A stretch of DNA of 64,000 nt, taken from assembly GCF_000189635.1 (NCBI RefSeq), contig NW_002476463.1, forward strand, positions 310,001 through 374,000. Reading direction: 5' to 3'. The DNA comes from Tetrahymena thermophila SB210. Taxonomy: Eukaryota; Ciliophora; Oligohymenophorea; Hymenostomatida; Tetrahymenidae. The notes below the pieces were generated by a model that was not told the DNA's origin, did no database searches, and saw only the letters and a program-made list of their open reading frames with translations. Positions 1 through 64,000 of the stretch are shown here, piece after piece (positions within the stretch are counted from its first letter, which is position 1; the number at the start of each line of letters is the position of its first letter). A program made the position numbers and the translations under genes.

Positions 1-284
1 AATTTAATAAATTTATGTAATCTGTCAACTTAATCATATTCATAAGGCTATAGATCATCTTGTTCTTCTCCCATTACTTGGCTATCAATCAAAAAAATAG
101 CTGTTTAATAGCCTTTTTGTTAATTGAAAGATTTTAAAGCCAAGAAAAAAGATCCTTCTGCTATAACACTCAAATCTGCATAGTGAGGATATTTTATTTA
201 AATAAAATCTATATTCTTAAATGCAAATGTTTATTGATCATGCTTAACCTATGAGTTTACTGTTGAATTCTATTCTATTTCCAT
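1..284 (-). CDS. Protein kinase-like N-terminus, partial, runs off left edge
   Basis: Reading with TAA/TAG as Gln, a frame opens at ATG (284-282) and stays free of TGA to the window edge (94 codons). The N-terminal 38 or so residues are polar. They are followed by a segment with the look of kinase strands beta1-beta3: a glycine-loop-like VIAEGSFFLAL and then YQTAIFLID, where most kinases have an AIK or AVK motif. The usual ATP-binding Lys position appears to hold Phe, so this may be a degenerate kinase, but the catalytic core lies outside the window. It is transcribed divergently from the LRR gene that begins about 0.9 kb away. Similar kinase and LRR genes are abundant in ciliates; a link between the two here is only inference. 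Confidence 0.5.
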
Positions 285-1197
285 TTATTTTTATTTTTAA
301 AATTCTAAACTTCAATTAAATATACTCTAAAATCTCCTTAATTAAATTGAAATTTATCAAAGTGATCTATTCTAAAAAAAATTTAATTTATCACCAATAT
401 TATTAAAACTTTAAAAAGGGGGCTGACTGAATATTTTAAAGAATAAAAATTAACTTTCTGATTTTTAATTTAAATATACTCCTTTACTAATTTTTTTTTC
501 TTGAATTAAATTTATTAGATATTTTAAATTATATTTTCAATTTAAATAAATAATTTGGTTATTAGGATATTAATTTTTAAATAGAAGTAAAATATCCATT
601 TCAATCAAAATAATTAAGATAATTCTAACTTAAATTTTTTCTTTTCGTTAAATACTTAATTTTTGTTCTATTTAAAAAATTTTTAATTTTTAAATGAAAA
701 AATAAATAAAACAATAAACCATTTTCATTAATTTACTCTTAAATTAATTACTAAAAATAAATGTGTAAAATATGAAAAATATTTTATCATTTAAATTAAT
801 TTATTTGATTTTTATTAAATATTTATTTATTTCTTATTTATTGAAACCTATTTATTTTAATTATATTTTTAGCTATGAATTTTGAAGGTAATTTGTATCT
901 TTGATATTAGGACTAATAATTTTTAGTTAAAACTGTTTATATTTTAATTAACATATAAATTTTTTGTAAAAGAAGAAAATATAAAAAAAGAATGAAATTT
1001 GCAACCTAATTATAATGTTTTAGTGAAGTTAAATGACTAAATAACTTAATTTGTTTTTTAAAATTACATTTTTTAAAAATAAAAAATAGTTTTATACAAA
1101 TGAAGAAATATAAATAAATTAGTTGAAACTTTAATACTTGTAAGTTTCTTGATTTTTATTTATTTATTATGATAATAAATAAATTAACAAAAAAAAG
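285..1197. other. Divergent intergenic region with possible 5' LRR exons
   Basis: AT-rich DNA between the minus-strand kinase start and the first firm LRR exon. A segment ending at a GTAAG donor at 1140 (about 1080-1139) reads as a short LRR-like peptide (INQLKLQYL) in the phase-2 frame used by the rest of the LRR gene, so it is probably one more 5' exon. The true start codon of the LRR gene was not found. Nothing else is recognisable. Confidence 0.35.
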
Positions 1198-3094
1198 ATA
1201 GTAATCTTTTACAAAATTAGATGCACAAAAATTAGCTTAAAATAAAGAGCTTAGTCACCTTTCTTTGTACTTCTAGTAAATATATAACAAAATTTCTTTA
1301 AAAAAAATTTTTTTTTTAATGATTAGAAATATAAACAGCGAGAGTGCTCTAGACTTAGCAAGTTCTATTAATAACTTGAATAATCTTCTAAACTTACAAC
1401 TAAGCCTAAAGTAAGCTAAAAAAGTAAAAAATTACCATCAGATAAATATTTTTATAAAAGATTAGGGTTTAAATAGAATTTTTTTTAATAAAACTTATTT
1501 TGCTTCATAGAAAATCTCAAAAGTTTGAAAGTTTTGAAACTAGACATTAGACTGTAAATAAATTTATTAAATCAATTAAATTGATTATTTTTAAATTTAA
1601 TTCTAAATTACTTTTAAAAATATTAAATTAATTTACTTTCTAAAAATAACAAGTGAAACATAAATTTTGCATTCTATTGAAATATTCAAATAATTTACGT
1701 AATAAGTTAATCTATTGAGTAGCTTAGAAGTTCTAAAAGTTTGCTTTATGTAAATTTAATTCAGTCAAAAATTTTGATTTATTAATTTGAGTTCTATTGA
1801 ATTTTTATAATAAGAGGGTATGATATTTCAGATGAACTTGTATCTAGTTTTGCAAAACAAATAGCAAAACTTAATAATTTGCAATCTATTAAACTAGATT
1901 TTTCGTAATGTTGGATTATGAATGCAAAATAATTTATTTTATTTTAATTATTAGAAAAAACTGTATTTCTAAACTTGGATTTAAATAAATAATAAGTTGC
2001 TTATATAAGTTTGCCAATCTACATTCTTTGGCTCTTATTTTTGAGTAAATTATTTAAGATTTTTACTATTCATATCTTTTTTTACCATAGAGAAAACAAA
2101 ATTGCTGATGAAGGACTGCTGTCATTAAGTAGACATATCAATTAAATTCCTAATCTAGTGAAATTTAAGCTTAATCTAAAGTATTTTTTCAATTTTATAA
2201 ATGCTCATTTAATTTTTAAACAAAAAAAGTAAGAATTATATATAAAATGAGAGCTTTGACGAATTAATATAATAAGTTAGTTAGTGTATTTAGCTATAAG
2301 TATTAGCGTTGAAATTCAAGTAAATCATTTAAAATAAATAACTAAACTTAAAAAAAAAATGAAAAAATAGAAAAAATTATATTCTGAAGATGAAGTAATC
2401 ACACAATTAACAGTGGAACAAAATTAGTTAGTTGCAGAATTTAAGAAAGATAGATTTAGATTTTTCGTAAAATTTTTTTGAAAAAACAAAAATAAAACAA
2501 TAAAAATATTATTAAAAGTGATATGATTTTTGAATCAGATGACATTACCATGCTGGCTTATATGCTTTCTCAAGCAAATGGACTGAAATAGTTACATTTA
2601 TAATTCGAGTAAATTATCAACTTAAGAGGAAGTTTGTTAAAATCTATTTTCTAGTTAATCTAGCTTAAATAATTAAAGCCTTGTGGAGTTAGGATCTATA
2701 CTGAAAAAATTATAAAATTTAAATTCATTTTAATTTTCTGCACTGTAAAATTAATTCAATCTTTTCAAATATAAAACTAAAAAATCTTTAAATAGTAATT
2801 CGCTGTTTACTGAAAAGGGTATTATAAGTCTTTGTGAATCTTTGTTAAATTGCTTTTCCTTAAAAATTGTGAAAATAAATATAGAGTAAGTTAAAATTTA
2901 TAAAGTGTATTCCCTTTTACCTAGGTCCTCGGCTTTCCTGTAAGATACAAAGAAATTTAAAATATATTCCAAAAAATTAAAAATAATATTGCTTCTATTT
3001 ATCTAGCATAAAATATACAGTTAAAACCTACTAAATTTAATTAACAATAATTTAAAAGGTTAAAAATTTTAAATATTTTATATTTATTTATTGA
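1198..3094 (+). CDS. Leucine-rich repeat protein, multi-exon
   Basis: Exons that read as one leucine-rich repeat each can be joined through GT..AG introns, all in phase 2: 1198-1275, 1327-1410, 1461-1553, 1815-1904, 1955-2044, 2091-2180, 2230-2319, 2371-2466, 2519-2608, 2655-2744 and 2796-2885. Seven of the eleven are exactly 90 nt (30 aa). Typical repeat ends are NLQSIKLDF, NLVKFKLNLK, QLQVLALKF, NLRKIDLDF and GLKQLHLQF; several begin with an xDExxx helix such as ISDELVSSFAKQI. LRR proteins of this kind are generally binding scaffolds; the ligand is unknown. The terminal exon is uncertain. One solution ends at TGA 3092-3094, directly abutting the convergent TMEM33-like gene. The start codon lies upstream and was not identified. 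No frameshift is needed, so I treat it as a gene rather than a relic. Confidence 0.65.
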
Positions 3095-3976
3095 TCATTA
3101 TTTAGGAGCCATAATGTTTAAGAGCTTTTCGTAAAGTTATACAAACTTTTGAGCTAAAGGTTTTAATGGTCCAGGAGCAACATTTACTACAGAATACTTG
3201 AACTCAGATTAGGCTTATCTCATTGAGGCAATAGTTTTATCTTTTACTGAAATGAACTAGAACATTAAAAGAATATTCAAAATAGAAGTTATGCCGAAGA
3301 AGGCACCAACAATAGTATAAAAGAACAAGTAAATTTCAATTTTGTTTTTAGCATTAATTAAATAGCTTCTATTTGTCTTAACAAAAGTTATCGCATCTTT
3401 GAATTTAGGATTATTTTAGAGTGAAGGAATTAAATTGGGTTAGGTAGAAATAAATTCACATAAACCGCTAAGGAATTGAATGTAAATTGGCAAATAAAAA
3501 ACAAAAGAGTTTCTACTATGAGGCATAGCAAGAGTGAAAATAATATTATGGAAGAACTCACTGCTGACTGCTAGTATAAGATATTGAGTGTTGAATTTGA
3601 TCATACCTTTGTTTCTTATTACTGCTAAAACTGATGCTAAGATGATCATTATCTTTACTATCCAAGGATTTAAAAATATGGAGCAAGGAAAAACCAATCC
3701 CTTTAAGATATTTTCAATTAAGTAAAGCTTGGGGTTTTTGTATGGAGTTGCCTAGGGCATTTAAGCTTGTTCTTATCCACCTGCGTTATTTGTAGCGTTT
3801 TCAGGTTCCTTGTATTCAACATCGAATGAAGGATCAACATTCTTTTTATACCATTTTCTTTTAAACTTTTCTACTTAATTGTATGCAGGGACAGGTAGCA
3901 AGTCGTCATAGTACTTTTACCATTCTTTGCTACTCTTAAAATCGAATGCTTTATATTTAGCAAATGCTTCAGCCAT
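3095..3976 (-). CDS. TMEM33/Pom33-like membrane protein
   Basis: A single-exon frame of 293 aa runs from ATG (3976-3974) to TGA (3097-3095), with TAA/TAG read as Gln. The first 85 or so residues are hydrophilic and lysine-rich. They are followed by hydrophobic segments near residues 94-120, 129-151, 158-176 and 213-242, and a basic C-terminal tail ending in a predicted short helix. The order matches TMEM33/Pom33 (Per33) proteins, ER and nuclear-envelope membrane proteins that shape ER tubules and help nuclear-pore assembly: a first TM pair, an EFFHNIIF-like helix, a SFVFYLPIYIQFL helix, a last TM pair, then a C-terminal amphipathic region. Length also fits. Assignment rests on pattern recognition, not a search. 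It is convergent with the LRR gene. A standard-code reader would see only an 85-codon piece starting at an internal TTG. Confidence 0.65.
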
Positions 3977-6749
3977 CTTTAAATTTATTTATAATTCCTA
4001 CTTGCTAATAATTAATTTATAAGATATTTTTAAATTAAAAATCTTTTTCTTAATTATAATTTCTTCTTTTATTTTAAGTTGAGTTGAAATTTATATATAC
4101 AAATATTGATAAATAGATAAATAGACTCTTCTTTTTTTCTTTATTTTAAATTTAATTGCTTTCGAAAAGGATGTCATTCAATTATAATTTAGTTTAATTA
4201 GTCTGTTTACTTGATTTTAGCTGCTCTCAATCCCTTTATAGGAATGGAAATTTACGTGGAATATAGGCATCTTCTCATCATTCTAAATTGTTGTTAATTA
4301 CAATTCTAAAATTGCTTTTTATTTAATAATACAAGTATAGTTGATGTTTGCTTATTCAAATTTAAACTAATCTTCTAAATTCTAGAAATGCTTTTATTGT
4401 TCATTAAAAATTTTCAAATATTTTAATTTATTTTTATAATTTTATAAATTAATTTTCATTTTTTATGCTTTTAATAAAAATATTTTATTTTTTTTAATTT
4501 AAAATGATTGGATTTGTTTTATTTTTCTCACTTTTTCCTTAGAAATTGAGTTGATATAATAACCAAAGGGTTTGAATAACTTTTGATCAATTATTATTAT
4601 TTTTTAAAATCCAGATTTTAAAAAATAATAATAATGAAATAAAATAAAACAAAAAAAATGATTATGAATTAATTAAATTATAATTTTTTAAATACTATTT
4701 AAAAAAATTTTTTTAATTTCCTATTTTTCTATATAAATATAATTAATCATAATCAAAGTGTTTATTGAAGATAAAAAAGTAGTTTTTAAATGAAAAATAA
4801 AATTATTAGAAATCTAGATATTTATTTATTTGATTTGCTTTGTATTTATTTATATTTTGAGTAATAATACAATTAATATTTTAAAACATTTTATTTTTTT
4901 AGATTGTTTGATATCTAATATAATTTTTTTAATAAAATAATTTTTAAACTGATAAATAGGTTGTTAAAATAAACTATTAAATAGAATTTAATGAATGCTT
5001 TAAAAAATTTTAAGGAATTTCAAATATTTAAACAAAAATTTGTAAACTAATTTTAAAAATCTTAAGCAATATTAAATTAAGCACTTGAATTTAGTTTATC
5101 TAGTAATTAAAAAAACATTTTTTCTAGTAATATTTTATCATTTTCACCCTTTCAAAATCTAATGCTTGTCTTAATAAATCAACCTATTTTTTTTTTACTT
5201 TTAACTTCTTTTCAACAATTTGTCTGAAATAATTAGTGCTTATTATTAAAAAAATTAATTTTATTGTATATAATAAAAGAAAAAAACGCTTTTTATCAAA
5301 ATTAAACATATTTTAATTTTGTCAATCTTTATTTACATTTTTTTAATCAAGCATCTTTAATTTACCTGACTAAATTTTTGCCAAAATAAATTAATTATTA
5401 TTCTTAAATTTTTAATTTTTCTCTAAATTGATATTAATTAATTTAATTAATAACTAAAACGAATATAAATAATAAATTGGCGCAATAATCTATATTTTTT
5501 ATTTTGATTTATATGTTTCATGCTAAACTTAATCCAAAAAATTAAAAAATTTAACCAAATAGATTAAATTTTACTTTAACAACTATTAATAAGTTAATAT
5601 ATAACTTGAAATTGTTTTGAATAAATATTTAATTGAAAAAGAAAACAATCTTAAAATATAGATTATGAATCCGAGTCTTTAATAGTATTTATAAAAGCTT
5701 TAATTAAGTGATTTTTTTCATTATTTTGTATGTATTAATAGAAAGATTAGTTAAGAAATCTTACTTACTTCTTATTTTCAATAAATTTAAAAGTATAAAA
5801 AATCAAGTCTTTTCATCCAATTATCATATGATCTATTTTCGCTCGATCTAATCGATTAACTTTCAGAATCAAGCTTTCAAACTTTATAAAAAAAATAATA
5901 AATTTTATTATTATCAAAAAATTTTTAGTGATTCTTTCAAAATCATATTTTCAATTTATTTTTTGAAATCACTTTTATGTTATCTTGAACTTGTTTAGTT
6001 TAATTCTAAATTCTAAAAGAATTTTTCAATTAGATAAACTTGCATTATTAATATTAAAAAAATAAATCCTTCTATTTATTAAACTAGTTTAATGATAAGA
6101 AAATTTAATAGTTTAAGTCATTAATGAACACATCTAAAAAATTTTAAATAAATGATAAAAATTGTAAAAATTATGATATTAGAGAACTCTATTATAATTA
6201 GAAAACTATGAATAATTATCATTAATTAATTAAGAAAGAATCTGATCAATCAAAAGATTTAAAATATGAATATCAAAAATTAAATAAAAATATTTATTAA
6301 TTTTTTAACAATATTTTTATTTTGCTAAAAAAATAAAATGAAAAAAATATTTTATGAAAATTCAAAGATTAATTATTTTTATATTTTATATTTTAATGAA
6401 TTTAATGAGTGACTGACGAAATACTGATGCTGTAATAATTACTAGAAATTTAATAGATATATTAAAAGTCTGATATATTATCTAATCAGATAAAAATGAT
6501 AATAAAATAAATTAATAGAGATTTATTTACTATTTTCTTTTTAATAAAGCTTTTGATTAATTTATTTCTATTGTTTTTTGCATTGAAATATATATATAGA
6601 TACACTTATTTATTACATTTATAAAGTAATAAATTATAATATTGCAAAAAAATCAAATAATTTACTATCAGAATTAGGAATAATTAAAAAAATAAAGGTA
6701 GTTAATAGCAAACAACAATTTAAATCTGATTGGTTATTCGAGTTTAAAA
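3977..6749. other. AT-rich intergenic spacer
   Basis: Nearly 2.8 kb without a supported gene. Two small patches look more coding-like than their surroundings: 4205-4290 (locally GC-richer, no consistent frame) and 5145-5226 on the minus strand, a lysine-rich segment containing VDLLRQALDFERV and preceded by an acceptor-like TTTCAG. Neither could be joined into a gene. The rest is A/T runs; presumably it holds the promoters of the TMEM33-like gene and of the RWD-kinase-TPR gene. Confidence 0.4.
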
Positions 6750-9700
6750 ATGATGTAAGAAAACGAAGCCTTTGAAGAAGCGTTATTTAGAATATTCTAA
6801 GATGATACAAAAATAAACAAAATCTTATAAGGTATTCCAAAAATATCATTTTATCACTACTCAGATTATAATTTTATTATTGATTATTAGATTTAGAAGA
6901 CCTTAGTGCCCTAAATTCAGAAGATATCTCTGTATAAATTACAGAAATTGGAGTAGGTTTAAAGATAGAAGTATATTTATAGCTTTTTAAAGTATATTTT
7001 TAAGCTTATTTAATATTTAAAATGCATAATAGCTTAAAATCTCTGCAGGATGTTTGAAATAGCACGGAATAGAGTTTAAAAGATTAAAAAACGATATATT
7101 TGTAGATCTAGTCCTAACTCCTGATTATCCCTATGATAACCCTAGGATTTTCTTTTAAAATACAGTAAGTTTTTCTATTAGCTATATTTTTACTCTAAAA
7201 AGCGGTTTGCATCTTGAATAATTATTTTTAATTACATCTTTTTTAAATAGTTCTGCTATCCTTCATTAGCTGATGGAAGAAACTTCTTTAACTCAGTTAT
7301 GAGCCACATAAAATGGAACTCATCCCTTATGCTTACTCAAGTTCTAAATGAATTAATTAATTACATTGTAAGCTTTTTAATGGTGGATTGCATAAATAAA
7401 AGAATATATTTGTTTTTTTTAGAAAATATTGAACAGGAGAATTAAAGATTATGAATTTTTAGTTAAAGAAGGATAATATGAAATAGGTGAAGAATATGAT
7501 ATGGAGTATTTCTTAAATCTTTCTACTTGTGAGTTATTTGCTTCTTAGGAAATCATTTCAAAGAAAAAGCTAAATTAAAAGTTAAACAAATTAAAATATT
7601 TTGATTTAAATAAAATAATTTCTTTAATTGTTAAAAAGGATTTTGATGATCACTTAATTCAAGTTTTTGGAGTTTGAGCTCATAAAAAACTCAAATAAAA
7701 CAGCTTAATTAGTAAAAGTAGAAGATATCTCTGATTTGATTTCTTTTGGTTATGCATAAAAATCTAAAGACAGGAGAATTTTATTGAAGTGGTAAATCAA
7801 AGATAAAAAAAAGGTAAAAAAATTTTACCAACCTGAATTTATTTTTATAGATTTTTAAATATGCTAAAGACAAGATAAGTTGAGTTCTTAATAGACGAAG
7901 AAGAAAAGTTTTTAAAGCTAATAGAAGAAAGAGTAGGTTAGGTAGAAAAATTGATGATAGCCACTAAAAAAGTAATATCAGAAGATGAAGTTACTCTCAA
8001 AAGCTATGAAAATATGGACTTAGATTAAATATTGCAAAATATTACAATTATTGAATCAGAATTAAGTGAAAATATTACACTTAGTGCTATTGATACGTTA
8101 ATGGTTCTATATTAAAAAGCAATTGAGTAAAAATTAATAATAAAATTACAAGAAATAAATATTTTAATAAATAAAAAACAATTAGATTTTTGTCAGCAGT
8201 AGCAGACCCAAGTTATAAGTTATTCATTTAGAAACTGTAAGATTTACTAACAAGAGAAGATGTTCAAATCATTTTAAAGTCAAAAGAAAGTAAGTATTTA
8301 TTTTAAAGGTTTATTTTAGATAAAACTCTAAATTTTTTTGCATAAATCTTAAAAAATAAAAAATAAATTAATAAAATATTTTCTTAACTGTAAAATTTAT
8401 TAACAAATTATCACAATTATATTTATTTTTCAAGTTACAAATAAAATATGGTAATTTTATTTCTTTATTGAATTTATTTAATCATTTTTATTTAATGCTT
8501 TGAGAGATTTTACAATCAGCTTGATATTTTAAATTGATTTTGAAGCACTATATATAAACATTATTTAATTAACTAAAATTTTATTCAAGATTGCTTTTTA
8601 TTTGGTTAATTTAATAATGAGAATAATAAAGGAATTTTTACCAATTTAGTATTTTAATTTATTCATCAAAACATTTGCAAGCTTAAATATTTATTTTCAT
8701 AAGGATATTTAAAAAGATTTAATATTCAAAAATTTTAATATTTTGCATTTAATCATAATGTATTTCTATATTTTTATCATGTAATTTAAATTATAGAACC
8801 TTAAGCAAGCGAAACAAAACAAGATAAAAAAGCCAGCTAATTAATTGCTATTGAAGATTTTGATAGCATTTTTGAAGATCTGAGCTAGAGTCATGTATAG
8901 AAGAATGATGAATAGGGAAAAGGAAGCGAAGATGAATAAAAGAAGAGAAAAATGGAAGAATTGAAGAAGGCTGAGCTTTTAAAAAAATATTTTTAGCACA
9001 GAATAAATCTTTAAAATAGTGAAAGATATATTCATATTTAAACTAGATACTTTAGCAAGTATGTAGAAAAGCTCTATTATGATAAGACAGACAAGAAGAA
9101 AGTTATTCATATTCAATATAAAAATCATAACCGCGTAGATTTTGATAATGAAGTTCTCGTCAGACAACTTTTAATTACTTAAAAAGAGAATTTGATTCCT
9201 GGTATATTGGAGATTAATAAATCATCTAAAGAAATCATTTTTACAACTGGGTTATGCAATCTTTCATAACTTGCTGAAGTATATAAAAATAAAGAAATAG
9301 CCTGGTAGAAGCAAGATATATTGTATATCTTAAAAACTTTGCTTTTAAAGCTTCAAGAGATAAATGAAATGAAAATTTTCTTGTCAGATATAAAGCCTGA
9401 AAATATAGTTACTTTCCCAAAAGAAGTATGAATAATTTTTAAAATTTTTAATATAAAATTTGTATATTAAAATAGAATTACAGAGATTATGGCATAGAGT
9501 TCAGCATAAATTAGTAAAATTTGTGCGATGGATCAAACTATCCGTTGACATATAGCAGAGCATACACAGAGCCTGAATTTTTAAAGCACCTTTTGAATAA
9601 GGAACCTATTGCTGATCATGAGAAAATATAAAATGAACTCTACATGATCGGAAGAACAATTTAATACTTAATTGATTCAGACAAAGAAAATTTTAAACAT

Positions 9701-12224
9701 GAAAATGTTGAGAAATTTGTCAGCAATCTTTCTGAAGAAAAATATGGCACTACTCTAAAAAAAATCTTGCAAATGCTATTAATAGAAAAAGTGGTAAAAA
9801 TTGTTTTATTCTTATTTTTTTGATTTTTTTATTTTCATGATTTTTTTGTTTTTAATTTAGGTAAATGACTTCGGTTATATATTAAGTGAGTTAGAAAGAG
9901 GAGAATAGAACATAGATAATTTTTTAAAAGATGAACATGGATTTAACTTAGTGATACACGAAAATATAATAAAGCAAGGCCTATAAAATAACCTCTTTTT
10001 GGATATACACTAAAAAGTACTTTTCGAGTAAAGATATTAGCTGAATGAAAGAGTCAACTACATGATAGATACTATTGGAAGTGATAATTATCCTCTGTAT
10101 CCTTTATTAGCTCATGAAAAATAAGGCAGTTTGAAGGAAATTTTAGAAAATACAGAAAATTTAATTAAAGAAAATTAAGAATTCACGAAAGAAACCAAGC
10201 GTTTATATGATTCAATTATTTAAATTTTACAAACTCAATAAATAAAAGAATCAGAAGACTCTTTCAATTTCCCAGAAGCAAACATATTATCAAATTAAGA
10301 GTAATATTTGTTTATTAACTTACTTTGCTTAAAAGGAATAATTTATAAATGGAATGGGTATATTAAATTATTCAAGAAAATTTAAGAATATGCTTTGGAC
10401 ACTTGCTAAAAGTTAATTGGATAAGAGCATCCAATTTATGCTAACTGTTTGATAAATCTTGCGCAGGCTGAGTCTCTTAATTCTCATCCTGAAAAAGGAG
10501 TTTAATATCTTATATAGTCTTATGTAATCAGAAAAAAATTACTTGGTAATCACCCAAGTACAATATACACTTTATTATCTATTGCTGAAACGTTAAGAAA
10601 GCAAGGGAGATTTAATTAATCTTTAGAAATACATGAACGGGTAAAATTTAAAAAAGTTTTTAATTTTTTACTTGAATTTAATAAAAAAGACCTTGGTTAA
10701 ATATTATTTAGCTTTATTATAATTTTCAAATTAAAAAATTTTTGTATTTTTATTAGGTTTAACATGATTTCAGTGAGTTAAGTGAAAAGGAATAGAACTC
10801 GATCTGCTTAGGAAAATTACTTTTGAGTTAAGCTAAGACTTTAATGTTGTCTAAAAAGATTAACGAGTCATATTCATTAATCAGCTAAGCTGTTGATATT
10901 TTTAAAGAAACTTATGGTGAAGAATCAATTTAGATAAGTGAAGCGTATGCAGAAACGGCTGATTTATTTACTTTAAAATAATAGTTGAAAGACGCTCATC
11001 AATTAAATTTATAGTGCATTTAAATTGTCAAAAATTTATATGGCGATAATCATCCACTTTTGGCTGATTATTATGTTAATATATCATATACATTTAGGAA
11101 TGCTAAAAACTTTGATGAATCGATGAATTTCTTAATTTAAGCTATGGAAATTAGGTAATTATCAAAAAATTTAAATTTTATTTATTGTAAGCTGATTTTA
11201 TTTAATTAAGAAAAAAGTTTTTTGGAGATAATCATCCTATTATTGCTGATACTTATACAGAATAAGCTAATAGTCTAACTTACTCAAATTAATTATAGCA
11301 AGCAGCAGGTAAGATCTAATTTTTTAAAATCTTTATTTAAATTTCATTTCTTAGAATTGCATAAAATTGCTTTAAAAATCCGCGAAGAACTATATGGAGT
11401 AGAAAATAGCACTACATTATCTTCTTTAGAGGCAATAGTTGGTAAAAATAATTATCTATTTTTTATCTTAAGTTATTTCTGTTATACTAGTTTTACTCTT
11501 GGTACAGCAGAAATTTGAAGAAGCATCTGAGTACTAAGCTAAGGTGATTGATGGTTATGATTTAATTTATGGCCATGATTCAATTTAGCTAGCTAAATTT
11601 TTGGAAAAGGTGGCATACTAGCATGAATAATTAAAAAATTACAGCGAAGCTCTGCCATACTTGTAAAGAGTTATTGAAATTAGATAAAAAAATATTGATT
11701 TAGACTAAAATCATCAATATCTTCAGTCTTTACTCAATATCAGGTATATTAACTAAAAGTTACTTGATTTTAATTAATTTGTTTTTCAAATTTTTTATCT
11801 CAAATAATAAAGCTTTAGTTTAGATCAATCAAATTAGTACGAAGAAAGTTTAAAATATAAAAACGAGGCTTTAAATAGAATGAAAATTGAGCTGGGAGAA
11901 AAGCACAAAAAAATAACTTAATAATTGATCAGTATTGCGGAAACATAAATTAACTTAGATCAAAGCCAAAATGCTCTTAATAGCTTAAAAGAGGCTCTCA
12001 TCTAGATATAGGATAAAGGTCTAGAAGAGAATGAGACAACCAAATGTTTGAGGACTATGGGATAAATTTTAATTTCATAAGGCCAAAAAGGAAATACTGA
12101 AGTTGTGTTTGAGTATTATGAAAAAATATTAAGTGTTGTAAGAGAAATACTAACTTAATAATCACCCTATTACTAATTTATAGAATCGATTTGCTCATAA
12201 ACTGTCGAATAACTAATTTAGTGA
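6750..12224 (+). CDS. RWD/E2-like - kinase-like - TPR protein, 15 exons
   Basis: Exons: 6750-6831, 6891-6991, 7033-7164, 7251-7367, 7423-7629, 7664-7813, 7870-8236, 8797-9425, 9476-9793, 9861-10640, 10757-11154, 11211-11308, 11355-11437, 11508-11743, 11819-12224; they sum to 4104 nt, 1367 aa, ending at TGA. Residues 1-144 look like an RWD/ubiquitin-E2 fold (LTPDYPYDNP at 89-98, YPSLADGR 108-115, Trp127). A coiled-coil-like linker follows. Residues about 400-700 form a kinase domain: SDIKPEN (Asp583, Asn588), DYG 599-601 for DFG, TEPE 626-629 for APE. No glycine loop or beta3 Lys is obvious, so activity is doubtful. Residues about 860-1290 carry TPRs of kinesin-light-chain type (LGNHPSTIYTLLSIAETL, YGDNHPLLADYY). 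The RWD plus kinase part recalls GCN2, but the rest does not. Splice choice is least sure at 7630-7663 (34-nt intron), 7814-7869, 8237-8796 and 11438-11507. This is the only full copy; all later copies are relics. It converges on the small gene at 12485. Confidence 0.75.
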
Positions 12225-12484
12225 AATTTTTGGTACTTTAAATAATAAATCCACTAAATTTAAAAATATTGTAAAAGAAAAGAAAAAAATTAGAAATTAG
12301 ATTCATTAATTAAGAAAAGTATTTATTTCATTATTAGCATATGAAATTCATGTTTTTTTTATTGTTATTTTTAGCTACCATAACAAATAAATGAATATTT
12401 TGCTTATAATTATAAATTCTTATTCAAATAAATTACAATATAAACTATAATAACACAAAAAATAGCCTTTATAAATAATAATTA

Positions 12485-13270
12485 TCATTTTTACAAGCTA
12501 TTTTTCCTTTACTTTTTATAGCACTGAGTAAAGTTTTGAAGGATTTACCTTTCTTAAGCTATAACAATTAATTTAATTTGTTCTTTGTATTAGTCTTTAT
12601 TTTAAATTTTAGAGTCTGAAAGCCATAGCTTATCAGAGTTCTTCAAAAAGTAATTAAATATTTTTTGTAGATTTCTGTTTTTACTCAGATTTTTAATTTT
12701 TAGGTTTAATCTTCCACTCCTAGCCAAGTTTGTAGAAACCCTTTGCTAAATATGTTCAAAAGTCCACTTATCTTCACTTAAATTTACATATACGCTCATC
12801 AAGAAAGTATCTTAGCACTCTATAATATGTCTCTTAAAAGCTTACAAAATATTTTTATACAAATTATGCTTACTTTTCTAAAGCAAATTTAAAATTTATT
12901 AATTTTCTTAATGACTGATTCCCTCTTGTTCACCAAGAATGTTTGACACAACTTCAATCATAGGAACTTTCCCTTCATATATATTATTTAAATAAAGTTA
13001 ATTTTATTAAATAATAACTATTTTATTACCTAGTCTATCATATTGATTTATTTATTTTGTTTTTGCCATATATTTCAGTTTTTTAATTTAGCTTGGAAAC
13101 TTATTAATATAGTCCATAAATTAATTTTGTGGTATTTTCGAAGATATTTCAGATTATAGTGTTTATTCTTTTCTATACTTACAAGTATTTTCATGTAAAT
13201 AATCATTCTCATTTTATTATATTTAACAAATGTTTTCTTCTGTTTTAACATTATAAAGAAATTCTATCAT
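12485..13270 (-). CDS. Array small-gene family, copy A (242 aa)
   Basis: Two exons, 13270-13030 and 12972-12485, phase-1 intron of 57 nt, 242 aa, TGA stop. I do not recognise the family. The protein is basic and Gln/Asn/Lys-rich, without signal peptide or membrane segment. Blocks repeated in every copy: NTCKYR (28-33), VPMIEVV (83-89), KSKHNLYKNIL (113-123), HIIEC (129-133), KWTFE (149-153), LKIKNLSKNRNL (171-182), YFLKNS (188-193), WLSDSKI (197-203), CYKK (231-234). Cys30, Cys133 and Cys231 are kept in all copies, and also in the divergent paralogue at 29447. The C-terminus is a Lys/Arg-rich tail. It lies 260 bp beyond the convergent RWD-kinase-TPR gene, which is also intact, so this looks like the founding pair of the array. 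Function is unknown; it could be a nucleic-acid or protein-binding factor, which is only a guess from charge. Confidence 0.8.
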
Positions 13271-14465
13271 ATTTTTAAAACCCAAAAAAAAAAATTGTAA
13301 TTAAATTAAATTTGATTATTTTTATAATAAAAAATTATTGCCAGTTTTCTTAATTTTTTCAATTTATGTTTAGGCAGTATTTTATGTTTAAAAAAATATT
13401 ACTTTAAGTTTTTTATACTTATCACTACTCTTATTTAAAATCAGTGAATTCAATCAATTACTTTCTTTTAAATTACAAAATTCAAAAAAATTTACCCAGC
13501 TTTATAAATAAGAACAAGTAAACAAAATAACATAGATTACTATAAACATTTAAATTTTTCTAATGTTCGATTTTTTACTTATTTTCAAACATACATTAAA
13601 TGAGTGAATAGTTATTACTATTTAATAATTTATTTCATAAATTTATTTTGCAAACTATTGAGAGAATAAAAATTCTTTCAAATAATTAATTAAGCTTTAA
13701 TAAGTTGAGATTACTTTAATAAATTAACCATACCATAAAATTTTATAATCAGAGAATATAAAACTAAAAAAAAAAGTATATATATACATGCAACTTTTAA
13801 AAAAATATTTATCCAAAAATTTTTAAATTGCTAAAATATAATGTATCAGGAATTAAAGTATATTGTGTGATTGTAGTTTTAATATGTTATATTTTCTTAT
13901 AAATATTAATGACATTTGATACAAATTAATGTAAAACATTAATAATTATACAAAATGCTTCAAAATTTATTAACTTATTTTCAATAAAATAATATATGTC
14001 TTGTAAAAAAAGCAGAAATTTTGATGATAAATAAAGATAGTTTTACTATCAATAAATTTGATAGATTTAAAATTTTTTGAAGTTACTAACTAAATGTGAT
14101 ATCTATATTTAAATATAATAATTTTATTTCTTTATTTAATTTATTTGATCTTTTTTATTTAAAAAATTTATCATAATAAATTTATAATTTTATTTAGATA
14201 ACATCTTATCTAATCATTATTTTAATTTAATAAATATATATTGAAATATGCCTAAAATTAATTTTATTTATTAGGTGGTGAGTTATGTATTATATTAAAA
14301 TAGTTCTTTCAAATTTAATATTTCAATTCAATAAAATCAAATTATTTACATACTTATATACAATTTATGCTTAATGCAATTTTTTTAAAATAATTACAGG
14401 TGTTCTTCATTTAATAGCTAAAATATTTGATTTATTTCTATAAATAATCATTTAAATTAAATTAG
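13271..14465. other. Spacer, upstream of copy A and start of first array unit
   Basis: AT-rich. The part next to the small gene contains weak versions of the upstream blocks seen before other copies. The part from about 14075 (AAGTTACTAACTAAATGTGA) resembles 56213 onward. Together with the following stretch it matches the large intron (8237-8796) of the RWD-kinase-TPR gene, showing that array units begin inside that intron. No gene is seen. Confidence 0.45.
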
Positions 14466-15060
14466 AAAGCCTTAGACAAGTAAAGTAAAAAGATTAAAAA
14501 GTCAACTAATAAATTGATATTGAATATATTAGTAATATTTTTAAAAATTTCAGCTTGAGAAACGTAAAGAAGAATAATGAGTAGAGAAGGAAGCGAAGGT
14601 ACATATAAAATACAAAAATGAAAGTAGAAAATTGAGCTTTTAAAAATACTTTAGCATAGCATAAATCTTTATGATAGTAACATCCATATTAAAAATAATG
14701 TAGCAAATGTGTAGAAAATCTGTATTTTGATAAGACAGACAAGAATAAAATTGAAGTCTACAAAAACAATAAATAATTTGATAAAAATAAGATTTATTGT
14801 ATATATGAAATGAAAATATTAAAGTAGGATAAAAGGTTAGAATTAGTTAGTTAATTATTTTTGCAAAAGAATGATGATTATTTTCAAAGTTTCAAATATG
14901 GTATTTATATTTAAAAATACAATTATAGAAATTATTGATAGAGTTTACTATAAATTATCAAAACTATTGCAGTGGATCTAACTATCGGATTACATATAGT
15001 AATGTATAAACAGAGCGACTTGATTTCAAGGCACCCTTTGGATGATATTATTTAAATAAT
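14466..15060 (+). pseudogene. Kinase exon 8-9 relic (class III unit)
   Basis: Homologous to 8797-9600 of the full gene (opening CCTTAGACAAG, then KTDKNK-like and SNYRITYS-like remnants), with many small indels, loss of most of the N-lobe and catalytic loop, and no TPR part. The sequence passes directly into a small-gene remnant. Confidence 0.75.
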
Positions 15061-15074
15061 AATTATAATTTTAA

Positions 15075-15412
15075 AGGCTATTTTTCCTTTATTTTTTATA
15101 GTACTGTTTAAAATTTTGAGGATTTTTTTTCTTATACTATAAATATCAAATTTATATTCTTTTTTATTTTAAATTTTAGAAATCTTAAAGCTAAAGTTTT
15201 CTTGAGCTTAGCAAATAGCAATTTCTGCTTTTACTTAAATTTTAATCCTAAGATTTAATCCCCTGCTTCCTGCCAAATTTGTAGAAATTCTTTTAAAAAT
15301 GTGATCAAAAATCCACTTATCTTCACTTAAATTCTCTTAAAATCCCATAAAGAAAGCAACTTAACCCTCTGAAAAATACCTCTTAAAAGCAGACATAATA
15401 TTAATGAAATTT
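15075..15412 (-). pseudogene. Small-gene family remnant B (3' part only)
   Basis: About 340 bp matching the C-terminal half of the small-gene exon 2, including the KWxFE region, with frameshifts. The upstream half and exon 1 are missing. The breakpoint, near a TCTTAAAAGCAGACAT motif, recurs in the 33.6-kb class III copy; the 57.4-kb class III copy ends earlier. Confidence 0.75.
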
Positions 15413-15639
15413 ATGAAAGAATAAAATAACAAATATGTTAATTTAATTAATAATGAGCAATATATTTTACAATTTATGATATTTTATACAAATTTAGTAT
15501 TTTAGTTCAATAATACCAATACAATATATATTTTATTATTTTGCTTAACGTAACAAAAAAAAATTTATTATTTACAAATATTCTGTATTTAATTGTTACA
15601 AAATTTGAATTTATTTGTATGTAGGTATCATCTAATTTG

Positions 15640-18420
15640 AATTAAAAAGCCTTAAGCAAATGAAACAAAAAAAATAAAAAATACAAATAATAAATTGCTA
15701 CTGAAGGTAATAAAAGTATTTTTGAAGGAAGATCTAAACTAGGACATTTATAAAACAATTAGGAATACGGAAAATGTAGTGAATATAAATAACAATAACA
15801 AAAATGGAAGAATTAAAGTAGGAAAGCCTTAAAAATTTTTTTGAAGAGAATTATTAAAAATAAAAGATACTCCTAAATTTTAAACTATATTCTTTAGCAA
15901 GAATCAGTAAAATTTATATGATGTATCATTTATAAGTTTTAATATAGCAGAAAATAAGCAGAGCCTCTATTTTTAAAGCATATTTTGAATAAAGGTATCC
16001 ATTGCTGATCATCAAAAAATATATAATTAACTCTAAATGATTTGAAGAAAATTTTAATACTTAATAGATTCAGCAAATAAAATTTCAAACATTAAAATGT
16101 TGCATATCTTAACAGTAATCTTTCTAACGAAAAATATGAATCCATTTTTAAGGAAGTTTTGCAAATACTGTTAAAAGAAAAAAGGTAGAAGTTTACTTTT
16201 TTGTATTCAAATAGATAAACAATTTTGGATATATTTTAAGGGAATTGAATCGAGGAAAGTAACAAAGAGAAGACTTTTAGAAAGATGAAAATAGATTTAA
16301 CTTAATTTTACATGAAAATATTTTTAAACAATACTTATATACTCTCATTTTGTTTATCCATTAAAAAGAGCTTTTGGAGTAAAGGTATCAGCTGAGTCAA
16401 AGAAACCCTACAATTTAAATCTATAGTCCTCTTTATCTTTTATTATCTTATAAAAATAAGGTAGGTTGAAAAAATTTTTAGGAAAATTTAATTAAAGAAA
16501 ATTAAGATTCGCTAAAAAAAACAAAGCCTTGGATGAAAAAATTTATAAACCCAATAAATAAATGAATGAATGAATGAATTAAGAGTTTCTGTTTATTTCT
16601 CAGAAACTAATTTAATATCAAATTGAAATTAATTTTTATATTAGTGTATTGTGCTTAAAAGGATTAATTTACAAATGAAATGGATATTTTAAAAAAGTTA
16701 AGAAGATTTAAGTAAGAATGTGTTTTAGAGACTAGTGAAAAGTTGTGGGGATAAAAGTATCTAATTTATAATAATTATTAATAAATCTTGCGCAGGCTGA
16801 ATCTCTTAATTAGTGTCCTGATATAGAAATTTAAGTTAAGGATTCCACTAAATAAAGAAAAAAGGAAGGCTTAATTAATCTTTAGGAATATGTAAGTAGA
16901 TAAGGAAAGTCTTTAAAGTTCTAATTATAGATTTAGTCTGATAATCATGAGCTTAATTTACTGACTTAATTTATCACTTTTTAATTTACATTTTCGTTTT
17001 TTGTCTATTTAGGCTTAACACCATCCAGTTAGTGCGAAAAAATCTAGAAGTAAACTACTTGTGAAAGTTGCTGTTGAAGATAGTAAGGACAATGGTATTA
17101 TTTAATAAGACTAATGAATCTAAGGTATTAATCAGCTTAGCGGTTGAAATTTTTAACAATATGGTGAGGAATTAATTTATAAAAATGATTCAAATGAAGA
17201 AATTGATTGCGGACTTATTAACTTTCGAATAGTAGTTGAAAGAGGCTCATCAATAAAATATATAGTACATTATAGTTTTCATGAATTTGTATGTCTGTAA
17301 TCATCCACTTTTGGCATATTTTTGTAAAATACCTTATAAATTAGAATGTTAAGATTGATGAGTCAATACATTTTTTAATTGAATTTATGGAAATCAAGTA
17401 AAAATAAACCTTATTAATAATTTAAAATTTATCTCTATTTGCTTTTTTGATTTTTTTTAGTTAAGAAAAAAGTTTTTGAAGAAAAATATCTTTTAGCGCT
17501 GATACCCACACATAATAAATAATTAACCTAATTTATTTAAATAATAACTAACCTAATTTATTCAAATAAATTACAATAATTATATTAGCAAGTAAAATTT
17601 AAATTTTGAATAAATTATTATATAAATTCAACTTCTTTTTTTAGAGATGCTTAAAATAGCTTCTAAACTTTCTTGAAGAACTATATGTTGTCGAAAATAG
17701 CATCACCTTATCATCTTTAATCTTCAGATGCTATTATTTGTAAAATAAATTTAATTTTTTATATATTATTTTATATTTTTTATACTAATTTTTTGGTGTA
17801 GCGGAAATTTGAAGAAGCATCTGAATTTTAAAGCTATGGTGTTTTATAGCTATGATTTTAATTATTGTCACGATTCAATTTTACTAGCTAAATTTTTAGA
17901 AAAGGAGTCATAATAGCATGAGCAATTAAAAAATAACTATAAAACTCTCCCATACTCGTAAAGATTCATTGAAATTATATAAAAAATATCGTTTTTATTC
18001 AAATCATTAATACCTTCTAAATTTGCTAATATAAGATAAATTAACAATATTTGACACGAATTATTTTTTATTTTTTATTTTTTTATTTCTTATTTAAAAT
18101 TGTATACTTTAATTTAGATTAATCAAATGATGACAAAGGAAGTTTAAAATATATGAGCGAGGCTTTAAATAGAATGAAAACTTAACTAGGAGAAAATCAC
18201 AATTAGGTTACTCAGTTATTGATAAGTATTTTGGAAACATAATTTAACTCAAATCAAATGCAAAATCCTCTTTATAGAATGAAAAAAGGTCTAATTCAGG
18301 TATTAGGCGCAGAAGATAAGTAAGATGAGATAAAATTTAAATTGTAAAAGGAAATAAAACTTATAATAACATTAATAAGTCATGTAAAAGTATTACTGCA
18401 TATTAAAAACATAAAATAAA
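15640..18420 (+). pseudogene. Kinase-TPR relic (class I unit, copy 3)
   Basis: Collinear with 8797-12000 of the full gene but broken by many indels. The kinase core is gone: sequence jumps from the equivalent of 9059 to that of about 9508 at TTTAGCAAGAATCAGTAAA, a junction shared with three other units. TPR exons can be followed (YGEE-, YGDNHP-like and EEASEF-like remnants), and the last roughly 230 nt of the final exon are missing. Confidence 0.8.
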
Positions 18421-18556
18421 TATTTAAGTATTTCATTTTCTTTATTTTTAGCTTATATTATTGATAAGTATTTTATTTTCAATTTTAAAGTGTAAAAAAA
18501 ACAAATTACGACATTTATTTTAACAGAAAAAATAAATTATCTTTCTTATAATAATA

Positions 18557-19330
18557 TCATTTTTTCATGCTATTATTCCTCTGCTTTTTATAGCAATTTG
18601 TAAAATTTTGAAGGATTTGTCTTTCTTATGCTTTAACCATCAAATTTATTTATTCTATGTACCAGTCTTTGTCTCTAATTTTAGAATCTTAAAGCCATAG
18701 TTTTTAAGAGTTCTTCAAAAAGTAATTAAATATTTTCTACAGATTTCTGTTTTTACTCAAATTTTTAATCTTGAGATTGAATCTCCCTAATTTTTCCAAA
18801 TTTGTAGAAACTCTTTACTTAATGTGTTCAAAACTCCACTTATCTTCACTCAAATTTTCATAAAAGCTCTTCAAGAAAGTATCTTCGCACTAGGTAATAT
18901 GTCTTTTAAAAGCTGATAAAATATTCTTATACAAATTATGTTTACTTTTCGATATTAAATTATAAATTGATTCATTATCTTAATGATTGACTCCCTTTTA
19001 ATCACAAATAATATTTGAGACAACTTCAATAATGGGTACTTTTGCTTTATATAAAATTGTATTTCTGTTAAATTTATTATATTGCAACTAATACTTACTT
19101 ATTCTTTCTTTTTGATTTATGCATTTTGTTTTTGCCATATAACTCAGTTTTTTAATTTATTTAGGAAATCTATTAATATAATCCTTATATTGATCAAGTT
19201 GTATATTCCTAGATATTTCAGATTATTATTTTCTATACTTACAAGTATTTTAGAGTAAATAATCATCCTCACTTTATTTTATTTTATAATAGTTTTCTTC
19301 TATTTTTGCAAGAAAATTATAGTTAATCAT
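18557..19330 (-). CDS. Array small-gene family, copy C (239 aa)
   Basis: Exons 19330-19099 and 19044-18557; the second exon is 488 nt, exactly as in every intact copy. The frame is open from ATG to TGA: 239 aa. Diagnostic blocks include NTCKYR, VPIIEVV, HNLYKNILSAFKRHI, KWSFE, LKIKNLSKNRNL, YFLKNS, WLQDSKI and NCYKK. Three residues shorter than copy A in exon 1. Class I by its flanks. Family unknown. The neighbouring kinase-TPR copy is a wreck, so the contrast in preservation suggests that this gene is under selection. Confidence 0.8.
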
Positions 19331-20440
19331 ACTTTTAAATGCCAAAAAGTAAATAAATATAAATAAAAAATTATATCTAATAATGATTATTTTAATTATT
19401 ATTATAAAATATTCACTAACTTTTCAATTTCTGCTTCAGCAATAAATTATGCATTATTTTATAATCAATCACCTCTCTTTTTAAAAAGTAAATAAAAATA
19501 ATAAATTACAAAAAACCTAACCTAGCTTTAGAAATTTAATTTAAACAAAATAAAATATTATCTTGTATTATTAATTTTTTTATAGAAAAAAATATTTAAA
19601 TATTTTTATCTTTTCAATAATTTATAACATAAATCTTATTTTTTAAAATATTAAAAATTTCCAGAATGCTTCTAATAATTAGTAAGCTATAAATAAATAC
19701 AAAAGGCTTAACTAAATTAGTTCTACCTTCATTAATTTCTTTTCAGCTAATTACAAATAACAATTACAAAAATCTGAAAATATTTGTACAACTTAACAAT
19801 TTAATTCATAAATACCTTTTTTTAGTAGTTTAATTGAAAATATTAACCAATAAAGCTCAATAAATTAAGCAATTAAAATTAAAATATTTTTTTAACTCAA
19901 AAAAAATTAAAGAGAGAGATAAGATGCCTTTAATTTTTAAATATATACTGCATGGCTAAACAAAAATAGTTTCTATATAACTTATTTTTAGTAAAGTATT
20001 TGTTCTGTAAAATAGGAATGAATGAAGTTTTGAAAAAGAAAGTAAATTATTATTAATAATTTAATATAATTTATTTTAATTTTTTAAAGTTAAAAACAAA
20101 ATTTGAAACATATATTTATATTTTATTTCATATCTTAAATTAATTTACTTAAAAGTATTTATTTAATATTTTGATTGATTATTCAATATATTATAAATTA
20201 GTTGTATATGTACAAATGTGCTTTAGATTTTGATTATTTGATAATAATCTATATATCGTATAATATTAAAGGAATTTTTGCAAATTAAAAATTTTAATTC
20301 AATAACATTATCAAAATATATTCATTTTATTTTTATTCTTAACACAATTATAAATAGAAAAACTTATTATTTACAAATTTTATGCATTTAATCATTAGAA
20401 TATTTCATTTTATTTTTATGTAGTTACTATCTAATTTAAA
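19331..20440. repeat. Conserved upstream flank of class I small genes
   Basis: No gene. It contains two blocks recurring upstream of class I copies. The first, at 19400-19450 (CTTTTCAATTTCTGCTTCAG), is found at similar distance before copies at 24082, 43938, 53660 and 61412. The second, at 19465-19560, is a CCTCTC..AAAAACC..AGCTTT region ending in a TTTAAACAAAATAAATA-like tail. The remainder is diverged intron-derived sequence leading into the next unit. Confidence 0.5.
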
Positions 20441-23110
20441 TTAAAGATCCTTGAGCAATCTAAACAAAACAATATAAAAATGCAAAAATAATAAATTGCT
20501 ATTAATGATTTTGATAATAATTTTGATGATCTTAACTAAGACATTTAACATTAATTATTAAGGAAAAGGAAGTGAATGCGAATAAAAATAATAAAATTGA
20601 AAGAATTAAAGTAGGTTTAGCTTTTAAAAACAATTTTTAGCACACAATAAATTTTAAAAATAGCAAAAGATACTTTCATATTTAAACTATATTCTTTAGT
20701 GAGAATCAGTTAAATTTATGTGGTGGATCATATCAAGTATTCAAAAATAGTAGATCATAAGCAGAGCCTCTATTTTTAAAGCTCATTTTGAATGAGGAGC
20801 CTATTGCTGATCATGAAAAAAAATAATGAACTCAAAAGGATTTAAAGAATAATTTAATACTTAATAGATTCATATTAATAAAATTTTAAACATTAAAAAT
20901 GTTGAAAATCTTGTCAGCAATCTCACTAATGAAAATATGGATTTATTTGTTTTAAGGAAAAAGAGCAAATGCTATTAATAGAAAATTGGTAATTTAAATT
21001 ATTATTTTTTGATTATTTTTAATTTCAGAAATTAATTTTTTGTATTCAAATAGACAAATGACTTTGGATATATTTTAAAAGAATTAAATAGAGTAGAGTA
21101 ACAAAGAGATAACTTTTAGAAAGATGAAAATGTATTTAACTTAGTATTTCATCAAATATTATTAAAGAATGCCTTAAAATAATCACACTTTGGATATCTA
21201 TTAAAAAGAGCCTTTGGAGTAAAGGTATAGGCAGTATCAAGGTGATAGTCTTGATAGATACAATTTAAAGCTATAACCCTCTTTACATATTTTATTTCAT
21301 AAAGAATAAGATAGGCTGAAAAAAAATTTAAGAATACAGAAAATTTAAATAAAGAAAGTTAAGATTCACCAAAGAAACAAAGGTTTTGATGGTTAAAAAT
21401 TACAAATCCAATAAATAAAAGAATTAGAAGCTCTTTTAATTTTCATAATATGATTTAATATCAAATTAAAATGAATTTTTACATATTAACTTACTGTGTT
21501 TTATAGAATTAATTTACAAATGAAGGATATATTATATGATTTATGAAAATTTAAGGAAGAATATGCTTTGAAGACTTGTTAAGAGTTAATTGGATAAGAG
21601 CATCCAATTTATAATAACTCTTTGATAAATCTAGTTTAGGCTGATTCTCATAATTTTCATCCTGAAAAAGGAGGAATTCAATAGCTTCAAATATGTTTTT
21701 TATTTGAAAAAAGTTACTTTGTAAATTAAGAAATCAAGTAAAATTTAATTAATCTCTAGAAATGCATAAATAAATTGTGTATATTTAAAAGAAAATTTTT
21801 TAAATTATAAATCATGATCTTAGTTTACTGACTTAATTTATTATTTATTATAAATTGCAAATTGTACATTTTCTTCTTTTCTCTATTAGGCTTACACAAT
21901 TTCAGTTAGCTGGGCGAAAAGGACTACAAGTAAAATTACTTGAGAAAATTGCTGTAAAGGGGTAAGTAAAGACAATCATATCATATAAAAAGATTAATGA
22001 ATCTAAGGCATTAATAAGTTAATCAGTTAAAATTTTTAAACAATTTATGGTGAGGAAACAATTTTAAAAAATGATGCATATGCAGAGATTTCAGACTTAT
22101 TAACTTAAAAAAGTAGTTAAAAAAGGTTCATCAATTAAATTTATAGTGCATTATAATTATAGATAATCTATATATCAATAATCATGCACTTTAGGCAGAT
22201 TTTTATATAAATATACCTTTTAAATTTAAAATCGTAAGACTTTTGTGAGTCAATACATTTTTTAATTTAAACTATGGAAATTAGGTAAAAATAAGCATCA
22301 TCAATTAACTTAATTATTATTACTATTTGATGATTTTGTAAATTAAGAAAAAGTTTATTGGAGAAAATCTTCCTATTAGTGATGACACTTACACAAAATA
22401 GCTAACCAATCTAAGTTATTCAAATTAATTACACTAACAAATTATAAGGTAAAATTTAAATTTAGAATAATAATTATAAAACTTCAATTTGTTTTTTTTG
22501 AATTGCATGCATAAAATAGCTTTAAAAAAATCGTGAAGAAGTGTATGGTTTCTAAAATAGCAATTTAATATCATTCTTAGTTGCAATAATTGATATAATA
22601 AATTTAATTTATTTTTCATTTTATACCAATTTTTTGGTGTAACAGAAATTTGAAGAAGCACATGAGTTGTAAGCTAAGGTGATAGATAACTTATTTTGAT
22701 TATGTTTATGTTTCAATTTCACTTGCAAAATTTTTTGGAAAAGGTGACATATATGTGATACGAATAATTAAAAATAAAAAAAAACTCTCCCATATTTTTA
22801 AAGAGTCTTAAAATTAGATAAAATAATGTTGATTGGATTCAAATGATCAATACCTTCAATATTTGCTTAATATTAGATATTTTAACATGATTAGTAGTTG
22901 ATTTTATTTATCTAAAATGGAAAAGCTTTAGTTTAGATAAATCAAATAATGCTTAAAATATAAAATCGAGTCATTAAATACAATGATAACTGAGCTAGGA
23001 AGGTATTCAGAATGCACCTAATCGATTGAAAGAGGCTATAATTTTGATATTAGGCTTAGAAGATAAGTATGATGGGATAAAATTTAAATTATAAAAGAAA
23101 ACAAATACTT
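20440..23110 (+). pseudogene. Kinase-TPR relic (class I unit, copy 4)
   Basis: Same layout as the preceding class I relic, with the identical loss of the kinase core at TTTAGTGAGAATCAGT and the shortened last exon. Frameshifts occur in most exons, so no product is expected. TPR remnants are recognisable near 21550-22900. Confidence 0.8.
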
Positions 23111-23299
23111 GAAATAACATTAATATGGTTTTATAAAAGTATTATTTCTTTCTTATTAAAAACATATAACTAATTATTTCATTTTCTATATTTTTAAAAA
23201 ATATTGTAGATGAGTTTTTTTTTTTCAATTTTAAACTAAAAAACAATTTACAACTTCTATTTTAACAGAAAAATTAAACTAATTATATAATAATAATAA

Positions 23300-24082
23300 T
23301 CATTTCTTCATACTATTTTTCCTCTACTTTTTATAGCAATTTGTAAAATTTTGAAGGATTTGCTTTTCTTATGCTATAACCATCAAATTTATTTATTATA
23401 TGTAATAGTCTTTATCTTTAATTTTAGAATCTTAAAGCCATATTTTTTCAGAGTTCTTCAAAAAGTAATTAAATATTTTTTTCAGATTTCTGTTTTTACT
23501 CAAATTTTTAATCTTGAGATTGAATCTTCCTAATAATGCTAAATTTGTAGAAACTCTATGCTTAATGTGTTCAAAAGTCCACTTATCTTCACTCAAATTT
23601 TCATAAAAACTCATCAAGAAAGTATCTGAGCACTCAGTAATATGTCTTTTAAAAGCTGACAAAATATTCTTATACAAATTATGTTTACTTTTTGATATTA
23701 AATTAAAAATTTATTAATTTTCTAAATTATTGACTCCCTTTTATTCGCAAAGAATGCTTGACACAACTTCAATCATGGGAACCTTTCCTTAATATATTAT
23801 TTAATTTGAGTTAAATTTATTAAAAAGCTATTAACATTTACTTAATCTTTCAATTTGATTTATGCATTATGCTTTTGCCATATGACTCTATTTTTTATTA
23901 TAGTTCGGAAATTTGTTAATGTAATCCTCATACTAATCAAATGGTATATTCAAACATATTTGAGATTATTATTTTAATTATTTTCTATATTTACAAGTAT
24001 TTTAATGTAAATAGTCATCCTCCTTTTATTTCATTTATTAAAAGTTTTCTTCTGTTTTAGCAAGAAAATGATAGTTAATCAT
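23300..24082 (-). CDS. Array small-gene family, copy D (242 aa)
   Basis: Exons 24082-23842 and 23787-23300, total 729 nt, 242 aa, open from ATG to TGA. It has NTCKYR, VPMIEVV, SAFKRHITEC, LSEDKWTFEHI, LKIKNLSKNRNL and NCYKKQRKNS. The three family cysteines are present. Class I. Under the standard code only a 81-codon piece is visible (23432-23677), because TAA/TAG Gln codons break the frame. Function unknown. Confidence 0.8.
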
Positions 24083-24890
24083 ATTTTTATACTCCAAAAA
24101 GTAAGTTAAAAAAATAAATTATATTTGATAAAGATTATATTATAATTATTATAAAATCTTCTCTAGCTCTTCAATTTCTGTTCTTGCAATAAGAAAAATC
24201 AAAAATTGAGTTTTGTTATTTTGCAATTAATCAATACCCTCTCTTTTTAATAAATAAAGAGAAAACAACTCAGCTATTTTTTTTTTTAAAAAGCAAAAAC
24301 CTTACCCGACTTTACAAAGTTAATTTAAACGAAATAAATAGCTATTATTATTATTATAAACAATAAATTTTCTATTATTATGTATTTATTTTTATTAAAA
24401 AAAATATTAAAATATTTAATTATTTTTATCTTTTAATAACTATTTTCTTAAAATTTATTTTAAAAAATATTAAAAATTACCAAAATGAATTGAATAATTA
24501 AAATACTGTAAATACAAATGATTTACTATTATCCCTTCTTTCATTATTTTATATCCAGATAATTACAAAAACCTGAAAATATATGGATTACTTTATGCAT
24601 AATATAAATATAAATTTTAAATAGTCTAATTTGAAATATTACTCTAAAAATAATCATTTTAATTTAAAGTATTTTTTTAATAAAAATTGTTTAAAATTTT
24701 TTTTAAGTTCAAAACTTGAGAAAAGGCATTAAATGTTATCAAAAATTTGTTAAATTTTGATAAAAACATAATAAAAGTAATTAAAATATCGAATTAGCAA
24801 GATTAGTTTAAAATCATAAAAATTAATGAAATATAAGTCAATATGCCTAAAGAAATATTAATTATTTTCAAAGTTTTAAATAAAAACTTT
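24083..24890. other. Upstream flank of copy D
   Basis: Repeated class I flank: a conserved block at 24148-24200 (CTCTTCAATTTCTGTTC), then the CTCAGCTATTTTT and CTTACCCGACTTTACAAAG block at 24268-24325. Low-complexity A/T sequence continues to the next relic. No gene. Confidence 0.45.
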
Positions 24891-27010
24891 ATATTTTAAA
24901 ATTTAATTTTAGATATTATTGCATCAATTTTAGTCAGAAGAAGAAGATTTTCAAATTATATCAATAAATTCTCTCCTGTAAATACAATAAATAGGTAAAA
25001 AATTGTTTACATAGCTATTTTTTAATTATTTTTACTTTCGAATGTTAGTTTTTTGTATTTAATTTAGGTAAATGATTTTGGATAATCCAGTAAAATAATG
25101 GAGATTAATAAATATATAATTTTCTAAAAGATGAAAATGGCATTGTCTTATTTTAACTAAAATAATATTAAGCAAAATTTCTAAATAGCCTCATTTTGGA
25201 TATAAATAAAAAGCACTTTTAATATTAAGATATCAGCTGGATGATAGAGTTTATGATTTGATAAAAATAATTGGAAGTTATAATTATCCTTTTTATTATT
25301 TGCTGGCTCATGAAAAAAAAAGCACTTAAAAGGAGCTTTCGAGGAATAAAAAAATTTAATTAAAGAAAATTAAGAATTCATGAAAGGAGCTAAAAGATTT
25401 TTTTGTTGAATTATTTAGTTTGGCAAAAGTAATAAATAAAAAATTAGAAGATATTTTTAATTTTTGTTAAGCTAATTTATTTATTAAATATATTAACTTA
25501 TTATGCTTAAAATCAAACATTTATAAGTGGAAATAATATATTAGATTATTCAAGAAGATTTAAGAACATACTTGGAGAATTGGTAAAAGTAGATTTGATG
25601 GATAAGAGTATCCAATTAGCGCTTACTGTTTGATAATTTATGCATAGGCTGAATCTCTTAATTATTATCCTTAATAAATAATGAGCATAATATCTTATAT
25701 ATTCTTATGTAATTAGAAAAAAGTTACTTAATAATCATGTATTATATGTACTTTTCTATCTATTGCTGAAGCCTTAAGAATGTAAGGGAGATTCAATTAA
25801 TATCAAGAAATACACAAATGCTTAAAAATAAAAATAGTCTTTTTAACTTGAATTTAAAAAAAGAACAATTAGGCCAATGCACAATCGCGAAATTTAACAA
25901 TTACTTACAAAATTAAAAATATTGCAAGTGTTTTCATATATTTTTATATATTAGGTTTTTTTTGGTTTTAGCGAGCTAAGAAAAAAGGACTAGAGCTCAA
26001 TCTGCTTGAGAAAATTACTTTAGAATTAATTAAAGACTTTATCTTGATAATCACTTAAAGAATCATACTGATCGATCATCAAAGCAGTTGAATTTTTAAA
26101 AAAATTTATGGTCAAGATTTAATCTAGATAATTGTAGTATATGCAGAAACTGCGGACTTATTCACTTGGAAATATCAGTTGAATGGTGCTTACCAATAAA
26201 AAAATATAGGCATTTAAATTTTCAAGAATCTATTTAGTGATAATCATCCACTTTAGGCTGACTATAATGTAAAGATAACTTATAAATTAGAAATTCTAAA
26301 CATTTTGATTACAAAATCACTTTTTTAATTAAAGCTAAGGAAAATAAGATAGTCTTTCTATAATTGTTGGCACTTAAATAGAGTCGACTAATTTCTTAAG
26401 TTAATCAAATTACAATAAGAAGTTAAGATTTAAATTTTTAGTAAATTATTCTCTGATTTAAATTTCAACTATTAGAATTGCATAATATTGCTTTGAAAAT
26501 TGCTAATAAACAAAATGGAATAGAAAATAGAATTACATTATCATCTTTAGGGCAAGGATTTAGTTTATAAAAGAAATTTTTTATTTTTTATCTTAAATTA
26601 TCTTCTTTTAATTCTAATTATTTTTGAGTAGCAGAAATTTGTAGATGCATCAAAGTATTAATCTAAGTTGATTGATGGCTAGGATTTAATTTTTTATGGC
26701 CATTATTCAATTTAGCTAGCTAATTTTTTCGAAAAGTTCTATATAAAAAAATCTTAGAAGGAGATGAGGTAAATAAGTGTTGGAGATTATGGGTTAAATT
26801 AATTTTATTAGTTCACAAATGGAGCACTGAAGTTGTGTTTGAATATTTTTCAAAATATATTAAGTGCTGTTAGAGAGATTCTAACTTATTAACCACCTTA
26901 TTACTAATTTTTAGAATCAATTTCCTAAATGTTAAAATAACCAATTTAGTTAATTGTTGATTAATAAATTAATAAAGTGATTGAATTTAAAAATTTTGTT
27001 TAAGAAAATA
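24890..27010 (+). pseudogene. TPR relic (class II unit, copy 5)
   Basis: Begins near the equivalent of 9400-9860 of the full gene (GGTAAATGATTTTGGAT) and runs to the end of the last TPR exon. Unlike class I it keeps the 3' end of that exon (AACACTGAAGTTGTGTTTGAATATT-like). An internal deletion joins exon 14 to late exon 15. Multiple frameshifts. Confidence 0.75.
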
Positions 27011-27116
27011 AATATTTGAAATAACATGAAATTGTTTTGATAACTTTATATTTTCAATATGAAAGTCTTTAAAAATATTACAATATAGAAAAAATAAGTT
27101 ATTTATATTAGAATTT

Positions 27117-27995
27117 TCATTATTACATGCTATTTTTCCTATATTTTTTGTAGCACTATGTAAAATTTTGAAGGATTTGCTTTTCTTATGCTAAAATCAT
27201 CAAATTGATTTGTTCTATGTATTAGTTTTTGTTTTTAATTTTAGAGTCTTAAAGCCATAGCTTTTCAGAATTCTTCAAAAAGTGATTGAATATTTTTTGC
27301 AGATTTCTGTTTTTACTCAGGTTTTTAATCTTGAGGTTGTATCTACCACATCTTGCCAAATTTGTAGAAACTCTTTGCTAAATGCGCTCAAAAGTCCACT
27401 TATTTTCACTCAAATTTTCATATACACTCATCAAGAAAGTATCTTTGCACTCGATAATATGTTTCTTAAAAGCTGATAAGATATTCTTATACAAATTATG
27501 TTTACTTTTAGAAATAAAGTTAAAAATTTATTAATTTTCTTAATGATTAATTCCATTTTATTCGTAAAGAAAGTTTGATACAACTTCAATCACTGGTACT
27601 TTCTCTTTATATAATTGAATATCAGTTAAATTTTTAAATAGTAACTAATTTATTTACTTATTCCTTCATATTGATTTATGCATCTGGTTTTTGCCACATG
27701 ACTCAACTTTTTAATTTAACTTGGAAATTTGTTAATATAATCCCTATATTAATCGAATTGTATATTCCAAGATAAATCTTTTCTATACTTACAAATATTT
27801 TCATATTAATTTTCATCCTCATTTTATTTGGGGGGGGGGTCACAGCTGGGTGTCGAACTTTTCGGTACGGCAGTCATAGTAATTTTTATTAGGGAAAAAA
27901 AAAATGAAGACCGCACCCGGCTGTGACCCCCCCCCCTTTTATTTAATTTAATAAAGATTTTCATCTGTTTGAGCAAGCAAAAGATAGTTAATCAT
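27117..27995 (-). CDS. Array small-gene family, copy E, interrupted by a transposon
   Basis: Exons 27995-27658 and 27604-27117. Exon 2 (488 nt) is fully open to TGA with VPVIEVV, KKHIIEC, LSENKWTFERI, LKIKNLSKNRNL, HFLKNSEKLWL and QCYKK. Exon 1 carries a 107-bp inverted-repeat element plus an 8-bp target duplication (115 bp, not a multiple of three), about 51 codon positions of coding sequence upstream and the rest downstream. As it stands, translation enters the element and meets TGA. If the element and one duplication are left out, the frame is uninterrupted: 236 aa, class II. So this is a copy broken only by the insertion. If the element is removed during development, the gene would be whole; that is speculation. 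Confidence 0.75.
27822..27944. mobile_element. 107-bp GC-rich TIR element (MITE-like) with 8-bp TSD
   Basis: The element is 27830-27936. It begins with ten G then TCACAGC, T, GGGTG. The far end is the reverse complement: ten G, TCACAGC, C, GGGTG. That gives 23-bp terminal inverted repeats (27830-27852 and 27914-27936) with one T/C mismatch. The flanks are TTTTATTT on both sides (27822-27829 and 27937-27944), while uninserted paralogues, for example around 38720-38740, have TTTTATTT once: a perfect 8-bp target-site duplication. No coding capacity. The 8-bp duplication fits hAT, P, Merlin or KDZ/Zisupton transposases; the ten-G end does not let me choose. It is by far the most GC-rich stretch in the window. 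Confidence 0.9.
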
Positions 27996-29446
27996 TTTTT
28001 TAATTATTTAAAAGAAAGTTTTAATAAAAGTTATATTTATGTTTGATAATTATTATTAAATCTTCTTTAAGTTTTCAATTTCTGTTTTTACAATAAATGA
28101 TGAGTTAAAAATTGGATTAAGTTATATAGAATTAGTCATCTCTATTTAAAAATAATTAACTTAAAATATACAATTTTTTCTTTTAAATTACAGATTCAAA
28201 AAAACTTAATGGCTTAAGAAATTAAATTTAAAATAATTCTGAAAATTAGATTATATTTACTTTTTACAAATAAATATAAAATTAGTTATTATTAACTTTT
28301 TCATCATCTAATATTAGAAGCTTACAAATTGCTTTGAGTTTTAAAAATAATAAGTAAACTGTAAATAAATGTATATAAATTAATTAAATCCCCTAATATT
28401 CTTTTTCCCAGCTAATTTGAAATAATAATTATGAAAAAATGATAATGTTTATACTCCTTCACTTATAAATTTTAAATGATCTAATTTAAAAATTTAGTAA
28501 TAAATATTATTTGTTGCTTTTTTTCAATCAGTAAGCATTATAATAAATTTTACTAATTTTTTTTTTGAGAAAACTAGATTAATGGCTAGTAACAAAATTT
28601 TCTTAAAATGATAATTATTCATAAAATTTAAATTTTAATTGACTTTATTTAATATAACTCTGCTTTTATGCCATAAAACCTTTTAAAGTTAGTTTTAAAA
28701 ATTGTTTTACTTTAGTATCTAAATTTATTACATTTTGTTGTTAATAAATATTGATTTTTACAGATATTTTATTAGTATTTTAAAAACTTGTTTACAATTA
28801 AGTCATAATTAAAATTTCAAATTGTGATTCTTCTCTTAATTCTTAATTTGCTCAGTATTTGAAAGCAGATAGATAAATTTTTACAATTATTAAATAACAA
28901 AATCTTGAAATTCTTTTTATAACTTTGGTTTTATTTTATTAATTATAACTTGCTATTTAGAAAATAATACTAAATATTAAGTATTTAAGCTTATTTTAAT
29001 TTATATTATCTATGATACTATAGGAATCTAAAATTTTAAAGAAATTTATATTTTTTAACATACCATTTTTATATGAATTAACTCCTATTTTATTCAATAA
29101 TTTAACATTATAATAGATATCTCCTTATGTTTACATAAAAGAAAAATAAATATTGCTCTTGAATGTAAAGATTTATCAGCCACTGGAAGAATTTTTTTAA
29201 TTTAAATAAACTTCACAAAAAAATCAGTTACAATGAAGAGAAAAATTATAATATATAAGAGTAGAAATAATTATAATTGAATATCATAAGATTTAAATTA
29301 TAAAATATAAAAATACTTTTTCTATTTTGTAATTGTAGGCCAAATATTTTAAATTATAATTTTTGCTAATTTATATTTAGTAAAACTTTTATTATTATGA
29401 TTATTATTAATATAGAAATAGCTTATTTTTTTATCACTAATCAATC
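27996..29446. repeat. Class II upstream flank, recurs at 38.8-39.9 kb and 46.9-48.1 kb
   Basis: No gene. About 1 kb upstream of the class II small gene is shared among three places. Examples: AAGTAAACTGTAAATAAA near 28350, 39130 and 47405; an AGCTAATTT..AATAATTAT stretch; CTTGTTTACAATTAAG near 28787; and TTTAAGCTTATTTTAATTTATATTATCTATGATA near 28985, 39808 and 48028 (partly). It marks the left border of a duplicated block that also carries the divergent paralogue. Confidence 0.55.
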
Positions 29447-30252
29447 TCATGAACTAGCTAATTTTTTAAATTTTTTATAGTAACAAATGTTTTGAATCAA
29501 AATTTTCTTTTCGAAAGCATTTAGGATCATCTCTATCTATTTTTTATATGATTCTTTATCTCTTATCTTAGAATTATTAAGCCAGAATTGATTTGAGTTT
29601 TTCAAAAAATATAAAAAAACTCCTGATAAATTTTCATTTTGGAATATGTTTCTAACTTTTAAGCCAAAACGACCACAATTTTAAAGGTTTTACTACACTC
29701 TTAGTTTTATTCTATCAAATGTCCAATCATCTTAAGTATGAGACCGGTATTATTACTTTTACTATTCATCACATTAGTATAGAATATGGTTTTGAAACGC
29801 GTAAATAAGGTTTTTGAAGAAATTAGTTTTTGATTTTTATAGAAAATCTATTACTTCTTATTGCTTACTGTCATCATCATTTTCTAAATATATTAAATAT
29901 ATTAAAAAAATAAATAAATAAATGCATTTTTATTCTTCCTTAAATGTTCAAAAAATTCAATCACTTTACCTTATTAGATCATCTAATCTTCATTTTATTA
30001 CTCATATTCTTTATTGGAATTGCCCTATTTTTCTTCAATAGAATCCAAGCTACATATATTCTTCAAGTATTGATCGTAGTTAGAGAGAATAAAGCACTTA
30101 TCTACTCTCAATAATTCTAACATTCTGAATTAACAAGTTTTTAATTTCTTACTCTTCTTTTTGATTGTAGGGTTGAGTGGAAAACATATAGAAATTGGTA
30201 AAATGATTTTTGTATTTTTATCTATCAGTTTGTACTTAGCTATATTAGACAT
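29447..30252 (-). CDS. Divergent intact paralogue of the array small gene (239 aa)
   Basis: Exons 30252-29970 and 29883-29447, phase-1 intron of 86 nt, total 720 nt, 239 aa, TGA stop. Exon 2 aligns with the family along its length: FLQKSKTNFFKNLIYAF, DDWTFDRIKLRV, NCGRFGLKVRN, LYFLKNSNQFWL, NNSKIRDK and CYYKKFKK. The intron sits at the same place and phase. The exon-1 end is also related (TCQFR for TCKYR; NYDQYLKNI for DQYxDYIN). All three family cysteines are conserved despite only moderate identity. The start chosen is the first ATG after an upstream in-frame TGA; an alternative is the ATG at 30123 (196 aa). The unknown family is therefore older than the array. A decayed duplicate lies at about 48780-49470. 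Confidence 0.75.
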
Positions 30253-33050
30253 AAAGTTGTTAAAAGATTGTATTTTTTGTTTACTTCGATTTTATTTTTT
30301 TACAAGCAAGATAATTTTTTTAAATAATTTTTCTATATACTTAGAAACAAATCTGAGATAGGTTTTGAAGCTTCATAAATTTTCATTTAAAATTCATGTT
30401 AAGTATCAATAAATATACAAAAAGCTTTATAAATCTATCTTTATTAGTTAGGTTCTCATAGACCTTTTTTTCAGTAAAATAGGATAAGCAAAAAATCAAA
30501 GACCTCATTAATGATGAAAAATCAAGAATAATTGAAAAAATATGTAAATATTTTTCTATTAATTTAGTAGAATTATTTTAGGTTCTTATTGCAATTTTAT
30601 GACTAAAAAAAAGTAGGACGAATAAAAAAGATGGATTTTTTAGTTATTATATATACTTAAATATGATTGTGCATTAATATTTTTTACTGAAATTATCTTC
30701 AAGATTATTAGGAATTGGTGTAATGTAAGAAAATTGATTTCAAAATAATATTTTTTATAAATAAATATTATTCATTTATAAGATTTTAACTTACAAATGT
30801 TATTAAAATTTATCAGATACTTTTGAAATTTAATTGTATTTTTACTTTTCAATAAAAGTAAGCGATAAGTAGGAAAGTATAAAAATGAGAAAGAATCATT
30901 TATTTAAATGAGGTAAATAGAATAATTTATTACTCAATTTTTGTAAATCTCCTATTTTCTATATCTTTTTACTTGAAATTTAAAAAAAATTAGCCCAAAA
31001 AATAGCTAATATTATTTAACTATTTCTTATTTTAAACATCAAACTAGTCTCTAGAAAAATATTTACAAATTTAGGTGTTTGAAAAATTCAAATAAAGTAT
31101 GTAAACTTTTTGATTGATATATGCGTATTTTAAAAATCAAATAAGCAGCTACATTCGAAAGAATATAAAAAAACCTATAAAACTAATACATTTGATTCTA
31201 AAGTTGAAATTTATTGTTCCATATTCTATCTTTTAAATTTAGTAATCCAACAAAATAGTGTAAATTGAAATTCTTTTTGTAAACTAACTAACATAATTTA
31301 ATTTCAAATATTTATATTTTTATTAGTATTTTTTAGAAACATGAGTAAATTATTTTATATTATTAGTAAAATTAGTATTTACCTCAAATAAATTTAGTTT
31401 TTTTAAGAAAAAATGCATGAAATTTTGAAGAGTTATGTAAAGAAACATAAGAATTTTTCTTTTAATAAGAAAAGATAATAAATTAATAAATGTGCCAAAC
31501 CAAAAAATTCATTTCAAACATACAACTAACTAATCAACTCAGATAAGGTTTAATTTGTAAAAAGTATCTGCATTAAAAGTAAATATGATATTAAATTTTT
31601 TTGAATGCTTTGATTGAGAAACAATTAAAGAAATGTAAATTGTAAACTGCATAGATAAACCAATTAAATTACAGAAATATTATAAATTCTGAAATTAATC
31701 AATTATCAAGGTAAAGCTTATCAAAGTTATAATTGATCTAAAGAAAATAAATAAAAAAGGTTACAATGATAAAAATTAATTATAATTATATAGCTTGCAA
31801 AAGCTAACTTCAAATATGTTTTTAAATATTTAAATACTAAGTTATTGCGATAAGTAATAACTCTTTTAAAGTTTAAATGAAACTTTATAAATATCTATTA
31901 AGTATCTCAAATAATTTAATCCATAGTCTAATGTATTATCTAATTTCCCTCCTCTTCTATTTCTTAATAAAGAAATTCTGAAATGTTATGGCAATAAATT
32001 ACATAATAATATCAATTTTTACTTATAATTAAACTACTTTGACAATACATTAGTTAGTGCTAATTCCAGAATTCTTTTTAAAGCAATTCCTTTTAAGAAA
32101 TTTAACAATAAAAGTAACAATAATAACAACAACGAAAAGTGAGTATAAGACTACAATAAAAACTCTGTTCAAAAGAGAGTTAGTTTCCTTAACTAAAAAT
32201 TAGTATCAAATAAATTCAGTTTTTGATTATTTTTCTTACTAGAATATTTTTTCATATAAATTTGGTAAAAAGAATTAACTTATTTTTATATAAATGTATG
32301 ATTACAATAAATACTAATTAAATATCTTTAATTATTTACCTAAAAATTATTTTATTTTAATAAAAAAATACTTTTTATGCTTGAATAATATCATTAGTTT
32401 TAATTTTAAGGATACATTCATGTTCTTTGAATTTTATAAACTAAGCAAGAAACTCAATCAAAATAATAAATTTTATCAATACAATCACAAATAATCAAAA
32501 AATATAATTCAGTAAACACGTTCATAATAAGGTGAATATAATAATTTGAATAAAGTGAAATCTGTAAATTTTATGAACTATTTATTATCTTTTGTTATAT
32601 ATTTGCAAATATTAAATAGCGTCTTCAGTCATCTTACACTCACTTAATATCTGTAAATTCTTAATTAATTTTGCGCCTTTATAAATTAAAAAACCATTTA
32701 ATGCTTTTTCAATTTTACTTTAAACTAACATTAAATATCTCCAAATAATAATATAACTACATGAAACAATTTTATATATAATAGATTAAGTTTAGTTATT
32801 TTTAAATAATGTAAAGTATTATTTATTAGTGGTTTGATTACAGTAGATATTAGTGATGAAAATTTTGGTTTAAAGCCGCTAAGTGAGATGTCTAAACTGA
32901 AATCGAGGTGGCCTAAATTTATGAACCTTTACCGTATAAACTATATACATTTTATTTTTATGCTAAATGGAATTTAAAAAAAATAATTACAAAGATTTTA
33001 CATTTAATAATTAAAATATTTGATTTATTTCTATATAATAATCATTTAAT
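30253..33050. other. Long AT-rich spacer
   Basis: About 2.8 kb with no supported gene. The first 100 bp upstream of the divergent paralogue remain open in its frame but contain no ATG before TGA. At 32850-32945 a GC-richer patch reads DENFGLKPLSEM and SRWPKFMNLYR in one frame; it could be an orphan exon fragment and has no match elsewhere in the window. Everything else is low-complexity A/T. Confidence 0.4.
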
Positions 33051-33054
33051 TAAT

Positions 33055-33560
33055 ATTATAGAGTTTTAAGCAAGGGAAAGAAAACAAGATTAAAAAGTCA
33101 ATAAACAAATTGAAATTGAATATTTTGGTAATATTTTTAAAATTAGGCTAGAGTAGGGTATAGAACAATAATGAGTAGGGATGGAAGCAAAGATAAATAA
33201 TAATTGAAGAATTAAAAAGATTGAGCTTTTGAAAAAATATTTTTAGCACTTAATACATTTTTATAATAGTGAAAGATACATTCATAGTTACACTAAATTA
33301 TTAAGCAAATCTGAAGAAAAGCTCTATTATGATAAGACAGAGATGAAGAAAGTTGCTTCTATTCATTATAAAAACCATAGCCATGTCTATAGATTTTGAC
33401 AAATGAATTTCTAGTTAGACAGCTTTTAATTATTTAAAAAGAAAATTCGATTCTTTTATTGGAAATTATTAAATCCACTAAAAAAATCGTTTTTACAAAT
33501 AAGATATGAAATATTTCATATCTTACTGAAGTCTAGCAGAGCCTCAATCTCAAGACACCT
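33055..33560 (+). pseudogene. Kinase exon 8-9 relic (class III unit, copy 6)
   Basis: Matches 8797-9280 and a little beyond of the full gene (EKLYYDKT-like and NEFLVRQLLII-like remnants) with frameshifts; a deletion joins GLSNLSYLTEV-like sequence to AEPQSQDTF-like exon-9 sequence. Same truncated architecture as the copies at 14.5 and 56.6 kb. Confidence 0.75.
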
Positions 33561-33589
33561 TTAGAAGGTGTTATTTAAATAATAATTAT

Positions 33590-33960
33590 TGCTTTTAAAG
33601 ACTATTTTTCCTTTGTTTTTTAAGAAATGTGTATCATTTTGAAGGATTTGCTTTTCTTAACTATAATGATCAAGCTAATCTGTTATATGAATTAGCCTTT
33701 ATTTTAAATTTTAGAATCTTAAATATATTATTTTCTAAAGTTTTTCAAAAAGTAATTGTATATTCTTTCGGATTACTGATTTTGCTTAAATTTTTAATCA
33801 TGAGATTGAATCTTCTGCATTCTGTCAAATCTGTAGAAGTTGTTTGCCAATTGTGCTCAAAAGCCCACTTGTCATCACATAAATTTTCATAAACTCCAAC
33901 CAAGAAAGTATCTTAACACTCTGAAAAATGCCTCTTAAAAGCCGACATTAATGAAAATTT
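33590..33960 (-). pseudogene. Small-gene family remnant (class III)
   Basis: The 3' two thirds of exon 2 with substitutions and indels; exon 1 missing. It ends at the same CTCTTAAAAGCCGACAT breakpoint as the 15.4-kb remnant. Confidence 0.75.
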
Positions 33961-34900
33961 ATGAAAGACTAAAATATATAAACATGCTAATTTAAATATA
34001 ATATAGGTATATATTTAGAATGATATAATTTTCTGATATTAAAAGATTAATGATTTAATAAATTAAATTTATAATGTAATTTATATGAAAATATATTTTT
34101 TAAATAAAATAATTTAAATAAAAATAAATCTATATTTTAAATTTTCTAAATTTAAATGTGTGTGATTGACTTCATCTTAAATATAAATAAATTTTATTTA
34201 ATCCTTTTAAAAATAATTAATTTTATAAGCTATTTAATTAAAAAAAAGTTATTAACAGCAACAAGATTTAAGCTATTTAAATCTTAATTTATATTATATT
34301 TTAGTAGAAAATAGACTACATTTTTGCTTTTTTGCTTTTTACATTTAAATAATATTTTTGAATTCTTAAATAAATAATATTCTTTAAATTTTTGCTGTAA
34401 TGAATTTATAAAATTAAAATTCAAGATTTTACGTATAGTATACAGGTAATTTAATGGGTTGAGCAACTTTTAATTCTTAAGAATATTATTTTATGATAAT
34501 AATATATTTTAATTTAGTGTTATTTAACTAAAATATATGCATGTAAATTATATATTTTATATTAAAAATATATTAATTTTTCTTCTCAATTTTATCTACT
34601 TAAAAGTATTTATTTAATATTTTGATTGGGTATGAAATGTGTTTTTAAATTAGTTGAATACTTTCAAATCTAAACATTATTTTAACTAAAAAAATGTGTA
34701 CAAATTTGTTTTAGATTTTGTTTTATTAATAATGAGCAATATTTTATTTAATTTTAATTTAGTATTTTAATTCAATAATATCAAAATAATATAAATATTT
34801 TATTTTAATGCTTAACGTAATTATAAAAAATTGATTATTTACATATAAATATTCTGTATTTAATTGTTAGAAAATTTGAATTTTTTTTATATAGGCATCA
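33961..34900. other. Spacer
   Basis: AT-rich, no gene. A patch at 34340-34510 (AAATTCAAGATTTTACG.. and GAATATTATTTTATG) recurs at 48370-48480, marking another duplicated flank. The part from about 34600 is intron-derived unit sequence (ACTTAAAAGTATTTATTTAATATTTTGATTG), also seen at 20140 and 49780. Confidence 0.4.
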
Positions 34901-34904
34901 TCTA

Positions 34905-35700
34905 ATTTTAATTAAAGAGCCTTAAGCAAGTGAAACAAAACAAGTTAAAAAAGTCTAAAAATAAATTGCTACTGAATATAATCAAGTATTTTTGAAGATC
35001 TTAACTAGGATAGAACAATTAGGAATAGGGAAAAGGAAGTGAATATAAATAAAAATAAAAAAAATAATGGAATTGCTTTACAAAAATTGTCAAAAACAGC
35101 CTGGTTTCGACTTTATCATCATTAAATGAAATAATAGAAATTATAGATTTATAAATTTTAAATATTATTTTATCAATTTTATTTATACCAGTTTTTTGGT
35201 GCAGCAGAAATTTGAAAAAAGATCTGATTTTTAAGCTAAGATGATTGATGTCTATGATTTTGGTTGTGGCTACGATTCAATTTCACTAGCTAAATTTATG
35301 GAAAAGTTGGCATATGACATAAATAATTAATAATAACGGTAAAACTCTCCCATACTTTTAAAGAGCCACAGAAATTTGATAAAATAACATTTAATTTTGA
35401 TTAAAATCATCAAGACCTTCAATATTTGCTTAATATTAGATATTTTAACAATATTTGATGCTAATTAGTTGGCTTTATTTATCTAAAATTATAAAGTTTT
35501 ATTTTAGATCAAATAAATGAGAACTAAGGAAGCATAAATAGCAAGGCATTAAATACTATAAAAACTGAACTAGCAGAAAATCAAAATAAGGTAATTAGAT
35601 CAAATTCAAAATGCACTTAATAGAATAAAAGAAATTCTAAAAATTAGGCTTAGAATAATAAAAATAATTAAAATATTAGATGAGAAAAATTAGCTTAAAA
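34905..35700 (+). pseudogene. Internally deleted kinase-TPR relic (copy 7)
   Basis: The start of exon 8 is followed, after a short unrelated stretch near 35080-35110, by the exon 13-15 region (CAGCAGAAATTTGAAAAA, ACTCTCCCATACTTTTAAAGAG). All intervening exons are lost. No small gene follows; the next unit begins at once. Confidence 0.7.
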
Positions 35701-35879
35701 TAATAAAAATGAAGTGAAATATCTCCAATAGTACTACACAGCTGGTCACAATATTTTAAGAAATGAATATTTATTTCATGAAGTTTTAGAGCAACTTTTT
35801 AAAATATATAATAAACCTTGTTTTTACTAGTTTATTATAATTATTTAGTATGTTGATAATCCTTAAATTAAATATGCCT

Positions 35880-37800
35880 AAAGAAGTATTAATTAATTTC
35901 AAAGTTTTAAATATATACTTTGAATTTTAAAATAGAGTTTTTAGAATATGGCTTCATTTTTTTAATTACTTTTACTTTTTAATGTTAATTTTTTGTATTT
36001 AATTTAGATAAATGACTTTTAGATATATAATTAGTGAGTTAAATAATTAAGATTAATAAATATATAATTGTTTAAAAGATGAAAATGGGTTTTTTTTACT
36101 TATACACCAAAATATTATAAAGCAAAATCTCTAAAATAGCCTAATTAATTTTGGATATTCATAAATAGTACTTTTAATATTAAGATATTGGCTGGATGAA
36201 AGAGTTTTATGATATGATTGATACAATTTGAAGTTATAATTATCCTTTTTCTCTTTTCCTCACTCACGAAAAATAAAGCAATTTGAAAGAAGATTTAGAG
36301 AATGAAGAAAATTTTATTAAAGATAATTAAGAATTTATGAAAGAAACTAGGATTATATGGTCAATTATTAAGTTTAGTAAAAGTAATAGATACAAGACTT
36401 ATAATTTTTCTTATGCTAATTTAATTATACAATTAAGCATAATCTTTATATATTAATTTATTGAGTTTAATATAAATAATCTATAAATGGAAATAATATT
36501 TATTAAATTTTATTCAAGTAGGTTTAAGAGCATTTTGAAGAATGGGTAAAAGTAGATTTGATGGATAAGAGTATCCAATTAATGTTTGATAATTTTTGCA
36601 TAGGCTGAATCTCTTAATTTTTATTCTGAATCAATAATGAATTAATATCTTATATATTCTTATGTAATTATAAAAAAGTTACTTATTAATCCATAATAAT
36701 GTGCACTTTGTTATCTATTGCCTTAAGTTTGTAAAGGAGATTCAATTAATACTAAGAAATATAAGAACGGGTAAAATATAAAAAAATTTTTTATAATTTA
36801 AAGTAAAAAATGTATCAATAGCGTAATACTCAATGACAGAATTTAATTTAGCATTTAATAAAAAACTTAATAAATCGCAAATGTTTTCATATTTATTATC
36901 TATTAGGTTTAATATGGGTCCAGTGAGTTAAGCAAATAGGATTAGAACTCAATCTGATTGGGAAAATTACTTTTGAGTTAAGTAAAGGCTTTGATGTTAT
37001 CTTAGCATTTAATAAATATTGCTGATTGAACGGCAAACCAGTTGAATTTTTAAGAAATATATGGCCAGGAGTTAACCTAGATAATCTTTTTATTTGCAGA
37101 AACTGCTGGTTTAATCACTTGATAATATCAAGTTGAAAGACGCACACAATTTAAGAGTAGAGTGATTTTTAATTTTGAAGAATCTATTTTACGATAATAA
37201 TCCACCTTAGCTGATTATTATGTAAATAATTCTTAAACATTAAGAAATTCTAAAAATATTGATTACAAAACGAATTTTATAATTAGAGCTATGGAAATTA
37301 AGATAGTCATCAAATAATTGCTGGTACTTACATAAAGCTGGCTAATGTTTTTGCTTAATCAAATAACAATAAGTAAGTAAGTGTGATTTATATTTTGAAT
37401 AAATTATTCTCTGATTTAAATTTCAAACAACTATTACCAAAATATTGCTTTAAAAATCCCTAAAAAACTATATGAAATAGAAAATAGAGTTACATTATCA
37501 TCTTTAGGGGAAATAATCGGAATAAGAAATTTTTTATTTTTTATCCTAATTTATCTTCTTTTATAATATTTTTGGCAGAAATTTGAAGAAGTATCAAAGT
37601 TCTAAGTTAAGTTGATTGATGACTATGATTTAATTTATTATAGTCAATATTCAATTTATCTAAATAAATTTTTGTAAAAGGTGAAAATAAGAAAAAGTCT
37701 TTGAAGAAATAGAGGCAGATAAGTGATTGACAGGATGATGGGATAAATAAATTTCAAGTTAATTTTTGATTATTGAATTAATAAAGTGGTTGAATTTAAA
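35880..37800 (+). pseudogene. TPR relic (class II unit, copy 8)
   Basis: Starts near the exon 9/10 boundary (AGATAAATGACTTTTAGATAT) and continues through degraded TPR exons to a shortened last exon. Frameshifts throughout. Same 5' truncation point as the other class II relics. Confidence 0.75.
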
Positions 37801-38007
37801 TATTTTAAAAGAAAATAAATTGAAATAAATGACATTAAAGTATTTCTATAAAAATATTTTTTTATACTTAAAACATACATATAATATTTAGCAATATATT
37901 TCAGATTTAGCTTATTTAAGAGATAAATTTTGGTCAATTTTAAAGTCTTAAAAAACAATACAAAACTCATGAAACAATATAAAAACAAGTTACTTAGATT
38001 ATAATTA

Positions 38008-38786
38008 TCATTTTTTCATGCTATTTTTCCTATATTTTTTGTAACACTATGTAAAATTTTGAAGGATTTATCTTTCTTATGCTAAAACCATCAAATTGAT
38101 TTGTTCTATGTATTAGTCTTTGTTTTTAATTTTAGAGTCTTAAAGCCATAGCTTTTCAGAATTCTTCAAAAAGTAATTGAAAATTTTTTGCAGATTTCTG
38201 TTTTTACTCAGATTTTTAATCTTGAGGTTGAATCTTCCACATTTTCCCAAATTTGTAGAAACTCTTTGCTAAATGCGTTCAAAAGTCCACTTATTTTCAC
38301 TCAAATTTTCATACACACTCATCAAAAGAGTATCTTAGCACTCCATAATATGTTTCTTAAAAGCTGATAAGATATTCTTATACAAATTATGTTTACTTTT
38401 AGAAATAAAGTTAAAAATTTATTAATTTTCTTAATGATTAATTCCATTTTATTCGTAAACAATGTTTGATACAACTTCAATCACTGGTACATTCCCTATA
38501 AATATTATTGAATACCTCTTAAATTTTTTATATTGTAACTAATTTATTTACTTAGGCCTTCATATTGATTTATACATCTGGTTTTTGCCACATGACTTGA
38601 TTTTTTAATTTAGATCGGAAATTTGTTAATATAATCCCTATATTAATCTAATTATATTATACAAGATATTTCAAATTATTATTATTTTCTATACTAACAA
38701 GTATTTTAATTTTAATTTTCATCCTCATTTTATTTAATTTAGTAAAGGTTTTCATTTGTTTGAGCAAGAAATAGATAATTAATCAT
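38008..38786 (-). CDS. Array small-gene family, copy F (240 aa)
   Basis: Exons 38786-38552 and 38495-38008; 723 nt, 240 aa, open to TGA. Class II features: AQTNENLYQIKQ, NTCQYR, VPVIEVVSNI, SAFKKHIMEC, LSENKWTFERIQQRV, LKIKNLSKNRNL, YFLKNSEKLWL and QCYKKYRKNS. It is the best intact reference for the class II copy that carries the transposon. Function unknown. Confidence 0.8.
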
Positions 38787-40227
38787 TTTTTAAATATAAA
38801 AAAGCAAATTTTAGTAAAAGTTATATTTATGTTTTATAATTATTAAAAAAACTAAGTAAATTTTTAATTTCTGTTTTAACAATAAATAATGAGTCAAAAA
38901 AATTGGATGAAATTTTTTATATTTAATTAATCAGCTCTATTTAAAAACAATTAACTGAAAATATTCTGTTCTTTTCTTTTAATTAGATAACTCAAAAAAC
39001 CATAAGCACTTATGAAATTAAATTTTAAAATAATTCTGAAAATTATATATTATTAGTCATTTTTACTTTTTCAATAAATTGGCTACACAATATTAATAGC
39101 ATTCAAACTGCATCGAGCTTAATAAATAATAAATAAACTGTAAATAAAACTCGATGTCTTAATTAAATTAATCCTACTATAATGACTTCTTCCTAGCTAA
39201 TAACAAATAACAATTATAAAGAAATGATAATATATTTCCTCTTTTACATATAAATTTTTAAGTTATCTAATTTAAAAAATAAACCATTAATCTAATTTCC
39301 TCAATAAAATAAGCAATTTACTTTACATTGATTTTTTTTTTTTTAAATTAGTTAAATTTATTATACTAGCTTACTAATTACAAAAATATTAATGAATAAT
39401 ATTTATAATTTTTAATAAAATTTTCTTAAAATGATGCTCATTCATAAAATCTAAATACTAATTGATGTTATTTAATTTTACTCTGTTTTCATGAAATAAA
39501 GCTTTTAAAAAGTAAGATTTAAAATTGTTTTATTTGATAATCTAAAATTATTTCATTTTATTTTTTAATTAATAATGATTTTTACATGTATTTTATTGGT
39601 ATTTTAAAAACTTGTTTGCAATTAAGGCATAATAAAAAATTTAAGTTTTGATTCTTTCCTTAATTCTTAATTCAATCAGTACTTGAAAACAGATAGATAA
39701 ATCTTTACAATATTTAAATAAAAAAAACTTTAAATACTTTTTATAGCTTTGGTTTTAGTTGATAAATTATAACTTGTATTATTATAATTATATTAAATAT
39801 TAAGTATTTAAGCTTATTTTAATTTATATTATCTATGATATAAAAGGGATCTAATATTTAGATGATATTTATTTTCTTGAATTAACAACTATTTTTATTC
39901 TATTATTTATTCAAAAAATTTATAGTTCCCAGATTTTTGATTTAACGCATAAGTAAATTAATATTCTAATTTTAGTTTCAAAACAGATTAAATAGAATAA
40001 AAAATTAAATCTAATTAAATTAGAATTCAAATAATTTTCAGCTCCTGAATAATTATCCATTTATTAAATTTTAGAGATATTTTTAAATTAATAAAAAAAA
40101 ACTTTATGTATATAGATATAAAATTATAATTTTTCTAATATAATTTAGAAAAGAAACTAAAATTAATTTAAAAAAGTATATAAAATAAATGCCCAATAAA
40201 CATAATTAAGAATTATATTTCAAAGAT
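38787..40227. repeat. Class II upstream flank (second copy)
   Basis: Matches 27996-29000 with scattered changes, then diverges from about 39900. No gene. The segment near 39940-40000 (AATATTCTAATTTTAGTTTC) recurs at 48205-48235. Confidence 0.5.
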
Positions 40228-40461
40228 ATGAACAGAAAACTTAGAATTTAGTTTAATCCTACATTTGGTTTCATAATCAAGATGAAAATTAAAGCGTTTG
40301 AAAACTGCAGACATAAACCTTTAGAAGAAGAATATGAGAACCTAAATCAATATATTAAATAAGAACTTGATTATAATAACATTCATACAAGGCAAATTGC
40401 TTGGTTTTTTAAATTATAAGATAGATATCAACCATACTTTGATAATTAATTAAGATTTTGA
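40228..40461 (+). CDS. Isolated 77-codon reading frame, unknown
   Basis: ATG to TGA with three to four TAA/TAG read as Gln. Composition is more protein-like than the surroundings (HKPLEEEYENLNQYI, then IHTRQIAWFFKLQDRY). The RQIAWFFKLQDRY end faintly resembles the recognition helix of homeodomain-like folds, but this may be chance. The same frame continues past the TGA for about 80 more codons, so it may be a decayed longer gene or an exon. It does not match the array units and sits exactly at a unit junction. Confidence 0.3.
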
Positions 40462-40719
40462 AGCAAAATGGAATAAATTATTAAAGAATCAAACAGCTTG
40501 GGAAAACTGAATTCTAGAATAATAGGGAAAGAACCTAATCTGATGGATACATAAATGTCTTTAAAAAAGTTTACTTACATACAAAAACATGTATTCAAAA
40601 AATAAAAAACTATTTTTGGTTTAATACGAAGAACCTTCCCACATGTTATAAAAAACAAAGGATTTTTTAATCGATAATAAAATAAAATTTATTCAACTCC
40701 CTGCATATATATAAAAAAT

Positions 40720-42965
40720 GAACTCTAAAGTATTTGAAGAATAATTTTATACTTAACAAATTCATAAAAATAAAATTTTAAACATTAAAAATGTTGAGAA
40801 TATGGACATTAATCTTACTAAAATGAAAAGATCATTTTTTGCGGAAAAAGAGCATTGCTTTTAATATGAAAGTGGTGATTTAAATTGTTTTTTATGTTTT
40901 TTTTTTATTTTTAGAAGCTAATTTATTGTATTCAGATAGATAAATGACTTTGGATATATTCTAAATAAATTTTATAGAGGAGATTAACAAATTTTAAAAA
41001 GTTGAAAATAAATTTAATTTAGTGGTAAATTAAAATAGTCACACTTTGGATATCAATTAAAAAGCGTCTTTATAGCAAGGTATCAGTGAGTTGAAGAGAT
41101 AATTATGATAGGTATAATTTAAAGATATAACCCTCTTTCCCCTTTATTAGCACATAAAGAATAAAGTAGGTTGAAAAAAATGTTAAGAAAACAGAAAATT
41201 TAATTAAAAAAATTATGATCCATCAAAGAAACAAAATTTTTGATGGTTGAAATTTACAAAGCCAATAAATAATATAATTATATGCTATGTTAATTTTCCA
41301 TAATCTAATTTAATATCAAATTAAAATGAATTTATATATTAACATATTGCTCTCAATAGGAGTAGTTTACTACTGAATTGATATATTAAATTATTTAAGA
41401 AGATTTAATTAAGAATATACTGTGGAAAATTGCTAAAAGTTGATGTGATAAGAGAATCCAATTTAAAATAACTCTTTAATAAGTCTTGAAATGGTTTTAA
41501 TTTTCATCCTATAAAAAAAAATTAATAATTTACAATAATTAGACAAAATTTACTTAGTAAATTAAGATAACAAGTAAAATTTAATTAATATCTCGAAATA
41601 CATAACTTGTCTGTCTATATTTAAAGGAAAGTTTTTAAAAATCTAAATCATGAATTAGCTTACTGACTTAATTTGTCATTTATTATTAAAAAGTAAATAA
41701 TTTGCAAATTTTAAATTTTCTTTTTTTCTATTAGGCTTAACGCAATATCAGTAAGCTAAGCGAAAAAGACTAGAAGTAAAACTACTTGAATAGCTGAGGT
41801 TGAGTAGTAAATAAAAACAATCATGTTATCTAAAAAGATTAATGAACCTAAAGCATTAATTAGTTAATGATGTTTAAATTTTTAAACTAATATATGGTGA
41901 ATTAATTTAGAAAAGTGATGCACATGCAGAGATAGCAGACACATTCACTTTAAAATAGCAGTGAAAGAGGCTCATTAATTAATTTAATTTATTGTGTATT
42001 ATAATTTTCACGAATACATATGTCAATAATAATTCAATTTTGAATTTTGAAGATTTTTAAAAAAATATACATTTTAAATTTATATCTTAAGACTTTGATG
42101 AGTAAATAAATTTTTAATTTAAGTAAGTTGTGGAAATTAGGTCAAAATAAACATTTTCAATTAACTTAAATTTTATTTCTAATTCTTGATTTTGTAAATT
42201 AAGAAAAAGTTTTTTGGAGAAAATCATCCTATTAGTGCTGATACTTATACAAAATAAGCCAATTTGAATTTATCAAATTAATTACATTATTTTGTAAAAT
42301 ATAAATTTTGAATAAATTATTATAATTTCAATTTGTTTTTCTATATAAAATAGTTTAAAATAAATGTGAAAAACTTCATGGTTTCGATAATAGAGTCACC
42401 TTATCATCTTTAGATGCAATAATTAATATAATAGATTTAATATTTTTTAATATTATTTATACCAGTTTTTTGAGTAAAAAAAATTTTAAAGAAACATCTG
42501 AGTTCTAAGCCCAGGTGATTGATGGTTATGATTTTGATTGTGATTATGATTTAATTTAACTAGCTAAATTTTTTGGAAAAGGTGACATATTACATGAATA
42601 ATTAAAAAATAATGGTAAAACTCTCCCATAGTTTTCAAGAGTCATAAAAATTAGATAAATGAATTTTGATTTGGATTAAAATTAAGAATACCTTCAATCT
42701 TTGCTTAATATTAGATTTTAACAATATTTGATGCTAAATAGTTGGTTTTTTTATCTAAAATTGTAAAGCTTTTGTTTAAATCAGTCAGGAAGCTTAAAAA
42801 TATATAAAAGCGAGGTATTATATACAATGAAAACTGAACTAGGAGAAAATCACATTATGATAGCTTACATCAAATTCAAAATGCACTTAATAGAATGAAA
42901 GAGGCTCTAATTCAGATATTATACTTTGAAGAAGATGAGAAAGGTGGGATAAAATTTAAATTGTA
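40720..42965 (+). pseudogene. Kinase-TPR relic (class I-type, copy 9, 5'-truncated)
   Basis: Starts abruptly in the equivalent of late exon 9 (AATGAACTCTAAAGTATTTGAAG) and runs to the class I-type shortened last exon. Frameshifted in all exons. Confidence 0.75.
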
Positions 42966-43154
42966 AAAGAAAATAAAAATTGTATTTATAATTGTATTAC
43001 TTCATATTAAAGACGCATAATAAATAAATATTTTATTTTCTATATTTTTAATTAATATGAAAAAAGAGTATTTTACTTCAATTTTAAAATCTAAAAAACA
43101 AATTAGAACATTTATTTTAACAGAAAAAATAAATTATCTAAATAATAATAATAA

Positions 43155-43938
43155 TCATTTTTTCACACTATTTTTCCTCTGCTTTTTATAGCAATTTGTA
43201 AAAGTTTGAAGGATTTGCTTTTCTTATGCTATAACCATCAAATTTATTTATTCTATGTACTAGTCTTTGTCTTTAATTTTAGAATCTTAAAGCCATATTT
43301 TTTCAGAGTTCTTCAAAAAGTAATTAAAAATTTTTTTCAGATTTTTGTTTTTACTCAAATTTTTAATCTTGAGATTGAATCTTCCTAATAATGCTAAATT
43401 TGATGAAACTCTATGTTTAATGTGTTCAAAAGTCCACTTATCTTCACTCAAATTTTCATAAAAGCTCATCAAGAAAGTATCTTAGCACTCTATAATATGT
43501 TTCTTAAAAGCTGACAAAATATTCTTATACAAATTATGTTTACTTTTAGATATTAAATTAAAAATTTATTAGTTTTCTAAATGATTGACTCCCTTATATT
43601 CGCAAAGAATGCTTGACACAACTTCAATCATGGGATTTTTTCCTTTAAATATTATTTTATTTCATTTAAAATTTAAAATAATTCAACTAATATTAACTTA
43701 TTCTTTCATTTTAATTTATGGATTTTGTTTTTGCCATACGACTCTGTTTTTGAATTTAGTTAGGAAATTGAATAATATAGTCCTTATATTAATCAAATGG
43801 TATATTCAAAGTTATTTGAGATTATTATTTTTATTATTTTCTATACTTACAAGTATTATAGTGTTAATAATCATCCTCATTTTATTTTATTTGTTAAATG
43901 TTTTCTTCTGTTTTTCCAAGAAAATGAGAGTTAATCAT
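43155..43938 (-). CDS. Array small-gene family, copy G (242 aa)
   Basis: Exons 43938-43698 and 43642-43155, 729 nt, 242 aa, open to TGA. Class I sequence with NTCKYR, NPMIEVV, SAFKKHIIEC, LSEDKWTFEHI, LKIKNLSKNKNL and NCYKK. The 5' splice site is GTTAAT rather than the GTAAAT or GTAAGT of other copies, so splicing may be weaker. The plus-strand open stretch at 43585-43965 is merely its antisense. Function unknown. Confidence 0.75.
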
Positions 43939-44380
43939 ATTTTTATATGCCAAAAAGTAATTTAAAAAAAATTATATTTGATAAATAAGTATTATAAAAT
44001 CTTCTCTAACTTTTCAATTTCTGCTTCAGCTATAAATTTACATTAAAAATTGATTTTAGTTATTTTATAATTAATCCCCTCTCATTAAAGAGAAAACAGT
44101 TCAGCTATTTTCTTTTTAAAATTAAACTACAAAAAATTTTACCCAGACTTTGAAATTTAATTTAAAGGAAATAAATAGCATTTATTATAATCAACATATA
44201 AAAAATATTAAAATATTTAATTATTTTTATCTTTTCAATAATTTATAATATTAAGTTTAATTTGCAAAATGCATCGAATAGTTAAGTAAACTATTAATAA
44301 ATATAAATGGCTTAGGTAAATTATACAACTAAAAATATACATAAGACTTTATTTTTAATATAAATTTTGAATATTCTAAT
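43939..44380. other. Upstream flank of copy G
   Basis: Class I blocks at 43995-44035 (CTTTTCAATTTCTGCTTCAG) and 44075-44180 (CCCCTCTC, CAGCTATTTTCTTTTTAAAATTAAAC-like, TTTTACCCAGACTTTG). No gene. Confidence 0.45.
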
Positions 44381-44384
44381 TTTC

Positions 44385-46100
44385 AGTTGGATGAAAGGAG
44401 GTTATAATTATCCTTTTTTATATTTACTAGCTCATGAAAATAAACAGCTTGAAAGTAGCTTTAGGGAAACAAGAAAATTTAATTAAAGAAAATTAAGAAT
44501 TCATGAAAGAAACTAAGTGATTGAATGATTTAGTTTGTCAATTTGGCAAAGTAATAAATAAAAAATTAGAAGGTACTTTTTTTAACTTTTCTTAAGCTCA
44601 TTTATTATCGAATTAATACTAATTTTAAAATATTAACTTATTGCGCTTAAAATTAATCAATTTTAAATGGAAATAATATACTAAACTATTCAAGAAGATT
44701 TAAGAACTGCTCGGAGAATTAGTAAAAGTAGATTTGATAGATAAGAGCATCCAAAAAACGCTTACTGTTTGATAATTTTGCATAGGCTGAATCTGTTAAT
44801 TCTCATCCTGAATTAATAATGTAATATCTTATATATTCTTACATAAGAAAAAAAAGTTACTAACTAATGTTTTATAATATGGACTTTACTATCTATTGCT
44901 GAAACCTTAAGAATGTAAAGGAAATTCAATTGATATCAAGAAATACTCAAAAGTAACTTGAACCAAAAAATATAACAATTACTTAATGCTTAATGACATA
45001 ATTTAACATTTATTTTAAAATTTAATAAATTAATTGCAAATGTTTACATATTTTTTATCTATTTGGTTTAATATGGTTTCAGTGACCTAAGCAAAAAGGA
45101 ATAGAACTCAATCTACTTGAGAAAATAACTTTTGAGTTAAGTAAAGACTTTGATATTGTCTAAGCATTTAATCAATCTTACTGACTGATCAGTAAAGATG
45201 TTGAATAATTTTTAAAGAAATATATGGCCAGGAGTCAATCTAGGTAATTGTAGAATATGCAGAAACTGCAGATTTATTCACTTGAAAATATCAATTGAAA
45301 GAAGCTGGCCAATAAAAATATGTACATTTAAATTTTCAAGAATTTATTTTGCGATAATCATCAACCTTTGGCTGATTATTATGTATGTATATATCTTATA
45401 CATTTAGAAATTCTAAAAATGTTGATTACAAAATGAATTTTTTAATTAAAGCTATGGAAATTAAGATAGTCATCCTATAATTGCTGGCATTTAAGCAAAA
45501 AAGAGGGCTATTATCTTAACTTAATCAAATTACAGTAAGCTGGTAAGAATTAAATTTTGAATAAATTATTCTCTGATTTAAATTTCAACAATTGGAATTG
45601 CGTAATCTTAATTTAAATATCCACCCTAATATGAAATAGAAAATAAAATTACATTATTATCTTTAGGGGAAATAGTTGGTATAAGAAATTTTATATTATT
45701 TATCTTAAATTATCTTCTTTTATATATATATTTTTTTTATTGAATACAAAAGTTTGAAGAAGCATCAAAGTATTAAGCTAAGTAATTGATGGCTAAGATT
45801 TAATTTATTATTGCCGCTATTCAATTTAGCTAGCTAAGTTTTTTGAAAAGGTGAATATAAGAAATAGTCTTAGAATAAAATGAGGCAAATGAGTGCATGA
45901 GGATGATAGGATACATTAATTTCATTAGGCCACAAAGGAAACACTGAAATTGCGCATGAATATTATAAATAATATTAAGTCTTGCTAGAGAGTTTCTAAC
46001 TTAATAATCAATTTCCTAAATGGTATAATAACCAATTTAGTTAATTTTTTATTATTGAATTAATAAAGTGAATGAATTTATTTATTTTATATATTAAAAG
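44385..46100 (+). pseudogene. TPR relic (class II unit, copy 10)
   Basis: Starts within the equivalent of exon 10 (CAGTTGGATGAAAG) and carries decayed TPR exons, with the class II-specific exon 14/15 internal deletion and retained 3' end. Many frameshifts. Confidence 0.75.
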
Positions 46101-46282
46101 AAAATAAAATTTGAAATAAATAACTTTAAAGTGTTTCAATAAAAATATTTTTTAAATTGAAAACATATAACATTTAGTTATGAATTTATTTATATTTTTA
46201 GGTTTGTATATTGAATTTTAAAGTCTTTAAAAAAATGACAACATTAAATAATAGAATAATTAAGTTATTTATATTATAATTA

Positions 46283-47043
46283 TCATTTTTACATGCTATT
46301 TTTCCTATATTTTTTATAGCACTATGTAAAATTTTGAAGGATTTGCTTTTCTTATGCTAAAACCATCAAATTAATTTGTTCTATATATTAATCTTTGTTT
46401 TTAATTTTAGAGTCTTAAAGCCATAGCTTTTCAGAATTCTTCAAAAAGTAATTGAATATTTTTTGCAGATTTCTGTTTTTACTCAGATTTTTAATCTTGA
46501 GGTTGAATCTTCCGCATTTTGCCAAATTTATAGAAACTCTTTGCTAAATGCGTTCAAAAGTCCACTTATTTTCACTCAAATTTTCATACACACTTATCAA
46601 GGAAGTATCTTAGCACTCGATAATATGTTTCTTAAAAGCTGATAAGATATTCTTATACAAATTATGTTTACTTTTAGAAATAAAGTTAAAAATTTATTAA
46701 TTTTCTGAATCACTAATTCCTTTTTATTCGTAAAAAAAGTTTGACACAACTTCAATCACTGGTACTTTCCCTTTTTATATATTTTAATGTCAGTTAAATT
46801 TTTTTATAGTAACTAATATTTACTTATTCCTTCATATTGATTGATACATCTGGTTTTTGCCATATGACTCAATTTTTTAATTTAGCTCGGAAATTTGTTA
46901 ATATAATCTCTATATTAATCTAATTGTATTTTCCATGATATTTCAAGTAATTAATCTTTTCTATACTTACAAGTATTTTCATCTTCATTTTATTTAATTT
47001 AAACTTTTTCATCTGTTTGAGCAAGAGAAAGATAGTTAATCAT
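46283..47043 (-). CDS. Array small-gene family, copy H (235 aa)
   Basis: Exons 47043-46824 and 46770-46283, 708 nt, 235 aa, open to TGA. Class II. Exon 1 is shorter by five codons than copy F (deletion before NTCKYR), but the frame is kept, an in-frame indel being what selection would allow. Exon 2 is again 488 nt with VPVIEVVSNFF, KKHIIEC, LSENKWTFERI, INLAKCGRFNLKIKN and QCYKKYRKNS. Function unknown. Confidence 0.8.
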
Positions 47044-48780
47044 TTTTTTAAATAGAGAAAAGAAAATTTTAATAAAAAAATTATATTTAAATTTGATAAT
47101 TATTATAAAATCTTCTCTAAATTTTCGATTTCAATTTTAGCAATAAATTATGAGTTAAAACATTGAATTAAGTTATTTATAGTTAATCAACTTTACTTAA
47201 ATTTATTTAACTGAAAATAGTCATTTATTTTCTTTTTTATTGCAGAATTCAAAAAGAATTCAGCACTTAAGAAATTAAATTTAAAATAATTCTGAAAATT
47301 AGATTATATTTATTTTTTATAAAAAAATATATAAAAACTAGTCACTTTTTTAATACCGCCTAATATTAAAAGATTACTAACTGCTTTATCTTCAAAAATA
47401 ATAAGTAAACTGTAAATTAACGTAGAGTGCTTAATTAAATTAATCTTACCCTATTATTTTTCTTCCCAGCTAATTTCAAATAATAATTATAAGAAATGAT
47501 AATACGTATACTCTTTTACATATAAATTTCAAATTATCTAATTAAAAAAATTAACCATTAATATAATATTCTCAATATAATAAGCAATTTAGTTTACAGT
47601 ATATTTTTAATTTAAAAAAAAAGTTATTAATATTATTAGCTAATAAATTTTCTTAAAATGATGCTTATTCTTCAAATTTAAATATTAATTGATGTTATTT
47701 AATTTTACTCTGCTTTTATGTAATAAAACTTTTAAAAAGTTAAATTTAAAATTGTTTTTATTTTATAATCTAAAATTATTATATTTTTTATAAATAAATA
47801 ACGATTTTACAGGTATTTTATTAGTATTTTAAAAAGCTTATTTACAATTATGAAATAATAAAAATTTCAAGTTGTGATTCTTCTCCTCTTTTATAGTTTT
47901 ATCAATATATGAATGCAGATAGATAAATTTTACAATTATTAAATAAGAAAAAATTTAAATACTTTTTATAACTGGTTTTATTTGATTAATAAAAACTTGT
48001 TATTAAGATAATGAAAATGATTAAGTATTTAAGCTTATTTTTATTTATATTATCTATGATATAAAAGGAATCTAAAATTTTAAAGAAATTTATATTTTTT
48101 AACATAATTTTACCAATATTTATCTAAATAACATCTATTTTTATTATATAATTTATTTAAATTATTTATCTTCTTCTTATTTTTTATTTAGCACATAAAT
48201 AAATTGATATTCTAATTTTAGTTTCAAAGAAGATTTAAGATGAGAATTAAAGTTAACATTTATTTTGTATTGACTTCAAAAAAAGTATACTTTAATTTTA
48301 TTGGTTCAATTAATGATATTTATAAGAATAAACAAATTAGTTTAATAAATAATATTTGATTAATTTTTCCTTTAATGAATTTATTTAATTTAAATTCAAG
48401 ATTTTATGAATGGCAGGTTATTTATTTGGTCGAGCAGCTCAAAATTACGAATAATATTATTTTATGAAAAATTGTTTAAATCTATTATTATTTTTGAGAT
48501 ACTAATATTTATGCAAGTAAATTATGCTTTTTTTGTAATTATATGGAAATATTCATATAAAAATATAATAGCAATTTAGTTATATTCCTAAAGTTATATC
48601 AAATTATCTATTTAAAAAAAATATAAAAATACTTTTTTGATTTAAAACATATTTTTAAAATAGGTTAAATAATAAATTTTAATATTTTTAATCGAGAAAG
48701 TATAAAAGTTTTTGTACTTTTTTAACAATTATTTGTGAGTAAAGGATTTTTTTTAAGACTCGATCAATATCACTAGTTAT
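47044..48780. repeat. Class II upstream flank (third copy) and spacer
   Basis: Up to about 48080 it matches 28000-29050 and 38800-39850. From 48080 to 48780 it is partly shared with 34340-34510 and 39940-40000. No gene. Confidence 0.5.
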
Positions 48781-48784
48781 TTTT

Positions 48785-49475
48785 TAAAAATTTTTATATT
48801 AACAAATGCTTTGAATCAAAATATTTTTTTCATAGATATTTAGGATTATTTCTGTGTATGTTTTATATGATTCTTCATCCTAATATTCAAATTTTCAAGC
48901 CAGAACTAATTTGAGTTTTTCAAAAAGTATATAAAAATTTCTTATAAATTTATATTTAGAAATAAGTTTCTAACTTTTAATCCAAAAGATTTAAAAATTT
49001 TATTACGCACTTAGTTTTACCCTATCAAATGAACAAATATCTTAAGTATTTATCTTATATTACTACTTTTGTTATTACTCCCAAACATAAAGTATTATTT
49101 TAAAATGTGTAAATAATGTTTTTGGAGAGATCAGTTTTTGATTGTATTGTAAATCAATTACGTTAATGGTTTCTTCTTTGATCATCATTAAAAAATATAA
49201 AATATTATATAACCAACCATATCTTTAAAATTCATTTTTTCTATATTCAACTTTAAATTTAATATGAAATTTATCTTCCTAACTAAATCATGTTATCTAC
49301 ATTTTATTACTCTTATTCTTTTCTAAATGTCATATTTTTCTTTGAAAAAAAAAGATAAACTACATTTAATTTGGAGTAATAAAGAACTTATATACCCTCT
49401 ATTATTCTAACTTTCTGAATTAACATATTTTAGTTTCTTACTTTTCTTTTTTATAGTAGGGTCGAGTTGAAAAAA
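48785..49475 (-). pseudogene. Decayed duplicate of the divergent small-gene paralogue
   Basis: Aligns with 29460-30180, but the frame is broken. In the region equal to DDWTFDRIKLRV it reads only SFDRVKLS-like after a frameshift and meets an in-frame TGA. YFLKNSNQFWL-like residues remain. The offset from the intact copy (about 19.3 kb) equals that between copies E and H, so both moved in one segmental duplication. Confidence 0.7.
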
Positions 49476-50090
49476 GATGGAATTTGGTAAAATAGTTTTT
49501 GTATATTTACCTTTTTACATATTCTTACTATTTTAGAAATATAATTTTTATGTGATTCTAGTTTTAATATACTTTTGTTTTCTTTTTTACGAGGAAATTA
49601 ATTTTTTTTGATCAAGTATGTAATTACTTCTAAGTATATTTTAGATAAATTTTTTAACTTCTAACTTTTTAAAAACTCATGCTAAGAGTTGTTTTTATTA
49701 AATTAGTATAATTTTAATATTACATAATATGAGACAAATATTTTAAAATTTATTTTAATTCTTAATTGACTTAAAATTATTTATTTAATATTTTGATTGA
49801 GAATTCAAAATATTTTTTTTAAATAAGTTGTGTAAATAACATCTTATCTAAACATTATTTTAATTTACTAAAAATTTGTACATATGTGCTTTAGATTTTA
49901 ATTATCTAATAATGAGCTATATATTATATAATAATTAAGGAGTTTTTAAAAATTTAGTGTATTCACTTAAAAATATCTAAATATCATTTTATTTTATTTT
50001 AAATGTAATTTTTAAATGAACAACTTATTATTTACAAATATTATTTATTTAAAGGTTAGAATATTATATTTTATTTCTATGTAGTTGTCA
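49476..50090. other. Spacer leading into unit 11
   Basis: AT-rich; from about 49770 it matches the intron-derived start of other units (TTAAAATTATTTATTTAATATTTTGATTGAG-like). No gene. Confidence 0.4.
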
Positions 50091-52735
50091 TTTAATATTA
50101 ATTAAAGAACCTTGAGCAAGCGTAAAAAAACAATATAAAAATGGCAAATAATAAATTGATATTGAAGATTTTGATAATATTTTTGTAGATCTCAAATAGG
50201 ACATTTAAATAACAAAAATTAATAGGAAAAGGTGGTGAATGTGAATAAAAAAAGAAAAATGGAGAATTAAAGTTGGTTACGCTTTTAAAAAAACTTTTAG
50301 CATAGAATAAATATTTAAAATAGTGAAGGATTCTTTCATATTTAAACTATATCCTTTAGCAAGAATCAGTAAAAGTTATGTGATGGATCATATTATGCAT
50401 TTAAAAATTGCAGATCAATAACAGAGTACTATTTTTAAAGTACGTCTTGAATGAGGTTGCTGATCATGAAAAAAAATAAGAACTCAAAATGATTTGAAAA
50501 ATAATTTAACACTTTAATAGATTCATGCAAATAAAACTTTAAACATTAAAAATGTTGAGAATCTTGCCAGGAATCTTACTAATGAAAAATATGGATCTGT
50601 TTTTAAGGAAAATGATCAAATGATATTTATGAAAAAGTTATGATTTAAATTCTTATTTTTTGATTTTTTACATTTTCAGAAGTTAATTTTTTGTATTCAA
50701 ATAGATAAATAACTTTAGATATATTTTAAAGGAATTTGATTGAGGAGAGTAACAAAGAGATCACTTTTAGAAAGTTGAAAATGTATTTACTTAATGGTAC
50801 ATCAAAATAATATTAAAGAATACCTTTAAAATAGTCACTCTTTATATATTCATTAAAAAGCGCATTTGGAGCAAAGGTATCAGCTAGCTGAATCAAAGAG
50901 ATAATAATGATAGATACAATTTATAGCTTCAATCATCTTTACCATTTAGTAGCTCATAAAAAGTTAGGTTGGTTGAAAAAAATTGAAAAAAACAGAACAT
51001 TTAATTAAAGAAAAGTAAGACTCACCAAAGAAGCAAAGCTTTTGATGGTTGGAATTTACAAAACCAATAAATAAAAGAATTAGAATCTCTGCTAATTTCC
51101 CATAATCTAATTTAGTATCAAATTAGTATTAATTTTTTATATATTAACATATTTTGCTTAATAGGAATAATTTAAAAATAGAAGGATATATTATTTATTT
51201 AAAATATTTAAGTAAGAATATGTGTAGAGACTTGCTAAAAGTTGATTGGATATGAGGATTCAATTTAATATAAATCTTTAATAAATCATGAGTAAATTTA
51301 TTCTCTTAATTTTCATCTTGAAAAAGGAATTTAAAATAGCTTACAATATGTTTCATAATTAGAGAGAAGTTATTTAGTAAATTAGTAAAGCAAGTAAGAC
51401 TAATTAATATCATGAAATGCATAAATCATGTATATTTAAAGGAAAATTTTTAAAACTCTAAATCATGACCTTAATTTACTGATTTATTTTTTATTTATTT
51501 TTAAAAGTAAACTATTTGAAAAACTTAATTTTTTTTTCCCTCCTCTATTATGTTTACACAATTTCAGTGATTTGAGGAAAAAAACTAGAAGTAAAACTAC
51601 TTGAGAATTTTGCTGGTAAGTAAAGAGAGCCAAATTATATAAAAATATTAATGAATATAAAGCATTAATCAGCTAATCAGTTAAAATTTTTAAACAAACA
51701 TATGGTGAAGAATCAATTTAGAAAAGTGATGCATAAGCAGAGATTGAAGACTGAATACATTTTAGAATAGCAGTTGAATGAGGTTCATCAATAAAATTTA
51801 TATAGTATTATATTAATCTATATGTCAATAATCATCCACTTTTAGCAGATTTTATATAAATATACCTTTTAAATTTAAATCTTAAGACTTTGATTAGTTA
51901 ATAAATTATTAATTTAAGCTATGACAAAGGTAAAAATTAACGTTATCAATTAACTTAAATTTTATTACTATTTGCTGGTTTTGCAAATTGAGAAAAAAAA
52001 TTTTTAGAGAAAATCATCTTATTTGTGATGATACTTATACAAAATAATTAAATCTAAATTTTTCATATTAATTATATAGAATAACTAAAGACTACTAAAA
52101 TATAAATTTTTAATAATATTGATGTAACTTCAATTTTTTTTTAGAATTGCATAAAAGATTTTTTAAAAATCATCAAGAATTCAAGAACTCAAGGTTTCGA
52201 AAATATCACCTTATCATCTTTAGATACAATAATTGATAAAATAACTTTAATATTATTTTTTCATTTTAAACCAGTTTTTTGAGGTAACAGAAATTTGTAG
52301 AAGCATTTGAGTTTTAAGCTAAAGCTATTGATGGCTATGATTTTGATTGTGATTATGATTCAATTTCACTAGCTAAATTTTTGGAAAAGGTGACATATGA
52401 CATGAATAATTAAAAAATAACGGTAAAACTCTCCCATAATATTCAAAAGTCATAAAAATTAGATAAAAGAATACTGATTTTGATTCAAATCATCAATACC
52501 TTCTATCTTTGCTTAATATTTTAACAATATTTAATGCTAAGTAGTTGGTTTTATTTATCTAAAATTGTAAAGCTTTAGTTTTAATCAATTAAATGAGTAA
52601 CTGAGCTCGAAAATCACAATAAGGTAACTCAGGTCAAATTCAAAATGCACTTAATAAATTGAATGAGGCTCTAATTTAGAGATTAGGCTTAGAAGATGAG
52701 AAAGATTGTACTAAATTTAAATTGTAAAAAAAATA
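50090..52735 (+). pseudogene. Kinase-TPR relic (class I unit, copy 11)
   Basis: Class I layout, with the shared kinase-core deletion at TTTAGCAAGAATCAGTAAA (50356-50376). Frameshifts in most exons, shortened last exon. Confidence 0.8.
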
Positions 52736-52877
52736 AATATTTGAAATAGCATTAATATGTTACTGCAATTGTATTACTTTATATTAAAAACATATAACTA
52801 ATATTTAAGTATTAAATTTCTATATTTTTTTTAACATTTATTTTAACAGAAAAAATAAATTATCTATATAATAATTA

Positions 52878-53660
52878 TCATTTCTTCATGCTATTTCTCC
52901 TCTACTTATTATAGCAATTTGTAAAATTTTGAAGGATTTGTCTTTCTTATGCTATAACCATCAAATTTATTTATTAAATGTAATAGTCTTTATCTTTAAT
53001 TTTAGAATCTTAAAGCCATATTTTTTCAGAGTTCTTCAAAAAGTAATGAAATATTTTTTTCAGATTTCTGTTTTTACTAAAATTTTTAACCTTGAGATTG
53101 AATCTTCCGAATATTGCCAAATTTGTAGTTACTCTAAGCTTAATGTGTTCAAAAGTCCACTTATCTTCACTCAAATTTTCATAAAAGCTCATCAAGAAAG
53201 TATCTTAACACTCGGTAATATGTTTCTTAAAAGCTGACAAGATATTCTTATACAAGTTATGTTTACTTTTCGATATTAAATTAAAAATTTATTAATTTTC
53301 TATAGGATTGACTCCCTTTTATTCACCAATAATATTTGACACAACTTCAATCATGGGAACTTTTTCTTTATATATTATTTTATTCCAGTTAAATTTATTA
53401 AAAAGCAATTAATATTTACTTATTCTTTCATTATGATTTATGCATTTTATTTTTGCCATACGACTCAGTTTTTTAATTTAGTTCGGAAATTTATTAATAT
53501 AGTCCTTATATTAATCAAATGGTATATTCAAAGATATTTGAGATTATTAATTTAGTTATATTCTATACTTACAAGTATTTTAGTTTTAATAATCATCCTC
53601 ATTTTATTTTATTAATTAAAAGTTTTCTTCTGTTTTAGCAAGAAAATGATAGTTAGCCAT
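52878..53660 (-). CDS. Array small-gene family, copy I (242 aa)
   Basis: Exons 53660-53420 and 53365-52878; 729 nt, 242 aa, open to TGA. Starts MANYHFLAKTEENF where other class I copies start MINYHFLAK; then NTCKYR, VPMIEVV, SAFKKHITEC, LSEDKWTFEHIKLRV, NLKVKNFSKNRNL, YFLKNSEKIWL and NCYNK. Differences from neighbours are substitutions only. Function unknown. Confidence 0.8.
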
Positions 53661-54115
53661 ATTTTTATATGCCAAAAAGTAATTTTAAAAAATTGATATT
53701 TGATAAAGATTATTTTTATAATTATTATAAAATCTTCTCTAACTTTACAATTTCTGTTTCTGCAATAAATTATACATCAAAAAGTTGATTTTATTAATTT
53801 TATAATTAATCAATCCCCTCTATTTTCAAAAAGTAAAGAGAAAATAACTCAGCTATTTTTTTATATTAAACTAAGAAAAATAAACATTATTTAGAAATTA
53901 AATTTAAACAAATTAAATAACATACATAATTATAAATACATTAATTGCTATTTTTTATCATTTCATTTTTATAAAAAAATGTTAAAGTATTTAAATATTT
54001 TATCCAATAATCTATTACATAAAGTTTATTTTGCTAAATGTTAAAAATTTTCAAAAGGCATAGGATAATTAACCTGAAATATATGGACTACTTTAAGTAT
54101 AAAATAAAATAATTG
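53661..54115. other. Upstream flank of copy I
   Basis: Class I blocks at 53728-53775 (CTTCTCTAACTTTACAATTTC) and 53810-53900. No gene. Confidence 0.45.
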
Positions 54116-55795
54116 TTTCGATGATGAAAATAAATGGGTATGTCTTAGTTATACACCAAAATATTATATAGCAAAATCTCAAAAATAGCCTAATTTTGGA
54201 TAAATATAAAAAGTACTTTTAATGTTAAGATATCAGCTGAATGTAAGAGTTTATGATATTAAAGATAAAATTGGAAGTTATAATTATCCTTTTTATTATT
54301 TACTAGCTCATGAAAAATAAAGCATCTTGAAAGAAGCATTAGGGAAGCAAGAAAATTTAGTTAAAGAAAATTAAGAATACATGAAAGAAACTAAATGATT
54401 TTTTTTCAATTATTTTGTTTGGTAAAAGTAATAGATAAAAAATTAAAAGATACTTTTCATTTTTCTTAAGCAAATTTAATTATTGTATTAAGAATCATTT
54501 TAAATATTAACTTATTGTGCTTAGAATGATGAATTATTTATAAATGGAAATAATATATTAAACTATTCAAGAAGATTTAAGATTATGATTGGAGAATTGG
54601 TAAAAATTGATTTGATGGGTAAGAGCATCCAATTAATGATTACTGATTGATAATTTTTGCATAGGCTGAATCTCTTAGTCCCATCCTGAAAGAATAATAA
54701 GCTAATATCTAATATCTTCTTATGTAATTAGAAAACTTAGTAATTGTTTGTAATTTAAACTGTACTATCTATTACCGAAACCTTTAGAATGTAAAGAGAT
54801 TTAATTAATATCAAAAAATACACAAACGGGTAAAATAAAAAAAGTTTTTCATAACTTGAATTTAAAAGTATAATACTTAATTAATACTCAATAACACAGT
54901 GTAACATTATTTAAAAATTTTAATAAATTATAAGTGTTTTCATATTTTTATATCTACTAGGTTTAACATGGTTTCAGCGAGATAAGCAAAAAGTAATAGA
55001 GCTCAATGTACTTGTAGTTGAGAAAATTACTTTTGAGTTAAGTAAAGACTTTGATGCTGTCTTAGCATTTAATGAATCTTACTGATTGATTAGCAAAGCA
55101 GTTGAATTTTTAAACAAATATATGGCAAGAAGTCAAACTAAATAGTTGTAGTAAATGCAGAAACTGCAAATTTATTCACTTGAAAATATCAGTTGAAAAA
55201 CGCTCATCAATCAAAGTATAGTGTGTTTAAATTTTGAAGAATATATATTGCTATAATCATCCACCTTTGTTTGATTATTATGTGATGTATCTATTTATCT
55301 TTTACAATTATTTACAAAATGAATTTTTTAATTAAAGCTATGGAAATTAAGATGTCATCCTATAATTGCTGGCGCATACACTTGGTAAAAAATCAATTTT
55401 GAATAAATTATTCTCAGATTTAAATTTCAACTAATACAATTGCATTTTTTTACTTTAAAAATCCCTAAAAAACTGTATAAAAACGAAAAAAGAATTTATA
55501 ATCATCTTTAGATGAAATAGTTGGTATAAGAAATTTTTTATTTTTTATCTTAAATTATCTTCTTTTATACTATTTTTGGCAGAAATTTAAAGAAGCATCA
55601 AAGTACTAATCTAAGTTTATTGGCGGCTAGGATTTAATTTATTATGGCAACTATTCATTTTAGCTAGCTAAATTTTTGGAAAAGGTGGATATAAGAAAAT
55701 ATGGCAAATAAATGCTTGAGGATGATGGGATATATTAATTTTATTAGGCCACAAAGGAAACACTGAAGTTATACTCTAATATTATAAAAAAATAT
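54115..55795 (+). pseudogene. TPR relic (class II unit, copy 12)
   Basis: Decayed exons 10-15 of class II type. The relic stops abruptly at about 55795 (AAAAAATATTGCC), where it is fused to the middle of a small-gene exon: a deletion removed the 3' ends of both convergent genes. Confidence 0.75.
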
Positions 55796-56212
55796 TGCCA
55801 TATTTGTAGAAACTCTTTGCTAAATACATTCAAAAGTCCACTTATTTTCACTCAAATTTTGATACACACTCATCAAGAGAGTATCTTAGCACTCAATAAT
55901 ATGTTTCTTAAAAGCTGATAAGATATTCTTATACAAATTATGTTTACTTTTCCAAATAAAGTTAAAAATTTATTAATTTTTTGAATCACTAATTCCTTTT
56001 TATTCGTAAAGAAAGTTTGACACAACTTCATCACTTAATTTCCCTTTTTTATTATTGAATGTCAGTTAAATTTTTTATATAGTAATTAATTTTACTTTTA
56101 GTCCTTTATATTGATTTATGCATCTGGTTTTTGACACATGACTCAATTTTTTAATTTAGCTTGGAAATTTGTTAATATAGTCTCTAAATTAATCTAATTG
56201 TATTTTCCATAA
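55796..56212 (-). pseudogene. Small-gene family remnant J (class II, 3' half deleted)
   Basis: Contains the 5' half of exon 2 (KKHI, LSENKWTFE region), the intron and part of exon 1; it breaks off at TTTTCCATAATAAAG and passes into class III upstream sequence. Not a gene. Confidence 0.75.
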
Positions 56213-56599
56213 TAAAGTTACTAACTAAATGTGATATCAATATTTTAATATTATAATTTTTTTCTTTATTTAATTTATATTATCCTTTTTATTTAATATT
56301 TTGATTACTATACATTTTTAATTAGTTAGTTAGATAGATAGATATCCTCATGTAATACTTTAATTTACTTAAAATATGTTGAAAATTGCTTTAAATTTTA
56401 TTTATTTGATAATGAGCTAAAGAGAAAAAAATATTAAAGAAGTTCTTTAAAATTAAATAATTCAACTCAATAAAATTAAATAATAAACATTCTTTTTTTT
56501 TTCATTTTATTTTTATGCTTTATGGAATCTTAAAAAAATTTATTACTCTGCATTTAATCAAAAAGATATTTGATTTATTTCTATTTAATAACAATTTAA

Positions 56600-57350
56600 T
56601 TTAAATTAAAAAGAGTCTTAAGCAAGTGAAATAAAACTAAATAAAAAGTCAACAAATAAATTGATATTGAATATTCTGATAATATTTTTAAAGATTTCAA
56701 CTAGAGCCTCAAATAAAAGAATTATGAATAGGGATGGAAACGAAGATTGATAAAATAGATAAAATAGAAAAAAGATTGATCTAGTAAAAAAAATATTTTT
56801 AGCACAGTATAAATCTGTAAAGTATTAAAAGACGCATCCACATTTAAACTAATTATTAGCAAATGCGTAGAAAAGCTCTATTACAAAAGTTCCTATTCAA
56901 TATAAAAATCATATTCATGTAAATTTTGATAAATGAATTTGTAGTTAGGCAGCTTTTAATTTTTTATAAAGATAATTTCATTCTTGATATATTAGATTAC
57001 TAAGTCCACTAAAGAAATCATTTTTACAAATGGGATAATCAAACTCTCAAAGCTTGCTGAAGTCTACAAAAAACAAGTAATAGCTTGGTAAAAGTAAGAT
57101 TTATTGTATATATGAAGTGAAGATATTCATTTTGATATACAGTTTGAAAATGTAGTTATTTTTGAAAAAGAACTATTAATTATTTAGAAAGTTTCAAGTA
57201 TGAAATTTGAATTTAAATTAGAATTTTAGAAATTGTGGCATAGATTTTAGAATATATCAATAAAATTAATGCGATGAATCAAATTATCTGTCGACATATA
57301 GTAAAGCACATACAGAGCCTCAATTTCTAGGAACCTTTTGGGTGATATTA
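56600..57350 (+). pseudogene. Kinase exon 8-9 relic (class III unit, copy 13)
   Basis: The longest class III kinase relic. Remnants of the N-lobe, a decayed IQFENVV-like catalytic-loop end (DIKPENIV in the full gene) and exon 9 start (CGIDF-like, NYLSTYSKAHTEPQF-like) are visible between frameshifts. Ends at the same GATATTATTTA junction as the 14.5-kb unit. Confidence 0.75.
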
Positions 57351-57364
57351 TTTAGATAATAATA

Positions 57365-57605
57365 ATTATTTTTAAATGGTTTTTTTCCTATGTTTTGTAA
57401 AATTTTGAAAGATTTGTTTTTCTTTTTATACAACGATCAAATTAATATGTTATATGTATAAGTCTTTATTTTGAATGTTAGAATCTTTAAGTTAGAGTTT
57501 TTCAAAAAGTAATTGTATATTGTTTCAGATTTCTGTTTTTACTTTAATTTTTAACTGAGATTGAATCTTTTGAATCTTACCAAATTTATAGAAATTCTTT
57601 GCTAT
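57365..57605 (-). pseudogene. Small-gene family remnant K (class III)
   Basis: About 240 bp of the 3' end of exon 2, degraded, ending at AATTCTTTGCTATTAAC where a new unit starts. Confidence 0.7.
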
Positions 57606-57609
57606 TAAC

Positions 57610-60425
57610 TCAACAATATCAAAGTGTATACATTTTATTTTATTTTAAATGCAATTATAAAAAGAACAACTTATTATTTACAAATATTATTTATTTAATG
57701 GTTAGAATATTCGATTATATTTTTATGTAGTTGTCATCTAATTTTAATTAAGCATAACAAAATAATATAAAAATGCCAAATAATAAATTGCTATTGAGGA
57801 TTTTGATAATATTTTTGAAGATCTATCTCAACTAGGACATTTAAAGAGAAATAATGAATAGGAAAAAGGAAGTGAATGTGAATAAAATAAGAAAAGTGGA
57901 AGAATTAAAGTAGGTTAAGCCTATAAAAAAATCTTTTAAGACAGAATAAATATTTAAAAAATGAAAGATACTTTCATATTTAAACTATATTCTTTAGCGA
58001 GAATCAGTAAAGTGTATATGGTGGATCATATTATGAATTTAAAAATAGCAGATCGTAAACAGAGCCTCTATTTTTAAAGCACGTTTTGAATGAGTAGTCT
58101 TTTGCTCATCATGAAAAAAAATAATGTACTCTAAATGATTTGAAGAATAATTTAATACTTAATAGATTCATACAAATAAAATTTTAAGCACTAAAAATGT
58201 TGAGAATCTGATCAGGAATCTTATTTATGAAAAATATGGATCTGTTTTAAGGAAAAAAAGAAAATGCTATTAATAAAAAAATGGTGATTTAAATTGTTAT
58301 TTTTTGATTATTTTTATTTTCAGAAGTTAATTTTTTGTATTTAAATAGACAAATGATTTTGGATATATTTTAAGGGAGTTCGATAGAGGAGAGTAAAAAA
58401 GAGATAACTTTTAGAAAGATGAAAATATATTTAACTTAGTATTTCATCAAATATTATTAAAGAAAGTCTTTAAAATAGTCATACTTTGGAATCCATTAAA
58501 AGGCGCCTTTGGAGCAAAGGTATCAGCTGAATCAAAGACAGATATAATTTAAAGCTATAATCCTCTTTACCCTTTATTAGCTCATATAAAATATGGTAGG
58601 TTGAAAAAAATTTTAAGAAAACTGAAAATTTAATTAAAGAAAATTAAGATTCACCAAAGAAACAAAAATTTTTGGTGATTTAAATTTACAAATCCAAAAA
58701 ATAAAAGAATTAGAAGCTCATTTAATTTTCCATAATCTAATCTAATTTAATATTAAATTAAAATTTATTTATATATATAAACAATTTGTGCTTAATATGA
58801 GTAATTTACAATTGGAAGGATACATTAAATATTTAAGTAGATTTAAGTAAAAATATGCTTTGGAGACTTTCTAAAAGTTAATAGGATAAGAGCATCCATC
58901 CAATTTAAAATAACTCTTTGATAAATCTTGAGTAGAGTGATTCTCTTAATTTTCATCCTGAAAAAGGAATTCAATAGCTTACAATGTGCTATTTTATTAA
59001 AAAAAAGTTATTTAGTAAATTATGAAACCAAGAAGATTTAATTAATCTCAAAAAATACATGAATTATGTATATATATTTAAATGAAAATTTTTAAAACTT
59101 TTAATTATGACCTTAGTTTACTGACCTAATTTATCATTTATTATAAAAAGTAAATAATTTGCAAATTTTATATTTTCTTTTTTTCACTATTAAGCTTAAC
59201 TCAATTTCAGTAAGCTAAGAGAAAAAGATTAGAAGTAAAACTACTTGAGAAAGTTGCTGTTGAGAGGTAAGTAAAGACAGTGATGTTGTCTAAAAAGATT
59301 AATGAATCAAAAGCATCAATCAGTTAAGTAGTTTAAATTTTATACTAATATATGGCGAGGAATCAATTTAGAAAAGTGATGCATATGCAGAGATTGCAGA
59401 CTTATTCACTTTAGAATAGAAGTTGAAAGAGGCTTATCAATTAAATTTATAGTGCATTATAATTGTCACGAATATACATTCATCCACTTGGCAGATTTTT
59501 ATATAAATATACCTTTTAAATTTAAATCTTAAGACTTTTATGAGTCAAACAATTTTTAATTTAAGCTATGGAAATTAGATAAAATTAAACATTGTCAATT
59601 AACTAAAATTTTACTATTTGCTGATATTGTAAAAAAAGTTTTTTTCAAGAAAATCTTCCTATTAGCTCTTGATACATACACAAAATTATTAGTTATTCAA
59701 ATTAATTACAATAACTAACTATCAAGTAAAATTTAAATTCTGAATAAATTATTATATAACTTCAATTTGTTTTTCTAGATTTGCATAAAATAATTGTTAA
59801 AAAACAGTGAAAAACTTAGTGGTTTCGAGAATAGCATCACTTTATCATCTTTAGATGCAATTATTGATATAATAAATTTAATATTTTTTAATATTATTTT
59901 TTCATTTTTATAGCAGTTTTTTGCTCTAATAGATGTTTAAAGAAGCATTTTTGTTCTAAGCTAAGGTGATTGATGACTTTGATTTTTATTGTGGCTATGA
60001 TTCAATTTCGCTAGCTAAATTTTGGAAAAGGTGACATATGACATGAATAATTAAAAAATAACGGTAAGACTCTCCTATACTTTTAAAGAGTCATTAAAAA
60101 TTAGATAAAAGAATATAGATTTTGATTAAAATCATCAATACCTTCAATTTTAATATTTGATATTTTAACTATATTTGATGCTAATTAGTTGGTTATTTTT
60201 TACCTAAAATTGAAAAGCCTTAGTTTAGATCAATCAAATGAAGAATAAAGAAGCTTAAAATATAAAAGCGAGGAGCTAAATACAATGAAAACTCTACTAG
60301 GAGAGAATCACAATAAGGTAACTCAGATCAAATTCAAAATGCACTTAATAGAATGAAAGAGGCTCGAATTAGATATTATTCTTAGAAGATGTGAAAGATG
60401 AGATAAAATTTAAATTGTAAAAGAA
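57610..60425 (+). pseudogene. Kinase-TPR relic (class I unit, copy 14)
   Basis: Class I layout from intron-derived start to shortened last exon, with the shared kinase-core deletion (TTTAGCGAGAATCAGTAAAG at 57993-58013). Frameshifts throughout. Confidence 0.8.
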
Positions 60426-60629
60426 AATAAATACTTGAAATAATATTAATATGCTCCTGTAAAAGTATATACTTTGTATTAAAAGCATATAACTAATATT
60501 TAAGTATATCATTTTGTATATTTTTAACTTATATGACAGATGAGTATTTTATTTTCAATTTTAAAGTCTAAAAAACAAATTACAACATTTATTTTAACAA
60601 AAAAAAATAAATTATCTATATAATAATTA

Positions 60630-61412
60630 TCATTTCTTCATGCTATTTTTCCTCTACTTTTTATAGCAATTTGTAAAATTTTGAAGGATTTGCCTTTCTT
60701 ATGCTATAATCATCAAATTTATTTGTTTTACATAATATCCTTTGTCTTTAATTTTAGAATCTTAAAGCCATATTTTTTCAGAGTTCTTCAAAAAGTAATG
60801 AAATATTTTTTTCAGATTTCTGTTTTTACTCAAATTTTTAATCTTGAGATTGAATCTTCCGAATATTGCCAAATTTGTAGAAACTCTATGCTTTATGTGT
60901 TCAAAAGTCCACTTATCTTCACTCAAATTTTCATAAAAGCTCATCAAGAAAGTATCTTAGCAATCAGTAATATGTCTCTTAAAAGCTGACAAAATATTCT
61001 TATACAAATTATGTTTACTTTTCGATATTAAATTAAAAATTTATTAATTTTCTAAAGGATTGACTCCCTTTTATTCACAAAGTATACTTGACACAACTTC
61101 AATCATGGGAACTTTTCCTTTGTATATTATTTTATTTCAGTTAAATTTATTAAAAAGCAACAAATATTTACTTATTCTTTCATTTTTATTTATGCATTTT
61201 GTTTTTGCCATACGACTCAGTTTTTTAAGTTGGTTAGGAAATTTATTAATATAATCCTTATATTAATCAAATAGTATATTCAAAGATATTTGAGATTATT
61301 ATTTTAATTATTTTCTATACTTACAAATATTTTAAAACTAATAATCATCCTCATTTTATTTCATTTATTAAAATTTTTCTTCTGTTTTAGCAAGAAAATG
61401 ATAGTTAATCAT
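60630..61412 (-). CDS. Array small-gene family, copy L (242 aa)
   Basis: Exons 61412-61172 and 61117-60630; 729 nt, 242 aa, open to TGA. Class I: MINYHFLAKTEEKF, NICKYR, VPMIEVV, SAFKRHITDC, LSEDKWTFEHI, LKIKNLSKNRNL, YFLKNSEKIWL and NCYKKQRKNS. The three family cysteines are kept. Function unknown. Confidence 0.8.
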
Positions 61413-61790
61413 ATTTTTATATGCTAAAAAGTAAGTTTAAATAAATATAAATTATATTTGATAAAGATTATTTTATAATTATTATAAAAACTTCTCTAAC
61501 TCTTCAATTTCTGTTTTAAAATAAACATCAAAAAATTGATTTTAGTTATTTTATAATTAATCAATCCCCTCTCTTATTAAAAAAATAAAAAAAAAGCAGC
61601 TCAGCTATTTTGTTTTTAAGATTAAACTATGAAAAACCTTACCCGGTTTTAGAAATTTTATTTAAATGAAATAAATAGCATTTATTCTTATAAATATATA
61701 AATTATCATGTATTATTTTCTTCATTTTATAAAAAAATATTAAAATGTATAATTATTTTTATCTTTTCAATAATTTATTTGTATTTTAAA
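61413..61790. other. Upstream flank of copy L
   Basis: Class I blocks at 61480-61520 (CTTCTCTAACTCTTCAATTT) and 61565-61680 (CCCCTCTC, CTCAGCTATTTT, CCTTACCCGGTTTT). No gene. Confidence 0.45.
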
Positions 61791-63560
61791 ATAGAATTTT
61801 TGAGATTATTACATCAATTTTAGTCAGAAGAAGAGGAAGATTTCAAATTATATCTATAAGCTCTCACCTGCAAATACTATAAATAGGTAAAAAATTGTTT
61901 ACATAGTTATTTTTTTAATTATTTTTACTTTCTAATGTTAATTTTTTGTATTTAATTTAGGTCAATGATTTTTGATTTATATTTAGCCAGTAAATTAAAT
62001 AATGGAGATTAATAAATATATAATTGTTTAACAGATAAAAATGGGTTTGTCTAAGTAATATACCAAAATATCATTAAGCAAAATCTCTAAAATAGCCTAA
62101 ATTTGGATATACATAAATAATATATTAAACTATTTAAGATTTTTTAAGAATAATATTGGAGAATTGGTAAAAGTAGATTTGATGGATAAGAGTATTCAAA
62201 TTAAAGTTTACTGTTTGATAATTTTTGCATAGGATGAATCTCTTAATTCTCATCCTGAATGAATAATGAGCTTAACGTCTTATATATTCTTATGCATTTA
62301 TAAAAAAGTTACTTAGTAATAATTTATAATATACACTTTACTGTCTATTACCGAAACCTTAAGAATGTAAAGGAGATTCAATTAATATCAAGAAATACAC
62401 GAATGGGTAAAATAAAAAAAGTTTTTTATAACTTGAATTTAAAAATATAGTAATTACTTTATGCTCAATATGACAAAATTTAACAATTATTTAAAAATTT
62501 TAATAAATTAAAAGAGTTTTCATATTTTTTATCTATTAGGTTTATATGGTTTCAGTAAGCTTAGCAAAAAGGACAGGAACTCAATCTGCTAGGGAAAATT
62601 ACTTTTGAGTTAAGTAAAGACTTAGATGTTATCTAAGCATTTAACAAATCTTACTGTTTGATCAGCAACGCAGTTAAGTTTTTAAAGAAATATATGGCTA
62701 GTACTCAATCTATCATGATAATAGTAGTATAAGCAGAAACTGCAGATTTATTCACTAGAAAATATCAGTTGAATGACGCTTACCAATTAAAGTAATGTAC
62801 ATTTAAATTTTCAAGAATCTAAATTGCTATAATTATCCATCCACCTTTGGTTGATTATTATGTATATATATCTTATGCATTTAGAAATTCTAAAAATTGA
62901 TTACAAAATTAATTTTTTAATTAAAACTTTGGAAATTAAGATAGTCATTCTATAATTGCTGGTACTTAAATAGAGCGGGCTAATATCTTAACTTAATCAA
63001 ATTACTGTAAGCAGGTAAGAATTAAATTTTGAATAAATTATTCTCTGATTTAAATTTCAACTATTAGAACTCCATCATGTTGTTTTAAAAATCCCTAAAA
63101 AACTATATGGAATAGAAAATAGAATTCATTATCACCTTTAGGGTAAATAGTTGGAAATAGAAATTTTTTATCTTAAATTTTCTTCTTTATACTATTTTTG
63201 GCAAAACTTTGAAGAAGCATGAAAGTACAAATCTAAGTTGATTGATGGCTAGGATTTAATTTATTATAGCCACTACTAGCTATATTTTTGTAAAAGGTGG
63301 ATATAAGAAAAAGCCTTAGAAGATGAGGCTAATAAGTGCTAGAGGATGATGAGATAAATTGATTTTATTAAGACACATTGGAAACAATGAAGTTGTGCTT
63401 GAATATAATAAAAAAATATTAAGTGTTGTTAGACAGGTTCTAACTTAATAACCAAATTTTTACTAATTTTTAGAATCAATTACTTAAATAGAAGAAAACC
63501 AATTTAATTTTTTTTTTATTTTTGAATTAATAAAGCGATTGATTGGATTTAAAAATATTG
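61790..63560 (+). pseudogene. TPR relic (class II unit, copy 15)
   Basis: Starts near the exon 9/10 boundary as other class II relics do, lacks part of exon 10, and carries decayed TPR exons with the class II exon 14/15 deletion and retained 3' end. Confidence 0.75.
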
Positions 63561-63719
63561 TAAAAAAAAATAAATATTTCAAATAAAATTAAATATTTTT
63601 TTATATTGAAAACATAAATATTTATTTATTTATATTTTTAGCTTTGTATAAACAATTTTAAAGTCTTTAAAAAAATTACAACATGGTATAATATAAAAAA
63701 TAAATTATTTAGATTATAA

Positions 63720-64000
63720 TTATCGTTTTTACATACTATTTTTCCTAAATTTTTTGTAACACTGTGTAAAATTTTGAAGTATTTGCTTTTCTTATGCTAT
63801 AACCATCAAATTGATTTGTTCTATATATTAATATTTGTTTTTAATTTTAGAGTTTTAAAGCCATAACTTTTCAGAATTCTTCATAAAGCGATTGAATATT
63901 TTTTGCAGATTTTTAATTTATTCATATAAAATGTTTGAAACAACTTCAATCACTAGAAATTTCCCTTTATATTATTGAAATTCAGTTAAAAAAACTAATC
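63720..64000 (-). pseudogene. Small-gene family remnant M (class II), runs off right edge
   Basis: The 3' end of exon 2 is present but its TGA is changed (TATCG where others have TATCA). About 230 bp of the exon centre is deleted at about 63914, joining the LQKIF region to the EVVSN region. Clearly broken. Confidence 0.75.

Follow-up and report, generated by a model that had tools for sequence, protein, structure and literature searches.

A G-tipped insertion in the somatic genome of Tetrahymena thermophila as the probable remainder of a longer germline transposon

The stretch of DNA analysed here (the window) comprises 64 kb of a 1.87-Mb contig (C91) of Tetrahymena thermophila, and was examined together with the whole genome assembly searched, 101 Mb in 445 contigs. 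From about 12.4 to 64 kb the window contains numerous copies, tandem or dispersed and 70–90% alike, of a unit with a DUF4441 gene; a paralogous ORF at 52878–53813 matches PF14536 (DUF4441), and TPR-repeat stretches are present among the window ORFs besides the DUF4441 genes. One gene copy is interrupted by a 107-bp insert situated about 20 codons past a conserved M-NY-- motif, the presumed start. Because the insert and its duplication add 115 bp, the frame of the host gene is shifted; a second frame change in this copy, near 27590, represents either decay or an intron. The features of the locus are as follows.

27117..28307, minus strand: interrupted host gene copy of the tandem DUF4441 family, approximate span, from ORFs
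27822..27829, no strand: target-site duplication, left copy, TTTTATTT, read directly; single in six of eight informative paralogues
27830..27839, plus strand: left G10 tip, the outermost element bases; proposed boundary signal with the IES (internal eliminated sequence) side inward, from its spacing compared with published G-tracts
27830..27852, plus strand: left terminal inverted repeat, 23 bp, 22/23 against the right end, by end comparison
27840..27879, plus strand: left arm interior to the G-run, 40 bp, the same in the copy on contig C439, by copy comparison
27878..27883, no strand: putative junction after loss of a germline middle, placed between 27879 and 27880 and uncertain by a few bp
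27880..27926, minus strand: right arm interior to the C-run, 47 bp, matched at 47/47 on C40, 47/47 on C9, 46/47 on C179, and over 45 bp on C439
27914..27936, minus strand: right terminal inverted repeat, 23 bp, by end comparison
27927..27936, minus strand: right C10 tip, G10 on the opposite strand, read directly; proposed second boundary signal
27937..27944, no strand: target-site duplication, right copy, TTTTATTT, read directly

The insert (27830–27936) is 54% GC, and the surrounding 2-kb windows are 18–24% GC. It starts with ten G and finishes with ten C, its ends are inverted repeats identical at 22 of the 23 outermost positions, and a perfect 8-bp duplication of TTTTATTT abuts it on either side (27822–27829 and 27937–27944); re-reading thus agrees with the initial annotation, which had described a GC-rich insert with 23-bp inverted ends and a single mismatch. 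Runs of eight G or eight C within the 64-kb window are confined to the two insert tips (6 overlapping matches; shuffle mean 0.01).

The claim that the target is single in uninserted paralogues was examined by fusing the flanks at the target and aligning them back onto the window. Eight paralogous places cross the target in long alignments, and six of these (alignments beginning near 38.6, 61.3, 24.0, 43.8, 19.2, and 13.2 kb) are short by exactly 8 nt and so have one target copy; in the two further informative paralogues (46.9 and 53.5 kb) the gaps are bigger or lie elsewhere, and a ninth alignment (48.4 kb) is short and uninformative. Judged from these sequences, a G10-tipped element with inverted ends did insert into TTTTATTT, duplicating it, and the transposon-type insertion that had been proposed is upheld.

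The macronuclear (MAC, somatic) genome of Tetrahymena thermophila is one from which thousands of germline segments have been removed. CCCCAA/TTGGGG telomere repeats are present on six of the eleven contig ends that were read, representing six contigs: at both ends of C91 and C439, at one of the two C40 ends, and at the one C188 end read; neither end of C9 or C179 has them, and the second C40 end also lacks them. Stretches of TERT exon taken from the genome searched agree letter for letter with T. thermophila TERT (PDB 6d6v); the unspliced intron and the non-coding flank that were compared along with them do not. We take the genome searched to be the macronuclear one. It contains piggyBac-type sequences at three places, on C209, C114, and C411.

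A search for GGGGGGTCACAGC with no more than one mismatch returned 29 matches genome-wide, and none for the reversed control; extra copies came to light when the 107-bp element and the C396 element served as queries, and the copy lists are lower bounds. Two-ended copies of this TCACAGC family with intact runs are present at four loci, all four of which have their own perfect 8-bp duplication:

C91 (the window copy): TTTTATTT
C439: AAACTAAA
C188: AAATATAA
C396: GTATTAAT

Inverted ends (22/23) and a duplication of fixed length, 8 bp at each of these loci, are the properties of a TIR-type DNA transposon; at a fifth locus, C60, both ends are present and the duplication is missing, which counts against the origin that we propose below. 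The C188 (158 bp) and C396 (155 bp) elements have a common middle and the appearance of short elements that are intact, and MITE-like members appear to exist in the wider family. The C439 element (110 bp) is the only near-identical two-ended copy, and it differs from the window copy exactly at the internal junction point, the sole difference interior to the G-runs: in right-arm orientation the window copy has TA where C439 has CCAG. Counted inward from the G-runs, the two are the same over 45 nt on one side and 40 nt on the other. Because C40 and C9 likewise have TA at this point, a division into 47 + 40 bp can be made for the window copy and one into 45 + 44 bp for C439. Among the matches listed, every remaining copy is one-ended and lacks a partner end within 10 kb.

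These one-ended copies tend to stop at a similar place. We scored 31 arms, of which 10 belong to two-ended loci (C91, C439, C188, C396, and C60) and 21 are one-ended, the copies on C250 (a stretch of N), C172 (a one-mismatch match), and C230 (internal repeats) being left unscored. In 14 of the 21 one-ended arms, those with a clear family arm, similarity stops 42–55 nt interior to the G-run (mean 47.9, sd 3.4), a subset that was picked after inspection of the data and in which the end of the C189 arm was put at 52 by eye, the program having continued through poly-A to 75. The seven arms left out are C46 (which stops at 38 despite a G5), C60a (46, weak), C195 (55, with a different start), C8 (a different interior), and C1, C18a, and C18b (61, 71, and 70, with no intact G5 beside the end); adding C46, C60a, and C195 gives a mean of 47.6 (n = 17, sd 4.3), and adding C1, C18a, and C18b as well gives 50.6 (n = 20). 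The arms of the two C18 copies and of C1, which lack the intact G5, are thus kept for 61–71 nt instead of about 48, a departure that counts against the origin proposed below; on the other hand, a cut positioned by the G-run would lead one to expect longer arms here, with three cases too few for a test. C40, C9, and C179 share the right arm of the window copy at 47/47, 47/47, and 46/47 nt, beyond which their DNA is unrelated, and C24 and C424, of an unrelated-looking family, also part ways 47 nt interior to the G-run. A C-run of at least three lies 41–46 nt past the break in four of the 14 one-ended copies, as if facing a second boundary, and one of the 14 has a C-run at 16 nt; no C-run of at least three is present at 41–46 nt in the other ten, which counts against the origin proposed below. 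At C10:310307–310524 a TCACAGC arm faces, 41 nt past its break, the C10 run of a different element end, and this appears to be a case of two unlike G-tipped ends joined.

Stops at this distance from G-rich tracts recall a known class of programmed deletion. The available text on the M IES (PMC4780704) describes A5G5 tracts 45–50 bp outside it, with the G side inward, that fix its boundaries and, in G-quadruplex form, bind Lia3, and that of Lin et al. 2019 (PMC6547420) describes G-rich inverted repeats about 51 bp from the ends of LIA3-affected IESs; in vitro, the breaks made by Tpb2 have 4-base overhangs, and end-points mostly vary by a few bp (accessible parts of PMC3861120 and PMC5666084). 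The elements described here resemble Lia3-controlled IESs, as far as these texts describe them, in having inverted G-tracts with G toward the excised DNA, about 40–50 bp from a junction that varies by a few bp. They differ in that an inserted element ends in the tracts, which lie immediately within its 8-bp target duplication, and in that no A5 stands outside the G-run, its place being taken by TTTTATTT. The missing A5 counts against our reading, yet it is compatible with Lia3-type membership, since the G-rich motif described for this class in the text available from Lin et al. is a broader one. The published distance of 45–51 bp is matched by proxy only, through the one-ended arms (42–55 nt, n = 14), the inferred 40 + 47 bp of the window copy, and the genome-wide pair spacing of 91.8 ± 3.6; the left arm of 40 bp is below the published range, which counts against our reading.

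We propose, with a probability of roughly 83%, that a longer DNA transposon of the germline (MIC), with a boundary signal in its tips, has left the 107-bp insert as its somatic remainder. The window is somatic, the one-ended copies stop alike, and C439 differs at that very point, which together suggest that two ends have been joined by programmed deletion. In the germline a longer transposon would occupy the same site, with G-tipped ends on either side of a middle part. During MAC development this middle would be excised as an IES, Tpb2 making the cut as it does for most IESs. The G-tracts, the outermost element bases, would serve as flanking signals through which Lia3 recognises the boundary, with cuts about 40–50 bp inward from each tip; once the two ends were joined, the target copies would enclose G10 + 40 bp + 47 bp + C10. 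The TA and CCAG alternatives would then be variable junctions, as expected. In one-ended copies the excised segment would pass the other tip and reach another boundary, and the relatives of about 155 bp may be too small for cutting and so remain whole. The initial annotation had regarded the 107 bp as a whole element with an autonomous partner sharing its ends; relatives with the same ends do exist, but from the arm breaks, the C439 difference, and the somatic nature of the DNA, the 107 bp is probably not a whole element, and a longer one, if it exists, should be found at the same site in the germline genome.

The arrangement seems to extend beyond the TCACAGC family. A search with runs of eight found five places (one with N between the runs) and none for the control. 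Pairs of G5...C5 at a spacing of 76–105 nt number 46 genome-wide, compared with two for the reversed (C5...G5) control, and their spacings fall at 84–101 nt (mean 91.8, sd 3.6), a peak whose lower bound is given only by the empty 76–83 nt part of its own bin. At 106–135 nt there are eight pairs and three in the control; among the eight, C107 and C134 reuse a C-run of counted pairs and three belong to the TCACAGC family. A perfect 8-bp duplication lies just outside the runs in five of the 46 pairs (C91, C439, C424, C406, and C241, the last, AATTTTTT, being of low complexity), where 0.09 are expected from a null of 0.0019 per pair obtained by exchanging right-hand flanks between the 46 loci (2070 pairs, with up to 2 bases of slack into the runs). 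Extended inverted ends, defined as at least 12 of 20 matching positions interior to the five G, are present in 12 of the 46 pairs and in about 1.4% of swapped pairs. The duplication is missing from 41 of the pairs and the extended ends from 34, so that most of the pairs bear no transposon signature, which counts against the origin proposed above; the pairs lacking any transposon signature may be ordinary or older boundaries. Because some belong to repeats or palindromes (C22/C41/C138, C9/C113/C426, and C441, possibly intact short elements and not scars), the 46 pairs are not fully independent. On C9, C113, and C426, and at one C194 end, the repeat has its G5 tract within a longer inverted repeat (RTTAACTCTTT...), so that the tract is not terminal, and C441:25788–26011 is a near-perfect palindrome with G6 and C6 runs about 94 nt apart that extends beyond the runs. 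Several distinct families seem, on sequence comparison, to have G-tipped ends at a pair spacing of about 92 nt.

The principal alternative is that the 107 bp is a complete, non-autonomous MITE, the same in germline and soma, with its transposase encoded elsewhere. Its two ends and perfect duplication, the near-identical 110-bp copy on C439, and the short, apparently intact elements on C188 and C396 would all be accounted for in this way. We nonetheless regard it as unlikely, since the copies on C40, C9, and C179 hold 46–47 identical nt of one end with the other end absent, the arm break falls just where the window copy and C439 differ, the 14 one-ended arms are clustered at 42–55 nt, and one spacing is common to G5...C5 pairs with many different sequences, for which one MITE family alone would not account. 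Arms stopping near 48 nt could instead belong to different elements that share only an inverted repeat of about 50 bp, an arrangement against which we note that the one-ended copies among the matches listed have no partner within 10 kb.

It is also conceivable that the G-tracts belong to the host as boundary signals of ordinary IESs, unlinked to transposon ends, and that the duplication arose by chance. G-tracts are treated as flanking sequences in the accessible text of PMC4780704 and PMC6547420, and most of the 46 pairs have neither duplication nor long inverted ends; however, perfect duplications at four of four intact-run two-ended TCACAGC copies and at five of 46 pairs against 0.09 expected, the single target copy in the paralogues, and the extended inverted ends of 12 pairs make this very improbable. 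That the homopolymer runs are an artefact of assembly or cloning, a concern raised with the initial annotation and prompted by how exceptional such runs are within the window, is scarcely credible given identical tips at many loci with differing flanks and duplications, a reversed control of zero, and paralogues that show the empty site. The probable remainder of a longer germline transposon is thus the reading that we retain.

As to what kind of transposon this might be, Merlin (IS1595-like) elements have inverted ends of 24–462 bp that start with GG, make 8- or 9-bp duplications, and occur in ciliates, according to the available text of PMC8101967. The window element is like them in its GG-starting inverted ends and 8-bp duplication, and differs in that its ends open with ten G, match over 23 bp, and have no transposase linked to them; by ends and duplication size it fits as a candidate Merlin. 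The PF12762 (DDE_Tnp_IS1595) profile has three weak matches in the genome, one above the cut-off, which are Merlin-like transposase relics:

C116:725124–725270
C132:35508–35696
C64:201375–201692

The C116 and C132 relics are related to one another. A Merlin-profile transposase had been among the autonomous partners suggested for the element; the three relics are rejected in that role, no run of five G or C being present in their 3-kb loci.

Two other systems invite comparison, in each case as the accessible text presents it. The terminal regions of transposable elements were noted in 2016 to be kept in the T. thermophila MAC (PMC5182062, Hamilton et al.), a likeness in that ends remain in the soma after incomplete removal, and a difference in that the text available there links no G-tract, boundary signal, or target duplication to them. 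In the Tpb1/Tpb6-dependent exonic IESs, with piggyBac-like ends, transposon-type inverted ends similarly serve programmed deletion, but there the target is TTAA and excision is precise, whereas here there is an 8-bp duplication, both ends remain, and junctions vary among copies. The available text of PMC6547420 and of the Ltl1 paper (PMC6698652) offers, as speculation only, a transposable-element source for boundary signals, or a transposon origin common to IESs under the same regulator. In the accessible parts of the literature searched, G-tract boundary signals are nowhere reported to be the termini of transposons with target duplications; a published supplementary TE library may include such elements.

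The G-tipped elements bear on the origin of the sequences that set IES boundaries. Because the G-tracts lie directly inside a target duplication at the window copy, C439, C424, and C406, the tract is indicated to have arrived by insertion at each, and this is evidence, drawn from sequence comparison, that boundary-type signals would have come as transposon termini at several loci. A tentative extension, whose chances we place a little short of even, is that several unrelated germline transposon families have terminal bases that form the Lia3-type boundary signal, such that each insertion brings its own pair of cut-limiting signals and spares the host DNA. If so, many Lia3-dependent IESs would have fossil transposon tips as their G-rich flanks, and either Lia3 would have come from an end-binding factor or it would have selected for transposons that retained G-tipped ends. 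A transposon carrying its own limit on a host-directed deletion would be a case of mutual accommodation, in which a clean cut benefits parasite and host alike.
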